From NCBI RefSeq assembly GCF_001723355.1, contig NZ_LPWE01000011.1, forward strand, positions 248,001 through 312,000: a stretch of DNA of 64,000 nucleotides, in the 5' to 3' direction. Below are positions 1 through 64,000 of this stretch, piece after piece (the first letter of the stretch is position 1; each line of letters starts with the position of its first letter). The DNA is from Methyloceanibacter stevinii (GTDB taxonomy: Bacteria > Pseudomonadota > Alphaproteobacteria > Rhizobiales > Methyloligellaceae). Both the position numbers and the translations under genes were made by a program. Below the pieces are notes generated by a model that saw only the letters and a list, made by a program, of their open reading frames with translations, ran no database searches and was not told where the DNA came from.

Positions 1-1369
1 GGTCGCTGAGCCAGTCCAAGGCGCTGCCCATGTCGGACATCCTGGCGTCGGCCAAGGCGGCCGGCTACGACATGAACGGCGTTGCCCGGCGCATCGCCAA
101 TGGCGGCAAGACGCCGACCGACACGGGCGATGCCAAATTCGACATCGTCATTGTCGGCGGCGGGGCCGGCGGCATCGCCGTCGCCTCCAGTCTTACGCGC
201 GTAGTCCCGAGCTCGACATCGCGATCATCGATCCCGCGGAGATCCATTACTATCAACCCGGCTGGACCATGGTCGGCGGCGGTGTGTTCCAGGCGCAGGA
301 CACGGCCAAGACCATGGGCTCGCTCATTCCGAGCGGCGTCCACTGGATCAAGGCCGCGGTTGCCGCGTTCGAGCCGCAGAACGACGCCGTTATTTTGGAT
401 GGTTGCCGCGTGGTCAAATACGACCGTCTCGTCGTCTGCCCCGGGCTTAAGCTCGATTGGGGCGCCGTGGAAGGGCTCGAGGAGACGCTCGGCCGTAACG
501 GCGTGACCTCGAACTACCGTTACGACCTTGCGCCGTATACGTGGGAGCTGGTCCAGCGCTTGAACAAGGGCCGGGCGATCTTCACCCAGCCGCCCATGCC
601 GATCAAATGTGCCGGCGCGCCGCAAAAGGCGATGTATCTCTCGGCTGACGCCTGGTACCGCCGCGGTGTCCTCAAGGACATCGACATCCAGTTCAACAAC
701 GCCGGCGGCGTGCTGTTCGGCGTCAAGGACTACGTGCCCGCCTTGATGAAATACGTCGAGAAGTACGGCGCGAACCTCAACTTCTTCCACAATCTGATCG
801 CCATCGACGGCTCGGCCAAGACCGCCACGTTCAAGGTCTCCAAGCCGGATACCGAGCCGGAGATCGTGACGACGGACTTCGACATGATCCATGTCTGTCC
901 GCCGCAGACGGCCCCGGACTTTATCCGCGTGTCGCCGCTGGCCGACGCAGCCGGCTGGGTCGACGTCGATCAGACCACGCTGCGGCACAAGACCTACGAC
1001 AACATCTGGAGTCTGGGCGATGTCATGAATGCGCCGAACGCCAAGACGGCCGCCGCTGCCCGCAAACAAGCTCCGACGGTTGCCGAGAACATCGTCGCCG
1101 ATATCGCCGGCAGATCCGCGGTGGCGCAATACGACGGCTACGGTTCCTGCCCGCTGACGGTCGAGCGCGGCAAGATCGTGCTGGCCGAGTTCGGATATGG
1201 CGGCGCGCTAAAGCCGAGCTTCCCGAAATTCTTCATCGACGGCACGAAACCCTCCCGCGCCGCGTGGATCCTCAAAGAGAAGATGCTGCCGCCGATCTAT
1301 TGGTGGGCCATGCTCAAGGGCAAGGAGTGGATGGCAAAGCCCGAGCGGCTCTCGGTAGCTGCGAAGTGA
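1..1369 (+). CDS. DUF442-type domain fused to SQR-like FAD oxidoreductase; 5' end outside window, one frameshift
   Basis: Flavoprotein of the sulfide:quinone oxidoreductase type, expected to oxidise sulfide and pass electrons to quinone at the membrane. The reading frame is open from base 3, so the start lies outside the window. The first 40 or so residues resemble the end of a DUF442 (Blh-like phosphatase/sulfurtransferase) domain, a fusion known for this family. The FAD-binding signature IVGGGAGGIAVASS follows near 150-190. The frame then changes at about base 193; after the shift the protein continues with YYQPGWTMVGGG, a hallmark of SQR, and runs intact to the stop. One missing base would restore the frame. 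The SulP gene starts 10 bases downstream. Family assignment is firm; the exact substrate and the fused domain are inferred. Confidence 0.8.
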   Translation, partial: VAEPVQGAAHVGHPGVGQGGRLRHERRCPAHRQWRQDADRHGRCQIRHRHCRRRGRRHRRRLQSYARSPELDIAIIDPAEIHYYQPGWTMVGGGVFQAQDTAKTMGSLIPSGVHWIKAAVAAFEPQNDAVILDGCRVVKYDRLVVCPGLKLDWGAVEGLEETLGRNGVTSNYRYDLAPYTWELVQRLNKGRAIFTQPPMPIKCAGAPQKAMYLSADAWYRRGVLKDIDIQFNNAGGVLFGVKDYVPALMKYVEKYGANLNFFHNLIAIDGSAKTATFKVSKPDTEPEIVTTDFDMIHVCPPQTAPDFIRVSPLADAAGWVDVDQTTLRHKTYDNIWSLGDVMNAPNAKTAAAARKQAPTVAENIVADIAGRSAVAQYDGYGSCPLTVERGKIVLAEFGYGGALKPSFPKFFIDGTKPSRAAWILKEKMLPPIYWWAMLKGKEWMAKPERLSVAAK

Positions 1370-1379
1370 TCCTCCACAA

Positions 1380-3134
1380 ATGATCGCTCGGCTGCGCAAG
1401 TTCATTCCCGTACTCGATTGGGGGCGTACATACAACGCCACCACGTTCTCGAACGACCTGGTCGCGGCGGTGATCGTGACGATCATGCTGATCCCGCAGT
1501 CGCTTGCGTATGCGCTGCTTGCGGGGCTGCCGCCGGAAGCCGGTATCTATGCCTCCATCGTGCCAATCATTCTCTATGCGATCTTCGGCACCTCCCGCGC
1601 CCTGGCCGTCGGTCCGGTCGCGGTGGTGTCCCTGCTGACGGCGTCGGCCGTCGGCCAGGTGGCCGAACAAGGCACGGCCGGCTATGTGGTCGCCGCGTTG
1701 ACCCTCGCGCTGCTGTCCGGCGGCTTCCTGCTGATGCTCGGCGTGCTGCGGCTCGGGTTCCTCGCCAACTTCCTCAGCCACCCGGTCATTGCCGGGTTCA
1801 TCACCGCATCGGGCATCCTGATCGCCTGCAGCCAGCTGAAGCACATCCTCGGTGTCGACGCGGGCGGCCATACGCTGCCGGAGATGATCAGGTCGCTCGT
1901 GGCGCATCTCGGTGAGACCAACGTCATCACGCTCGCCATCGGGGCAGGGGCCATCGGCTTTCTGTTCTGGGTGCGCAAGGGGTTGAAGCCGTTCCTGCGA
2001 TCAATCGGTCTCGGTCCGAAGCTCGCCGACCTGATCACCAAGGCGGGACCCATCGCGGCTGTCGTAGTGACGACGCTGGTGGCCTGGTATTTCAGCCTGA
2101 GCGGTCGCGGCCTGTCGATCGTCGGCGAGGTGCCCCAGAGCCTGCCGCCGCTGACCATGCCGGGCTTGTCGCCCGACCTGCTTGCAGATCTCGCGGTGCC
2201 CGCGATCCTCGTCTCGATCATCGGCTTCGTGGAGTCCATCTCGGTGGCTCAGACATTCGCCGCGAAGAAGCGTCAGCACATCGATCCCGATCAGGAACTG
2301 ATCGGCCTTGGCGCCGCCAATCTCGGCGCGGCCTTCACCGGCGGTTATCCGGTGACGGGCGGTTTCTCGCGCTCAGTCGTCAACTTCGCGCGGGCGCCGA
2401 GACCCCGGCGGCCGGCGCCTACACCGCCGTCGGCTTGGCCATCGCTGCCGTGGCACTGACGCCGCTGATCTACTTCCTCCCGAGGCGACCCTGGCCGCGA
2501 CCATCATCGTCGCCGTGCTGAGCCTTATCGATCTGTCGATCCTCAAGAAGACCTGGGGCTATTCGAAGTCCGACTTCTCCGCCGTCGCGGCAACTATCCT
2601 GCTGACGCTGTTGCTCGGCGTGGAGATCGGCGTCGCCGCCGGCGTTGCCATCTCCGTCCTCATGCATCTGTACAAGACATCGCGTCCGCACGTCGCCGAG
2701 ATCGGCCTCGTGCCGGGCACCCATCATTTCCGCAACATCAACCGCCACACTGTCGAGACCGACCCGGCCCTCCTGATGCTCCGGGTCGACGAGAGCCTGT
2801 ACTTCGCCAACGCCCGCTTTCTGGAGAACTTGATCCTGGCCCGCGTGACCGAGGGTTGCGGCATCCGCAATGTCGTTCTGATGTTCTCGGCGGTGAACGC
2901 GGTCGATTACTCGGCGCTGGAGAGCCTCGAAGCCATCAACGAGCGCCTGACCGACATGGGTGTCGGCTTCCATCTGTCGGAGGTCAAAGGCCCGGTGATG
3001 GACCGGCTGGAAGCCTCCCACCTCCTCCAGCATCTGAACGGGCGCGTGTTCTATCCCAATACGACGCCTGGATGGCCGTCTCGAGCCGGCCATCCGAAGG
3101 GCCCAAACCCGTCTTGGCCGCCAAGGCCTGCTGA
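1380..3134 (+). CDS. SulP-family anion transporter with C-terminal STAS domain; three frameshifts
   Basis: Inner-membrane SulP permease, a family that moves sulfate, bicarbonate or other anions. The N-terminal part has the family start region (LIPQSLAYALLAGLPPEAG) and many hydrophobic helices, and GGYPVTGGFSRSVVNF marks the conserved core. The frame breaks at about 2391, 2482 and 3050. Each break fits one missing base, and adding three bases to the 1755-base span gives 585 residues, normal for the family. The STAS domain lies at about 2760-3110 and ends QYDAWMAV in the restored frame. It probably forms an operon with the SQR-like gene upstream, suggesting sulfur-anion handling, but substrate cannot be read from sequence. 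It converges on the histidine kinase gene downstream. Confidence 0.85.
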
Positions 3135-3143
3135 TCTTGCTCC

Positions 3144-5147
3144 TCAGGTGGAGGCGTTGGCGGTCCTGCTGCGCGGCACGGACACGGCGAAGACCGAGCC
3201 GCGCCCCGGGGTCGAGGTCACGTCGAAGGTAAAGCCTTGTTCGTTCGCGAGCCGTGAGACGACGGCAAGGCCGAGCCCCGTGCCGCCGGTCTCGCCTTTC
3301 TCGTACGGCTTGAGGAAACGGCTCACTTCTTCCTGTGTCATGCCGGGGCCTGTGTCGCGCACCTCGATACGGACGCGGTCGCGCTCCGCCCGGCAGCCGA
3401 GCAGGATGCGTCCCTGGTCGGTGTACTTCACTGCATTTGAAACGAGGTTGCTGACGATCCGCATCAGACCGATCGGATCGGCGGTCACGTGGAGGCTGCT
3501 GGGAACGGCGCGGAAGCCCAAGCCCTTTTCATGCGCCTCGGCCTCGAACATACGAGCTACATTGGCGAGGACGACGGAGACCGGAAAATCCTCGACCGCC
3601 GGCTTGTCTTGCGCGCTCGCGGCAAAGCTCGCGTGAGGATCGTGCATTTCGTCATGGTCTTCGCCCGTTGCCGAGGGCCGAGTCTGTTGCAAGTTCCGGT
3701 CGATCAACTGGTCGAGATAGGACAGGCTGCCGGCGATCTTCTCGCGGTCGTGGCCGGCAAGGTCCTCCATCTGCCGCAAGGCCATGCGCAAGGAGGCGAG
3801 GGGCTGCTGAATATCGTGTGCCGTGGTCGCGAGCTGATCGCGCCGCCGCTCAGCCAACTGCACCGCGCGCGCATGTTTCTGCTTGGCCTCTTGCAGAGCC
3901 TCGACCGCCGCTAGCTTCTCCTTGGTCTCGACAATCTCGCGGCGCATGGCCTCGTCGCGTTCGCGCCGTATGCCGAGAAGGTTCACGAAGATGGCGAGGG
4001 CGAAGGCGATCCCTTCCAGGCCGAGCGCATAGCGCGCGCCGTGTCCGATCAAGTCCTGCGAAAACCGGCCGGGCAACGCATAGCTGACGAGGCCGATCAG
4101 GATCGGCGCAACGACGATGATAGCGCCGACCAGAAAGAAGCGCCCGCCCGCTTGGCCGCACCGGACTGCGGCGATGCCGGCTGCCACATAGAGAGACGTG
4201 CAATAGACGGCGAGTGCGAGCGCAACGAATTTGAACCACGGCGTTTCGAACAGCCAGAAGGACGTTGCAAACATCAGGCAGGAAACGATCAATCCGCCAA
4301 TGAAGAGCTTGTTCAGCGTGGGGTGGTTCTTCGGCGCATCCACGAACGAGCGGGCGAACTGCAGGCCGCTGGCCGCCCAGACGGCGCCGATCGGAATCAC
4401 CGCCATGGTGTTCCACCCGGGCGAGGCCGGCCACAGGAATTGGAAGCCGTAGCCGTCTGTTTGGAACAGGTAGAGGGCCGCCGCACATATATATAGGCCG
4501 TAGTACAGCGCGGCCCGCGACCGTAGCGCCGTGAGATAGATGACGCTGACAAGGGTCATGCCCAGCAACAGGCCCAAGACCAGGAAGTTGTGCATGTCCT
4601 CCTGGTCGACCTGCGCGAAGAAGTAGTCCGGGCTCTCGACATAGAGGATCTGTTGTGTCGCGGCCTTGGAGGCATAGGCGATCAGCAGCCCGGCGCGCTC
4701 GTACGCGGCAAGCCGGAAGGTGGCGACGTAGTTGCGATAGGCAAGCTCGCGCGCCGCGAACGGCTCGTCGAGAGTATGCGACAGGATCTCGACCGGCTCG
4801 CCGAACCCGTCGCCGATTCTGGGAACGATGTACACCGACAGCGCATCGGAGAGGGGATTGCTCAGTACGAGCTTCCACGTGCCGGCCGCCTCGGAGGCGT
4901 TCTCCGCCTCGGCCCACAGCCAGAACCGGGCCTTGGTGAACCCGAAATCTACGATGGATGTCTCGATGGGCTTGAACTTGTCCGTCGGGACGCGTGCGAG
5001 GGCTTGATCGGGGCTGAGCGCGTGATCGCCGTCGACGAGGTAGCGCACATGCGGCGCCAAATCGGCATGAAAGTCCGTGCGCTGGAGCTGCAACGGCGCC
5101 TCGACGGCGGCCCACGCTTGAGCCGCCCCCAAAAGCGCTGCTAGCAA
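3144..5147 (-). CDS. Sensor histidine kinase with 7TM-DISM sensory module
   Basis: Membrane sensor kinase of about 667 residues. A signal-peptide-like N terminus is followed by an extracytoplasmic domain (roughly residues 20-170) of the 7TMR-DISM extracellular type, then seven hydrophobic helices (about 185-395), a coiled-coil linker, a dimerisation domain with the phospho-acceptor His444 in TAHDIQQPLASL, and an ATPase domain with the N box (SNLVSNAVKYTD) and G box (DTGPGM). The first codon used is TTG at 5147; no in-frame ATG lies close upstream, though the hydrophobic reading continues a few codons further, so the true start may be slightly upstream. It is divergent from the LuxR-type response regulator at 5234, its likely partner. 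Signal unknown. Confidence 0.85.
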   Translation of the reverse strand: MLAALLGAAQAWAAVEAPLQLQRTDFHADLAPHVRYLVDGDHALSPDQALARVPTDKFKPIETSIVDFGFTKARFWLWAEAENASEAAGTWKLVLSNPLSDALSVYIVPRIGDGFGEPVEILSHTLDEPFAARELAYRNYVATFRLAAYERAGLLIAYASKAATQQILYVESPDYFFAQVDQEDMHNFLVLGLLLGMTLVSVIYLTALRSRAALYYGLYICAAALYLFQTDGYGFQFLWPASPGWNTMAVIPIGAVWAASGLQFARSFVDAPKNHPTLNKLFIGGLIVSCLMFATSFWLFETPWFKFVALALAVYCTSLYVAAGIAAVRCGQAGGRFFLVGAIIVVAPILIGLVSYALPGRFSQDLIGHGARYALGLEGIAFALAIFVNLLGIRRERDEAMRREIVETKEKLAAVEALQEAKQKHARAVQLAERRRDQLATTAHDIQQPLASLRMALRQMEDLAGHDREKIAGSLSYLDQLIDRNLQQTRPSATGEDHDEMHDPHASFAASAQDKPAVEDFPVSVVLANVARMFEAEAHEKGLGFRAVPSSLHVTADPIGLMRIVSNLVSNAVKYTDQGRILLGCRAERDRVRIEVRDTGPGMTQEEVSRFLKPYEKGETGGTGLGLAVVSRLANEQGFTFDVTSTPGRGSVFAVSVPRSRTANAST

Positions 5148-5233
5148 AATGAGGCAGGCCCGCCAGGGCCAATGACGGTATAGTCGCGGGCGCGCGTGCT
5201 TGCGACTTGCCGGTGCGCTGGGGGGATGTCGGA

Positions 5234-5887
5234 ATGGCTCATGACGGTTTACCGAAAGTCAGCGCGACCGCGATCGTTGCGGACGACCACAAATTGCTGC
5301 GCGACGGCATCAAGCAAATCCTTCAGTCCGTGGACGGCATTTCGATTGTCGCCGAGGCGCAGGACGGCCTTGAGGCCATCAGCCTGGTGCGCCAGCACAA
5401 GCCCGGTCTCCTGACCTTGGACATGGCCATGCCGTACGCGCAAGGCCTCGAAATCTACGAAGAAGCGCGGCGCTGGAGCCCCGACACGCGCATCATCGTC
5501 TTTACGGGGCTGACGTCGCTCGGTCTTCTCAGTGAGTTGGTTACCGCAGGCGTTGACGGCCTCTTCGCCAAGCGTGGCGATCCCGACGAGCTTCGGGACA
5601 GCGTCCCCGTGATCCTGAGCGGCGCGAAGGTGATCGCGCCCGAGATCGTGGCTCTTCTGGAAGAGGGGACGCCGGCGAGCAGCTTGACGGCGCGCGAGCG
5701 ACAGATTCTCAGCCTCGTCGCGACGGGCCTTTCGAACAAGGAGATTGCGAGCCGCCTGGGCGTGAGTCTCAAAACCGTCGACAATCATCGCACCAACCTT
5801 ATGCGCAAGCTCGACGTGCATTCCATCGCGGAACTCTTGAGCTACGCGCTGCGCGAGGGGCTTCTCGAAGGGTCGGATCAGCTGTGA
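5234..5887 (+). CDS. NarL/LuxR-family response regulator
   Basis: Two-domain transcription factor of 217 residues. The receiver domain (about 10-130) has the acidic pair in VADDHK and the phospho-acceptor Asp63 in LTLDMAMP. The C-terminal LuxR-type helix-turn-helix (about 155-215) contains LTARERQILSLVATGLSNKE and KTVDNHR. I chose ATG 5234 because the receiver fold starts directly after it; an in-frame ATG at 5207 would add nine unconserved residues. The gene is divergent from the 7TM histidine kinase and the two probably form a two-component system. Targets are unknown; it is some 8 kb from the nif genes and need not be linked to nitrogen fixation. Confidence 0.85.
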   Translation: MAHDGLPKVSATAIVADDHKLLRDGIKQILQSVDGISIVAEAQDGLEAISLVRQHKPGLLTLDMAMPYAQGLEIYEEARRWSPDTRIIVFTGLTSLGLLSELVTAGVDGLFAKRGDPDELRDSVPVILSGAKVIAPEIVALLEEGTPASSLTARERQILSLVATGLSNKEIASRLGVSLKTVDNHRTNLMRKLDVHSIAELLSYALREGLLEGSDQL

Positions 5888-6093
5888 GTCGGCCATTGTG
5901 GGGAACGTTTCCATGCTTCGGTCTCGTGGTCCATTCCTGGACGGGCTTAGAGCGCTGTCCGTAAACGGATCACAGGCCCGGTTGAGAACAGGCTAGAGCG
6001 AGGCTGGAGCGGGCGCGATAGGGTGGATCCCCTATATGAAGTGGCTGGAGCCGCGTGACGCTGGTGTCTGGACGTTGGTCGTCGTTCGGCGCG

Positions 6094-8513
6094 CTAGTTC
6101 GTGGCCAGCTTGGCACGGACCTCTTCGGTCTTCTTGAGTTCGCGGGCAGCATCGGCAGCGGCCAGCGTGGCGCCACCGTCGGCATAGCGCTTTTGCGCAT
6201 TGGCGAGCAGATCGGCCGCCTCGTCGAGTTCTTCGTCCGTTTGCTCGAGCGCCGCGAGATCCGTCAGCGTCTGGGCAAGCTGCACCTCCGCATAGGTCCG
6301 CTGCACGGCGAACTCCTTGCCGGTATAGACGGGAAGGGTGGAGAGCTGCAACTGCTTGGCCTCGCGCAGAAGGTCCGGCTTCCCTTCGATAGCGCCCAGC
6401 TCGCTTAAGGCGCCCGCCTTCGCCAGCGAGGTTTGCGCCGCCAGGTCGGGGAGGTCGATCGCAGCAAGCTTGTCCTGCGCCGCCTCGGCAGCGGCAATGG
6501 CTTCCCTGAGTTGGCTCGCGTTCTTGTTGCGCTCGCCGGCAACGCGCTTGCCGTTGGCAAGGTACAGCTTGGCCTCGGCAAAGCCCGCCACGTTCCCGAG
6601 TTCAAGCATGGCGGCGGCCGCGGCCTCGCAGGCCTCGAAGCTCTGTTTCAAGTGCTCCATGGCAGTCGGCGACAGCCGGTCGCCCTTGGGGTCGAAACGA
6701 TAGCCGGCCGCCAAGTGACCCATGCAGGCGCCGCGCTGCAGCGCGGCCTGTTCCTGTAGAGCCAGGCCTTCTTGAAAACGCATGCAGCCCGCCCGGTCCT
6801 CGGCGGTCATCGACGCGCAGGCCTCTGCGGGCGCAGGTCTGTCCTGGCGCGACGCGCTCAGATCGGATACCAGCGCGAGGCTCTTCTCCGCCCCTGAGAC
6901 GCCGGAGGCGAAAACGGCATCCGAGAACAAGAGCCCCGCTAGTTGAATGGAAGTACCGTCCGCTTCGTCGTCGCGCTCGTGCGTTTCGAGTACGGGAAGA
7001 ACGGCCTGCATGTGCTTGATGCTGCGCTTCAGTGCGGCTGCATCTACGTCCATTCGGCACGCGCGAGTTCCGCGGTGGCCATCAGGGTCCCGAACCGCAC
7101 GGCGTCGCGCGGCGCCGCCTCGGGCGATACCGCGTCGAGGGCTTCGGAGAAATTCGCGATGCTGGCGTCCAACAGCCGTTCGGCCTCTTTGCGCGGGGAC
7201 AGCCGCGCAAGAGACAGCTCCGCTTCCCCCAAGTAACTTTGGACGCGCGCACGCGACAGCGCATCATGGGTCGGCGGCAGCTCACCGAGAACGGTCTCGA
7301 ACTTCTCGGCGGCGCGGGCGTAGCTCTTCTCGGCCTCGTCATTCTGGCCGACGAATGTCTCGATGTCTCCAGCCAGTTTCGCCAGTAGTCCGGTGAGATA
7401 AGCGTACTCGACCTTTCCGAACGTGCCGTCTGCGTAGCCCTCGTCGAAGGTCTGCGATGTCTGGTCGACCAGGGACATGATCGTGACTGCGTCGTCGGGA
7501 CTCATCTGGTCAACGACCGCCGAGAATTGTGAGACGACATCGGCGATAATCTCGGCGGCGAGGAAGGGCTGCGTCGTGAGAAGACTGTTGTCCTTCTCTG
7601 AATCCTGGTTCGGGAAGAGGTCGCTCAGGACCTGCATGGCCAGGGAACTGTTTCCGTCAGCCAGTAGCGCGCCGCCGATCTGCGCGCGGGCCATTTTGAT
7701 GTTGTTGTTGAGTTCGGTGCGCGTCTCCTCGTCGAGCGAATCCGGAAGCTCGCTCTGCAGCGTCTTGAGCCGCGCCATGCGGCCATAAAGGTCTTGCGCG
7801 CGGGCCGGCGATAGATAGCCGCCACGCTGACTCCAGGCGCTCGCTCCGGCGCCCGCGACCATGCCGGCCAGGGCGGTGCCGATCTGCTCGGAAAATTCGC
7901 TCGGGATCTTGATCGGGTACAGCTCGGGTTGCGCGGTTCCGGATTGGACCTGCGGTTCGCGGGTAAGGATGCGCAGTTCGAGCATCTTTGCCGTCGGCAG
8001 GGCCCGCCCCCAGATCAGGAGATCAGCCTTCTGTTCCTTGAGCCATTCTCGACCCTCGGCATTGGCCTGGACGATGTTCTCCGACAGGCGGCCATGCTCG
8101 GGCAGTTCCAGCCTTTTCGGATAGAGATTGACTTCGACGCTGGCGCTGCCATCCGCGTTGATCGGGAACTGGTGTTCCAAAGCGCTGCGGACGCGAAAAG
8201 CATATTCGTTGCCCGGATCGTTCTCCAGGCGCGCCAGCAAAATGCCCACGCGGTCGCCCAGGAACGGTTCCGGGGCCCACATGACCTCGTCCCTGTATTC
8301 CTTGTAAAGCCCCTCGCCGAACGCCCAAATCAGGGTGAGCGCTCCGCCGATGACGGTCCACACGACAGGGCTGAGGAGCGGGTGCTCATACCAGCGTCGC
8401 GCCGGCGCGGCAGGTGCCGGCGCCGTTGCGGCAGCCGCCGGCGTAGCGCGGCGTCTCGGCTTTGCCGCGCGCTTGCGGGCAGTCGGAGTAGCCTTCTTCT
8501 TTGCGGTTGCCAT
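6094..8513 (-). CDS. Uncharacterised membrane-anchored helical-repeat (TPR-like) protein; one frameshift
   Basis: I do not recognise this protein. It starts at ATG 8513 with GAGG just upstream, opens with a Lys/Arg/Ala-rich tail of about 45 residues (MATAKKKATPTARKRAAKPR), then one hydrophobic helix (LLSPVVWTVIGGALTLIWAF) and a long, mostly alpha-helical soluble part with TPR-like helix pairs. The two reading frames meet at about 7044-7053; the junction GCCGAATGG would read through if one A were restored, giving 806 residues from 2420+1 bases. The C-terminal half has several Cys residues. A tail-anchored or type II topology with the repeats on one side of the membrane is likely. It is divergent from the multiheme cytochrome gene. 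Function unknown. Confidence 0.6.
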
Positions 8514-8767
8514 GCGCCTCACGCCAGATGATGCGTCCCGTCGGCAGGCTACAATATGGTTGGGAATGAAAACAGGGGCGTCAATGCTTGACTGTGGTCG
8601 CTCGTACCGGATGATCGGGCTGGGCGAGGTGAGCTGACGGTCCTGGCACGCATGGCAGAATCCTGTCGTGCGATGCGAGGGATAGGACTCGTATGAGCCG
8701 AAGAACGGGTGCCACACATTTTATGCTTAGCGGGGGCTCAGCAGGGGACCGGGATTCGCGGAACCCC

Positions 8768-11655
8768 ATGCTGCTCGGCGTGCGCGCGCTGCTTCTGGCC
8801 GGTCTTGTGACGGTTGCAGGCGGCACGGCGCAGGCGGCGGACGCGCAGCCTGGAGAAATCCCCGGCTATTGCGCCCATGCGGAGCCTTCGGGTCTGCCCC
8901 TGCCGACCAGTCTTGCGCCGGACGACTACGAGTCCCGGCTGAGAGCCTTCCTGGACGACCGGCGCTATGTGGATCTCGGCTGGTGCGTTGACAAAGAGAC
9001 AGCGGGGAATCTCGTCCGCGACACGGGACCTTTCATCGACGGCGTGTACTACGGCACCCATCCCGCAGTCCGGGTCTACTACTCGCCCGAGCCATGGCCT
9101 GGATCACCGGCGACCGGGAAGCGCCGATGCCGGATGGCGCGATCATCGTCAAAGAGATGTTTCCGCCACCCGCCGCCCGTTACGAAGGGCTGAGCGAAGA
9201 CGAGGTCGCGGCGAAGCTCTCCAACTGGACCGTCATGGTGCGGGACGCTGCGGGCGCAAGGACGGCTGGTACTGGGCCGAGTTCAGCCGATCGGGGGACC
9301 AGGCCGACAATGAGCCCTTGGTGCACTTGAACTACCCCGATGCGGGCTTTGGCCAATACTGCGTTCGCTGTCACGCATCGGCCAAGCACCAGTCGACATT
9401 CTCGACCACGCGCAACATCAAGGGCTTTCCGGGCGAACCGATCCGCTATCGCGTCGACGATTCATGGCGCGAGGGAGCGATGAGGGCAAATCATGTCCAT
9501 GAGCCGAAGAACACCCAAAGGGGCTCTCACAGGATGGCGGGGCAGGGACTTGCCGAGTTCGGCAAAGCGCCTCCGCGTCTCGGAGCGCCCAATCCCGACT
9601 TCATCGCCCTGTTCTCGCCAGGGCGCTTTCCGAAAGATGCACCGCTGCAACTCCTGCCCGGAGAGACGGGAGATCGCGTGGTCGCGCCGGGGGAGGGCAC
9701 GCCGGGCTTCGTCACCTCCGATCAGTGCATGAGTTGTCACGGCGGTCTCAACAGCCAGGGCCTGTCGGGTCCCAACCTGTTCATCGCGCTGAGCCCCAAA
9801 TACGGCGACGGCTACAATCTCTCCCACTACGGCGAATGGCGATGGTCGCCCATGGGACTCGCCGGGCGCGATCCGATCTTTCATGCGCAACTCGACACGG
9901 AGATCGCCCTTCTCGGCACGCAGTTCACGTCGGACCCGGACCAGAAGACCACCTATGTGCGGCATCTGGAGAATCTATGCTTCAGCTGTCATGCGCCCAT
10001 GGGCCAGCGGCAGTTGAGCCGCGACGCCGAGACGTTGAACTTGGATCCCTTGTTCAAGCGGGATTATCTGTTTCTCACGGACGAGGATCGCGGCGACCCC
10101 TATTACAAGTACGGTGCGCTCGGCCGCGACGGCGTGAGCTGCGCGCTGTGCCATAGCGCCCGGTCGGAGAAGTTCGCTTCGGCCGATATCGGCAAGTTGC
10201 GGGCCTATCTGACGGAGGTCACGACAGGCCGCCTGCGAGGGGCGAACTTGGCGAAATCTATGGTCCTTTTGAAGACGATGATATCGCCGCGGAGCCTATG
10301 AAGAATGCGCTTGGCCTGACGCCGAAGCACGATCCCTTCATCAAGAGTTCGCGCCTGTGCGGGTCGTGCCACGTCGTCAATCTACCCAATGTGGATCAGC
10401 CGGTTCCGTCCGATCAGCGCACCATGCTCGACGACCTGCCGAACAGTTCCCTGTTCCGGCCGTTCAAACACACGATCGAACAGCGACCTATCTCGAATGG
10501 CTCAATAGCGCCTATCAAGACGAGTATCCGGCCTTCAACAAGACGCCGGGGCATGCGCAAAGCTGTCAGGGCTGTCACATGCCGGAAGGCTTCACGAGCG
10601 CCGACGGCAAGATCCATGTGGACCGCCTGCAAGGCCGCATCGCCGCCGTTCAGGACCATACCCATCCGGAGGCAGATCATCTGGTCGAGGCCGACGGCAT
10701 CAACGTCCGCTATCGCGAGGAAGGCATCAGCCGTCACAAGTTTCGTGGACTGAATGCGACGCTGTTGATGATGTTCGAACAGTTCAACGACACGCTCGGC
10801 GTGCGCAAGGACGATTTCATGACGGGCGCCAAGGGGCTTTCGCACGCTCTGGAAGGCTACGTCCAGCAGGCGCGCGACAACACGGTCGATCTCGACATTC
10901 AAGCCGCGTTCGGTGACGGCAATCGTCTCACCGTCGATGTGGATGTCACCAACAAGGCCGGTCACAGATTCCCGAGCGGGGTCGGTTTTCGGCGCGCGTT
11001 CCTGGAACTGCTGGTCGTCGAAGAGGCCGCGGACGGGGAGCGTACGCTGTGGAGTTCCGGCAAGACCAACACCGTGGGTGCGCTTGTCGACGGCGACGGC
11101 AACGTCCTGCCGACGGAGTTCTTTGAGCGCGATGCGGAAGGGAAGGAACAGTATCAGCCGCATCACGAAGTGATTACGCGGCAAGACCAGGTGCAGGTCT
11201 ACGAGGAACTGATTCAGGACACGAAGGGCGACTTCACGACCAGCTTCATTCGCCGCCACGAGCACGTGAAGGACAACCGGCTCTTGCCGCTGGGATGGCA
11301 GTTGCGCGGGCCGTTCCCCGATCGCTACGGCGAACTCAAATACTACATGGAAGCCACGCATCCCGGCCAGGACGCCATACGCGATCCGGACTATACCGAC
11401 GGCAAGGGGCGGGACCGTGTGAGCTACGAGATTTCACTGCCCGAGGGAACGGACCCCGACAACGTGAGCGTTCGCGCAACGCTCTACTACCAGTCCATTC
11501 CGCCCTACTGGCTGCGCCAGCGTTTCGAGGCGGCGCCGCATATGCCTGCGACGCAGCGGCTCTACTATATCGCCAGCCACTTGAATCTCGACGGGACGAT
11601 TCTCGAAGACTGGAAGCTGCGTCTCGCGTCGGCGAGCGCGAAGCCCTCTCGCTAA
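8768..11655 (+). CDS. Secreted six-heme cytochrome c with P460-like N-terminal region; four frameshifts
   Basis: Periplasmic multiheme electron-transfer protein. After a signal peptide (ending GGTAQA) comes a region resembling cytochrome P460 domains (VYYSPEPWAWI, PDGAIIVKEMF), then six CXXCH heme sites: CVRCH (9360), CMSCH (9726), CFSCH (9978), CALCH (10140), CGSCH (10358) and CQGCH (10564). The last 350 residues are a beta-rich heme-free domain (NKAGHRFPSG). The frame changes near 9095, 9260, 10250 and 10480, always in the direction of a missing base; adding four bases to 2888 gives 963 residues. ATG 8768 is chosen because it opens directly into the signal peptide; an in-frame ATG lies at 8693. 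Redox partner and substrate unknown. An MFS gene follows after 94 bases. Confidence 0.75.
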
Positions 11656-11749
11656 AGTCCAAAGCGAGTATGCTTGTGGCGCGGAGCCAAGACGAACACG
11701 GCACGTTGGCCAATCGGAGTGATCGACACGTGATGCAGGACCGCCGGCA

Positions 11750-13009
11750 ATGGAGATGAGCAGCGCGCGGCGGGCCTTGTCGATCGCGGCGCTGGTCATC
11801 GCCGGCGAATCCGTCTTTCTCCTGCCCTTTGTGTTCGCGCGTGTCTTCCGGCCGACGCTCCTCGAAGTTTTCGACCTGACCAACCTCGAACTGGGTACGG
11901 CCTATTCCGTCTACGGCGTCGTCGCCATGGCTGCGTATTTCTTTGGCGGCCCGCTCGCGGACAAGTTCCCCGCGCGCGTTCTGTTGGCCATCGCCTTGGT
12001 GTCCACAGCCGCGGGCGGTCTCGTGATGATGGCGGTGCCGTCATTCTCCACGCTGGTGATGCTCTACGCCTATTGGGGAGTCACGACCGTCGCGTTGTTC
12101 TGGGCGCCGTTGATCCGCGCGACGCGCCAATGGGGCGGCGAGGACGAGCAGGGCCGCGCCTTTGGCTTTCTCGACGGTGGCCGCGGGCTACTGGCGGCAT
12201 CGGTGGGCTCCGTCATGGTGCTGCTCTTCGCAGGACTGCTGCCCGCCGACAGTGAGGCGGCGACCCTTGCGGAAAAGACCGAAGCCTTGCACCGGATCAT
12301 CCTGGTTCTGTCGGGCACGACGTTCGCGGCCGCAGTTCTGGTCATCCTGTCGCTTCCCCATAGGGACCCATCGGAGACCGCTGCGGAACAGCCTCTGTCT
12401 CTGAAGGGCGTGGCGCGCGTGGCGGCCATGCCGACGGTCTGGCTGCAGGCCGCGATCATCCTGTGCGCCTATGTCGGCTTCAAAGCGATCGACGACTTTT
12501 CGCTTTACGCGAACCAAGTCGTTGGGCTCGACGAGGTGGACGCCGCGCGCGCGGGCGTATTTTCGCTGTGGATACGCCCGTTCGCTGCCGTCGGGGCAGG
12601 GCTTCTGGCAGACCGGATCGGCGCCTCCACCATGACGGTGACTTCTTTCATGCTGCTGGCATTCGGTAGCCTCATTTTGGCAAGCGGGCTGATCGGGTCC
12701 GGGATGGTCTGGATCTTCCTTCTCACGGTCGTTTGCAGCAGCCTCGGCATCTTCGCCTTGCGCGGGCTCTATTTCGCGATCATGCGCGAGGGAAAAATTC
12801 CGCGCGCCTATACGGGCGCGGCTGTCGGCCTCGTGTCCGTGATTGGCTACACGCCCGATGTCTTCATGGGACCGCTCATGGGCTACCTGCTCGATCAGTC
12901 GCCGGGCGCGGCCGGACATCAGCATGTTTTCTGGGTCGTCACGGGCTTTGCGCTGCTCGGGCTGGTCGCCAGTGGGTGCTTCGCACGCGTCACGTCCAGA
13001 ACGCGCTAG
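11750..13009 (+). CDS. Major facilitator superfamily transporter
   Basis: Polytopic inner-membrane protein of 419 residues with about twelve hydrophobic helices. The loop between helices 2 and 3 carries the MFS signature as GGPLADKFPARVLL, and a related loop LLADRIGAS appears in the second half at about residue 285. Length and topology are standard for the superfamily and the frame is intact. It follows the multiheme cytochrome on the same strand and may be co-transcribed. No feature identifies the substrate; the sequence is not of the DHA2 type seen at 55739. ATG 11750 is used; a second in-frame ATG is six bases later. Confidence 0.8.
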   Translation: MEMSSARRALSIAALVIAGESVFLLPFVFARVFRPTLLEVFDLTNLELGTAYSVYGVVAMAAYFFGGPLADKFPARVLLAIALVSTAAGGLVMMAVPSFSTLVMLYAYWGVTTVALFWAPLIRATRQWGGEDEQGRAFGFLDGGRGLLAASVGSVMVLLFAGLLPADSEAATLAEKTEALHRIILVLSGTTFAAAVLVILSLPHRDPSETAAEQPLSLKGVARVAAMPTVWLQAAIILCAYVGFKAIDDFSLYANQVVGLDEVDAARAGVFSLWIRPFAAVGAGLLADRIGASTMTVTSFMLLAFGSLILASGLIGSGMVWIFLLTVVCSSLGIFALRGLYFAIMREGKIPRAYTGAAVGLVSVIGYTPDVFMGPLMGYLLDQSPGAAGHQHVFWVVTGFALLGLVASGCFARVTSRTR

Positions 13010-13121
13010 CCTGGACAGATGTATCGCCGCCTTCCGAACCCGGCCGCTGCGGTGATCCGGACGGCTCCCGGTTCCGTATCTTGCAAGCCCCCTGTTCCAC
13101 TCTGATCGTGCAGAGCAAACC

Positions 13122-13466
13122 ATGTTGCGTGCCTATTGCCTGACCATCCTATGCGTTGCACTCGCCCCCATGCCGGTCCACGCGAAGACGCTCACGGCGC
13201 GGGAAGTTCTCGACGAGATGCTCAACAGGACCATCGTGACCCGGCAGTTCGGGATGAGCGTCACCATGCGTTATCGACCCGGCGGTGTTGTTTCCGCCAA
13301 GGCCTTGATCGGGTCTGTGGATGGCACTTGGCGTGCCAAAGGAAACAAGATCTGCTCGACCTTCCCGAGCGGGCCTGCCAAAGGTACGAGCTGCGTCAGC
13401 TTCATGCGCGCAGGTCCCAAACAATATGTGAGCTCCGAGGGCGTCCGCTTCCGCGTGATCGACTGA
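13122..13466 (+). CDS. Small secreted protein of unknown function
   Basis: A 114-residue protein with a clear signal peptide (MLRAYCLTILCVALAPMPVHA, cleaved after AHA-like VHA) and a mature part of about 93 residues. The mature part looks beta-rich, with two cysteines (KICSTF and GTSCVSF) that could form one disulfide in the periplasm. I do not recognise a family. It lies 112 bases after the MFS gene on the same strand and before the putative globin operon. The codon use looks like that of its neighbours and the reading frame is intact, so a real gene is likely. Confidence 0.55.
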   Translation: MLRAYCLTILCVALAPMPVHAKTLTAREVLDEMLNRTIVTRQFGMSVTMRYRPGGVVSAKALIGSVDGTWRAKGNKICSTFPSGPAKGTSCVSFMRAGPKQYVSSEGVRFRVID

Positions 13467-13528
13467 TCGTGCCGCACGCCGGCCTAGCGGGGACGCGGTT
13501 CCAATTTTTCTCAAACCACCCCTGGCGT

Positions 13529-13552
13529 GTTCCCTAGGCAGGGAACTTGCAT
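13529..13552 (+). promoter_or_regulatory. Perfect palindrome overlapping a sigma-54-like -24/-12 element
   Basis: GTTCCCT and AGGGAAC form a perfect 7-base inverted repeat around AGGC (13529-13546). The same bases include AGGCAGGGAACTTGCAT (13536-13552), which has GG and GC ten bases apart and a strong TTGCA -12 box. It could be a sigma-54 promoter covered by an operator, a hairpin ending the previous gene, or chance. The probable NifA site at 13651 lies downstream of it, which is not the usual order. Confidence 0.3.
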
Positions 13553-13650
13553 CGATGCGGATTGACAGCGGTCAATGCGCGCGCGCGCATATGCTGTTGT
13601 CTGCAAGGTCTTGGAATTCGGCGCGCATGCCGCGGCGCCGGGCGGACGCG

Positions 13651-13666
13651 TGTCGGGTTTCCGACA
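13651..13666. promoter_or_regulatory. Probable NifA upstream activator sequence
   Basis: TGTCGGGTTTCCGACA matches the NifA consensus TGT-N10-ACA exactly and is close in sequence to the NifA sites before the nif operons in this window. It precedes the gene at 13712 and the globin/ModD-like genes. A clear -24/-12 promoter between it and the first gene was not found, which lowers confidence. Confidence 0.5.
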
Positions 13667-13711
13667 CGGACCCGGGCCACGGGCGCGAACGGAGTACGGG
13701 GACGGATATCG

Positions 13712-14023
13712 TTGGAAGCGTCTCAAGACGGCGACTGGCACTACTTCGCCACGTATAGCGGTGTCCGCTTGCCCTTGCGTCTTGTCACGCCGATCGAGCC
13801 GGAGGCGTTGTCGAACCGGAACACGTTCATACGCGCGCGGTTCGATGCGTCGGGGCGGTTGCTGGAATGCCAGAAACTCGTCTATGGCGAGATCGAACTG
13901 ACGCACCGCTATGAGTATGACGTGGACGGCACCTTGCTGCAGGCGGAAGTCACAATGTTGGATGAGGACACACGCATCTTGCGTTGCGATGGCGCCTCCC
14001 TGGCAAGCGCCGGGGAGGGATAG
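13712..14023 (+). CDS. Small protein of unknown function (DUF6156-like)
   Basis: The conserved-looking part starts with DGDWHYFATYSGVRLPLRLV and runs about 100 residues, with RARFDASGRL and KLVYGEIELTHRYEYD. It recalls the DUF6156 family, a recollection I cannot check. The frame is open upstream to 13547, but the upstream residues are arginine-rich, low complexity and overlap a probable NifA site, so I place the start at TTG 13712; this is uncertain. It overlaps nothing and is followed after three bases by a 54-residue gene and then a globin and a ModD-like gene, probably one operon. Role unknown; location suggests a nitrogen-fixation or molybdenum link. Confidence 0.5.
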   Translation: MEASQDGDWHYFATYSGVRLPLRLVTPIEPEALSNRNTFIRARFDASGRLLECQKLVYGEIELTHRYEYDVDGTLLQAEVTMLDEDTRILRCDGASLASAGEG

Positions 14024-14026
14024 GCC

Positions 14027-14191
14027 ATGACCGTCGAGCAGTTGCTGAAGGCGCTGAAGGACATGCCCAAGACCGCCGTCGTACTTGTCGAAGAAGACGG
14101 CGGACTGGCGAAGGTCGGTGGGATCGAGCGGCTTGAGGGAACCGGCGGGATGCCCGACGAAGTTCTTCTCATCCCGGATATGAGCGAGTGA
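14027..14191 (+). CDS. 54-residue protein of unknown function
   Basis: ATG 14027 is preceded by GGGAGGGATAG, a good ribosome site. The product begins MTVEQLLKALKDMPKTAVVL and ends LIPDMSE, with an amphipathic helix followed by a short beta region; it is acidic and soluble. Its stop codon overlaps the GTG start of the globin gene (GTGA), which points to translational coupling. It is too short for a family assignment by eye. The tight packing between two other genes is the main support. Confidence 0.55.
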   Translation: MTVEQLLKALKDMPKTAVVLVEEDGGLAKVGGIERLEGTGGMPDEVLLIPDMSE

Positions 14192-14757
14192 ACCAAAAGG
14201 GACGATATCGAGTGAGGCACCAAAGACGTCATAGAGCGGGGCAATCGTCACATCGAGCTGGACAGTCAACAGATGGAGCTGGGCAATCGACGCATCAATG
14301 CCAGGCAAGCTCGGCCCAGTTCGAGCAAGAGGCGCCCAAGCCGGCTCCCGACACACTGTTTGCACGGATCGGCGGAGCGGACGGCGTGCACCGGCTCGTC
14401 GAGACCTTTTACGGGCGCATGGATACGCTTCCCGAAGCGCGGGGCATTCGCGCGATGCATGCGCCGGATCTTTCGGAGACCAAGGAGGTCCTGCGGCGCT
14501 ATTTCGGCGAATGGATGGGCGGGCCGAAGCTCTACTCGGCGGAACGGGGGCACCCGCGGCTTCGCAGCCGCCATATCCGTTTTCGCATTGGGGAGGTGGA
14601 GCGCGACGCCTGGCTCTTATGTATGCGCCAGGCGCTCGAGGCAACCGTCGCGGAACCCGCCTTGCGTGAAGAGTTGTACGGCGCCCTGGCGAAGCTCGCC
14701 AACTGGATGCGGAACGATCCCGGAAACCCGCACGATGCGCAGCATCATGGGCGCTGA
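14188..14757 (+). CDS. Truncated hemoglobin (group II-like globin)
   Basis: Residues about 60-180 form a truncated globin: LFARIGGADGVHRLVETFY at the start, WMGGPKLYSAERGHPRLRSRH around the heme pocket with the likely proximal His in RSRHIRF, and RDAWLLCMRQAL after it, as in group II. Such proteins bind oxygen or NO; beside nif genes a role in oxygen or NO control is plausible. The first 55 residues are unusual, with degenerate repeats (HRAGQSS, HRAGQST, DGAGQST), and are probably not part of the fold. GTG 14188 overlaps the previous stop; a later start or a small sequence error cannot be excluded. It is followed by the ModD-like gene. Confidence 0.75.
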   Translation: MNQKGRYRVRHQRRHRAGQSSHRAGQSTDGAGQSTHQCQASSAQFEQEAPKPAPDTLFARIGGADGVHRLVETFYGRMDTLPEARGIRAMHAPDLSETKEVLRRYFGEWMGGPKLYSAERGHPRLRSRHIRFRIGEVERDAWLLCMRQALEATVAEPALREELYGALAKLANWMRNDPGNPHDAQHHGR

Positions 14758-14769
14758 TAAATATTGCTC

Positions 14770-15639
14770 ATGACCGATTTTCCGCCGCCTCCAATCCTGG
14801 CACCCGAGGACCATTGGGCGTTGCTCTCGGACGATGCGCCTTACGGAGATCTCACGACGGAAAGCCTCGGCATTGGCGGCGGCAACGGCTCGATCCGTTT
14901 TGCCGCGCGGCAAGCGATGACGGTTGCCGGGCTCGAAGATGCGGCGGCTTTGCTGTCTCTCGCGGGCGTTTCTGTGACGACGCATGCGCGTTCGGGCGAC
15001 CGCTTGGCGTCCGGCGCCACGCTCCTCGAAGGGGAGGGGCCTGCGTCCGCCCTGCACAGGGGCTGGAAGGTCAGCCAGACTTTCCTTGAGATTTGGTCCG
15101 GTGTCGCCACGGCCGCGCGTGCCTTGACCGATGCGGCTCAAGCCGTTCGCGCCGACGCCGTCGTCGCCTGCACGCGCAAGAACGTGCCGGGCACGAAAGC
15201 CATGGCGGCCGCGGCCGTCCGCGCCGGCGGGGCCGTGATGCACCGGCTGGGTCTGTCCGAGACGCTGCTTGTCTTTCCCGAACATCGCGCGTTCCTGCCG
15301 AACAGCGACCTCGCGTCTCTCGCGCAACGGCTGAAGTCCGTCGCGCCCGAGAAGAAATGCATCATCGAGGTTCTGTCCGTCGCGGAGGGGATCGATGCGG
15401 CCAAGGCCGGTTTCGACGTCATCCAGACCGAGAAGTTCAGTCCCCAGGAGGTGGCCGAGCTCGCGCAAGCCATCTCGTCGATCACACCAAAGCCGGTGCT
15501 TGCGGCCGCCGGCGGTATCACGCCTGAGAACGCCGGAAATTATGTGCAGTCCGGAGCAGACGTGCTGGTCAGCTCTTGGCCGTATACGGCACGTCCTGCG
15601 GACATCGCCGTGAGTCTCGGGCCGCCGCCTCATGAATGA
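14770..15639 (+). CDS. modD: ModD-like protein (quinolinate phosphoribosyltransferase fold)
   Basis: About 289 residues related to nicotinate-nucleotide pyrophosphorylase (NadC), of the ModD type that is found with molybdenum transport genes. Visible family features are the N-terminal DDAPYGDLTTE, the phosphate-binding region ACTRKNVPGTKAMAAAAV, HRLGLSETLLVF and the C-terminal barrel end VLAAAGGITPENAGNYVQSGAD. NadC makes nicotinate mononucleotide; the ModD reaction is not established. ATG 14770 is used; TTG 14764 is in frame two codons earlier. Its position next to nifA, with modABC 38 kb away, supports ModD rather than housekeeping NadC, but the two are hard to separate by eye. Confidence 0.75.
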   Translation: MTDFPPPPILAPEDHWALLSDDAPYGDLTTESLGIGGGNGSIRFAARQAMTVAGLEDAAALLSLAGVSVTTHARSGDRLASGATLLEGEGPASALHRGWKVSQTFLEIWSGVATAARALTDAAQAVRADAVVACTRKNVPGTKAMAAAAVRAGGAVMHRLGLSETLLVFPEHRAFLPNSDLASLAQRLKSVAPEKKCIIEVLSVAEGIDAAKAGFDVIQTEKFSPQEVAELAQAISSITPKPVLAAAGGITPENAGNYVQSGADVLVSSWPYTARPADIAVSLGPPPHE

Positions 15640-15974
15640 GGTGCAGGTACCGCATTGCATGCGGCGAATTGCTGCATCTGCGAAATATCCTGCGCAAACA
15701 ATAGGCGTTCCGGACTGCTCACTACGCCCAATTTCATGACCTACGTCAGGACTTGGGGTGCAAATCGAGCGGATGCGCGTGGTCGCGGCCACGGTGATCC
15801 GGGTTGCTAAGCAAAGCGATCAATTCTTCAGCACCACCGGCCAGAAGGTTAGGCACGACAAGCCGCCGTTGCTGACACAAGATGAGATCAATTCCAAACA
15901 TCTAGTGACGGGGATGACGGCACGGGACCCCGAGATGGTGAGTGCAAGTCCTCCGTCGGAAGTGAGAAATCACC
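15640..15974. other. Leader region of nifA, no clear element
   Basis: This 335-base gap separates the ModD-like gene from nifA. A small inverted repeat CCGCAT-TGC-ATGCGG (15650-15664) follows the ModD-like stop and has no T run. I looked for a TGT-N10-ACA NifA site, a -24/-12 pair and a TTGA-N6-TCAA FixK box and found none convincing. A purine-rich GGAAGTGAG about ten bases before ATG 15975 is a plausible ribosome site. Confidence 0.4.
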
Positions 15975-17711
<1,737 letters not shown>

Positions 17712-17718
17712 CCGAGCC

Positions 17719-17751
17719 TGTCGGGGTTCCGACATTGTCTGGGGTCTGACA
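17719..17751. promoter_or_regulatory. Two tandem NifA upstream activator sequences
   Basis: TGTCGGGGTTCCGACA (17719-17734) and TGTCTGGGGTCTGACA (17736-17751) both match TGT-N10-ACA exactly and are separated by one base. They start only eight bases after the nifA stop codon and lie about 60-90 bases upstream of the weak -24/-12 element that precedes the ferredoxin gene. Confidence 0.8.
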
Positions 17752-17806
17752 GGCAGCGCGCGTTCAGCGCCACAATAAAACTGTTCTAATTCAACCTATT
17801 ATCGAC

Positions 17807-17822
17807 TGGCATGGCGCTTGAA
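17807..17822 (+). promoter_or_regulatory. Weak sigma-54 -24/-12 promoter candidate
   Basis: TGGCATGGCGCTTGAA has the -24 GG and TGGCA of the consensus and TTG at -12, but GA in place of the usual GC. Spacing of ten bases is correct and it lies at a typical distance from the tandem NifA sites. It would leave an untranslated leader of about 155 bases before the ferredoxin ATG at 17990, in which I see no further element. Confidence 0.45.
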
Positions 17823-17989
17823 AGACGCTTCATGTCCGGTTCGCGTGCGAGCCATGGTCGCTGGATGTCGTGCTGTCCCTGCATGCCCGCGACCATCCCC
17901 TCGTTCCGAGCCGGACTCGTCCTGCAGCCGGTGCTTCGACGGTTGGCGTCGCTAGACCGGGCTGGAAGGGAAGGAAGGAGCCACGAGCC

Positions 17990-18184
17990 ATGGCCTACAA
18001 GATTGTCGCCTCGCAATGCACCGTGTGCAGCGCCTGCGAATTCGAATGCCCGAACGCCGCGATCTCGCTGAAGAACGACATGTACGTGATCAATCCTGAT
18101 CTGTGCACCGAGTGCGAAGGTCAGTACGACACCCCGCAATGCGCTGTGGTGTGCCCGGTCGAAGACACCTGCATACCGGCCTAG
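17990..18184 (+). CDS. 2[4Fe-4S] ferredoxin, FdxN type
   Basis: A 64-residue soluble electron carrier. The first cluster motif is [12 protein letters not shown], the second CTEC with spaced CAVVCP, giving the eight-plus cysteines of nif-linked 2[4Fe-4S] ferredoxins. ATG 17990 has a strong ribosome site (AAGGAAGGAG) ten bases upstream. It is the first gene of unit A (ferredoxin, LRV protein, sufBCDS) behind tandem NifA sites. It is a close relative of the ferredoxin after nifB at 25815 (both start M[16 protein letters not shown]), so the two are probably paralogs with related electron-donor roles to nitrogenase or NifB. Which one is the main donor cannot be told. Confidence 0.9.
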
Positions 18185-18196
18185 GACCTCACAGAC

Positions 18197-18957
18197 GTGT
18201 CTCGGCAAGCAGCAATACGGCGGAAACAGATCCGGTCGACTGGGAAGGCCACCCCGTCTCCTGCCGCGATTGCCCGCACGAACTGATCCGTGCGGAAGAG
18301 CGCTGCGATTTGGGCCGCATCTGCGTACGTGACAGACGCGCCCGCCGCATCGATCGCTTCTTTGCCCAGAACCCGAAAGAGGCCGACAACTACCTCGACC
18401 ACCCCTATTTCGAAGCGCGTGTCCTCGCGGCCAAATACGCCAGCATCTTTCTGCTGCCGCGGCTACTGCACGACCCGGAACCGGATGTCCGTGCAATGGT
18501 CGCCCATCGGTTGCCGGCCAACCGTGTTCTTGAGTTGCGACAGGATCCGGACCGCAAAGTGCGGATGGTCGTGACCCAGCGCGTCGAAGGCGAGGCGCTC
18601 GTCTCGATGTTTCACGACCCGGACTATTGGATCCGGGTCGTCGCCGCCCGGCGCGTGACCCCGGACGTTCTTCCCATCGCGATAAATGACAAGGACCCCC
18701 AGGTACGCCGCGAAGTCGCCCGGCGCATCAAGCCGGAATTTCTGCCCGGCATGATGCGCGATGCGGACTCGCTCGTGCGCGTAACAGTCGCCGAGAGGCT
18801 GGAGCCGGCGCAGTTGACCCCGCTGGTGGACGACGAGGATTTGCGTGTGCGCTTCGCGGTGGCTGAGCGCGGCACGCCGAAAGCGCTATCGAAACTCATC
18901 GACGATCCCGATCCCGAGGTGCGCCGCATCGCACGGGAACGATACGAGCAGACCTAA
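18197..18957 (+). CDS. LRV-type leucine-rich-variant repeat protein with N-terminal 4Fe-4S motif (first copy)
   Basis: Homolog of the Azotobacter LRV protein, which carries an N-terminal [4Fe-4S] cluster and curved alpha-helical repeats; function unknown, often near nif genes. Here VSCRDCPHE with later Cys residues (ERCDLGRICVRD) is the cluster region, and about seven repeats of some 24 residues follow (pattern LHDPEPDVRAMVAHRLP). No ATG, GTG or TTG lies in frame just before DPVDWEGHP; GTG 18197 in the neighbouring frame would work with one missing base near 18200, so I give that as the likely start. It sits between the ferredoxin and sufB. A second copy is at 26932. Confidence 0.8.
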
Positions 18958-18969
18958 CCGGAGGCCATC

Positions 18970-20481
<1,512 letters not shown>

Positions 20482-20542
20482 GGGCTTCCCGCGCCGCGAT
20501 GGATGCTGAGATGAAACATTCGCTGAGAAAAGGACGCGCACG

Positions 20543-21301
20543 ATGACACCCCTTTTGGAAGTCAAGAATCTCCACGCGGAGATCGACGGCAAGAAGATTC
20601 TGAACGGTCTCGATCTCGTGGTGAATCCGGGCGAGGTGCACGCGATCATGGGCCCCAACGGCGCCGGCAAGTCGACGCTCTCCTATGTCCTGTCGGGCCG
20701 GGACGGTTACGAGGTCACGGAAGGCGACGTTCTCCTCAACGGGGAGAGCATGCTCGACATGGAACCCTCGGAGCGCGCGTGCGCAGGCGTGTTCCTCGCG
20801 TTCCAGTACCCGATGGAGATTCCCGGCGTGGCGACGATGACATTCCTGCGGGCGGCGCTCAACGCGCAGCGCAAGGCGCGCGGCGAACCGGAACTGTCTT
20901 CTCCCGATGTCATCCGCAAGGTGAAGGAGGTCGCCGCTCAACTCGGTATCAACATGGAGATGCTCAAGCGTCCCGTGAATGTGGGCTTCTCCGGCGGCGA
21001 GAAGAAGCGGGCCGAGACCATGCAGATGGCTTTGCTCGAGCCGAAGCTCTGCCTCCTCGACGAGACCGACTCGGGGCTCGATATCGACGCCCTCAAGATC
21101 GTGTCCGAAGGCGTGAACCGCTTGCGCGCTCCGGAGAGAGGCTTCGTGGTCATCACGCACTATCAGCGCCTTCTCGAATACATCGTGCCCGACATCGTGC
21201 ATGTGCTGTCGGCCGGCAAGATCGTGCGGACAGGCGGTAAGGAGCTTGCCCTCGAACTCGAGGCCTCGGGCTATGCCCAGTACCAGCAGGAGGCCGCGTA
21301 G
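20543..21301 (+). CDS. sufC: SufC, ATPase of the Fe-S assembly complex
   Basis: ABC-type ATPase of 252 residues that powers SufBCD. It has Walker A GPNGAGKST, the signature FSGGEKKRAETMQM, Walker B LCLLDETDSGLDIDAL and the switch His in ITHYQR. The family-specific DGYEVTEGDVLLNG and FLAFQYPMEIPGV are present. It starts 61 bases after the sufB stop with GGACGCGC before ATG, and is followed after four bases by sufD. Frame intact and length standard. Confidence 0.96.
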   Translation: MTPLLEVKNLHAEIDGKKILNGLDLVVNPGEVHAIMGPNGAGKSTLSYVLSGRDGYEVTEGDVLLNGESMLDMEPSERACAGVFLAFQYPMEIPGVATMTFLRAALNAQRKARGEPELSSPDVIRKVKEVAAQLGINMEMLKRPVNVGFSGGEKKRAETMQMALLEPKLCLLDETDSGLDIDALKIVSEGVNRLRAPERGFVVITHYQRLLEYIVPDIVHVLSAGKIVRTGGKELALELEASGYAQYQQEAA

Positions 21302-21305
21302 TCCG

Positions 21306-22640
21306 ATGGGCGAGAACGTGACCGCGAACAGGACGGTGGCCGAGTTGGGCCTCGCCGAGGCCTTCGCCTCGGTCGGCTCGAAACTGCCGGGCGACGCCGG
21401 CGTCAGAGCAAAGCGTGAAGACGCCTTTGCGCGCTTCGGCAGCGAAGGGTTGCCTCATCGCCGGGTCGAGGCCTGGCGTTACACCGACCTCAAGGCGCTG
21501 CTGCGCGAGGCAAGGCCGCTCGCGGCGCCGCCATCGGCGGAAGCAAAGACCGCCGCCTGGAACGTAGAGACCATCTTCGCCGGCATCGGCGCCCGGCGCA
21601 TCGTCATTGTGGATGGAACGGTGGTCCCGGAACTGTCCGATCTCGATGGGCTCGAGGCGGGACTGAGCATCTCCACCATGGCGAAGGCGCTGGCCGACGG
21701 TGATCCGCTGGTTGCCGAGTCTCTCGGCACCGTCGCGCCTGTCGAGGATGCCGCCGTCGAACTCAACACCGCCTTCATGGGCGATGGCGTGGTCATTCAC
21801 GTCGAAGAGGGAACCCCGGTCGAACGCCCCATCCATCTCGCTTTCGTGGCGACCGGATCGGTGCCGGCCTCCGCCTTTGTTCGCTCGTTGGTGGTAGTGG
21901 AGAAGGGCGCGGCGCTCACACTCATCGAGAGCCACCAGGCCCTGGGCGACGCCGAATACCAGCCGAATATCGGGCTTGAGCTTGTCATTGGCGACGCGGC
22001 GCGCGTTGACCACGTGAAGTGTCTGCAGGAGGAGCGGTCCTCGCTGCACCTCGCAAGCCTCATGGCTTCACTCGGCGCGCACGCGACCTTCAATCATTTC
22101 GCCCTGACAACCGGTGGCGCCGTCGTACGCAATCAGCTCTTCCTCGAGATGAAAGGCGAGGGCTCCTCGACCGACATCCGCGGCGCGAGCCTGCTGCGCG
22201 GAAACCAGCACGCCGATACGACGCTCGTGGCCAATCACATCGCACCGGGCTGCGTGGCCCGCGAGGTCTTCAAGTCCGTTCTGGCCGACGAGAGCCGCGG
22301 CATCTTCCAGGGCAAGATTTCCGTCGCACCGGACGCGCAGAAGACGGATGCCAAGATGATGGCCCAGGCACTGCTTCTGTCGGAGACGGCCGAGTTCGAT
22401 TCGAAACCGGAGCTCGAGATCTTCGCCGACGACGTGCAGTGCGGTCACGGCACGACGGCGGGCGCGCTCGACGAGGACCTGCGCTTCTATCTCATGGCCC
22501 GCGGGATCGCCGCGGACGACGCGGAGTCCCTGCTGATCCAGGCCTTTGCCGGAGAGACGCTCGAGAACATCGCCCATGAGGGCCTGAAGACGCTTCTGAT
22601 GGACGCCGTGGCCGAGTGGCTGCAAGCCGGAGACGAGTGA
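21306..22640 (+). CDS. sufD: SufD, Fe-S assembly complex subunit
   Basis: SufB paralog of 444 residues that completes the SufBCD complex. It has the N-terminal domain with EGLPHRRVEAWRYTDLKALL and the C-terminal beta-helix/helical region with RGASLLRGNQHADTTLVANH, CVAREVFKSVLADESRGIFQGKI-like core and QCGHGTTAGALDEDLRFYL. ATG 21306 lies four bases after the sufC stop; an open frame upstream overlaps sufC and is not used. sufS follows after one base. Confidence 0.94.
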   Translation: MGENVTANRTVAELGLAEAFASVGSKLPGDAGVRAKREDAFARFGSEGLPHRRVEAWRYTDLKALLREARPLAAPPSAEAKTAAWNVETIFAGIGARRIVIVDGTVVPELSDLDGLEAGLSISTMAKALADGDPLVAESLGTVAPVEDAAVELNTAFMGDGVVIHVEEGTPVERPIHLAFVATGSVPASAFVRSLVVVEKGAALTLIESHQALGDAEYQPNIGLELVIGDAARVDHVKCLQEERSSLHLASLMASLGAHATFNHFALTTGGAVVRNQLFLEMKGEGSSTDIRGASLLRGNQHADTTLVANHIAPGCVAREVFKSVLADESRGIFQGKISVAPDAQKTDAKMMAQALLLSETAEFDSKPELEIFADDVQCGHGTTAGALDEDLRFYLMARGIAADDAESLLIQAFAGETLENIAHEGLKTLLMDAVAEWLQAGDE

Positions 22641-22641
22641 G

Positions 22642-23883
22642 ATGCATGAGGCCGTGCAGAATGGCGCCTATGACGTGGCGCGCGTGCGAAAGGACTTTCC
22701 GATTCTCGACCTCGAGGTCGAAGGAAAGCCGCTGATCTATTTCGACAATGCGGCTTCCGCGCAGAAGCCGACGGCGGTTCTCGACCGGTTGAACACGGCC
22801 TACACCACCGAATATGCCAACGTGCATCGCGGCCTGCATCACCTCTCCAATGTCGCGACGGAAGCCTACGAGGCCGCTCGCGGCCGGGTGGCGAAGTTTC
22901 TCAACGCGCCTCGCAATGAGGAGATCGTCTTCACGCGCAGCGCCACCGAAGCGATCAATCTCGTCGCATCGACCTTCGGCCGCGACTGCATCATGCCGGG
23001 CGACGAGATCGTGCTCTCGATCATGGAGCATCATGCCAACATCGTTCCGTGGCACTTCCTGCGGGAGCACTATGGCGCCGTTATCAAATGGGCGCCGGTC
23101 GATGATGAGGGCAATTTTCTCATCGACGAGTTTGAGAATCTCCTCACCGACCGCACGAAGATGGTCGCCATCACACAGATGTCTAACGTCCTCGGGTCGG
23201 TGGTTCCCGTCAAGGAAGTGACCCGCATCGCGCATGCCCGCGGCATTCCGGTGCTTGTCGACGGTGCGCAAGGCTCAGTCCATCTCGATGTGGATGTTCA
23301 GGATATCGACTGCGATTTCTATGTGATCACCGGGCACAAGCTTTATGGGCCCACGGGCATCGGTGCGCTCTACGGCAAATACGAGCACCTCGCGGCGATG
23401 GCGCCCTTCAACGGCGGCGGCGAGATGATCCGCGAAGTGTTCCAGGATACGGTCACCTATGGCGAGCCGCCGCACAAGTTCGAGGCCGGCACGCCGCCGA
23501 TCGTGCAGGCCATCGGCCTGCACGCGGCGCTCGACTATATCGACTCCATCGGCAAGCCCCGCATCCGGGCACACGAAGCAGAGCTCATGGCCTACGCGCA
23601 GGAGCGCCTCCGCGAGATCAATTCCTTGCGCATCATCGGCAATGCCGACGACAAGGGCGCCATCATCTCGTTCGAGATGAAGGAGGGCCACCCGCACGAC
23701 TACGCGACCCTCATCAACAGTCCGGGGTCGGCCGTGCGGGCGGGGACGCATTGCGCCATGCCGCTCCTCGAACGCTTCGGCGTCTCGGCCACCTGCCGTG
23801 CCTCGTTCGGCCTCTACAACACGAAGGCGGAAGTCGATGCCTTCGTGACGGCGCTCGGCAAGGTACAGGCGCTTCTCGCCTGA
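22642..23883 (+). CDS. sufS: SufS, group II cysteine desulfurase
   Basis: PLP enzyme of 413 residues that removes sulfur from cysteine and hands it to SufBCD. The PLP lysine is in VITGHKLYGPTG, the N-terminal PLDYFDNAA-type signature appears as PLIYFDNAASAQKP, and the catalytic Cys is in RAGTHCAMPLLERF near the C terminus. No SufE or SufU partner gene adjoins it, so the sulfur acceptor must come from elsewhere. It is the last gene of unit A; nifB's regulatory region follows. A separate NifS lies at 45284, so the island encodes two desulfurases. Confidence 0.95.
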   Translation: MHEAVQNGAYDVARVRKDFPILDLEVEGKPLIYFDNAASAQKPTAVLDRLNTAYTTEYANVHRGLHHLSNVATEAYEAARGRVAKFLNAPRNEEIVFTRSATEAINLVASTFGRDCIMPGDEIVLSIMEHHANIVPWHFLREHYGAVIKWAPVDDEGNFLIDEFENLLTDRTKMVAITQMSNVLGSVVPVKEVTRIAHARGIPVLVDGAQGSVHLDVDVQDIDCDFYVITGHKLYGPTGIGALYGKYEHLAAMAPFNGGGEMIREVFQDTVTYGEPPHKFEAGTPPIVQAIGLHAALDYIDSIGKPRIRAHEAELMAYAQERLREINSLRIIGNADDKGAIISFEMKEGHPHDYATLINSPGSAVRAGTHCAMPLLERFGVSATCRASFGLYNTKAEVDAFVTALGKVQALLA

Positions 23884-23921
23884 CGCTGCCGGTCACAACG
23901 AACAGTCCTCGCCCCAAGCCT

Positions 23922-23937
23922 TGTGACGCCCACGACA
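23922..23937. promoter_or_regulatory. NifA upstream activator sequence, distal site of nifB
   Basis: TGTGACGCCCACGACA matches TGT-N10-ACA exactly. It lies 116 bases upstream of the nifB -24/-12 promoter, a usual NifA distance. Confidence 0.75.
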
Positions 23938-23980
23938 ATGTCGCTTTTCGCACAGCCACAGCTTCAGCGCCAATCGCCGA

Positions 23981-23996
23981 TGTCGGCATCGCGACA
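23981..23996. promoter_or_regulatory. NifA upstream activator sequence, proximal site of nifB
   Basis: TGTCGGCATCGCGACA matches TGT-N10-ACA exactly and lies 57 bases upstream of the nifB -24 element, 59 bases after the distal site. Confidence 0.75.
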
Positions 23997-24015
23997 GCAC
24001 GCACCCATGAAAAAC

Positions 24016-24029
24016 TTGATCCTGATCAA
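24016..24029. promoter_or_regulatory. Perfect FNR/FixK box inside the nifB promoter
   Basis: TTGATCCTGATCAA is an exact match to the FNR/FixK palindrome TTGAT-N4-ATCAA. It sits between the proximal NifA site and the -24 element. A FixK-type protein with the ETVSR recognition helix is encoded at 61083. A class II FixK promoter would start near 24064, inside the sigma-54 promoter. Confidence 0.8.
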
Positions 24030-24052
24030 GGGTCTAGGGGGTGCCGGAACGC

Positions 24053-24068
24053 TGGCACGCGAGTTGCG
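24053..24068 (+). promoter_or_regulatory. Sigma-54 promoter of nifB
   Basis: TGGCACGCGAGTTGCG matches the consensus TGGCACG-N4-TTGC with GG and GC ten bases apart. Transcription should start near 24080, about 70 bases before the nifB ATG. Confidence 0.88.
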
Positions 24069-24147
24069 TAGAGTCTTTCTAAGACGTGCGCGGCGCGCCG
24101 TGTGGGGCACGAGGCCCTAGGTCACCCGGATCAGCGAGGACCCGAAC

Positions 24148-25709
24148 ATGGACGGATTGATTGAGCAGCCCGAGACCGAAACGGCGGAAGCCGTCTCGGA
24201 AATGGACGACATCATGCAGAAGATTGCCGAGCACAAAGGCTGCGGCACCAGCGGCGGCGACGGAAAGGCCAGTTGCGGCACGGGCGCGGCGAAACGGACC
24301 TGCCGCCGGAAATCTGGGAGAAGGTCAAGAACCATCCCTGTTACAGCGAAGAGGCGCATCATCACTATGCGCGCATGCATGTGGCGGTCGCGCCTGCCTG
24401 CAACATTCAATGCAATTACTGCAATCGCAAATACGATTGCGCGAACGAGTCGCGCCCGGGCGTGGTCAGCGAACGCCTGAGCCCGGAACAAGCGACCAAG
24501 AAGGTCCTGGCTGTCGCCTCCACCATTCCGCAGATGACGGTGCTCGGCATCGCCGGACCGGGCGATGCGCTGGCGAACCCCGCCAAGACATTCAAGACGT
24601 TCGAAATGATCATGGAGACGGCGCCCGACATTAAGCTGTGCCTGTCGACGAATGGTTTGGCGCTGCCCGACTATGTCGACGAGATCGCGAAGTACAACGT
24701 CGACCACGTCACGATCACCATCAACATGGTCGATCCCGAGGTCGGCGCGAAGATTTATCCCTGGATCTTCTGGGACCACAAGCGCGTCACCGGAGTCGAG
24801 GCTTCCAGGATCTTGAGCGAGCGTCAGCTCAAGGGGCTCGAAATGCTCTCGGAGCGGGGCATTCTCTGCAAGGTCAACTCGGTGATGATCCCGGGTATCA
24901 ACGACGAGCATCTCGTCGAGGTGAACAAGGCCGTGAAGTCGCGCGGCGCCTTCCTGCACAACATCATGCCGCTCATCTCCGCACCGGAGCATGGCACCGT
25001 CTTCGGCCTGAACGGCCAGCGCGGACCCTCGGCGCAGGAGCTGAAGGCACTCCAAGATGCCTGCGAAGGTGAGATGAACATGATGCGGCACTGCCGTCAG
25101 TGCCGAGCCGATGCCGTCGGTCTTCTCGGTGAAGACCGCAGCGCCGAGTTCACCACCGAGAAGATCATGGAGATGGACGTCGAATACGACCTCTCCTCGC
25201 GTCAGGCCTACCAAGCCAAGGTGGAAGAGGAGCGGCAGGCAACTGTCTCGGCGAAGAAGGACGAGCTTGAGTCGCTCGCCGGCGAGCACAGCGACATCAA
25301 TATCCTCATCGCCGTCGCCACAAAGGGCGGCGGCCGCATCAACGAGCATTTCGGCCACGCCAAGGAGTTCCAGATCTACGAGGTATCGACCGCGGGCGCC
25401 AAATTCGTCGGCCACCGCCGCGTCGATCTGTACTGCCAGGGCGGCTATGGCGAGGAAGACGCGCTCGAAACGGTGATCCGCGCGATCCAAGACTGCACGG
25501 CGGTGTTCGTGTCGAAGATCGGCGGCTGCCCCAAGAACGATCTCAAGGAGGCGGGCATCGATCCGGTCGACGAATACGCCCTCGAGTTCATCGAGAAGTC
25601 GGCCATCGCCTACTTCAAGGACTATCTCGCGAAGGTGAAGAGCGGCGAGATCGAGCACACCCAACGTGACGACGCCACCATTCGCCAGGGAGCCTATATC
25701 GCCGCCTGA
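24148..25709 (+). CDS. nifB: NifB, radical SAM enzyme of FeMo-cofactor core synthesis; one frameshift
   Basis: Makes NifB-co, the 8Fe core of the nitrogenase cofactor. ATG 24148 opens a short N-terminal part ending CGTGAA; the frame changes at about 24288 and continues [17 protein letters not shown]. The radical SAM motif is CNIQCNYC, followed by [14 protein letters not shown]-terminal NifX-like cofactor-binding domain (from about residue 390, [20 protein letters not shown]) completes a protein of 520 residues if one missing base is restored (1562+1 bases). Such length and domain order are standard. It is the first gene of unit B, under two NifA sites, a sigma-54 promoter and a FixK box. Confidence 0.95.
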
Positions 25710-25726
25710 CCACGGGACGATGAGGC

Positions 25727-25764
25727 GCGGGGCGGCGTTGTTAGTACGGAGCCCGCCGCCCCGC
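25727..25764 (+). promoter_or_regulatory. Strong hairpin between nifB and the following ferredoxin
   Basis: GCGGGGCGGCG (25727-25737) pairs perfectly with CGCCGCCCCGC (25754-25764) across a 16-base loop. It is followed by AAATCG rather than a T run, so it is better read as an RNA-stability or attenuation element than as a full terminator. Confidence 0.6.
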
Positions 25765-25814
25765 AAATCGTCCAACGCCAAGGCGGTATTTGCTGAGAGA
25801 GGAACCCAAGAACA

Positions 25815-26039
25815 ATGTCCTACAAAATCGTCGCTTCGCAATGCACGGGCTGTTCGGCTTGCGAACCCGAGTGTCCCAACGTCGCCATCTACGAAAAGGG
25901 CGGCACGTTCATCATCGATCCCAAGAAGTGTACCGAGTGCATCGGCTATTTCGACACGCCGCAATGCGTTGCGGTGTGCCCCGTCGACGACACCTGCGTC
26001 ATCGACAATTCGGTCCCGCGCTATCAGCCCCCCGCCTAA
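25815..26039 (+). CDS. fdxN: 2[4Fe-4S] ferredoxin, FdxN type (downstream of nifB)
   Basis: A 74-residue electron carrier with [12 protein letters not shown] and [18 protein letters not shown] cluster motifs. FdxN is regularly found directly after nifB and is thought to supply electrons for NifB or nitrogenase. ATG 25815 follows GAGAGGAACC. It is a paralog of the ferredoxin at 17990 and differs mainly by a longer C-terminal tail (ending PRYQPPA). The HesB-type gene follows after eleven bases. Confidence 0.92.
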
Positions 26040-26050
26040 GGAGGAAAGGC

Positions 26051-26389
26051 ATGAGTTTCACCGTTACACGGGCCGCCGAAAAATTTATCCGCCGACTGCT
26101 TATGTTTGACGGAGGTCCCGGAAGTGCCCTTCGTCTCGCCGTGAGCCCTGGCGGATGTTCCGGCCTTTCTGCCGAGTTCGATGTCGAAAGCGCGCCGCGC
26201 GAAGGCGACAAGCTCGTCGAGGTCGGGGATATTCGCTTCTTCCTGCCTGCCGAAAGCCGCCTGCTTCTGGAAGGCGTGACCATCGACTTCGCCGAGACGC
26301 CGACGTCCAGCGGCTTCGTCTTCCTCGATCCCAATGCCGCATCTTGCGGTTGTTCGACGGAAGACGCGGCCGAAAGCGTCGCAGGCTGA
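26051..26389 (+). CDS. HesB/IscA-type A-type Fe-S carrier (first copy)
   Basis: A-type carrier of 112 residues with the three conserved cysteines in GGCSGLSAEF and SCGCS. These proteins pass Fe-S clusters or iron to targets; next to nifB and a ferredoxin it probably helps to mature these. ATG 26051 is preceded by AAGGAGGAAAGGC, a strong ribosome site; an open frame upstream overlaps fdxN and is not used. It differs clearly from the second HesB at 43914. Confidence 0.88.
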   Translation: MSFTVTRAAEKFIRRLLMFDGGPGSALRLAVSPGGCSGLSAEFDVESAPREGDKLVEVGDIRFFLPAESRLLLEGVTIDFAETPTSSGFVFLDPNAASCGCSTEDAAESVAG

Positions 26390-26405
26390 CGGGCAGGGCA
26401 GGGCG

Positions 26406-26942
26406 ATGTCGGCGGTTCAGACCGGAGATTTGGCGGATTTCGCTCTCGACGTCACGGCGGCCGAGGCCGTTCTGGGCGGCGGGTTGCCCGCGGAAGCCGA
26501 GCAGCACCTGAACTTGGCCGGCCTCGCCTACCAAGACGACGCCCTGGCGGAGCAGCACTTGCGCGAGGCGCAATCGCTGGCGCCGGAGCACGTCGCCGTG
26601 CTGATCGGGCTCTATCGGTTCTACTTCTACAAGGGCCGTTTGGCCGACGCGCTGGGAATAGCCGAGATCTGTCTCAACAAGGCCGCCCGCGCCAACGAGC
26701 TGCCGCTCGACTGGCAGGCCGTGCGTCCCGGCGATGCGGACTTTTCCAGCTTCGAGGCGATCCTGCCGCGCTTCTATCTCTTCACGCTCAAGGGCTGCGC
26801 CTATCTGCACATGCGCCTTGGCGACACGGACGCGGGGCGCGAGATCGTCGACAAACTGCTTGAACTCGATCCGAGCGACAAGCTCGGCGCGCACGTCTTG
26901 CTGGGTGTGCTTGAGCGGATGGGGCAGGGCGATGACGACTGA
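26406..26942 (+). CDS. TPR-repeat protein of nif cluster (first copy)
   Basis: Soluble alpha-helical protein of 178 residues with tetratricopeptide-type helix pairs: HLNLAGLAYQDDALAEQHL, AVLIGLYRFYFYKGRLADA and FTLKGCAYLHMRLGDTDAG. The function is not known; TPRs usually hold protein complexes together. ATG 26406 follows CAGGGCG. The end overlaps the start of the second LRV gene by eleven bases, so the two are probably coupled. The TPR protein encoded on the minus strand at 32416 shows the same layout and many shared residues, so the two look like paralogs. Confidence 0.7.
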   Translation: MSAVQTGDLADFALDVTAAEAVLGGGLPAEAEQHLNLAGLAYQDDALAEQHLREAQSLAPEHVAVLIGLYRFYFYKGRLADALGIAEICLNKAARANELPLDWQAVRPGDADFSSFEAILPRFYLFTLKGCAYLHMRLGDTDAGREIVDKLLELDPSDKLGAHVLLGVLERMGQGDDD

Positions 26943-27762
26943 CATCCAAGAGACCCTGGATTGGCAAGGCCAAGAGATCGACTGCGGCGCTTGCGCTCAT
27001 GAGGCCCTTCGCAGCGAGGACAAATGCGAGCCTCGGAAGGCCTGCGTCCAAGACCGTTACGCGCGCCGGATCGACCGCTTCTTCGATCAGAACCCGTCGC
27101 TCGCGGACGGCTACCTCGCCCATCCCTATTTCGAACTTCGGGCCGTGGCCGCGAAACACGCAACGGTCTTCAGACTGCCCCCGCTGCTGAAGGATTCCGA
27201 GGAGACCGTGCGCTGGAGCGCGGTGCGGCGCTTGCCCTACCGCTACCTGCTCGAGCTTCGGACCGATCCTCATCGAGAGGTTCGCATTCGGATCGCTCTA
27301 ACGCTGAACGACGACGATCTGCCCTCGATGATGTACGACCCGGACTACTACGTTCGCACGGTCGTGGCCCGGCGTATCTCGCCGAAACACCTCACCTCGA
27401 TGATGCACGACAGCGAGGCGGCCGTCCGCCGTGTCGTCGTCAGCCGTGTCGAGGAACGGTTCTTGATGCAGATGGCCAATGATGCGGAACCGAGTGTGCG
27501 CCTCGAAGCCGCGCGCCGGCTGACGCCCCGTCAACTCGTTCTCCTTCGCCGCGATCCGGATTGGCGCGTTCGCTTCCACGTGGCGAGCAATATCGAGGGA
27601 GAAGCGCTCGCGGCGATGCTGGACGACAGCGATCCCGTGGTCCGGCAGCTCGTCTATGCCCGTCTCGCGCGCCCGGACAACGGTGCCGTCACGGAGGATG
27701 AGGCAACCGAAATACTGAATGCCGAAAGTCCGAAGGACGAAATGCTGGAGCGTACGTCATGA
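26932..27762 (+). CDS. LRV-type repeat protein with N-terminal 4Fe-4S motif (second copy)
   Basis: A 276-residue protein of the LRV family. The N-terminal cluster region has DCGACAHEALRSEDKCEPRKACVQD in which the spacing of four cysteines matches the first copy at 18197. About seven helical repeats follow (for example MMYDPDYYVRTVVARRISP). Both copies share RRIDRFFxQNP and LxHPYFExR, so they are paralogs. ATG 26932 lies inside the end of the TPR gene, and the stop overlaps the nifZ start (ATGA). Role unknown; protein-protein or redox function in nitrogenase maturation is an inference from location. Confidence 0.82.
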   Translation: MTTDIQETLDWQGQEIDCGACAHEALRSEDKCEPRKACVQDRYARRIDRFFDQNPSLADGYLAHPYFELRAVAAKHATVFRLPPLLKDSEETVRWSAVRRLPYRYLLELRTDPHREVRIRIALTLNDDDLPSMMYDPDYYVRTVVARRISPKHLTSMMHDSEAAVRRVVVSRVEERFLMQMANDAEPSVRLEAARRLTPRQLVLLRRDPDWRVRFHVASNIEGEALAAMLDDSDPVVRQLVYARLARPDNGAVTEDEATEILNAESPKDEMLERTS

Positions 27763-28091
27763 CGAATATCAGCCGTGACAGCAGCGTGGTCGAGATCAAT
27801 GACCCACCGACATTCAGCTACGGCGAGCGTGTGCGCTCCAGACGGACGATCCGCAACGACGGCACGTTTCCCGGCAAAGACATCGGCGAAATTCTCGCGA
27901 AGAAGGGCGAGGAGGGCTACGTCACCTCGATCGGAACCTTCCTCCAGCAGTTCTACATCTACGGCGTCGAGTTCATGGAAACGGGCTACCGGGTCGGCAT
28001 GAAGCGGAAGGAGCTCGAGTCCGTCGACAACCCGATCGAGCCGCCGAAGCCCAAAACCACGAACAAGACGAAATCGGAGGACGTAACGTGA
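27759..28091 (+). CDS. nifZ: NifZ, nitrogenase MoFe protein maturation factor
   Basis: A 110-residue protein whose central part (FSYGERVRSRRTIRNDGTFPG, GEEGYVTSIGTFLQQFYIYGVEF) is the NifZ domain. NifZ assists formation of the second P-cluster of NifDK. The C-terminal tail is lysine/proline-rich. ATG overlaps the stop of the LRV gene (ATGA), and the stop overlaps the GTG of the next gene (GTGA), so three genes are translationally coupled. A second NifZ-like protein follows directly. Confidence 0.9.
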   Translation: MTNISRDSSVVEINDPPTFSYGERVRSRRTIRNDGTFPGKDIGEILAKKGEEGYVTSIGTFLQQFYIYGVEFMETGYRVGMKRKELESVDNPIEPPKPKTTNKTKSEDVT

Positions 28092-28396
28092 GCGACCAGG
28101 ACGCGACCGAACAGTCAGAAAATGCCGCCGCCCCCGAAGCGCGTGCGCCGATGATCGAACCGCGCCTCCCCAAATACGACTGGGGGCAACGTGTTCAGGC
28201 GACGGAAAACCTCGTCAATGACGGCAGCTATCCGGACAAGGCGCCCGATGCGCTCCTGGTGAGCGCCGGCGAGAACGGTGAAATCGTTCAGGTCGGCCGG
28301 CATGAGGAATCGAACACGCCTGTCTATCTCGTCGAGTTTTCACCCGACCGCGTAGTCGGCTGCCTCGAAGAAGAAATCGTGCCGGTCGAGGCATGA
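28088..28396 (+). CDS. Second NifZ-domain protein
   Basis: A 102-residue protein. After an acidic N-terminal tail, residues 28-100 follow the NifZ pattern: YDWGQRVQATENLVNDGSYP, GENGEIVQVGRHEESNTPVY and LVEFSPDRVVGC. It is shorter than nifZ and only moderately similar to it, so it looks like a diverged tandem paralog. GTG 28088 overlaps the nifZ stop. Specific role unknown; tandem or fused NifZ domains occur in other diazotrophs. Confidence 0.75.
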   Translation: MSDQDATEQSENAAAPEARAPMIEPRLPKYDWGQRVQATENLVNDGSYPDKAPDALLVSAGENGEIVQVGRHEESNTPVYLVEFSPDRVVGCLEEEIVPVEA

Positions 28397-28430
28397 CGGA
28401 TACAACCAAACAGAATAGGAGCGCCAACCC

Positions 28431-28639
28431 GTGAAGGTCATGATCCGCAAGGACTACGAAGCAAACTCTCAGCCTACGTCGCGAAGAAGGATCTCGAAGA
28501 GCCGATCGTCGCCATGGAGAAGCCCGACATGTGGGGCGGCACGGTGACGCTCGCCAATGGCTGGGAGCTCGAACTGCCCGCCATGGCGCCGGACACGTCC
28601 CTGCCGATCACGGTGAACGCAAGGCGGCTTAGTCAGTAA
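28431..28639 (+). CDS. nifT: NifT/FixU small nif protein; one frameshift
   Basis: GTG 28431 starts MKVMIRKDYEAN; the frame then changes at about 28465 to LSAYVAKKDLEEPIV and continues with WGGTVTLANGWELELP and LPITVNARRLSQ, the typical NifT sequence. The span of 209 bases plus one missing base gives 69 residues, the usual size. NifT is a small protein of unknown role normally found beside nifZ or nifK. An AATAGGAGCG ribosome site precedes GTG. Confidence 0.85.
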
Positions 28640-28641
28640 CC

Positions 28642-28914
28642 ATGGTCCTCGCTCCCGACGATATCGTGGCGATTGAAGGCTTGCTTGGCCAGGCGAAAGG
28701 CGAACCCGGCGCGGTCGATGCCGTGCGCGCGCAGTTTCCCGATCTGTCCATGACACGCTGCGATCAGTCCGACGTCGATGCGGAAGATCCCTTCCGGGAG
28801 TATCCGGACTTCAACCTCTATCTCGTCGACGGCACAGACCATTGCTGGCGTCTGACCGCGGATCCGTCCGCCGCGACCGGGATCGTCATTGCGAAGAAGT
28901 GGGGACAGTCGTGA
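28642..28914 (+). CDS. Small nif-linked protein of unknown function (DUF6129-like)
   Basis: A 90-residue protein starting MVLAPDDIVAIEGLLGQAKG, with RAQFPDLSMTRCDQSDVD and a C-terminal GIVIAKKWGQS. It resembles proteins I recall as DUF6129 in nif clusters, but I cannot verify this. It is acidic, soluble and predicted to be alpha/beta. It starts two bases after nifT and its stop overlaps the GTG start of the DegT-like gene, which supports a real, coupled gene in unit B. Confidence 0.6.
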   Translation: MVLAPDDIVAIEGLLGQAKGEPGAVDAVRAQFPDLSMTRCDQSDVDAEDPFREYPDFNLYLVDGTDHCWRLTADPSAATGIVIAKKWGQS

Positions 28915-30062
28915 AGCCAACCGACATTCCTCTGTCCGATCCCGACATCACCACGGCGGAACTCGAAGCGCTCAACGCTGTCTTGTCGTCGCCGCAGCTC
29001 TCGTCGGGTCCTGCTGTCGAAGCCTTCGAAGCGGCCTTCGCCGAATATACAGGCCGCAATTACGCGGTCGCCACCGCTAGCGGACGTCTCGCTATGATCT
29101 TGGCGCTCTACGCCCATGGAGTGGGGCCGGGCCAAGAGGTGATTGCTTCACCGTTCTCCTGGCGGGAGACGGCGGCGGCGATCGCGCACACGGGCGCCAA
29201 CACAGTCTTCGCCGACATCGACTATTGGTCGGGTACGATCACGCCGGGCAAGGTTTCCAAGGCGGTCAACGCCAGCACCTACGCGATTGTCGCCGCAAAC
29301 ACGAACGGCCACCCGGCCGCGTGGACGGAACTGCGGGAGATCGCGAAGGAGTACGGCCTCGTACTCATCGAGGATTCCACCGAGGCCATCGGCTCCGTCT
29401 ACAAGGGCGAGAAGGTCGGCAGCTTCGGCGATTGCGCGGTGTTCGATTTCTCCCAGCCCGGTCCGCTCATTTGCGGCGAGGGCGGGATGGTCGTGACGGA
29501 CGATCCGGACATTGCTTCCGCACTGCGGCGCTACCGCTCCCATGCACCCGACGAGCGAAGCTCCGTGGTGATCGGCGGCACGCCGGCCCTCGGTGCAGGG
29601 ATGAGCGATTTGGCCGCGGCGCTCGGGCTCGCGCAGCTCAATCGCATCGAGGAGATCCTCGAACGGCGCAAGCGCATCGAGCATTGGTATGCGAAGTCCG
29701 TGCAGACCTTCGAGGGAATCAAGCCGCCTTATGTGGGCCCTGACGTGGACGAGGTGCACTGGTTCCTGTTTCTCGTCCACCTCGGCACGCGCTTCACACG
29801 TTCAAGCTGCGAGGCCATTGTCGAGGACCTGCGCACCGAGAACGTCGAAGCGGCTATCTACAGCAGTCCGCTGCATCTGCAGCGCTACTATCTCGACAAG
29901 GGCTACCGCAAGGGCGACTTCTTCGTGACGGAGAAAGTCGCAGACCGTGCCGTAGCTCTGCCGTTCCATATCCATTTAACCGAAGAGCAGATCAGCTTCC
30001 TCGTTTCGACGATGAAGGACGCGTCCATCAATGTGGGCGCGGGCGCTGCGATTTACCTGTGA
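28911..30062 (+). CDS. DegT/DnrJ/EryC1-family protein lacking the PLP lysine
   Basis: A 383-residue protein of the sugar-aminotransferase-like DegT fold (fold type I). N-terminal SGPAVEAFEAAFAEYTGR, the PLP-ring Asp in LIEDSTEAIGS (Asp155) and GEGG (189-192) fit the family. In active members a Lys five residues before GEGG binds PLP; here that stretch is SQPGPLICGEGG and the position is Gly184. The enzyme therefore probably cannot be a normal aminotransferase. DegT-like genes occur in some nif clusters, role unknown. GTG 28911 overlaps the previous stop. The following ferredoxin starts 15 bases later. Confidence 0.75.
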   Translation: MKPTDIPLSDPDITTAELEALNAVLSSPQLSSGPAVEAFEAAFAEYTGRNYAVATASGRLAMILALYAHGVGPGQEVIASPFSWRETAAAIAHTGANTVFADIDYWSGTITPGKVSKAVNASTYAIVAANTNGHPAAWTELREIAKEYGLVLIEDSTEAIGSVYKGEKVGSFGDCAVFDFSQPGPLICGEGGMVVTDDPDIASALRRYRSHAPDERSSVVIGGTPALGAGMSDLAAALGLAQLNRIEEILERRKRIEHWYAKSVQTFEGIKPPYVGPDVDEVHWFLFLVHLGTRFTRSSCEAIVEDLRTENVEAAIYSSPLHLQRYYLDKGYRKGDFFVTEKVADRAVALPFHIHLTEEQISFLVSTMKDASINVGAGAAIYL

Positions 30063-30077
30063 GAGAAGGGCTGGGCA

Positions 30078-30381
30078 ATGCCAACACTGACCATCATGCC
30101 GTCAGGAAGACTATCGAAGCAAATGAGGCGCAACTGTTCTCGAAGTGCTGCTCGGCGCCGGTGAGCCGATCAACCACAAATGCGATGGAAAGGCCGAATG
30201 CGGCTCCTGTCACATCTTCGTGCAGGAAGGCCGCAAGGGCATTTCCCGGATGACCCCTGAAGAGAACGCCAAGCTCGATACGATTATCGGTGTCGGCTCC
30301 AAGTCGCGACTGGCCTGCCAGATCACGCTGGGGACCGAGCCGGTGACGGTGGAGCTGCTTGGCGAGTTTTCGGGATTCTAA
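30078..30381 (+). CDS. Plant-type 2Fe-2S ferredoxin; two frameshifts
   Basis: ATG 30078 (preceded by AGAAGGGCTGGGC) begins MPTLTIMPSG, continues KTIEANE in a second frame from about 30110 and TVLEVLLGAGEPINHKC in a third from about 30137. The cluster motif is CDGKAECGSC with a fourth Cys in RLACQITLG. Two missing bases give 101 residues (304+2 bases), typical of 2Fe-2S ferredoxins. It is one of several ferredoxins in the island and lies in the poorly known part of unit B, so it may serve NifB, a neighbour enzyme or nitrogenase. Confidence 0.8.
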
Positions 30382-30401
30382 AAGAAGAGGAGCCTAGAGC
30401 C

Positions 30402-30668
30402 ATGGCTAAGGAAGAGAAGACAGAGACGGACGAGGCCGCGGAAGCGGCGCCGGCCAAACCGGCTGTCACGATGATCCACGTGCGGTTCTCTGCCGACGGC
30501 AGCGTGAGCGAAATCGGTGAGCGCCCAACGGGCCTCACGCCGCAGGACTGGTTCAACCGGTTGAGCGACAAGGCGGGCACGAAATTCCAGCCGCTCTCGG
30601 GCGGGCGGGGCATTTTCCGTCTCCCGCCGGAAGAAGTCGAAGTGCTCAAGACGATGACTGCGAACTAG
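30402..30668 (+). CDS. Small nif-linked protein of unknown function
   Basis: An 88-residue protein. An acidic, alanine-rich N terminus (about 20 residues) precedes a compact region with TMIHVRFSADGSVSEIGERP, LTPQDWFNRLSDKAG and GGRGIFRLPPEEVEVL. I do not recognise a family. AGAGGAGCC precedes ATG 30402. It lies between the 2Fe-2S ferredoxin and the SIR2-like gene with short gaps, so it is part of unit B. A small partner or adaptor is possible but not shown. Confidence 0.6.
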   Translation: MAKEEKTETDEAAEAAPAKPAVTMIHVRFSADGSVSEIGERPTGLTPQDWFNRLSDKAGTKFQPLSGGRGIFRLPPEEVEVLKTMTAN

Positions 30669-30697
30669 CATGACCGCGAACTAGAAAGGCGGACGAA

Positions 30698-31624
30698 ATG
30701 TCGGCTGAACTGATCGATGAAATCCGCGCGGCCTTCGACGAAGGCCTCGCGATCCCGTATCTCGGACCTGGCGTGCTGGAACTGGCGGGAGACGCCTGCA
30801 CCGTTCCAGCCTCACCGGGCGCGCTTGTCGCGCGGCTCACCGAGAAGGCCAGCGTGCCGCATAAGATTCGCGACAATCTGACGGCGGCGGCGCAGTTCAT
30901 CGAAAACTTCAAGCACCGCAACACGGTGAAGGCCGCGATGACCGAAGCCTTCACCAGCGAGATGGAGCCGACGGATTTTCACCGCTATCTGGCGGCGCTA
31001 CCGAGCTGCCGCTGCTGGTTCATGCCTGGTACGACGATCTCCCCAACAAAGCGCTGGCAAGCCGTTCCGAGCCTTTGGGGCACTGCCCAGGGGATCAGCC
31101 AGACGGAGCACTACGGCCATTGGATTCACTATTTCGAATCGGACGCTACGCTCCTGCCAAATCCGCCGGAAAGTAAGTTCAGCGTCGAGAGTTGCGCCCC
31201 GGCGATGGCGCCGGACGAAGTGAAGCGCTGGGCGACGCTGCTTTACGAACCGCTGGGATCGATCGCGCCGGCACAGAACTATCTCGTCTCGGATACGGAC
31301 TTTGTCGAAGTGCTGACGGAGATCGACATTCAGACGCCGGTGCCCGAGCCCGTGCGCGACATCCGGAAGGGAAGGCATTTCCTATTCCTCGGATGCCGGT
31401 TCGGCAAACAGCTCGACCGGCTTTGGGCCCGGCAAGTTTCGAAGCGATCTTCCGACTTTCATTGGGCGGTGCTCCCGGGCGAGTTGACGAAGAACGAACT
31501 GCGCTTCCTCGAAGAGAAGAACATCAAGCGCATCGACATGACGCTCGAGGCGTTCGCCGAAGCGCTCATGGGAGGCGGCGCGAAGGTGGAAACCCAACAA
31601 CCCGAAATGGCGCTTGGCGCCTAA
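30698..31624 (+). CDS. SIR2-like protein of nif cluster; internal stretch read in wrong frame
   Basis: A 308-residue soluble protein resembling SIR2-like proteins found in some nif clusters: an N-terminal IPYLGPGVLELAG loop and FLFLGCRFGKQLDRLW later recall the SIR2_2 type nucleotide-binding fold. Canonical sirtuin catalytic residues are not obvious, so NAD-dependent deacylation should not be assumed. Between about 31003 and 31070 the ORF reads SCRCWFMPGTTISPT, but the neighbouring frame reads ELPLLVHAWYDDLPNKALAS, which looks native; a base loss followed by a compensating change is likely. GGCGGACGA precedes ATG 30698. Confidence 0.6.
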   Translation: MSAELIDEIRAAFDEGLAIPYLGPGVLELAGDACTVPASPGALVARLTEKASVPHKIRDNLTAAAQFIENFKHRNTVKAAMTEAFTSEMEPTDFHRYLAALPSCRCWFMPGTTISPTKRWQAVPSLWGTAQGISQTEHYGHWIHYFESDATLLPNPPESKFSVESCAPAMAPDEVKRWATLLYEPLGSIAPAQNYLVSDTDFVEVLTEIDIQTPVPEPVRDIRKGRHFLFLGCRFGKQLDRLWARQVSKRSSDFHWAVLPGELTKNELRFLEEKNIKRIDMTLEAFAEALMGGGAKVETQQPEMALGA

Positions 31625-31642
31625 TCGTCCGGAGATGAGATC

Positions 31643-32131
31643 ATGAGACTGGCTGAAGGTTTTGCGTCGGCGTCGCTCGACGAGTTGAAGGCGGCCCTCG
31701 ATGGAGGATCGCTCGTTATCTATTCCACGGGGCGCCCGCCGCTGCCCGACCACGATGTCACCCGCAGCGGCGTACTTGCGACGTTCACGTTTGCGTCGCC
31801 CGCGTTCAGCGCCGACTCGAGCGGTGACGACGACGGCGTCGTAGTTCCCGCCTTTGCACAGGACTCCGTGGAGGCCGAGAATGTGGGCACGCCAAGTTTC
31901 GCACGGGCACTGAAGGCCGACGGCACCGTTGTGGCCGACTTCTCGGTCGGCCCCGGCAAGACCGAGGTCAAGCTCTCGGAAGTGTCTGCCACGGGCGGTC
32001 ACCCGATAGCCGTCACCAGCATGCGCATGCCACTGCCGGCCGAAGAGGTCAGCTGGGAGAAGACCGGGTTTGGTCATGTCTACATGACCAGCGGTGACGA
32101 CCCCCGCAGAAAGATGTCTGTCCGCGGCTAG
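31643..32131 (+). CDS. Nif-linked protein of unknown function (162 aa)
   Basis: Acidic protein of 162 residues starting MRLAEGFASASLDELKAALD. A beta-rich middle contains DVTRSGVLATFTFASPAF and FGHVYMTSGDD lies near the end. I do not recognise the family. CCGGAGATGAG lies just before ATG 31643. It sits between the SIR2-like gene and a small 83-residue gene in the last part of unit B. No signal peptide or membrane helix, so it should be cytoplasmic. Confidence 0.6.
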   Translation: MRLAEGFASASLDELKAALDGGSLVIYSTGRPPLPDHDVTRSGVLATFTFASPAFSADSSGDDDGVVVPAFAQDSVEAENVGTPSFARALKADGTVVADFSVGPGKTEVKLSEVSATGGHPIAVTSMRMPLPAEEVSWEKTGFGHVYMTSGDDPRRKMSVRG

Positions 32132-32151
32132 CGCCAGGAGCAAGAAGGAGA

Positions 32152-32403
32152 GTGGACGTGTCCGGCGCGCTCGGGTTCTTCGTGGATTGGGACGGCAACC
32201 TGCGCAGTACGGCGGATCCCGGAGGCGGCTATCTGTGCGACGTCGATGGCGTCGCGCGCTATGTCGCCGTCACGACGAAGACCGGAACGCTCGTCCACGA
32301 AGCAACTCTGTATAGGACGCTGGATGCCGTCGCCAAAGCCGGGATCACCGCGAGCTTGGTCGACGGCTCCGTTCCTTGGGGCAAGAAATCCGAAGGTTTT
32401 TAA
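32152..32403 (+). CDS. Nif-linked small protein of unknown function (83 aa)
   Basis: An 83-residue protein from GTG 32152, preceded by AAGAAGGAG. It begins MDVSGALGFFVDWDGNLRST and ends with VPWGKKSEGF; the pattern suggests a small beta-rich domain. Family not recognised. It is the last gene of unit B and converges on the minus-strand TPR gene after twelve bases, with no clear terminator in between. Confidence 0.55.
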   Translation: MDVSGALGFFVDWDGNLRSTADPGGGYLCDVDGVARYVAVTTKTGTLVHEATLYRTLDAVAKAGITASLVDGSVPWGKKSEGF

Positions 32404-32415
32404 GTCCGACGGTTT

Positions 32416-32901
32416 CTAGAGACCGTCGGCCAGGTCCGCGATGACGGGCCAGCCGACGGTGCCGGCGGGATCGAGTATCGCCAGATGCTCGAGAATGGCG
32501 CACGCCCCGTCGCTCTCGCCGCGCCGGAGATAGATGAACGCCAGCGCCTTGAGCGTGTAGAGCGCAAAACGCCCGGCGCCGTCGGGAATTGGGTTCTGCG
32601 GCGTCCACATGCACCAGGCTTCGGGCCAGCCGGCTTGGCGTGCCGCTTCTCGCGTGCCGCATTCCGCGATGGCCTTCGCCTCGTCGAGACTGCCTTGATA
32701 GGTGTGGATCTTGTAGAGGCAGTAATAGACGGGCAGTGAGTCCGGCGCTGTCTCCAGCGCCTGCCGGAATACGCGGTCCGCCTCAGGCTTGTCGTGGCGA
32801 TAGGCCACGACACCTTCCTGCAGAAGCGCATCGATCGTTTCGGGCAGGGGCCCGAAATCGATCCCATCCCCGCCGCCGAGAACCTCCGCTGCAGCGCTCA
32901 C
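32416..32901 (-). CDS. TPR-repeat protein of nif cluster (second copy)
   Basis: A 161-residue helical-repeat protein: LQEGVVAYRHDKPEADRVF, PVYYCLYKIHTYQGSLDEA and FALYTLKALAFIYLRRGESD. It is similar in layout and many residues to the TPR protein at 26406. GTG 32901 overlaps the stop of the receiver gene (GTGA), giving a coupled two-gene operon that reads away from nifH. A longer open frame upstream is an arginine-rich shadow of the receiver gene and is not used. Function unknown; it may connect the degenerate receiver to nitrogenase factors. Confidence 0.7.
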   Translation of the reverse strand: MSAAAEVLGGGDGIDFGPLPETIDALLQEGVVAYRHDKPEADRVFRQALETAPDSLPVYYCLYKIHTYQGSLDEAKAIAECGTREAARQAGWPEAWCMWTPQNPIPDGAGRFALYTLKALAFIYLRRGESDGACAILEHLAILDPAGTVGWPVIADLADGL

Positions 32902-33338
32902 TTCAGCAGGTCCAGCGGAACCATCGGCAATTCGCGCCGCCCCAGCACGACGTCGACCTTGAAGCGTACGCCCTCGATCGTGAGCGGCTTGGGGATGATG
33001 CCGGCGGCGCCGGCGTCCAGTGTGGCCTTGGCCGTCGGATTGTCGGCGCTTTCCGCGATCAGCACGACCTGGGCGCCGGGGACCTTGTCTTTGATGTCGC
33101 CCAGCACATCCGCGCCCTGTTGCTCGACAATGTCCTGGCCGAGAAGGATCAGGTCCGGTCTCCACTCACAGGCCTTTTCATAGGCTTGGTCGAGAGTTGC
33201 AAGCTCATGCGTCTCGTTCTCGTCATGCAGCATGAACTGCAGGGCTGCGCGAACGATCTCGTCGTCGACGACAACGAAGATCCTCTTGTTCTCGACGGAC
33301 CGGGCCGTCTCAACACCGATTTGCATGTTGTCTCCCAC
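32898..33338 (-). CDS. Atypical response-regulator receiver domain without phospho-acceptor Asp
   Basis: A 146-residue single-domain receiver-like protein. The acidic pair is in FVVVDDEIV (Asp25, Asp26) and the conserved Lys is in IIPKPLT (Lys117), but the position of the phospho-acceptor Asp is Gly67 in PDLILLGQDIV. Phosphorylation at the usual site is therefore unlikely, and it may act as a constitutive or ligand-controlled protein partner. ATG 33338 is preceded by GGGAG. It diverges from nifH and a sigma-54-like element is present upstream on its strand, so NifA control is plausible. Confidence 0.75.
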   Translation of the reverse strand: MGDNMQIGVETARSVENKRIFVVVDDEIVRAALQFMLHDENETHELATLDQAYEKACEWRPDLILLGQDIVEQQGADVLGDIKDKVPGAQVVLIAESADNPTAKATLDAGAAGIIPKPLTIEGVRFKVDVVLGRRELPMVPLDLLK

Positions 33339-33362
33339 ACCTTTGTTGGCGGGGAGAAAGAA

Positions 33363-33378
33363 GCAAATTCCGTACCGC
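33363..33378 (-). promoter_or_regulatory. Possible sigma-54 promoter of the divergent receiver/TPR operon
   Basis: On the minus strand the sequence reads CGGTACGGAATTTGCT: GG and GC ten bases apart with a TTGCT -12 box. The -24 half is less perfect (GGTAC for GGCAC). It would start transcription about 12 bases before ATG 33338 and could use the NifA sites at 33465 and 33516, about 90-150 bases upstream. Confidence 0.45.
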
Positions 33379-33464
33379 CGCAGCGTCAGATCGTGGGCTC
33401 AGACCGATTTGCTTGAAAGGGCAGGTCTTCCAGCTCCGAACCGATGCAGAGCGCGAATTTCAGT

Positions 33465-33480
33465 TGTTCCAATCCCGACA
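33465..33480. promoter_or_regulatory. NifA upstream activator sequence, distal site of nifH
   Basis: TGTTCCAATCCCGACA matches TGT-N10-ACA. It is 122 bases upstream of the nifH -24/-12 element and could serve the divergent receiver gene too. Confidence 0.75.
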
Positions 33481-33515
33481 GACCAAGAGGGGGATGTCCG
33501 GCGATCCGGCCCTGA

Positions 33516-33531
33516 TGTCGGGTTCGGTACA
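33516..33531. promoter_or_regulatory. NifA upstream activator sequence, proximal site of nifH
   Basis: TGTCGGGTTCGGTACA matches TGT-N10-ACA and lies about 70 bases upstream of the nifH sigma-54 promoter. The DNA between it and the promoter is AT-rich, as expected for a bendable spacer, but I could not fix an IHF site. Confidence 0.75.
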
Positions 33532-33587
33532 TGCCTCGGATCAGGGGCGGAACTTCACGCATAACCCTGATTTAGAACGGTTATTAG

Positions 33588-34667
<1,080 letters not shown>

Positions 34668-34682
34668 TCAGAAAACCAGCGT

Positions 34683-34712
34683 ACCGGTCCCTCCCGTCGC
34701 GGAGGGGCCGGT
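34683..34712 (+). promoter_or_regulatory. Intercistronic hairpin between nifH and nifD
   Basis: ACCGGTCCCTCC (34683-34694) pairs with GGAGGGGCCGGT (34701-34712) through 12 pairs, one a G-U, around a six-base loop. No T run follows, so transcription probably continues. Such structures can protect the upstream nifH message from 3' decay and raise NifH over NifDK. Confidence 0.75.
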
Positions 34713-34750
34713 GCCCCCGATCAACATTCTAGACGAGATGAGGTAGCGCC

Positions 34751-36217
34751 ATGAGCTTGGCGACAGCTGAGAAGCTTGAAGACATCAAAGCGAGAAACAA
34801 GGAACTGGTCGACGAGGTCTTGGAGGCTTACCCCGCGAAAGCGAAGAAGAAGCGCGCCAAGCACCTCAACCAGTTCGATGAAGGAAAACCCGATTGCGGC
34901 GTGAAGTCGAACGTCAAGTCGATCCCCGGCGTCATGACCATTCGCGGTTGCGCCTATGCCGGGTCCAAGGGCGTGGTGTGGGGTCCGATCAAGGACATGA
35001 TCCATATCAGCCACGGTCCGGTCGGCTGCGGCCAGTACTCCTGGGCGGCCCGCCGGAACTACTATATCGGCACGACCGGCATCGACACGTTCGTGACGAT
35101 GCAGTTCACTTCCGACTTCCAGGAAAAGGACATCGTCTTCGGCGGCGACAAGAAGCTTGCCAAGATCATGGACGAGATCCAGGAACTGTTCCCGCTCAAC
35201 AAGGGCATCACGGTTCAGTCCGAATGCCCGATCGGTCTGATCGGCGACGACATCGAGGCCGTCTCGAAGTCGAAGTCCAAGGAGTATGACGGCAAGACCA
35301 TCGTCCCCGTCCGCTGCGAGGGCTTCCGCGGCGTGTCCCAGTCGCTCGGTCACCACATCGCCAACGACGCAGTTCGCGATTGGGTCTTCGACAAGGCGGG
35401 CGACAAGCCGGCCAAGTTCGAGTCGACCCCTTACGACGTTGCGATCATCGGCGACTACAATATCGGCGGCGATGCGTGGTCCTCGCGCATCCTTCTCGAA
35501 GAAATGGGCCTGCGGGTGATCGCTCAGTGGTCCGGCGACGGTTCGATCGCCGAACTGGAAGCCACGCCCAAGGCCAAGCTGAACGTTCTCCACTGCTACC
35601 GGTCGATGAATTACATCTCCCGGCACATGGAAGAGAAGTTCGGCATTCCGTGGGTCGAGTATAACTTCTTCGGTCCCTCCAAGATCGCCGAGAGCCTGCG
35701 CAAGATCGCCAGCCATTTCGACGACAAGATCAAGGAAGGCGCCGAGCGCGTCATCGCCAAGTATCAGGCGCTGATGGACGACGTCATCGCCAAGTACCGT
35801 CCGCGCCTCGAAGGCAAGAAGGTCATGCTGTTCGTCGGCGGCTTGCGCCCGCGGCACGTGATCGGTGCCTACGAAGACCTCGGTATGGAAGTCGTCGGCA
35901 CGGGCTACGAGTTCGGGCACAACGACGATTATCAGCGGACCACGCACTACGTGAAGGACGGCACGCTGATCTACGACGACGTCACGGGCTACGAGTTCGA
36001 GAAGTTCGTCGAGAAGATCGAGCCTGACCTGGTCGGGTCGGGCATCAAGGAAAAGTACGTCTTCCAGAAAATGGGTGTGCCGTTCCGGCAGATGCACTCT
36101 TGGGACTATTCCGGCCCGTATCATGGCTATGACGGCTTTGCCATCTTCGCCCGCGATATGGACATGGCCATCAACGCGCCCGTCTGGAAGCTGGCCCAAA
36201 CCCCTTGGAAGAACTGA
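34751..36217 (+). CDS. nifD: NifD, nitrogenase MoFe protein alpha chain
   Basis: A 488-residue subunit holding FeMo-cofactor. P-cluster cysteines are in [18 protein letters not shown] and [11 protein letters not shown]; the cofactor ligands are the Cys of [10 protein letters not shown] and the His of [15 protein letters not shown] near residue 450. Length and order are those of Mo-type NifD; Val and Fe-only forms are excluded by the cofactor-region residues and the absence of a delta subunit. ATG 34751 follows GATGAGGTAGCGCC. A second hairpin separates it from nifK. Confidence 0.99.
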
Positions 36218-36228
36218 ACCGATTAGCC

Positions 36229-36259
36229 TCTCCTGCTTCGGCACGGCCGGAGCGGGAGA
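36229..36259 (+). promoter_or_regulatory. Intercistronic hairpin between nifD and nifK
   Basis: TCTCCTGCTTCGG (36229-36241) pairs with CCGGAGCGGGAGA (36247-36259): 13 pairs including two G-U, five-base loop. As with the nifH-nifD hairpin there is no T run, so an RNA-stability role is more likely than termination. Confidence 0.7.
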
Positions 36260-36292
36260 CCCTAACAGCGCACCCGCGCAAGGACAGATGTC

Positions 36293-37852
36293 ATGACCCA
36301 GAACGCTGAAAACGTCCTTGACCACTTCGACCTGTTCCGGCAGCCCGAATACAAGGAGATGCTGAAGAACAAGAAGGAGAAGTTCGAGGACCCCCATCCC
36401 GAGGCGGAAGTTGAGAAGATCCGCGAGTGGACGAAGACCCCTGAGTACCAGGAGAAGAACTTTGCCCGCGAGGCCCTGACGGTCAATCCGGCCAAGGCCT
36501 GCCAGCCGCTCGGCGCCGTGTTCGCCGCCGTTGGCTTCGAAGGAACCATTCCCTTCGTGCACGGCAGCCAAGGTTGCGTCGCCTACTACCGCAGCCATTT
36601 CTCCCGTCACTTCAAGGAGCCGAGTTCCTGCGTGTCGTCATCCATGACGGAGGACGCGGCAGTCTTCGGTGGCCTCAACAACATGGTCGACGGCCTCGCG
36701 AACACCTATTCGCTCTACGAGCCGAAGATGATCTCGGTGTCCACGACCTGCATGGCCGAGGTGATCGGTGACGACCTCAACGCGTTCATCAAGAACGCGA
36801 AGGAGAAGGGCTCCGTCCCCGAGGAGTTCGACGTGCCGTTCGCGCATACGCCGGCCTTCGTCGGTAGCCACATCACCGGCTACGACAACGTCATGAAGGG
36901 CATCTTCGAGCATTTCTGGGACGGCAAAGCCGGCACCACGGAGAAGCTCGAGCGCAAGCCCAATGGCAGCATCAACTTCATCGGTGGGTTCGACGGCTAC
37001 ACGGTCGGCAATCTGCGCGAGATCAAGCGCATCTTCGACGTGATGGGTGTCGAGTACACCATTCTCGGTGACAACAGCGACGTCTGGGATACTCCGACCG
37101 ACGGTGAGTTCCGCATGTATGACGGCGGCACCACGCTCGAGGAAGCAGCCGAGTCCCTTCATGCGAAGGCCACGATCTCCATGCAGCACTTCTGCACGGA
37201 GAAGACGCTGCCCTTCATCAAAGGCCATGGCCAGGAAGTCGTGTCCTTCAACCATCCGGTTGGCGTGGCTGGCACCGATAAGTTCCTGATGGAAGTCTCC
37301 CGCCTGACGGGCAAGGAGATCCCCGAGGAACTGGCCAAGGAACGTGGCCGCCTGGTGGATGCCATCGGCGATTCCTCCGCGCATATCCACGGTAAGAAGT
37401 TCGCGATCTACGGCGATCCGGACCTGTGCCTCGGCCTCGCCGGCTTCCTCTTGGAACTCGGCGCGGAGCCGACCCACATCCTTGCCACAAACGGCAGCAA
37501 GGGCTGGGCGAAGAAGGTGCAGGAGCTGCTCGACAGTTCGCCATACGGTGCCAACTGCCATGTCTATGCCGGCAAGGATCTGTGGCACATGCGGTCGCTG
37601 CTCTTCACCGAGCCGGTGGATTTCCTGATCGGCAACACCTACGGGAAATATCTCGAGCGCGACACGGGCACGCCCCTGATCCGCATCGGCTTCCCGGTGT
37701 TCGATCGTCACCACCACCATCGCCGTCCCGTCTGGGGCTACCAGGGTGGCATGAATGTTCTGATTACGATTCTCGACAAGATCTTCGACGAGATCGACCG
37801 GAACACGAATGTTCCCGCCAAGTCCGACTTCAGCTTCGATATCATCCGTTAG
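36293..37852 (+). CDS. nifK: NifK, nitrogenase MoFe protein beta chain
   Basis: A 519-residue subunit that shares the P-cluster with NifD. P-cluster cysteines lie in [27 protein letters not shown] and [12 protein letters not shown]. The N-terminal extension ([16 protein letters not shown]) and the C-terminal [20 protein letters not shown] are typical. Frame intact. nifE follows after 42 bases, so nifHDKENX is probably one transcription unit. Confidence 0.99.
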
Positions 37853-37894
37853 CGGAGCGATTTGGGACGTAACTGAAACGGCGAGGGAAAAACG

Positions 37895-39559
37895 ATGAGC
37901 TCTTTGGCGAACAAGGTGCAGGACGTCTTCAACGAACCTGGCTGTGCCAAGAATCAGGGCAAGTCGGATAAGGAACGCAAAAAGGGCTGCACCAAGCAGC
38001 TCCAGCCTGGAGGCGCAGCCGGCGGCTGCGCCTTCGACGGCGCCAAAATTGCGCTCCAGCCCATCACCGATGTCGCGCATTTGGTGCATGGGCCCATCGC
38101 TTGCGAAGGCAACTCATGGGACAATAGAGGCGCGAAATCGTCCGGTTCGCGCCTCTACCGCACCAGCTTCACGACCGACATCAACGAGACCGACGTGGTC
38201 TTCGGCGGCGAGAAGCATCTCTTCAAGTCCATCAAGGAAATTCTCGACAAGTACGACCCGCCGGCCGTGTTCGTGTACCAGACCTGCGTGCCCGCCATGA
38301 TCGGGGACGACATCGGCGCCGTGTGCAAGGCGGCGACGGAGAAGTTCGGCAAGCCGATTGTGCCTGTGATCTCGCCGGGCTTCGTGGGGCCGAAGAACCT
38401 CGGCAACAAGCTCGCCGGCGAAGCCTTGCTCGATCACGTGATCGGCACGGAAGAGCCCGAATACACCACCCCGTACGACATCAACATTATCGGCGAATAC
38501 AACCTCGCGGGCGAGCTCTGGCAGGTGAAGCCGCTGCTCGACGAATTGGGCATCCGCATCCTCTCGTGCATTTCGGGAGACGCGAAGTATCACGAGGTCG
38601 CCAGCTCCCACCGGGCCAAGGCCGCGATGATGGTCTGCTCCAAGGCCATGATCAACATCGCCCGCAAGATGGAAGAGCGTTACGACATCCCGTTCTTCGA
38701 GGGTTCGTTCTACGGCATTGGCGACATGAGCGACTCGCTGCGCGAGATTGCGCGGCTCCTGATCGAAAAGGGCGCCGACCCCGAGCTCATGGATCGCACA
38801 GAGGCCGTCATCCAACGCGAGGAAGCGCGCGCGTGGGAGCGCATCGCGCCCTATAAAGAGCGCCTCACAGGCAAGAAGGTTCTTCTCATTACCGGCGGCG
38901 TCAAATCCTGGTCCGTCGTCGCGGCGCTGCAGGAAGCCGGGTTGGAACTTGTCGGCACCTCGGTGAAGAAGTCCACCAAGGAGGACAAGGAGAAGATCAA
39001 GGAACTCATGGGGCAGGACGCCCACATGATCGAAGACATGACGCCGCGCGAGATGTTCAAGATGTTGAGCGACGCGCAGGCCGACATCATGCTCTCCGGC
39101 GGCCGCTCCCAATTCATCGCGCTCAAGGCGAAGATGCCCTGGCTCGATATCAACCAGGAACGCCATCACGCGTTTGCCGGCTACGAAGGCATGGTCGATC
39201 TGGTCAGTGAGATCGACAAGGCGCTGTACAATCCCATTTGGGACCAGGTGCGCAGGGCCGCGCCCTGGGACGACGGCGAGGAGAGCTGGGAAAGCCGCGC
39301 GCTGGCCGAAGCCGAGGCGGAGGCCGCCGCCATTGCCGCAGATCCGGTGCTCGCCGAGGAGAAGCGGCGCGGTACCCAAATCTGCAACTGCAAGATCGTC
39401 GATACGGGAACGATCGAGGACGCCATCAAGGCGGACCATCTGACGACAGTTGACCAGGTCACGGCGGTCACCACTGCCGGCGGCGGTTGCGGCGGCTGCC
39501 ACGAACGTATTGCCGGAATTCTCGCGGGGCTGACCGCGGACAAGGCGGAGGCCGCGTAA
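37895..39559 (+). CDS. nifE: NifE, FeMo-cofactor scaffold, with C-terminal BFD-like Fe-S domain
   Basis: Alpha-type subunit of the NifEN scaffold on which NifB-co becomes FeMo-co. Core features are GPIACEGNSWDNRG, YQTCVPAMIGDDI and ALKAKMPWLDINQERHHAFAG-like C-terminal core. The protein is 554 residues; the last 60 or so (from about 39370) carry CNCKIVDTGTIEDAI and GGGCGGCHERIAGIL, a C-X-C ... C-X2-C pattern like the central [2Fe-2S] domain of NifU in this same window. Such a tail is absent from shorter NifE proteins and may bind an extra cluster. ATG 37895 follows GCGAGGG. Confidence 0.96.
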   Translation: MSSLANKVQDVFNEPGCAKNQGKSDKERKKGCTKQLQPGGAAGGCAFDGAKIALQPITDVAHLVHGPIACEGNSWDNRGAKSSGSRLYRTSFTTDINETDVVFGGEKHLFKSIKEILDKYDPPAVFVYQTCVPAMIGDDIGAVCKAATEKFGKPIVPVISPGFVGPKNLGNKLAGEALLDHVIGTEEPEYTTPYDINIIGEYNLAGELWQVKPLLDELGIRILSCISGDAKYHEVASSHRAKAAMMVCSKAMINIARKMEERYDIPFFEGSFYGIGDMSDSLREIARLLIEKGADPELMDRTEAVIQREEARAWERIAPYKERLTGKKVLLITGGVKSWSVVAALQEAGLELVGTSVKKSTKEDKEKIKELMGQDAHMIEDMTPREMFKMLSDAQADIMLSGGRSQFIALKAKMPWLDINQERHHAFAGYEGMVDLVSEIDKALYNPIWDQVRRAAPWDDGEESWESRALAEAEAEAAAIAADPVLAEEKRRGTQICNCKIVDTGTIEDAIKADHLTTVDQVTAVTTAGGGCGGCHERIAGILAGLTADKAEAA

Positions 39560-39565
39560 AGCGTC

Positions 39566-40939
39566 ATGGCTGAAGTCCGCAACTCCAAGAAGGCCTGTAC
39601 GGTCAACGCGCTCAAGATGAGCCAGCCCATCGGCGGCGCGCTCGCCTTCATGGGCCTCAATGGCGCCATGCCGCTGCTACACGGCAGCCAGGGGTGTACC
39701 TCGTTCGGCCTGGTGCTGTTCGTGCGCCATTTCCGCGAAGCCATTCCCATGCAGACGACCGCGATGAGCGAGGTAGCGACGGTGTTGGGCGGGCTCGACA
39801 ATGTCGAGCAAGCCATCGTCAATATCGCCAAGCGCACCAAGCCCGAAATCATCGGGATCTGCTCGACGGGTGTCACCGAGACCAAGGGCGACGATGTCGA
39901 CGGTTACATCAAGCTCATTCGCGACAAGCACCCGGAGCTCGACGACATCGCGATCGTCTATGTCTCGACTCCCGACTTCAAGGACGCGTTCCAAGATGGC
40001 TGGGCGCGCACCGTCACGCGGATCATCGACGAGATCGTCGAGACCGCGGCGCCCGAAGCACAGCGTTCCGACAGGCGCATCAATGTGCTGCCGGGCTGCC
40101 ATTTGACCCCCGGGGACCTCTACGAAATTCGCGACATCATCGAGTCCTTCGGATTGGAGCCGATGTTCCTGCCGGATCTGTCGGGCTCTGTCGATGGACG
40201 CATCCCGGACGAATTCACGCCCACGACGCTTGGCGGGATCACGGTCAAGGACGTCGCAACGCTGGGATCGTCGGCCTGGACGATCGCCATCGGTGAACAG
40301 ATGCGCCCGGCCGCGGAGGCCCTCGAAAAGAAGTCCGGCGTCCCGTTCACCCTCTACGACAGGCTGACAGGGCTCGCGCCCAACGACGATCTCATCGCCT
40401 TGCTGTCGCGGCTGAGCGCGAAGCCCGTGCCGCAGAAATGGCGGCGCCAACGCAGCCAGCTCGTGGACGCCATGCTGGATGGCCACTTCTTCTTCGGCAA
40501 CAAGCGGATCGCCATCGGCGCCGAGCCGGATCTGCTCTGGGCCGTCGCGTCTTTCCTGACCGAGATGGGTTGCGACATCGAAGCGGCGGTGACGACGACG
40601 CACGGCCCGCTGCTCGAACAGATCGAGACGGATGAAGTCCTGATCGGCGACCTCGAAGATCTCGGAAAACGTGCCGAAGGCTGCGATCTGCTCATAACCC
40701 ACAGCCATGGGCGGCAGGCTGCCGAGCGTTTGGATATTCCCTTCTTCCGCATGGGGCTTCCCATGTTCGATCGGCTGGGCGCCGCGCATCTAACCACGGT
40801 CGGCTATCGCGGCACGCGCGATCTCGTCTTCGACATTGGCAACATCTTCATAGCGAACGCGCACGAGCCCGATACGGAAACGTGGCGCCACACCGCAGAG
40901 GTTTCGGATGACACAAGTGAGGCGTTTGCGGCTCATTGA
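39566..40939 (+). CDS. nifN: NifN, FeMo-cofactor scaffold beta subunit
   Basis: A 457-residue NifK paralog that pairs with NifE. It shows KACTVNALKMSQPIGGALAF, LLHGSQGCTSFGLVLFVRHFRE and ICSTGVTETKGDDVDGYI at the start, and a C-terminal domain with HGRQAAERLDIPFFRMGLPMFD-type sequence. ATG 39566 lies six bases after the nifE stop, consistent with equal synthesis of NifE and NifN. nifX follows after 19 bases. Confidence 0.98.
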   Translation: MAEVRNSKKACTVNALKMSQPIGGALAFMGLNGAMPLLHGSQGCTSFGLVLFVRHFREAIPMQTTAMSEVATVLGGLDNVEQAIVNIAKRTKPEIIGICSTGVTETKGDDVDGYIKLIRDKHPELDDIAIVYVSTPDFKDAFQDGWARTVTRIIDEIVETAAPEAQRSDRRINVLPGCHLTPGDLYEIRDIIESFGLEPMFLPDLSGSVDGRIPDEFTPTTLGGITVKDVATLGSSAWTIAIGEQMRPAAEALEKKSGVPFTLYDRLTGLAPNDDLIALLSRLSAKPVPQKWRRQRSQLVDAMLDGHFFFGNKRIAIGAEPDLLWAVASFLTEMGCDIEAAVTTTHGPLLEQIETDEVLIGDLEDLGKRAEGCDLLITHSHGRQAAERLDIPFFRMGLPMFDRLGAAHLTTVGYRGTRDLVFDIGNIFIANAHEPDTETWRHTAEVSDDTSEAFAAH

Positions 40940-40958
40940 GAGGAGGTCGAGACTAGCC

Positions 40959-41396
40959 ATGGAAGCGACGAAAGAGACCGGTACGTTGAAGGTTGCGTTC
41001 TCGACGCAAGACCTGAAGCACGTCGATGCGCATTTCGGCTGGGCGAAGAATCTCGCCATCCACGAGATCTCCGCGGATGGCCATCGCTTCATCGAGGCGA
41101 TCCAGTTCGACGGCGACCTTCAGGAAGACGGGAACGAGGACAAGCTCCTTCCCAAGATCGAGGCCATCAAGGACTGCGCAATTCTGTATGTCGCCGCCAT
41201 CGGCGGGTCGGGCGCGGCGCGGGTGGTCGCGAACAACATTCATCCCATCAAGGTCACGCAGTCCGAGGAGATCGACATGCTCCTCGACAAGCTCTGCGGC
41301 GTCCTTCAAGGCACGCCCCCGCCGTGGCTGCGCAAGGCGCTGCTCAAGGGCAAGGAACGGACATTCGATTTCGAGGACGAGGTACAACATGGCTGA
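40959..41396 (+). CDS. nifX: NifX, FeMo-cofactor precursor carrier
   Basis: A 145-residue protein that binds cofactor precursors between NifB and NifEN. Core sequence: [40 protein letters not shown]-like region and [21 protein letters not shown] 40959 is preceded by GAGAGGAGGTCG, a strong ribosome site; an in-frame start at 40908 overlaps nifN and is not used. The stop overlaps the next start by eight bases. The same domain forms the C-terminal part of NifB. Confidence 0.96.
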
Positions 41397-41889
41397 AGCC
41401 GCAGAAGTAATTGCTGAGACCGACGAGAGCGCAACTGCGCCCGAGCAGACGATCCCGACGGACTCGCCGTTCTTCCAGGAGCTCATCAAGCAGTGGCGGG
41501 CGCAGGACACCCATGGTGTCTGGGAAAGCAAGAGCGATCTCGAACTGCTCGAGCCCTATGTGCTCGACAAGGAGAAGCGCAAGCAGATCCCGATCATGGG
41601 CGATCCGGATCCGGAGACGTTGTGGCGGCTCGAGCTTTATTACAACGCCATCGGCCTCACGATCGAGCGCGAGACCGGGATCATGGTGTCGCCGATGATG
41701 AAGATGCATCACGAAGGTTTCGGACGGATGATCCTCGCCGCGGGGCGCCTGATCGTCATCAACAAACATTTGCGGGACGTACACCGCTTCGGGTTCCCCA
41801 GCTTCGAAAAGCTCGCCTCGGAAGGCGACAAAGCCGTGGCCTCCGCCGTGGAAATGATCGGCAAGTTTCCCGAGGTCGCGAACTATTAG
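41389..41889 (+). CDS. NifX-associated protein (DUF269)
   Basis: A 166-residue soluble protein of the DUF269 family that regularly follows nifX. Features: [39 protein letters not shown] and [20 protein letters not shown]. Role unknown, linked by location to FeMo-co synthesis. ATG 41389 overlaps the nifX stop, showing coupling. A DUF683 gene follows after 33 bases. Confidence 0.93.
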
Positions 41890-41922
41890 GGACCGAACAC
41901 GTAACGGAGAAAGGAAGTCGTT

Positions 41923-42129
41923 ATGTCCGATGTCGAGGAACTCAAGACCAAGATCAAGAAGCTGTCGTCGCGTGCAGTCACCCAGAAAATGAACCTGCAC
42001 GACCTCGCCGAGGATCTGCCGATCGACTGGACGAACATCATGTCCGTGGCGCAGCAGACCTACGACGCCTACGAGGCTCTCGAGGCGGCTCGCAAGGAAC
42101 TGAAGGAGCAGGAAGCGCTCGCCTCGTAG
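41923..42129 (+). CDS. DUF683 / CCE_0567-type small nif protein
   Basis: A 68-residue helical protein (MSDVEELKTKIKKLSSRAVT, KMNLHDLAEDLPIDWTNIM) matching the DUF683 family found between DUF269 and fdxB in nif operons. Family members form helical hairpins and have been reported to bind metals; role unclear. GAGAAAGGAAG precedes ATG. Confidence 0.92.
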   Translation: MSDVEELKTKIKKLSSRAVTQKMNLHDLAEDLPIDWTNIMSVAQQTYDAYEALEAARKELKEQEALAS

Positions 42130-42170
42130 CGGGGGAAGCCTCTCTCCACACCCAAGGAAGGGACGAAGCA

Positions 42171-42482
42171 ATGTTCACAAGGCGAGACGGGAAGCCCTGG
42201 GAGCCCACCTATCTCACGGCGATCAATTCGGAAACCTGCATTGGGTGTGGGCGCTGTCACAAGGTTTGTGGCCGGGACGTCATGAATCTTCAGGGCATGA
42301 CCGAAGACGGCGACCTCGTTCCCTTCGATCCGGAAGACGACGATGGCGACGACTACGATCGTCTCGTCATGGTGATGGAGAATCCGGGCAACTGCATCGG
42401 TTGCTCAGCCTGCAATCGGGTGTGTCCGAAGGATTGTCAGAGCTTCACGCCTGCGAGCGAGCTCGAATCCGCCGCGGCCTAG
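42171..42482 (+). CDS. fdxB: FdxB, nif-specific ferredoxin III
   Basis: A 103-residue 2[4Fe-4S] ferredoxin. Cluster motifs are CIGCGRCHKVC and CIGCSACNRVCPKDC, separated by an acidic insert (FDPEDDDGDDYDRL) that is characteristic of ferredoxin III. It donates electrons to nitrogenase or to cofactor synthesis. ATG 42171 follows GGAAGGGACGAAGC. nifQ follows after 11 bases. Confidence 0.95.
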   Translation: MFTRRDGKPWEPTYLTAINSETCIGCGRCHKVCGRDVMNLQGMTEDGDLVPFDPEDDDGDDYDRLVMVMENPGNCIGCSACNRVCPKDCQSFTPASELESAAA

Positions 42483-42493
42483 GGACAAGCATC

Positions 42494-43210
42494 GTGACAA
42501 AGCCTGTTATTCTCCCCGAGGGATTCGAAGTTGCAGCGGATGGACCGTGGCCGCCGCTGAAGGGCAAGGACTCCAACGCGGCTGGGCTTGGGATTGCGAC
42601 CTATCGCATGTTGACCCGCCGTGATCCGAGCGACCTCTGGACGGTCGACGACGAAAACTTCGACGCGCATGTCTTCGCTTCGATCCTCGCCGTGTCTGCG
42701 ACCGAGGACGGCAAGGTCGCGGGCCAGGCCGGGCTGACCGCGTCCGACCTCGATCTTCTGCTCTGGCGCTGGTTCTCCCACGCCGTACCGCTGGCGACCG
42801 CCTGGTATCCGGATGGCGCAATGGAAGACGAGGACGAGATCGCGATGGTGCGCGAGCTTCTGCTGGCGAACCGCTCAAGCGAGGGAGAAGCCGGCCGGCT
42901 GCTCGCGCACATGATTGCGCGGCGCTGCATGGAACCGAGCCATCTCTGGGAGGATCTCGGCCTGCGCGACCGCAAGGAGCTTGTGCGCCTTCTGGAGCGT
43001 CACTTCGCGCCGCTGGCCGCGGGCAATACTCAGAACATGCGCTGGAAGCGCTTCTTCTATCGCAAGCTCTGCGAAGGCGAGGGCTTCACCCTGTGCAGCA
43101 CGCCGGTGTGCTCCGACTGCAACGAATTCGACCTGTGCTTCGGCGAGGAGACCGGCGAGAGCCGTCTGGCCGCCGCCCGCCGGGCCGAAGACCTCGACGA
43201 AGCGACGTAA
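42494..43210 (+). CDS. nifQ: NifQ, molybdenum-sulfur donor for FeMo-co
   Basis: A 238-residue protein. The C-terminal cysteine motif C-X4-C-X2-C-X5-C appears as CSTPVCSDCNEFDLC and binds the [Mo-Fe-S] cluster that supplies Mo to NifEN. HMIARRCMEPSHLWEDLGL and MRWKRFFYRKLCEGEGF precede it. GTG 42494 is used because it directly precedes the conserved part; a frame open upstream overlaps fdxB. irr follows after 27 bases. Confidence 0.94.
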   Translation: MTKPVILPEGFEVAADGPWPPLKGKDSNAAGLGIATYRMLTRRDPSDLWTVDDENFDAHVFASILAVSATEDGKVAGQAGLTASDLDLLLWRWFSHAVPLATAWYPDGAMEDEDEIAMVRELLLANRSSEGEAGRLLAHMIARRCMEPSHLWEDLGLRDRKELVRLLERHFAPLAAGNTQNMRWKRFFYRKLCEGEGFTLCSTPVCSDCNEFDLCFGEETGESRLAAARRAEDLDEAT

Positions 43211-43237
43211 GAAAAGACCCGAAGGGCGGAAGTGACG

Positions 43238-43753
43238 ATGCAACCAGACTTCAAAAAGTTCTCTGTCGATGAAACCTCGGCGGAGGAGTCGCGTCCAGGG
43301 GCGGCCTTGCGCGCCGGGCTGTCTGGCTGCCCCTGGCGCGATTATGAAGAGATGCTGCGCGCCGTCAATCTCAGGCCGACCCGCCAGCGCATGGCGCTCG
43401 GCTGGCTCCTGTTCTCGAAGGGCGGGCGGCACATCACCGCCGAGCTTCTGCGTGAAGAGGCCGTAAGAGCGAAGATCAACGTGTCGCTCGCAACCGTCTA
43501 CAACACGCTGAACCAGTTCACCGAGGTCGGCCTGCTGCGGCAGGTCGGGGTCGACGGCGCCAAGTCCTACTTCGACACCAACCCCACCGACCACGACCAC
43601 TTCCTTGTCAGCGGCGAGGAAGTCTTGTTCGACATCCCGGACGGTGATGTTGAGTTCGGCAAGCTCCCGGTCGCGCCGGAAGGATTCGAAATCGACCGGG
43701 TCGATGTGGTTGTGCGGCTGCGCCGGAAGAACCACGCGCCTGAGACCGCGTGA
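43238..43753 (+). CDS. irr: Irr-type Fur-family regulator at the end of the nifHDKENX unit
   Basis: A 171-residue Fur-family repressor of the Irr type, which in Rhizobiales couples gene expression to heme and iron status. It has the heme-regulatory motif GCPW (residues about 31-34), a winged helix (LRPTRQRMALGWLLF, NVSLATVYNTLNQFTEVGLL) and SYFDTNPTDHDHF, where classical Irr has three consecutive His. The C-terminal IDRVDVVVRLRRK is typical. ATG 43238 is used; GTG 43232 is in frame. It follows nifQ closely, so it is probably co-transcribed with nif genes and may tune iron supply to nitrogenase demand. Confidence 0.85.
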   Translation: MQPDFKKFSVDETSAEESRPGAALRAGLSGCPWRDYEEMLRAVNLRPTRQRMALGWLLFSKGGRHITAELLREEAVRAKINVSLATVYNTLNQFTEVGLLRQVGVDGAKSYFDTNPTDHDHFLVSGEEVLFDIPDGDVEFGKLPVAPEGFEIDRVDVVVRLRRKNHAPETA

Positions 43754-43779
43754 CCCGACAGCGTCGCGTATCCGACGCT

Positions 43780-43795
43780 TGTCACGAACCCGACA
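43780..43795. promoter_or_regulatory. NifA upstream activator sequence of hesB-nifUSV
   Basis: TGTCACGAACCCGACA matches TGT-N10-ACA and lies 45 bases upstream of a sigma-54 promoter. Confidence 0.78.
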
Positions 43796-43839
43796 ATAGG
43801 GCCTCGGAATAAATCACGTAAATTCAGCAAGTTAATGGA

Positions 43840-43855
43840 TGGCACGCGGATTGCT
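43840..43855 (+). promoter_or_regulatory. Sigma-54 promoter of hesB-nifUSV
   Basis: TGGCACGCGGATTGCT matches TGGCACG-N4-TTGCT exactly. Transcription would begin near 43866, about 48 bases before ATG 43914. Confidence 0.92.
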
Positions 43856-43913
43856 CCGTCAAGGGTCAAGAGACACGACTTGTGTCTGAGGACATGACTT
43901 GGAGGTGCCGTCG

Positions 43914-44234
43914 ATGATTAACCTGACGCCGGAAGCCGCGACCGCCGTGAAGGGCGCGATGGAGCGTGCTGGCAAGGTGGGTGCGGGATTCCGCATCATG
44001 GTGGAGACCGGTGGCTGCGCGGGCCACAAATATCTGGTGGGCCTCGACACCGAGCCCCGTGACGACGACGCGGTGTTCGAGTCCTCGGGCGTCAAAGTCT
44101 TCGTCGACCCAGACTCGCAGCCGCTCCTCTCTGGCATGACCATCGGCTTCGTCGACAGTCTGCAGGGGTCTGGCTTTGTCTTCGAGAATCCGAACGCGGC
44201 GTCGCAGTGCTCCTGCGGCAAGTCGTTCGGCTGA
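43914..44234 (+). CDS. HesB/IscA-type A-type Fe-S carrier (second copy)
   Basis: A 106-residue protein with three conserved cysteines in GGCAGHKYLVG and CSCGKSFG. This is the IscA-Nif type that precedes nifU in many diazotrophs. ATG 43914 has GGAGGTGCC in front; an upstream in-frame ATG at 43899 falls on that ribosome site. First gene of unit D behind a NifA site and a sigma-54 promoter. Confidence 0.93.
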   Translation: MINLTPEAATAVKGAMERAGKVGAGFRIMVETGGCAGHKYLVGLDTEPRDDDAVFESSGVKVFVDPDSQPLLSGMTIGFVDSLQGSGFVFENPNAASQCSCGKSFG

Positions 44235-44252
44235 CCTTTCGATCCGGCGAGG

Positions 44253-45287
44253 ATGGCGCGCATGTGGCAATGCTCCGACAAAGTCCAAGATCACTTTCTC
44301 AACCCGCGCAATGTCGGCGTCCTCGAGCAGGCCGATGCGGAAGGGCAGGCGGGCACGATTGCCTTCGGAGATGCCCTGAAGATCGCCATCAAGGTCGACC
44401 CGGACTCGGGTGTCATCACGGACGCGCGCTTCAAGTCGTTCGGCTGCGGCGTGTCGATTGCCGCTGCCTCCGCCCTTACCGAGATCGTCATCGGCAAGAC
44501 GATCGACGATGCGAGCGCCGTCTCGGACGCCGATATCGTCGACTATCTTGGCGGACTTCCGGACGACAAGATGTACTGCGCCGTGCTGGGACAGGAAGCG
44601 CTGCAAACGGCGATCGCTCATTATCGCGGTCAGAACGGCGCGGACACTTCGGAGACGATCTGCAAGTGCTTCCCGGCACGCAAAGCGTTCCTCGAGCGCA
44701 TCATTCGCGCCAACAAGCTGACAGTGCCAAGCCAAGTCACGAACTACACCAAAGTCAGCGGCGGTTGCCAAAGTTGCAAGAAGCCGATCGAGGCGCTCCT
44801 CGCCGAGGTCAATGCGGCCATGGTGGAAGAGGGCGTACTCGCCGCGGCGGACGCCTACCAGGCGCCTATGAAAACCCCGCACTTCATGCCGGCGAAGTTC
44901 CAGATGAACGGCAATGGCGCGCCCGTGAAGCCAAACGGTGTGACCGAGGCCAACGGGAAGTCCATCGGGCCGGGGATCGCGAGGCCGAATGCGGCGCCGA
45001 CCGGCGGCCAGGAGGCGCAGCCGACACCCCAAGGTATGGCCGCGTTTGCCAAGCTCAATCCGCAAGAGCGGATCGAGGTCGTCAGCAAGGCTATCGATGA
45101 ACTCCGTCCGCACCTCAAGGCCGACGGGGGCGATTGCGAGCTGGTCGAGGTGAAGGAGAACACGGCCTATGTGAGGCTCACCGGCGCCTGCATGGGATGC
45201 CAGATGGCCTCGGTGACCCTGAGCGGGGTGCAGCAGCGGCTCATCGAGAAGACCGGCATGCCGCTGCGCGTGGTGCCGGTGCAATGA
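44253..45287 (+). CDS. nifU: NifU, Fe-S scaffold of nitrogenase
   Basis: Three-domain scaffold of 344 residues. N-terminal IscU-like domain (CSDKVQDHFLNPRNVGVL, KSFGCGVSIAAAS), central [2Fe-2S] BFD-like domain (ICKCFPARKAFLERI, SGGCQSCKKPIEALL), a proline-rich linker, and a C-terminal NfuA-like domain with GACMGCQMASVTLSG. It receives sulfur from NifS and supplies clusters to NifH, NifDK and NifB. The stop overlaps the nifS start (ATGA). Confidence 0.97.
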   Translation: MARMWQCSDKVQDHFLNPRNVGVLEQADAEGQAGTIAFGDALKIAIKVDPDSGVITDARFKSFGCGVSIAAASALTEIVIGKTIDDASAVSDADIVDYLGGLPDDKMYCAVLGQEALQTAIAHYRGQNGADTSETICKCFPARKAFLERIIRANKLTVPSQVTNYTKVSGGCQSCKKPIEALLAEVNAAMVEEGVLAAADAYQAPMKTPHFMPAKFQMNGNGAPVKPNGVTEANGKSIGPGIARPNAAPTGGQEAQPTPQGMAAFAKLNPQERIEVVSKAIDELRPHLKADGGDCELVEVKENTAYVRLTGACMGCQMASVTLSGVQQRLIEKTGMPLRVVPVQ

Positions 45288-46473
45288 GCATCTATCTCGA
45301 CCATAACGCGACGACCAGCGTCGATCCTGACGTGCTCGCCGCCATGCTGCCGTTCTTCACCGAGACCTTCGGCAATCCGTCCTCGAAACACGGTCCCGGC
45401 GAAGTGGCCGCCATGGCCGTGCAGAAGGCGCGCGCGCAGGTACAGTCTCTGCTTGGCGCGGACTATCCCCACGAGATCATGTTCAACTCCGGCGGAACCG
45501 AGAGCGTCAATTCGGCGATCGTCTCGGCGCTGGAAAGCGCGCCACTTCGCCGCGAGATGATCATCAGCGCGATAGAGCATTCCGCGGTGCGGACGCTCGC
45601 TGACTGGCTTGCGAAGAACAAAGGCATTCGCGTTCACACGATCCCGGTCGATAAGAACGGCCGCATCGATGTCGTCGCCTACAAAGAAGCACTGTCCGAG
45701 CGGGTGGCGGTCGTATCCATGATGTGGGCGAACAATGAGACCGGCACGATCCTGCCGGTCGTGGAGCTTGCGGAGATGGCCAAGGAAGTGGGTGCCGTCT
45801 TCCACACCGACGCCGTTCAAGCCGTTGGCAAGATTCCGATCGACCTGAAGGCTACGGAGATCGATATGCTGTCGCTCTCCGGCCACAAGCTGCATGCGCC
45901 GAAAGGCGTCGGCGCCCTCTACTTGCGCAAGGGCCTGCGGTTTCGCCCGCAGATCAAGGGGGGCCACCAGGAGCGCGGCCGGCGCGCCGGTACCGAGAAC
46001 GTCCCCGGCATCGTCGCGCTGGGCAAAGCCGCGGAACTCGCAGGCGAGCGCATGGAAGCCGATGCCGAATACCTGAAGCCGCTGAGAGCAAAGCTGGAGG
46101 CGGGCCTTCGCGAGATCCCGAACGCATACATCGTTGCAGCGGACAACGACCGCCTGCCGAACACGACGAGCGTGGCCTTCGACTACATCGAGAGCGAAAG
46201 CATTCTCTTGCTGCTCGACAAGGAAGGCATCGCAGGATCGTCCGGCTCGGCGTGCTCGTCCGGCTCCTTCGAACCGTCGCACGTGCTTCAGGCGATGAGT
46301 GTTCCCGAGACGGCCGTGCGCGGCGCCGTGCGCTTTTCCCTGTCGCGCGAGAACACCGAAGCGAGATCGATCGCGTGCTCGACGTATTGCCGGGCATCGT
46401 CGCGAAACTGCGCGAGATTTCTCCTTACGGGGAGGCAGGCGATACGGCCACGCAGGAGAGCGCCTATGCTTGA
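45284..46473 (+). CDS. nifS: NifS, cysteine desulfurase; one frameshift
   Basis: PLP enzyme that provides sulfur to NifU. N-terminal YLDHNATTSVDPDVL, PLP Lys in SLSGHKLHAPKG, and the catalytic Cys in SSGSACSSGSFEPSH. The frame changes at about 46360: NTEA continues as EIDRVLDVLPGIVAKLREIS to the stop at 46473. With one missing base restored (1190+1) the protein has 396 residues, normal for NifS. ATG 45284 overlaps the nifU stop; the end overlaps nifV by eight bases. Group I desulfurase, distinct from SufS at 22642. Confidence 0.95.
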
Positions 46474-47627
46474 CCGCCCGACGACACCGCTGCCGGTCGT
46501 TCTCAACGACACGACCCTGCGCGATGGCGAACAGCGCCGGGTGTGGCTTTTAGCCTGGAGGAAAAGCTGGCGATCGCCTCGGCGCTCGCCGATGCCGGCG
46601 TTCCGGAGATCGAGGTCGGCACGCCTGCCATGGGTGCGCAAGAAATCGCCGCTATTCGCGCGGTCGTCGAGGCGGGCTTGCCCGCGACGCCGATCGCCTG
46701 GTGCCGCATGACCTGCGACGCGTCGATGCCGCCCTCGCGTCGACCGTCCCGATGGTCAATCTATCGCTGCCCGTCTCCGACGTTCAGATCGCCGCGAAAC
46801 TTCATGGCGGCCGGCAGCAGGCGCTCGATCGGCTCGTGCAGGTCGTTGGCTATGCGCGCGAGCGCGGCCTCGACGTCGCGGTCGGCGGGGAGGACTCATC
46901 GCGCGCAGATCCGGCTTTTCTGATCGAGGTGGTCAAGGCGGCCGAGCAGGCCGGAGCGCGACGGTTCCGGGTCGCGGATACGTTGAGCGTTCTGGAGCCC
47001 TTTGCCGCCTACAGCCTCGTCGCGGCACTGCGTGCGGAGACCGCGCTGGAACTCGAGATTCATGCCCACGACGATCTTGGGCTTGCGACCGCGAACACGC
47101 TGGCGGCGATCCGTGCCGGCGCCACCCACGCCTCGGTCACGGTCATCGGGCTCGGCGAACGGGCGGGCAACGCGCCGCTGGAAGAGGTGGCGGTCAGCCT
47201 CCACCATCTCTACGGGTGCGATACGGCCGTCGATATGACGGCGCTGGGTTCCATCGCCTTCCTGGTTTCGGCCGCCGCCGCGCGTCCAATCCCGCTCAAC
47301 AAGGCGATCGTCGGCGATCATGTGTTCACCCATGAGTCGGGTATTCACGTCGACGGCCTCCTGAAGGATACGCGGACCTACCAGTCGTTGGACCCGGCCA
47401 CCCTCGGACGGTCCCATTCCATTGTCTTGGGCAAGCATTCCGGCTTCGCGGCGCTCGCCGCCTCCCTGTCCAACCTCAACCTGTCCGCCAACGGACTTGA
47501 GCTGCGTGCGATCCTGGAACGGGTGCGCGAGCAGGCCGCGACCACCAAGAATCCCGTCACCGCCGAGGACCTCACCGAGATCTGGGAAGAGATCCATCGT
47601 GAGGCGGTGCTCGAAGTTGCGATGTGA
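46466..47627 (+). CDS. nifV: NifV, homocitrate synthase; two frameshifts
   Basis: Condenses acetyl-CoA and 2-oxoglutarate to homocitrate, the organic ligand of FeMo-co. It starts [20 protein letters not shown] in one frame, continues [20 protein letters not shown] in the next from about 46538, and [20 protein letters not shown] in the third from about 46700. The rest has the metal-binding [13 protein letters not shown] and [15 protein letters not shown]. Two missing bases (1162+2) give 387 residues, usual for NifV. ATG 46466 overlaps the nifS end. Its stop overlaps the cysE start. Confidence 0.95.
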
Positions 47628-48424
47628 GGCCGGCCGTGACCGATAGCGTGAACATCACCGAGAGCGATGCGGATGTGCCGATTGAGGCAACGTCCACGTC
47701 CGGCGAGGCGGCGGAGCAACTGTCCCTGCTGCGCCTGCTTCGCGAAGACTTGCGCTGCGTGAAGCTGCGCGACCCGGCCGCGCGCGGGGAACTCGAAAGC
47801 CTGCTCACCTATCCGGGTGTCCATGCCGTGATCTGGCACCGCCTCTCCCACCGGCTCTGGCGGCGCGGCTGGCGCTTTCCGGCCCGGTTCCTTTCCTGGC
47901 TCGGACGGTTCCTCACCAATGTGGATATTCATCCGGGCGCGACCATCGGCCGGCGCTTCTTCATCGATCACGGGGCAGGGGTCGTCATTGGCGAAACAGC
48001 CGAGATCGGTGACGACGTGACGCTCTATCACGGCGTGACGCTGGGCGGCACCACCTGGTCGCCGGGGAAACGTCACCCGAGCCTCGAAGACGATGTCGTG
48101 GTCGGCGCGGGTGCGAAAATTCTCGGTCCCATAACCGTCGGTCGCGGGACCCGCGTCGGTGCCAACTCGGTCGTCGTGAACGACGTGCCCGCGGATGTGA
48201 CCGTGGTCGGCATTCCGGCCAAGGTCGTCTACCCGGACGGTGCGGGCAAGAAGGTCGGCCGCATCGATCTCAATCACCACTTCATGCCCGACCCTGTCAG
48301 CGCGGCGCTGTCGCACATCATCGACCGGGTTGATTTCGTCGAGGCGAGGCTTGGGCTTCTGCAACGGCATGTGCGCGAAGACCGGTCTGAAGACTCGCGC
48401 GATCAAAAGGAACACACCTCATGA
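47624..48424 (+). CDS. cysE: CysE, serine O-acetyltransferase
   Basis: Makes O-acetylserine for cysteine synthesis, feeding NifS and SufS. The 266-residue protein has an N-terminal helical part and a left-handed beta-helix with hexapeptide repeats; [21 protein letters not shown] carries catalytic residues, and [16 protein letters not shown] is the CysE signature. A C-terminal helical tail of about 40 residues follows. GTG 47624 overlaps the nifV stop (GTGA) and its own stop overlaps nifW (ATGA). Such a nif-linked cysE copy is known from other diazotrophs. Confidence 0.94.
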
Positions 48425-48765
48425 CGACCTCCGATGGAAACATTCTCGCCAAACTGAACGATGCGTCAGCGGCGGAAGAGTTCTTCGACATTCTCGGCGT
48501 CGGGTACGACCCCAAGGTCGTGAATGTGGCGCGGCTCCATATCCTCAGAAGGATGGGGGAGTATCTCGCGAGCGAGGAGCTTGACGGCGTATCGGATGCA
48601 GACGTCGAAGCCCGCTGCAAGGCGGTCCTCGAACGCGCCTACGAGGATTTCGTGAAGTCCTCGCCCATCGATGAGCGCGTTTTCAAGGTGCACAAAGAGG
48701 CCATTGCGCCGAAGGCCGAGCCCGAAGCGCCGGCGAATTTCGTCTCTTTAGACTCGCTCAAATAG
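48421..48765 (+). CDS. nifW: NifW, nitrogenase stabilising/protective protein
   Basis: A 114-residue protein with [19 protein letters not shown] and [16 protein letters not shown], the NifW core. It associates with the MoFe protein and is linked to full activity or oxygen protection. ATG 48421 overlaps the cysE stop. Last gene of unit D; no clear terminator follows before the fixA control region. Confidence 0.94.
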
Positions 48766-48804
48766 GGCGCGGCATTCGCACTCGCCCGCTTCCCATCGCG
48801 CGAC

Positions 48805-48820
48805 TGTCGCGTTCCCGACA
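48805..48820. promoter_or_regulatory. NifA upstream activator sequence of fixABCX
   Basis: TGTCGCGTTCCCGACA matches TGT-N10-ACA. A second, imperfect copy ending ACG lies at 48851-48866. The -24 element is 108 bases downstream of the perfect site. Confidence 0.75.
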
Positions 48821-48927
48821 AGCCCGTTCGAATGCATGCGCAGCCGGACCTGTCGGGTTTCGAACGGTCCGATCAGGGCTCAGTCTAAATCATTGGAATC
48901 GAACGATTATTTTGAGCGGAGAGACCT

Positions 48928-48943
48928 TGGCACGCCGTTTGCT
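48928..48943 (+). promoter_or_regulatory. Sigma-54 promoter of fixABCX
   Basis: TGGCACGCCGTTTGCT matches the consensus with ten bases between GG and GC. Transcription would begin near 48955, about 34 bases before the fixA ATG. Confidence 0.92.
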
Positions 48944-48988
48944 CATCTATTCTCCAAGGCCGCGTGGCCTCGCTAGGAGAAGATCCCG

Positions 48989-49834
48989 ATGCATATCGTC
49001 GTTTGCATAAAACAGGTTCCGGACTCGGCGCAGATCCGCGTTCACCCCGTGACCAATACGATTATGCGCCAGGGCGTGCCTACGATCATCAATCCCTACG
49101 ACCTGTTCGCCGTTGAAGAAGCGCTGCGTCTCCGCGACACGCACGGCGGCGAGGTCACGGTGCTGACCATGGGGCCGCCATCGGCCGAGGATTCCTTGCG
49201 CCGCGTGCTCTCGTTCGGCGTCGACCGCGCGGTCCTTCTCACGGACCGATTCTTCGCAGGCTCCGATACGCTGGCCACGACCTATGCGCTGGCCACGGCC
49301 ATCAAGAAGATCGGTGAGACGTTCGGTGCGCCCGACATCGTCTTCACCGGCAAGCAGACGATTGACGGCGACACGGCCCAAGTCGGACCGGGCATCGCCA
49401 AGCGCCTCGACCTCCGGCAACTGACCTACATTTCCAAGATCGATTCCGTCGACACGGACGCCAAGGAGATCGTGGTCGAGCGCCGCTCCGAGGCCGGCGT
49501 TCAGGTGCTGAAGAGCCAGTTGCCCGTTCTCGTCGCCATGCTGGAAGGCACGAACGACTTGCGGCGCGGCACGCTGGAAGAAGCCATCGCGGCCGCGCGT
49601 GCGGAGGTCGTGCGCTGGAGCGCGGCGGATGCCGGCATCGAGGACATGCAGAAATGCGGCCTTCGCGGTTCACCGACGATCGTGAAGAAGGTCTTCGCCC
49701 CGAGCGCACGCTCGGAGAAGGCCGCTTTCATCGAGACCGAGGACCAAGTGCCGGCCGAAGCGCTGATCGATGAGATCTTCAAGCGGCAGCCCGCCCTTGA
49801 GGACGATCTCGCCGCGCTCGCGAGCGGTTATTGA
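48989..49834 (+). CDS. fixA: FixA, electron-transfer flavoprotein beta subunit of the bifurcating Fix complex
   Basis: A 281-residue ETF-beta homolog. With FixB, FixC and FixX it forms a membrane-bound flavin-based bifurcating complex that uses NADH to reduce both quinone and ferredoxin/flavodoxin for nitrogenase. Family features: MHIVVCIKQVPDSAQIRVHP, NPYDLFAVEEALRL and FTGKQTIDGDTAQVGPGIA. ATG 48989 follows TAGGAGAAGATCCCG. Frame intact; fixB begins 18 bases later. Confidence 0.97.
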   Translation: MHIVVCIKQVPDSAQIRVHPVTNTIMRQGVPTIINPYDLFAVEEALRLRDTHGGEVTVLTMGPPSAEDSLRRVLSFGVDRAVLLTDRFFAGSDTLATTYALATAIKKIGETFGAPDIVFTGKQTIDGDTAQVGPGIAKRLDLRQLTYISKIDSVDTDAKEIVVERRSEAGVQVLKSQLPVLVAMLEGTNDLRRGTLEEAIAAARAEVVRWSAADAGIEDMQKCGLRGSPTIVKKVFAPSARSEKAAFIETEDQVPAEALIDEIFKRQPALEDDLAALASGY

Positions 49835-49852
49835 GGGGAAGAAGGACGACAA

Positions 49853-50968
49853 ATGGCTGACGCTCCCAAAACACCTCCTGCCAAGCCTCAAGCCGGCGGC
49901 CGCGCGGCTTCGAAGAAAGAATTGCCGGACCACTTCAAGCCCTACAAGCACGTCTGGGTTTTCGTCGAACAAGAGCGCGGCCAGGTGCATCCCGTTTCCT
50001 GGGAACTGCTGGGCGAAGGACGCAAGCTCGCGGACAAGCTGGATGTCGATCTCGCCGCAGTCGTTCTGGGGCCCGAGGGCGCGGAAACGCAGCACGTGGT
50101 GGCCGAGGCGTTCAACTACGGCGCCGATCTCGCCTATCTCGTCGCGGACCCGCTGCTCAGGGACTACCGTAACGAGCCTTACACCAAGGCGATGACCGAT
50201 CTGGTCAACACCTACCAGCCCGAGATCCTGCTGCTCGGCGCGACCACGCTCGGGCGTGATCTGGCGGGCTCGGTTGCGACGACGCTAAAGACCGGACTGA
50301 CCGCCGACAGCACCGAGCTCGACGTGGATGACGACAAGTCGCTTGCGGCGACGCGGCCGACCTTCGGCGGTTCCCTACTGTGCACGATCTATACGCTGAA
50401 CTACCGGCCGCAGATGGCGACAGTACGCCCCCGCGTGATGCCGATGCCGGAGCGCGTCGAGCGGCCCGTCGGAAAAGTCATTACTCACCCGCTGGGGCTC
50501 GTCGAGGGCGACATCGTCACAAAGGTGCTGGATTTTCTTCCGGCCCGCGACTCGGCCACGTCGAACCTCGCCTATGCGGATGTGGTGGTCGCAGGTGGAA
50601 TGGGCCTGGGCTCGCCGGAGAACTTCCAGCTCGTCAAGCAGCTCGCGACGACGCTCGGCGCCGAATACGGCTGCTCCCGTCCCCTCGTGCAGAAGGGTTG
50701 GGTGCCCAGCGATCGGCAGATCGGGCAGACCGGAAAGACCATCCGCCCCAAGCTCTATATCGCTGCCGGCATATCGGGCGCGATTCAGCACCGGGTCGAG
50801 GTTGAAGGGTCAGACCTCATCGTTGCGATCAACACGGACAAGAACGCGCCCATTTTCGACTTCGCCCATGTCGGCCTCGTCGCGGATGCCATCAAGCTAT
50901 TGCCGGCGCTGACCGAGGCGTTCCGCAGGCGGCTGTCGCCCCACAACCGCGACAAGCTGGCGAGTTAG
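49853..50968 (+). CDS. fixB: FixB, electron-transfer flavoprotein alpha subunit
   Basis: A 371-residue ETF-alpha homolog that holds FAD. The C-terminal FAD domain shows [40 protein letters not shown] and [13 protein letters not shown]. The N-terminal tail is longer and Lys/Pro/Ala-rich ([18 protein letters not shown]). Start has GAGGGGAAGAAGG upstream. fixC follows after nine bases. Confidence 0.97.
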
Positions 50969-50977
50969 GAGAGCGAC

Positions 50978-52285
50978 ATGATCGACGAGAGATTCGATGC
51001 AATCGTTGTCGGAGCCGGCATGGCGGGAAACGCTGCGGCGTACACCTTGGCCGAGCGCGGACTCAAAGTTCTGCAGCTCGAGCGCGGTGAGTACGCCGGT
51101 GCGAAGAACGTCCAAGGCGCCATTCTCTACGCGGACATGCTGGAGAAGATCATCCCGAACTTCCGCGAGGATGCACCGCTCGAGCGGCACCTTGTCGAGC
51201 AGCGCTTTTGGATGATGGACGACCGCTCCCACACGGGCATGCAGTACCGGTCCGACGACTTCAACGAGGAGAAGCCGAACCGCTACACCATCATCCGCAC
51301 CCAGTTCGACAAATGGTTCTCTCAGAAGGTGCGCGACGCCGGTGCGCTGGTGATCTGCGAGACGACCGTCACAGGGCTCGTGCAGAACGGTGAGGGCCGG
51401 GTCATCGGCGTAAAGACGGACCGCGCCGATGGCGAGGTGCACGCTGATGTCGTGGTGCTGGCGGAAGGCGTCAGCGGTCTGCTCGGCTCGCGCGCAGGGC
51501 TCCGCGACCGGCCGGAGGCCGACAAGGTGGCGCTTGCCGTGAAGGAGATGCACTTCCTGCCGAGCGAGACGATCGAGGCGCGCTTCAACCTCAAGGGCGA
51601 CGAAGGCGTCGTCATCGAAGCCGCCGGTACGATCTCGCAAGGCATGACCGGCATGGGCTTCATCTACACGAACAAGGAATGCATCTCTCTCGGGATCGGT
51701 TGCCTCGTTTCGGACTTCCAGAGCACGGGCGAGACGCCCTACGACCTGATCGAGCGCTTCAAGAAACATCCGTCCGTCGCGCCGCTCATCGAGGGCTCCG
51801 AGGTAAAGGAATACTCCGCTCACCTCATTCCCGAAGGGGGCTACAAGGCCATTCCCCAACTCTATGGCGACGGCTGGGTCATGGTCGGTGATGCCGCGCA
51901 GCTCAACAACGCGATCCATCGCGAAGGCTCGAACCTCGCCATGACCTCTGGCCGCTTGGCGGCAGAGGCGATCTTCCAGGTCAAGTCGCGCCGCGATCCC
52001 ATGACGGCCGAAAACCTGTCGCTCTACAAGAAGATGATCGACGACTCGTTCGTGATGAAGGATCTGAAGAAGTACAAGGACATGCCGGCCCTGCTGCATA
52101 CGCAGTCCAAGAACTTCTTCCTCACCTATCCGCAGCTTGTTTCGAAAGCGATGCAGGACTTCCTGCGTGTCGACGGCACGCCGAAGGCTCAGAAGGAAAA
52201 AGCAACCCTGAAGTCTTTTGTATCCGCCCGTTCATGGTGGGGACTGGCCGGCGATGCCGTCCGCCTTGCCCGCGCGTGGCGCTGA
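50978..52285 (+). CDS. fixC: FixC, ETF-quinone oxidoreductase-like flavoprotein
   Basis: A 435-residue FAD protein that passes electrons from FixAB to quinone at the membrane. N-terminal Rossmann motif [20 protein letters not shown], then [17 protein letters not shown], and the FAD-binding [20 protein letters not shown] near residue 300. Starts after TAGGAGAGCGAC. fixX follows within 50 bases. Confidence 0.97.
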
Positions 52286-52334
52286 GTTGATTTGATGATG
52301 TGTGTGGCCAAAACCCAAACCGGAGGTGCCGGAA

Positions 52335-52628
52335 ATGACTGATCTCTCCGTTCGAGTGGAAGACAAGCTCTACCAGAACCGCTACCAGGTCGACGCGGGC
52401 AAGGTGCATATCAAGGTGCGCGAACACGATACGCCCACCGCGCCGCTCCGCGCGCTGCTCACCGCCTGTCCGGCCCGCTGCTACGAGCTGAATGACAAGG
52501 GGCAGGTGGAGCTCACGGCCGATGGCTGCATCGAGTGCGGAACGTGCCGGATCATCGGCGAGGCGTCGGGTGACATAGAGTGGAACTATCCGCGCGGGGG
52601 CTACGGCATCTCGTTCAAGTTCGGCTAG
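52335..52628 (+). CDS. fixX: FixX, ferredoxin-like subunit of the Fix complex
   Basis: A 97-residue Fe-S protein with [10 protein letters not shown] and [11 protein letters not shown], the four-Cys pattern of FixX/ETF-QO ferredoxin domains, and the C-terminal [17 protein letters not shown] 52335 is preceded by CGGAGGTGCC; an in-frame ATG at 52302 falls before this ribosome site. It completes fixABCX. Confidence 0.96.
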
Positions 52629-52651
52629 GCTCGAAAAAGACGGGGGCCGCA

Positions 52652-52789
52652 ATGTCGCGACACACACGGCTCGTGCCACCGCACACGAGCTACTCGGACA
52701 GCCGCTTGATCGCCAAACTCTCCGGGGTGGAGGCACCGCAAGCGGAGTTTGACCGGCCGTCGCGCCTCGCCGGCGCGGCCGGAGCATGA
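52652..52789 (+). CDS. Possible 45-residue protein between fixX and bfd
   Basis: ATG 52652 starts a short reading frame (MSRHTRLVPPHTSYSDSRLI...) whose stop overlaps the ATG of the BFD gene (ATGA). GGGGGCC precedes the start. It has no recognisable motif. Packing and coupling favour a small gene, but it could also be untranslated spacer; a fusion with the BFD frame through a lost base is less likely because BFD proteins normally start at MVCSC. Confidence 0.35.
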   Translation: MSRHTRLVPPHTSYSDSRLIAKLSGVEAPQAEFDRPSRLAGAAGA

Positions 52790-53037
52790 TGGTCTGTTCG
52801 TGCCAGCAGATCTGCGAGAGCGACATCCATGACGCCGTCGCTTCGCTGCGAACGCTGGACCCTGCGGTGGTACTGACGGCGGGGCTGATCTGCCGGACGC
52901 TCGGCAAACGCACGGACTGCGGCAGCTGCCTTCCGCAAATGATCAAGATCATACTTGGCCTCGACGATGACGAGGAGAGCACCGATTCATTGATGTCGTG
53001 TAGGGCATCTTGCGGCGATGCGTGCAAATTGGACTAA
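52786..53037 (+). CDS. BFD-type [2Fe-2S] ferredoxin
   Basis: An 83-residue protein with MMVCSCQQICESDIHDAV and CGSCLPQMIKIIL, giving the C-X-C ... C-X2-C cluster pattern of bacterioferritin-associated ferredoxins. Three further cysteines lie in the tail (SCRASCGDACKLD), which is unusual. BFD normally reduces bacterioferritin to release iron; next to fixABCX it could release iron for nitrogenase or serve another electron-transfer role. No bacterioferritin gene is in the window. Confidence 0.8.
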   Translation: MMVCSCQQICESDIHDAVASLRTLDPAVVLTAGLICRTLGKRTDCGSCLPQMIKIILGLDDDEESTDSLMSCRASCGDACKLD

Positions 53038-53175
53038 CCGGGCGCACGCACGGAACCAATCAATAGGCCAATACCGCAACGTACGCGCGGAAGGCTGCGG
53101 CGCTGACGGCTCTTGCCACGTCTGGTGACGCCTGCCACTTCTGCTGCCGGCGGCTTTCCTATGCGACGGAGTATA

Positions 53176-53936
53176 ATGACAAACACACTGCTGAGATTCT
53201 GTTTTGGTCTCGTCGTGACGACGCTGGCGTGCCTGCCGGTAACGTCGGTCCGCGCCGCGGAGGCAACCATTGCCGTCGCCGCCAATTTCACATCGGCCGC
53301 GAAGCAACTCGGATTGGCCTTCGAGGAGTCGACGGGCCATCACGTCGAATTTAGCTTCGGCTCGACCGGGCAACTCTTCACCCAGATCGCGCACGGCGCC
53401 CCGTTCGATGCCTTCTTGGCGGCGGATGAAGCGCGGCCCGAGCGGGCCGAAACAGAGGGACTGGGCGTTGCGGGAACGCGGTTCACTTATGCAATCGGTG
53501 TTCTCGTACTGTGGAGCGCGGATCCCGATCGGATCGACGGCACCCCGGCGGTCCTGTCCGACCCGACACTGCGCCATGTCGCCATCGCCAATCCGGCGAC
53601 TGCGCCCTATGGCGCGGCCGCGGTCGACACGATGAAGGCGCTCGGCGTTCTCGAGGAGCTTGAACCGCGCCTCGTTGAGGGAAAGAATGTCAGTCAGACC
53701 TATCAGTTCGTGGCTACGGGCAATGCACCGGTGGGCTTTGTCGCGGCCTCGCAGGTCAAGGATAACGACACGGGTTCGAGTTGGACCGTGCCCGACGACA
53801 TGTACCGCCCCTTGCGGCAAGACGCGGTTCTCTTGGCGCACGGCCGTGAGAATGAGGCCGCCAAGCCTTTCTGGAGTTCCTGAAAGGCCCCGAAGCCGTC
53901 AAAGTGATTGAGGGGTTCGGTTACAAGATGCCGTGA
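53176..53936 (+). CDS. modA: ModA, periplasmic molybdate-binding protein; one frameshift
   Basis: Captures molybdate (or tungstate) for the ModBC transporter. A signal peptide (LLRFCFGLVVTTLACLPVTS) is followed by EATIAVAANFTSAAKQLGLAF and FSFGSTGQLFTQIAHGAPFD, the ModA core. The frame changes at about 53866; the next frame reads FLEFLKGPEAVKVIEGFGYK and stops at 53936. One missing base (761+1) gives 253 residues, normal for ModA. ATG 53176 has GGAG just upstream; ATG 53161 is in frame. It starts the modABC operon; no ModE-type operator was recognised before it. Confidence 0.93.
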
Positions 53937-53960
53937 GAGGAATAGCGGGGGAGAAGAGGC

Positions 53961-54629
53961 ATGTTCGATGCAGCGCTGATCGAGACAATCCTGCTCACGT
54001 TGCAGCTCGCGGTGGTCACCACGTTCGTTCTTCTCATCATCGGCATCCCGCTCGCGTGGTGGCTGGCGCGCAGCAAGGCGCGGGGCAAGGAGATCGTCGC
54101 GGTTCTGGTCGCGCTTCCCATCGTACTGCCGCCGACCGTCCTCGGTTTCTACCTGCTCATCGCTATGGGGCCCAATAGCCCGCTCACGGCTCTGATCGGC
54201 CGATCGCTTCCCTTTACATTCGAGGGGCTCGTCGTGGGCTCCGTACTTTACTCCATGCCCTTCGTCGTGAATCCGATCCGTACCGCGTTCGAGGCGATGG
54301 GCGAGCGCCATTGGGAAGCCGCCGCGACCTTACGCGCGCGGCCCCTGGACGCCTTCTTCAATGTTGCCTTGCCGCTGGCGCTGCCGGGTATTCTGACCGG
54401 CGCTATCTTGGGATTTGCGCACACGATGGGCGAGTTCGGCGTCGTGCTGATGATCGGCGGGAGTATCCCCGGCGAGACCAGAGTCCTCTCCATCGCCATC
54501 TTCGACTTTGTGGAAACGCTGGAGTGGGGCAAAGCCCACGTGCTGGCCGGTGCGATGCTGCTGCTGTCCTTCGCGGTGATCCTCGCGATGCGAATGGTCG
54601 AAACGCGTTTCAAGAGCGAGCGCCCGTGA
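53961..54629 (+). CDS. modB: ModB, molybdate ABC transporter permease
   Basis: A 222-residue inner-membrane permease with five to six hydrophobic helices. The EAA loop reads [25 protein letters not shown] and [15 protein letters not shown] is typical of ModB. ATG 53961 follows GGGGGAGAAGAGGC. The stop overlaps the modC GTG (GTGA). Confidence 0.95.
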
Positions 54630-55714
54630 TCGAGGCCCAGTTTTCAGGTCAGCAAGGCAGCTTCAAGCTAGATGTAGAGTTCGCCGCGCCGAGCCAGGGG
54701 GTCACGGCTTTGTTCGGCCCGTCCGGTTGCGGCAAGACCACGGTGTTGCGCTGCGTGGCCGGTCTTGTCCGCTTGGCGCAAGGCAAGCTCGTGGTCGACG
54801 GCGAGGTATGGCAGGAGGGACGGCGCTTCGTGCCGGTGCACCGCCGTGCGATCGGTTACGTGTTTCAGGAAGCGAGCCTATTTCCGCATCTGTCTGTGCG
54901 CGACAATCTCGAGTTTGGACAGAAGCGCGCCAAGCGGGCCAAGGGCGGCAAACAGACGATCAACTTCGACGACGTGGTCGAACTTCTCGCTATCGCGCCG
55001 TTGTTCGATCGGCCCACGTCGCGTCTGTCGGGCGGCGAGCGTCAGCGTGTCGCCATCGGTCGCGCGCTTCTCTCACAGCCCCGCCTGCTGTTGATGGACG
55101 AACCGCTGTCGGCGCTCGACCGTATGGGGCGCGAGGAGATCCTGCCTTATCTCGAGCAACTGCACCGAGCCCTATCGATCCCGGTGCTCTATGTGAGTCA
55201 CGATATCGGCGAGATTGAACGACTGGCGGACACTTTGATTCTCATGCGGCATGGCGGAGTGCGTGCCGCGGGTCCCATCGCGGAACTGCTGTCCGATCCA
55301 AGCTTGCCCCTAGTCCGCATGCCGGAACCGGCGTCTGTTCTCGATGGCACCGTCATGGAGTACGACCCGGGCTACGGTCTCGCAACCGTCGACGTGCCCG
55401 GCGGCACGCTTCTCATTGCCGGCGATATCGGGCCCACGGGATCGACCCGGCGATTGCGGATCGAGGCAAGTGACGTGAGCCTCAGCCGTGAGGTGTTGAA
55501 GGACACTACGATCTTGAATGCGCTGCCGGTCCGCATCGATATGGTCCAGCCCATCGGCGACACGCAGATGACCGTCCGGCTCAAGCTCGGGGAGGACGGG
55601 AACGGGGCGCCGCTCCTCAGCCGCGTCTCACGTCTGTCGTGGGATCGGCTCGGATTCAAGCCAGGTGACACGGTCGTGGCGCAGATCAAGGCCGTCGCAC
55701 TCGCGCGGACCTAG
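54626..55714 (+). CDS. modC: ModC, molybdate ABC transporter ATPase
   Basis: A 362-residue ATPase with Walker [10 protein letters not shown], signature [17 protein letters not shown], Walker [13 protein letters not shown] and the switch His in YVSHDIGE. The C-terminal 75 residues form a molybdate-binding (MopI-like) regulatory domain ([20 protein letters not shown]). GTG 54626 overlaps the modB stop. It supplies Mo for FeMo-co; the operon converges on the DHA2 transporter gene. Confidence 0.95.
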
Positions 55715-55738
55715 CGCCGCAGACGCCGTGCGCGGGGG

Positions 55739-57298
55739 CTAGGACGGTGTCTTCCGAGAGCGGATAAGGACAGCGCAGAGAACCACGCCGATCAGCGCGG
55801 CTGCGGTCATGAGGATCATGACGCCGGAGAAGCCGGCATCGAACGCTCGCAACAGAGCCGATTGAACCTTCGACGCGTCCCCGGCCGGGAGTTGCGCCAG
55901 GGCCTTGGTGACTTGGCTCTCGGAGCCGTGGACCAACGTGACTTTCAACGCATGCGCATCGGGAAGCGCGCTGCCGATGCCATCGATAAACGGATCGATG
56001 ATGCGGCGCTTGGTTTGGAGCGCGACGACCGCGCCAAGCGCCGTTCCGACCGCGAGCCCTGAATAAAGACATGTGTTGACGACACCGGAGCCTTGTCCCG
56101 CATTGGTGTCGGGCAGGGCGTCCAAACCGATCCGGGGCAGGAGCGTCATCGTCAGCCCCACGCCGACACCGATGAAGGTCAGCCTCCACCAGATGTCTTC
56201 AAACGGCGTCTGGTGATCGACGCCGTGCATCAGCCAGAAGCCGATCGCGAGGGCGACCATGCTGACGGTCGCCCAAATGCTATAGCGCTTCGGTGAAATA
56301 GTGTGTGGCGCCACGAGGGAGACCACGAACATCACGGCCGTGAATGGCAGGAGCGCGAGTCCCGCCTGCAGGGCGCTGAAGCCCAGACCCTCCGGCGCCT
56401 GAATGTAATAGTTGACGAAGAAGAGAATTCCGATCTGCGTGAACCCGCTCAAGAACATGCCGGCCGCCGCCGCCGAATAGTTCCGATAGCGGAAAAAGTC
56501 GAAACGGACGAGCGGATCCGCCGAATAGAGTTCCCGGGCCGCGAACCCCGCGCCGGCCATCAATGTGAGCACAAACAGACCGAGCGCCTGCAGCGAGGTC
56601 CAGCCGTATAGGGGGCCGCAGGTCAGGGCATAGAGGAATGCCGCAAGCGTCACGAACAGTAGCGCGATGCCGGCAAAGTCGGTTCGCTTGCCGCCCTCGA
56701 GCACGGCCGGCGTCAGTCCGGCGCGCATGACCCACAGGCACAGCAGGGCGGCCGTTCCGAGAATCGCCAGATCGAGCACGAAGATCGCCCGCCAGCTGAT
56801 GCCATCGGTCAGCGCCCCGCCGATCAGCGGCCCGAGAGCGAAACCCAAGGCTACGGCGGCGGCCCACACGCCGTGGGCGGATGCGCGCTGGTCGGCGGGG
56901 GTCGATCGGCTGATCAGAGCAACGGAAGCGGCCATGACGGCGGCAATGCCAAGTCCTTGGGAGGCGCGTCCCACAAGCAGCAGGATTGCCCCGTCCGCGC
57001 AGGCGATGGTGATCGAGCCGAGTGCAAAAAAGGCAATGCCGCATAGGAAGATACGAGCCATGCCGAACGTGTCGCCAAGATGGCCCATGGCTGCCAGCGT
57101 CGCCGCACCGAACAGCATGTAGATGTTGATCACCCATTGCAGCGTGTCGAGATCGAGATCGAGTTCCGACTTCATCGCCGGAAGGGCGGTCATGACGGCC
57201 GTCGTGTTGTAGGCGACAGCGAATGCGCCCACGCAAGCCGCCACGACAACCAGCCAGAAACTATGCTTCCGGCCGGCCGGATCGGTCGCCGATGTCAT
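55739..57298 (-). CDS. DHA2-family (14-helix) MFS efflux transporter
   Basis: About 519 residues with fourteen hydrophobic helices, the number typical of drug:H+ antiporter-2 proteins. MGHLGDTFGMARIFL is the loop 2-3 signature, and WAAAVALGFALGPLIGGALT is motif C of exporters. ATG 57298 follows CAGGGGGACTTC; a TTG/ATG further upstream at 57340 would add 14 unconserved residues. Substrate unknown. No regulator gene adjoins it; it seems unrelated to nitrogen fixation. Confidence 0.85.
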   Translation of the reverse strand: MTSATDPAGRKHSFWLVVVAACVGAFAVAYNTTAVMTALPAMKSELDLDLDTLQWVINIYMLFGAATLAAMGHLGDTFGMARIFLCGIAFFALGSITIACADGAILLLVGRASQGLGIAAVMAASVALISRSTPADQRASAHGVWAAAVALGFALGPLIGGALTDGISWRAIFVLDLAILGTAALLCLWVMRAGLTPAVLEGGKRTDFAGIALLFVTLAAFLYALTCGPLYGWTSLQALGLFVLTLMAGAGFAARELYSADPLVRFDFFRYRNYSAAAAGMFLSGFTQIGILFFVNYYIQAPEGLGFSALQAGLALLPFTAVMFVVSLVAPHTISPKRYSIWATVSMVALAIGFWLMHGVDHQTPFEDIWWRLTFIGVGVGLTMTLLPRIGLDALPDTNAGQGSGVVNTCLYSGLAVGTALGAVVALQTKRRIIDPFIDGIGSALPDAHALKVTLVHGSESQVTKALAQLPAGDASKVQSALLRAFDAGFSGVMILMTAAALIGVVLCAVLIRSRKTPS

Positions 57299-57443
57299 GA
57301 AGTCCCCCTGATGCTCGCTTGCCCCGACCCCGTCTAGCACAGAGTGATGATTATTGCGCGCGGCCCCTCGCTTGCCGGAATCATGCGAGCTATGGCAAAT
57401 CGCCTATGAGGCTCCGTGAGCGGCACCATTGAGGCGCAATATC

Positions 57444-57457
57444 TTGACTGGCATCAA
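57444..57457. promoter_or_regulatory. Probable FixK/FNR box
   Basis: TTGACTGGCATCAA differs from TTGAT-N4-ATCAA at one base. It lies 84 bases before the ATG of the small secreted protein at 57541, which fits a FixK-dependent start near 57492. The nearby fixLJ and fixK genes make this credible. Confidence 0.6.
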
Positions 57458-57540
57458 CGCCAGGAAGAGAGAAGAGCGTAGGTGTGACCGACGCCGCCCC
57501 GGGGGAGCAGCACGAAGACAACCGGGAGGACAATTCCGTT

Positions 57541-57816
57541 ATGAAGAATTTCGTCATCGTCGCGATCGTTTCGTTCTTGGCGGGCGCGGCCCAGATGGGC
57601 GTCGCCAACGCCTCCGCCTACAGCGATGCGGTGCGCAAGTACTGCCGGGCGGATTACAAGAAGTATTGCGGCGAGTACGGACTCGAAACCAATGCCTTGC
57701 GCAATTGCATGAACCGGCACGGCGACAAGTTGTCGGACGCATGCGTGCGTGCGCTGGTCCAGTCCGGAGAAGTGAGCCAGCGGGAAGTCGACCGGCGCAG
57801 AAAGAAGTCACGCTAG
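57541..57816 (+). CDS. Small secreted Cys-rich protein (GLG1-repeat-like)
   Basis: A 91-residue protein: signal peptide (MKNFVIVAIVSFLAGAAQMG) then YCRADYKKYCG and LRNCMNRHGDKLSDACVRAL. The four-cysteine spacing and final ACVRAL resemble one Cys-rich GLG1 repeat, a type seen in small bacterial exported proteins; this is a pattern resemblance only. ATG 57541 follows GGGAGGACAATTCCG; an upstream in-frame start at 57484 is not used because it hides the signal peptide. A FixK-type box upstream suggests induction at low oxygen. Function unknown. Confidence 0.65.
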   Translation: MKNFVIVAIVSFLAGAAQMGVANASAYSDAVRKYCRADYKKYCGEYGLETNALRNCMNRHGDKLSDACVRALVQSGEVSQREVDRRRKKSR

Positions 57817-57857
57817 GATCGCCAAGCGGGCCGATGAACCCCAGGGGAGAAACATCC

Positions 57858-58211
57858 ATGACAAAGCACGAACAATTCCTCGGCATCTTTGCCGCCATGC
57901 TTCTGACGCTGCTTAGCGTCAGCGCCGTGTTCGCCGGCGACTGGGCGGGGACATATGTGACTGAGGATACGAAGGGCAACGCCTTCACGATCACCCTCGC
58001 GGCCGATTCCAAAGCGCACGGCGAAAAGCAAGGCCATGTCCTCGAAGGGGCGTGGTCGGTGGACGGCGCAAGCGCCGTCATCAAATGGACCACCGGCTGG
58101 ACGACCAAGCTCACCCAAGACGGAGACGGTTACTCCAAGACCGCCTATCGGCCCGGAACACCGGTCACGGACGAAGGGGCGAAGGCCACCCCTGTCAAAC
58201 GGGTCGAGTAG
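57858..58211 (+). CDS. Small secreted protein of unknown function
   Basis: A 117-residue exported protein. The signal peptide ends [10 protein letters not shown], and the mature part is beta-rich ([38 protein letters not shown]), suggesting a lipocalin-like or small barrel domain. Not recognised. CCAGGGGAGAAAC precedes ATG 57858. It follows the Cys-rich secreted protein after 41 bases and may share its FixK-linked promoter; fixL starts 61 bases downstream. Confidence 0.6.
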
Positions 58212-58272
58212 GGCACCCGAGGGACCGACGCCCGACCTTCGCGCGCCGCGCGAAAGTGCTAATGTCCGGGCA

Positions 58273-59813
58273 ATGCATGGACCTGTATCGAACAAGCGCC
58301 CCCTCGGCTCAGTCGAGCAGCTACGGCGTGCGATCCTGAACCCGGAGGCGGGCGCCGTACATTACGGCGTCGCCGTCGCGGCCGTGGTGGGCATGGCCTG
58401 CCTTGCCTGGGGCCTGTACCCGTGGCTCGAAGGGCGCGCGTCCTTCCTCATCTTTATCCCCGGCCTTGCCATCGCGGCCGGGTTCGGCGGCATCGGCCCC
58501 GGTCTCCTGGCGACGTTTTTGTCGGCGGCAATCGGCTATGCACTGATTCCACACAGCACGGCCGACCTTCCGGATCTGGCCGAGCTCGGCATTTTCAGCG
58601 GCGTCGGAATCGGGATCGCCTGGTTGGGCGAGTTGCTGCGGCGTACGCGCCTGCGCAGCCGCCGCAGCGCCAAAGAGGTCCGTGCGCGAGAGGCCCATCT
58701 GCGGTCGATCCTGGACACCGTTCCCGATGCCACCGTGGTCATCGACGAGACGGGCATGATCCGCTCCTTCAGCGCCGCGGCCGAGCGCCTCTTCGGACAC
58801 AACGAGATGGAGGTTGCTGGGAAGAACGTGGCGATGCTCATGCCCTCGCCGTTCCGCGAAGAGCATGACGCCTATATCTCGCGCTATCTCCAAACCGGGC
58901 AGAAGCGCATCATCGGCTTCGACCGGGTGGTGACCGGCGCGCGCAAGGACGGATCCACCTTTCCGATGAAGCTCGAGGTCGCCGAGATGCGATCGGGCGA
59001 GCAGCGGTTTTTCACCGGCTTCATTCGCGACCTGACGGAACGTCAGAGAACGGAGAAGCAATTACAGGATCTGCAGACTGAGTTGGCGCGGCTGTCGCGC
59101 TGACCGCCATGGGCGAGATGGCCTCGACCCTGGCGCATGAGGTCAATCAGCCGTTGACGGCCATCTCCAACTATCTGCAAGGCTGCAACCGTCTGCTGGA
59201 ATCCATCGAGGATGAGAAAGTCGCCATGGTACGCGAGGCGCTTGCCGCCACGACGAAGCAGACCTTGCGCGCCGCCGACATCATCCGGCAACTCCGCGAT
59301 TTCGTGACGCATCACGAAACCGTTCGCCAACCGGAAAACATCAACGATCTTGTCGAGGAAACCAGCGCCTTGGCGCTCATCGACGCCAAGGACGAGGGCG
59401 TGAAGCCCAGCTTCCAGTTCGATAGCTCGGTCTCGGATGTGATGGTTGTCAAGGTGCAGGTCCAGCAGGTCCTTCTGAACCTGATGCGCAATGCCATCGA
59501 GGCGATGGAAGGCAGCGATCCGAAAATCTTGTTGGTCTCGACGGCCCGATCCCCCGCGGATACGTACGAGACGGGGGAGCCGATGGTGCAAGTGACGGTC
59601 GCCGATACCGGAAGCGGCATCTCCGATAACATCGCCGACCAGCTCTTTCAGCCCTTCGTGACAACCAAGACCAATGGCATGGGTGTGGGGCTGTCGATCT
59701 CCAAGCGCCTGGTCGAGGCGCACGGGGGACGCATGTGGGTCGAGAAGAACCCCGGCGGCGGCACGGTGTTCCGGTTCACTCTGGAGCCGGCCGGACGCGA
59801 GGAACCCGTGTGA
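58273..59813 (+). CDS. fixL: FixL, oxygen-sensing heme-PAS histidine kinase; one frameshift
   Basis: Membrane sensor that phosphorylates FixJ when oxygen is low. Four hydrophobic helices (about 30-120) are followed by a heme PAS domain (about 140-260): the proximal His is probably in [15 protein letters not shown] and the conserved distal Arg in IIGFDRVV. The kinase core has the phospho-acceptor in [10 protein letters not shown] and DTGSGI. The frame breaks at about 59100 (LARLSR then LTAMGEMAS); one missing base (1541+1) gives 513 residues, usual for FixL. The stop of the fixL frame overlaps the fixJ start. Confidence 0.94.
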
Positions 59814-60439
59814 TGCCAGCCAATCCCGTCGTGCATATCGTCGATGACGACGAGGCGGTTCGTCAGTCCCTGGCGTTCATGCTCGGCTCGGCTGGCCTTC
59901 CCGTTCGGCTCTACGATTCGGCCAGCGCATTCTTGGAGGCCCTCGATCCGATGCTGTGCGGATGTCTCGTCACGGATGTCCGCATGCCGGATATGACGGG
60001 GATCGAACTGCTCGGCCGGCTCAAAGATAAAGTGCATTGCCTGCCGGCGATCGTTATCACGGGCCATGGCGACGTTCCGCTTGCGGTCGAGGCCATGAAG
60101 GCAGGCGCGGTGGACTTCATCGAGAAGCCCTTCGAGGACGAGGTGCTGCTCAGGGCAGTGGAATCCGCGCTCAAGAGGGCCAGCGGAGATGGCGACAACT
60201 CAATGCAGGAGGTCTTGAGCCGGCTCGCCAGCTTGTCCGAGCGCGAGCGCCAGGTTCTTGAGGGCCTAGTGGCGGGTCAGGCCAACAAGACCATCGCCGC
60301 CGCCTACGGCATCAGCCCGCGAACGGTTGAGGTCTACCGTGCGAACCTCATGACCAAGATGCAGGCGAAGAGCCTCTCGGAACTGGTGCGCATGGCGGTT
60401 CTTGCCCATGTGGGCCCCGCCGGCGACAGCGCTGGCTAA
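59813..60439 (+). CDS. fixJ: FixJ, response regulator of the oxygen cascade
   Basis: A 208-residue regulator. The receiver has VHIVDDDEAVRQSLAF and the phospho-acceptor Asp in LVTDVRMPDMTG; the C-terminal LuxR-type HTH has LSERERQVLEGLVAGQANKT and SPRTVEVYRANLMTKM. Phospho-FixJ activates fixK and often nifA. ATG 59813 overlaps the last base of the fixL stop. No classical FixJ site was identified before fixK. Confidence 0.95.
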   Translation: MPANPVVHIVDDDEAVRQSLAFMLGSAGLPVRLYDSASAFLEALDPMLCGCLVTDVRMPDMTGIELLGRLKDKVHCLPAIVITGHGDVPLAVEAMKAGAVDFIEKPFEDEVLLRAVESALKRASGDGDNSMQEVLSRLASLSERERQVLEGLVAGQANKTIAAAYGISPRTVEVYRANLMTKMQAKSLSELVRMAVLAHVGPAGDSAG

Positions 60440-60574
60440 GGCCGCAAAGAGCGCGCCGTTTCCAACCTCGATGTCCGTTTGACGTGGCTCAATGCCGCAC
60501 CTGCTCCGCCGCCTAGGCTGCAGGCATTGGCACGGGGTGAACCGCTGGGCGAGGGCCGATGTTGGGGGAGGCAT

Positions 60575-60976
60575 ATGAGCCAGACTGGTACGGTGCTTAT
60601 TGCCGTTGGCGACGGGATACTCGCCGATAGCCTGCGATTTTCGTTGGAGCTCGAAGGATATGAGACGCGCTTCTGCGATGAGCACGCACTTTCGCCACTC
60701 CTGCGGGCGCCCTGTGTCCGCAGCGCCTGCGTGGTGCTGGACCAAGACGTCTTTTCGCGCGTCGCAGAAGCTGGCGACTCGAAGCTCCCCTGCGATTCCT
60801 GTGTCCCGATCATCCTCATGGTCTCCCAAAAGACCGAGCAGATCCTTGCCAAAGCGAGGCTAGGCGGGGTCACCACGGTCCTCGAGAAGCCGATCCTCGG
60901 CGGGGTCATGCTTGAGACCATACGGCAAGCGATTGAATCTAAGAGAGATTTTGGCCGGTCCAAACTGCCGTCCTGA
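60575..60976 (+). CDS. Single-domain response-regulator receiver
   Basis: A 133-residue receiver-like domain without an output domain. TVLIAVGDGILADSLRF is the first strand and helix, although the usual acidic pair is GD; ACVVLDQDVFSR holds the likely phospho-acceptor Asp and LEKPI the conserved Lys. ATG 60575 follows GGGGGAGGC. It lies between fixJ and fixK, so it may compete for FixL phosphoryl groups or modulate the cascade. That role is inferred from position only. Confidence 0.7.
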   Translation: MSQTGTVLIAVGDGILADSLRFSLELEGYETRFCDEHALSPLLRAPCVRSACVVLDQDVFSRVAEAGDSKLPCDSCVPIILMVSQKTEQILAKARLGGVTTVLEKPILGGVMLETIRQAIESKRDFGRSKLPS

Positions 60977-61021
60977 TGAGCGCCGGGCTACGTAGTTTCC
61001 CTTAGGGAGCCGGCCCGAATT

Positions 61022-61035
61022 TTGATCGAGCGCAA
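61022..61035. promoter_or_regulatory. FixK-type box before fixK
   Basis: TTGATCGAGCGCAA matches the relaxed FixK consensus TTG(A/C)-N6-(T/G)CAA; read on the other strand it is TTGCGCTCGATCAA, close to the ccoN box at 62163. It lies 48 bases before the fixK ATG and suggests autoregulation. Confidence 0.55.
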
Positions 61036-61082
61036 ACATCTCTATCTCTGACGTCAGTCAAATTAACCTTTCGGGGGTTATC

Positions 61083-61763
61083 ATGCTGACGCCAAATCCC
61101 GCCGTCGACCTTCCTCAGAACCAGGTGCTGCCCGCACGGTCGGTTGTTCCGCAGCCGCGCGACGAAGGCGACTTCCACACATCGAGCGTTCCGCTCAATT
61201 TCGCGCGCAACAGCGAGATCTTCGCCGAGGGTGAAACCGCCGGCTACGTCTACAAGATCGTCTCGGGCGTTGTCCGCGTCTCGAAGCTTCTGCCGGACGG
61301 TCGCCGGCAAATCAGTGCCTTCCATCTTCCGGGCGACATGTTCGGCTTCGAGGTGGACGATGTGCACCACGTATCGGCCGAGGCAATCGGGCCGGTGAAG
61401 GTTCTCGCGTATAGATGGCAGAGCCTGATCAGCACCACGCCTTCGAGCAGTTTCGTGCGCGAATTGCTCAACCGCACCATGATCGGCCTGCGGCAGACCC
61501 AGGATCATCTGCTGCTGCTCGGCCGGAAAAACGCGCTGGAACGGCTTGCGGCGTTTCTCATCGAGATGGTGCGCCGCACAGGTTCCGATCGCTCCCTGCA
61601 GCTGGCCATGCCGCGCCACGACATTGCGGACTATCTCGGGCTAACCCTTGAGACGGTGTCGAGAATGTTTGCCGAACTGAAAGACGCCGGTATCATCAAG
61701 CTCGAATCGGCCCGGCAGGTCTCGGTGCTCGACATGCAGAAGCTGGAGGCAATGGCTACATGA
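61083..61763 (+). CDS. fixK: FixK, Crp/FNR-family regulator of microaerobic genes
   Basis: A 226-residue regulator with a cyclic-nucleotide-type sensor fold (SEIFAEGETAGYVYKIVSGV, LPGDMFGFEV) and a C-terminal HTH whose recognition helix LETVSRMFAEL carries the E-SR pattern that reads TTGAT half sites. It contains no cysteine at all, so it cannot hold an FNR-type Fe-S cluster and is not redox-regulated through Cys as some FixK2 proteins are. Oxygen control must come through FixLJ or other routes. ATG 61083; the stop overlaps the cytochrome c start. Confidence 0.9.
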   Translation: MLTPNPAVDLPQNQVLPARSVVPQPRDEGDFHTSSVPLNFARNSEIFAEGETAGYVYKIVSGVVRVSKLLPDGRRQISAFHLPGDMFGFEVDDVHHVSAEAIGPVKVLAYRWQSLISTTPSSSFVRELLNRTMIGLRQTQDHLLLLGRKNALERLAAFLIEMVRRTGSDRSLQLAMPRHDIADYLGLTLETVSRMFAELKDAGIIKLESARQVSVLDMQKLEAMAT

Positions 61764-62119
61764 TTTTTCGCGGATTTCGGCAATCGCTTGGCGTTAGCGC
61801 TCTCCTGGCGGTCGTACTGCTGGTTGGTCTTGCTTCAGCGGCGCAAGCGAAGGAGCCGGCCGCGAACAAGCAGCGCCTCGAACAAGGCAGAGCGGTTGCC
61901 GAGAGCGTCTGCTCGAATTGCCACCTGGTCTCCAGCGAACAGACCAAAGCCGTCGCCGACGTGCCGAGTTTCCAAGAAATCGCAGACCAGCCCGATCAGA
62001 CCGAGGGCAATATCATAGCGCGGATCGCCATCCCCAAGCATCCGATGCCCGTTATTCCGATTACCAAGCATGAGCTGGAGGACGTCGCGGCCTACATCAT
62101 GAGCTTGCGAAACGAATAA
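61760..62119 (+). CDS. Small monoheme cytochrome c
   Basis: A 119-residue exported cytochrome. A hydrophobic signal segment (LLAVVLLVGLASAAQA) is followed by one heme site CSNCH and the distal Met probably in KHPMPVIPI. It is likely periplasmic, or anchored if the signal is not cleaved. ATG 61760 overlaps the fixK stop (ATGA), so the two genes are coupled, an unusual pairing. It may donate electrons to the cbb3 oxidase encoded next. Confidence 0.85.
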   Translation: MIFRGFRQSLGVSALLAVVLLVGLASAAQAKEPAANKQRLEQGRAVAESVCSNCHLVSSEQTKAVADVPSFQEIADQPDQTEGNIIARIAIPKHPMPVIPITKHELEDVAAYIMSLRNE

Positions 62120-62162
62120 GCAGCAAGCGGACACTCCTACTATCGTAGGGGATCGCCGAAGC

Positions 62163-62176
62163 TTGCGCTGGATCAA
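62163..62176. promoter_or_regulatory. FixK box of ccoN
   Basis: TTGCGCTGGATCAA fits the FixK consensus TTG(A/C)-N6-TCAA and lies in the 191-base gap before ccoN, where such boxes drive cbb3 oxidase genes in Rhizobiales. Start codon is about 135 bases downstream. Nothing else stands out in this gap. Confidence 0.75.
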
Positions 62177-62310
62177 GGTATGCCGGCAGCGGTCGGCGTG
62201 TAACGAAGTTGTAGTGGACCGCGATGGCTGACGCGGGACTGACGATGCTTCCGGGGCTCTGCGCCACCGGTGGGGATCTGGGCAAGGCTTGAGATTAAGG
62301 GGTTGGGAAC

Positions 62311-63982
62311 ATGGCCGCATCGACTCAGCGGGATGAGTGGAAAGCGCTGTCGGACATTCTCGCGATTGGGGCCGCAGCATTTCTCGTTATCATCGGTCTC
62401 GTCCTTGCGATAGCAGGCGACGGCTTGGCCATGAAGTTTCATGGCTGCGTCCTGCTCGGCGCATCGGGCCTTGCACTTCTTTATATGCTGACCCAGTTCG
62501 TCGAGGCGCGTGAGCCCGCAGACACCAGCGGGTACGCCGACGGCGTCGTCCGGGCAGGCGTCATCGCGACGGTGTTCTGGGGCATTGCCGGCTTCATCGT
62601 GGGCGACCTCATCGCTTGGCAGCTGGCGTTTCCGGCCCTGAACTTCGATCTGCCATGGACGAGCTTCGGGCGCCTGCGGCCGCTCCACACGTCGGCGGTC
62701 ATTTTCGCGTTCGGCGGCAATGCGCTGATCGCGACGTCTTTCTACGTGGTGCAGCGCACCTGCCGTGCGCGCCTGGCAGGTAAGTGGTCCCCGTGGTTCG
62801 TATTCTGGGGCTATCAGCTCTTCATCGTTCTGGCGGCCACCGGCTATCTGCTCGGCGTCACGCAGAGCAAGGAATACGCAGAGCCCGAATGGTATGTGGA
62901 TCTGTGGCTGACGCTCGTTTGGGTCGTTTATTTTCTTGTCTTCATCGGCACCATTGCCAGGCGCAAGGAACCCCACGTCTACGTCGCGAACTGGTTCTAC
63001 TTGGCGTTCATCGTCACCGTCGCCATGCTGCACATCGTCAACAATCTGGCGGTGCCGGTGTCGCTGCTAGGGACGAAGAGTTACATCCTGTATTCGGGCG
63101 TCCAGGACGCCATGACCCAGTGGTGGTACGGCCACAACGCGGTGGGCTTCTTCCTGACGGCTGGCTTCCTCGGCATGATGTACTACTTCGTGCCCAAGCG
63201 CGCCGAGCGGCCCATCTATTCCTACCGCCTGTCGGTGGTCCACTTCTGGTCGCTGATCTTCATCTATATCTGGGCCGGTCCGCATCACCTGCACTACACG
63301 GCGCTGCCGGACTGGGCGCAGACGCTGGGCATGACCTTCTCAATCATCCTGTGGATGCCGTCCTGGGGTGGCATGATCAACGGTCTCATGACGCTGTCCG
63401 CGCCTGGGACAAGCTGCGCACCGACCCGGTTATCCGCATGCTGATCGTAGCCGTCGCCTTCTACGGCATGTCGACCTTCGAGGCCCGCTGATGAGCATCA
63501 AGTCGGTGAACTCGCTCTCGCACTACACCGACTGGACGATTGGGCACGTGCACTCCGGTGCGCTCGGCTGGGTCGCCTATATCAGCTTCGGCGCGCTCTA
63601 TTGCCTCGTGCCGTGGCTGTGGCACCGCAAGGCGCTCTACTCACAGCGCCTGGTCGAGTGGCACTTCTGGATCTCCACGCTCGGCATCGTGCTCTACATC
63701 ACCTCCATGTGGGTCTCGGGAATCCTGCAAGGGCTGATGTGGCGCGCCTACAACTCGCTCGGCTTCCTCGAATACTCCTTCGTGGAGACGGTCGAGGCCA
63801 TGCACCCGTTCTACATCATCCGGGCCATAGGCGGATTGCTGTTCGTCCTTGGTGCTCTGTTGATGGCTTACAATCTGTGGCGCACGGCCCGTGGCGATCA
63901 GCCCGTCGATGCGACCGATCAACCGTCCGTCGCTGCGGCTCCTGAGTTCCGGCCCGGCGAATACACGGCGCCGGCGGAGTAG
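62311..63982 (+). CDS. ccoN: CcoN/FixN, catalytic subunit of cbb3-type cytochrome oxidase; two frameshifts
   Basis: Twelve-helix heme-copper subunit of the high-affinity terminal oxidase. Heme and CuB ligands are seen in [35 protein letters not shown] and [15 protein letters not shown], and [18 protein letters not shown] contains the last His pair. The frame changes at about 63405 (MTLS then [10 protein letters not shown]) and at about 63488 (FE then MSIKSVNSL). Two missing bases (1672+2) give 557 residues, normal for CcoN. ATG 62311 is preceded by AAGGGGTTGGGAAC. A FixK box lies upstream; ccoO begins after it. Confidence 0.96.
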
Positions 63983-63992
63983 GGAGAGGACA

Positions 63993-64000
63993 ATGAGCTG
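63993..64000 (+). CDS. ccoO: First bases of the next gene, probably ccoO
   Basis: ATG 63993 is preceded by GGGAGAGGAC, a good ribosome site, and begins M-S. Only eight bases fall in the window. The gene after ccoN is almost always ccoO (fixO), so the name is inferred from order only. Confidence 0.45.

Follow-up and report, generated by a model that had tools for sequence, protein, structure and literature searches.

A DegT-family gene in a nifB operon was found to encode a protein without the Schiff-base lysine of aminotransferases. Since all nif-linked relatives examined have lost this lysine and rebuilt the surrounding pocket, the protein is probably a nitrogenase accessory protein. On balance, we favour a nif-specific pseudo-aminotransferase that would act in nitrogenase maturation or protection without PLP transamination; for such a role, the evidence is the neighbouring genes. 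The DNA analysed, here called the window, is a stretch of 64,000 nucleotides, and all coordinates refer to it unless a locus is named. The gene and its relevant parts are located as follows:

28911–30062, + strand: DegT-fold gene without the Schiff-base Lys, 383 amino acids, GTG start, open frame, stop ending at 30062
29373–29384, + strand: codons Asp155-Ser156-Thr157-Glu158; PLP-ring Asp kept, Ser156 and Glu158 fixed in the nif clade
29445–29483, + strand: codons Asp179 to Gly191; Asp179 at the position of the phosphate Ser, residue 184 at that of the Schiff-base Lys
30030–30059, + strand: C-terminal tail NVGAGAAIYL, near-invariant in the nif clade

The GTG start overlaps the preceding stop codon by four bases (GTGA). 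Profile search placed the protein in PF01041 (DegT_DnrJ_EryC1; 308.8 bits versus a cut-off of 19.8, residues 12–368). With NCBIfam, it stayed below the cut-off of all 11 models matched, the best of which was PseC (234.9 versus 423.5 bits). By sequence, GDP-perosamine synthase and ArnB were the best solved chains. Structure prediction, which had been proposed as a check in an earlier note on this DNA, gave an AlphaFold model with a predicted aminotransferase fold (mean pLDDT 90.8, pTM 0.90). In Foldseek, ArnB (8snj) came first, closely followed in E-value by GDP-perosamine synthase (3bn1). VIA-align 2 placed 3bn1 first (Z 50.0, rmsd 1.8, 364 residues), followed by PseC and a metagenomic sugar transaminase (47.3) and ArnB 1mdx (47.0). 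The three annotated records that name the nif-linked gene give aminotransferase as product. As every nif-linked copy examined lacks the defining residue, the naming amounts to a systematic misannotation, which metabolic models may inherit.

Nif-linked homologues were collected mainly by a scan of named genomes, in which at least 555 stretches contained the peptide pattern of the clade and an encoded relative at E <= 1e-3. The best 80 of these at least 555 stretches were analysed (63–71% identity; hosts: 79 Pseudomonadota and one MAG labelled Fibrobacterota), and more distant members were taken from genome and plasmid samples. Together with 17 others, the 80 gave 97 nif-linked rows (94 distinct; 47% identity and up), the window's own included. 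Some G-labelled loci are probably from the same genomes as named loci, and the 97 rows are therefore not 97 independent genomes; L033 and L056 have identical contig positions. The joint alignment consisted of the 97 nif loci with the window again as query (98 rows) and, as controls, 30 ordinary DegT homologues from searches of the own genome, congeners and the order.

Two congeners carry copies 98% and 94% identical to that of the window. The order sample (397 genomes) yielded 11 matches at E <= 1e-50, nine of which were nif-type (E <= 1e-150); the two others (L038, L039) are ordinary DegT proteins with Lys. Six matches were obtained from the phylum sample (398 genomes) and four from the class sample (385 genomes; E <= 1e-55, own genome in each), with five further carriers (G516, G623, G504, G1070 and G802). 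In all three samples, scoring was restricted to the four or five top first-look candidates of each genome. Plasmid records gave 12 matches. Four were nif-type (one from Methylococcus, two from Paraburkholderia and a frame-split one from Bradyrhizobium), and the other eight, 29–36% identical, were left out of the comparison. The Bradyrhizobium copy (L047, 12001–13117, plasmid of Bradyrhizobium sp. BWA-3-5) matches as two pieces in different frames and is unannotated. A nif operon piece with a DegT gene 67% identical was present in a MAG labelled Chitinivibrionia (L051), which is likely a misbinned proteobacterial contig. Overall, the nif-linked family occurs in nifB operons of Bradyrhizobium, Xanthobacter, Methylocystis, Nitrospirillum, Methylococcus and others.

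The active-site stretch of the window protein reads AVFDFSQPGPLICGEGGMVVTD. In alignments with GDP-perosamine synthase, Gly184 was aligned to the Lys of 3bn1 and to the Ala of 3dr4 (K186A mutant according to the entry title), and Asp155 to the Asp that holds the pyridine nitrogen. A misaligned motif at 184 was rejected, as the alignment is without gaps around the site and the Ala of the K186A entry lies on residue 184. The Schiff-base Lys was present at column 184 in 0/97 nif-linked rows versus 30/30 ordinary DegT homologues. The earlier note had read Gly184 as a missing lysine and normal transamination as unlikely; the first reading was borne out, and with Lys missing in all 97 rows, normal transamination is very unlikely. 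For the same reason, an isolated loss in the window's copy, which the note had considered, was rejected. Its second concern, a nearby Lys in the pocket, found no support by sequence: no replacement Lys or His occurs in residues 176–192 of any of the 97 rows. Invariance of Gly184 was contradicted. Residue 184 is distributed as G31 S21 L14 F7 V3 A2 M2 in the best 80 of at least 555 loci and as G8 S5 L1 F1 A1 Q1 in the other 17 rows. With eight different residues found here (G, S, L, F, A, V, M, Q), the position is free, and "Gly184" does not represent a motif. Columns with Lys in at least 80% of the 97 nif rows are 114, 271, 342 and 369 only, and by spacing none of them matches the Spr1654 cofactor contacts named in the available part of PMC5936713. 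Column 188 is the sole column with Cys in at least half of the 97 rows.

For the remaining pocket, contacts of Spr1654 given in the available part of PMC5936713 were used: Lys199 (aldimine), Asp170 (ring nitrogen), His173 (O3'), Ser194 and Thr59 (phosphate), Glu205 and Gly206 (through water) and Tyr84 (ring). By spacing from Lys199, positions 199, 170, 173, 194, 205 and 206 correspond to window residues 184, 155, 158, 179, 190 and 191. Thr59 and Tyr84 correspond to residues 59 and 84, because the Spr1654 insertion 150–164, as described in that part of the source, lies between. According to this mapping, the nif rows have lost the Lys, carry an acid in place of the phosphate Ser and have Glu as O3' partner. 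Residue 179 is Asp in 98/98 nif rows (window counted twice, here and in all counts of 98) versus Ser in 29/30 controls. Likewise, residue 130 is Asn (98/98) versus His or Asp (30/30), residue 156 Ser (98/98) versus Ala or Cys (30/30), and residue 158 Glu (98/98 versus 3/30). In the best 80 of at least 555 loci, D155, E158, D179 and P183 were each found in 80/80 and C188 in 79/80. D155 is kept in 98/98 nif rows and GEGG in most; other PLP contacts are kept at Thr59 (87/98; Arg in the window's genus), Glu190 (88/98) and the aromatic residue at 84 (97/98). The pocket described earlier as kept is thus kept in part: Asp155 and GEGG stood, whereas the phosphate Ser is Asp in 97/97 rows and the O3' contact Glu in 97/97. 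Residue 228, in a loop that we take to reach the other subunit, is Asn in 4/98 nif rows versus 25/30 controls. The acid facing the phosphate should weaken PLP binding. Given the retained D155, Thr59, Glu190 and aromatic residue 84, PLP or PMP could still bind, and Lys-to-Ala mutants have been crystallised with PLP (4oca and 3nys, according to the entry titles).

In total, 27 columns have a residue that is fixed in at least 95% of the nif rows and shared by no more than 3/30 controls, N130, S156, E158, D179, P183, K271, H290 and R294 among them. Such focused fixation is more than the decay of an unused site. It argues for a rebuilt pocket that is a new working site, in which an acidic cluster of D155, E158 and D179 together with N130 and S156 would bind a metal, a cofactor precursor or a metabolite and either catalyse a reaction or deliver to nitrogenase; the nif rows have no conserved cysteine set, which speaks against this, and we regard it as possible but unlikely. 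A bolder form, to which we give a similarly small chance, is a cleft converted once, whose residues D155, E158, D179, N130 and S156 might bind a metal, a homocitrate-like metabolite or a cofactor precursor, the protein then being, with DUF6129, a delivery or repair factor in part of the diazotrophs. If true, a fold-type I protein would handle metalloclusters or metabolites instead of PLP chemistry.

For phylogeny, a quick tree of 124 rows (94 nif versus 30 controls) was calculated, in which the nif rows formed one branch (SH-aLRT 100). Rows identical after trimming had been dropped (128 to 124), and the program warned of long branches, most of them among the controls. The dN/dS of the DegT gene was 0.050 and 0.066 versus the two congeners, and the nif-linked clade is, judged by sequence comparison, under purifying selection. 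The SIR2-like gene of the same operon had a dN/dS of 0.29 versus one congener, above DegT, DUF6129 and LRV in the same comparison (window's genus); DUF6129 and SIR2 were each compared with one relative only. A decaying, functionless aminotransferase remnant would agree with the lost Lys, the split Bradyrhizobium plasmid copy (L047) and the three genomes of one genus that have the operon without the DegT gene. This reading is very improbable, as the dN/dS of 0.05–0.07 and the 27 clade-specific fixed columns over 97 rows at 47% identity and up argue against it, and selection and conservation data contradict it for the clade as a whole.

The C-terminal tail is near-invariant, with N374, G376, A377, G378 and I381 kept in 96/97 nif rows. 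Residues 378–383 are at the same time the only stretch of at least three residues with pLDDT < 50 in the model. A tail that is conserved but without a confident place suggests folding on a partner or on the other subunit.

As the earlier note had stated, the gene lies in a nif operon with nifT, ferredoxin and SIR2-like neighbours. The operon and its upstream sites comprise:

23922–23996, + strand: three TGT-N10-ACA sites (NifA upstream activator type) before nifB
24053–24067, + strand: sigma-54 -24/-12 promoter-like site, exact, upstream of nifB
24273–25709, + strand: nifB (TIGR01290, 690 bits; start codon provisional)
25815–26039, + strand: 4Fe-4S ferredoxin, fdxN-like (profile search)
26051–26389, + strand: IscA-like iron-sulfur accessory protein (named from the annotated relative L045)
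26406–26942, + strand: TPR protein (profile search; start chosen inside ORF 26334–26942)
26932–27762, + strand: 4Fe-4S leucine-rich/HEAT repeat (LRV) protein (PF05484)
27759–28091, + strand: first NifZ-like gene (named from L045; without NCBIfam match)
28088–28396, + strand: second NifZ gene (PF04319)
28431–28639, + strand: nifT, read in two frames in the window
28642–28914, + strand: DUF6129 protein, 90 amino acids (21.6 bits, slightly below the 23.6 required by Pfam)
30078–30381, + strand: 2Fe-2S ferredoxin, read in more than one frame in the window
30402–30668, + strand: small conserved protein (hyp88)
30698–31624, + strand: SIR2-like protein (PF13289)

For nifT and the 2Fe-2S ferredoxin, two congeners gave one unbroken match each to the pieces searched, and assembly error is as likely as real damage. 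Regulatory sites were searched with the consensus forms of sigma-54 promoters and NifA sites. The window contains four exact sigma-54 matches, and the next one after 24053–24067 is at 33602, before nifH. With at most one mismatch, six matches were found versus 3.98 expected; 22/100 shuffles had as many, which is not above chance. TGT-N10-ACA sites numbered 12 versus 4.96 expected, and 0/100 shuffles had as many. Some of these sites are paired (17719–17751 and 23922–23954).

For neighbourhood analysis, the 80 loci were probed with about 20 gene queries. Unprobed genes can therefore lie between probed neighbours, and many loci end at contig ends. Upstream, DUF6129 was the next probed gene in 80/80 of the best 80 of at least 555 loci. 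Downstream, the next probed gene in the same set was the 2Fe-2S ferredoxin in 66, hyp88 in 7 and nifH in 2, with none in 5; nifZ was present in 79, the SIR2-like gene in 72, nifB in 66 and a nifS-like gene in 52. The 4-base start-stop overlap of the DegT gene was found in 27/63 scorable loci (17 of the 80 were without a start by rule). As an exclusive partner of DegT, DUF6129 was rejected in one direction, since it is also present without DegT: the DUF6129 model was above cut-off in 22/68 nifB genomes of the order, three of them carriers and the rest among the genomes without the DegT gene (19/59). The model missed DUF6129 in carriers G013, G259 and G266, where BLAST finds it, and passed in 1/14 control genomes. 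The predicted DUF6129 structure is fairly confident (pLDDT 86.9). It had no Foldseek match at E <= 0.001, and the best VIA-align 2 match among 485 chains had Z 3.0; these searches show no relation either way. In 50 DUF6129 rows, His67 and Cys68 are invariant and Cys40 is nearly so.

As a fixed partner of DegT, the 2Fe-2S ferredoxin holds only partly across loci; L166–L168 are among the loci with DegT in which no ferredoxin was detected. In three loci of one genus (L161–L163), the nifB operon is the same except that DegT and ferredoxin are both missing between DUF6129 and hyp88; neither gene was found in this gap at E <= 10. These loci represent a natural deletion useful for physiological comparison. 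At L159 (12153–13390), the match for sufS in congener G014 is split into two overlapping pieces, frameshift-like.

One alternative is an enzyme that depends on PLP or PMP and resembles E1, ColD and SpnQ; it would perform Lys-free sugar 3-dehydratase chemistry with PMP and electrons from the 2Fe-2S ferredoxin encoded next to it. E1, ColD and SpnQ are Lys-less DegT-type relatives, and SpnQ can use electrons of a ferredoxin pair (available part of PMC8987622). In the loci studied here, the ferredoxin is the next probed gene downstream in 66/80 (best 80 of at least 555), and DegT and ferredoxin are missing together at this place in the three nif genomes of one genus. However, the His of E1/ColD/SpnQ at the Lys position is absent from 97/97 nif rows, only column 188 is Cys-rich versus four cluster cysteines in E1 and SpnQ, the phosphate Ser is Asp in 97/97, and some loci have DegT with no ferredoxin detected. 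We consider such an enzyme improbable.

Slightly less probable still is a Lys-free partner subunit that, as SPT1 does for SPT2, supports a Lys-bearing fold-type I enzyme elsewhere, either another DegT or NifS. NifS belongs to another class of fold-type I enzymes, which counts against it as the supported enzyme, although nifS-like genes occur in 52/80 (best 80 of at least 555 loci). One other DegT, of the ordinary type with Lys, was found in the own genome, but its gene sits on another contig; in addition, no second DegT gene was detected in any of the best 80 of at least 555 loci, as far as the loci reach. SPT1 itself, according to the available part of PMC6148460, is without Lys and yet needed for activity.

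For distribution in the order, carrier and nifB counts were treated as coming from the same 397 genomes, based on the equal number and agreeing labels. NifB was above cut-off in 68/397 genomes. All nine DegT carriers had nifB (9/9), and 9/68 nifB genomes carried the DegT gene, which in 8/9 carriers lay 3.1–3.4 kb from the nifB match on the same contig (different contigs in G365). The remaining 59/68 nifB genomes are without it. Thus, no general step of cofactor assembly needs the DegT protein, which is most likely accessory and not essential.

Taken as a pseudo-aminotransferase of nitrogenase maturation or protection, the reading we prefer, a protein of DegT fold that, like the solved relatives, is probably a dimer would have been recruited, presumably once, into a nifB operon of the NifA/sigma-54 type. 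There it would have lost the Schiff-base Lys, and the cup for the PLP phosphate would have become an acidic site, with PLP probably no longer in use. Made together with DUF6129, the protein may serve as scaffold or chaperone whose old cofactor cleft holds a protein partner or small ligand, and the near-invariant flexible C-terminal tail would be the likely contact.

No description of the nif-linked DegT gene was found in the portion of the literature searched. A paper on Zymomonas includes a SIR2-like gene among those of the nif cluster (PMC8594446, available part). Supplementary files aside, the word DegT is absent from the available text of this paper and of those on Paraburkholderia phymatum (PMC8305402) and Azoarcus (PMC3916325). 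Nif-linked DegT is a coherent and apparently unstudied family. Knowing what it does might account for some of the accessory genes that these nif clusters carry beyond the minimal ones, and would provide a clear example of an aminotransferase fold with a function independent of PLP.

Compared with known systems, the window protein has a predicted whole-chain fold in common with GDP-perosamine synthase, ArnB, PseC and Spr1654 (PF01041, fold type I). The PLP-ring Asp and, in most nif rows, GEGG are common to both the clade and the sugar aminotransferases. Unlike these, the nif clade is without the Schiff-base Lys, has Asp at the phosphate Ser and carries an extra near-invariant C-terminal tail. 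NifT, nifZ, DUF6129 and LRV are accessory genes of unknown or partial function in the same operon and belong to other protein families. In the nucleotide-sugar 3-dehydratases E1, ColD and SpnQ, the catalytic Lys is replaced as in the nif clade, but these enzymes have His and PMP chemistry, whereas the nif clade has no fixed residue at 184 and no four-Cys set; as far as covered by the available part of PMC8987622, this comparison implies that Lys loss alone does not end PLP/PMP chemistry. SPT1 (LCB1) of serine palmitoyltransferase is a Lys-less fold-type I subunit that is still required. It pairs with a Lys-bearing paralogue, whereas none was detected beside the nif DegT gene as far as the loci reach; by this comparison, within the available part of PMC6148460, a Lys-free subunit can serve a partner.
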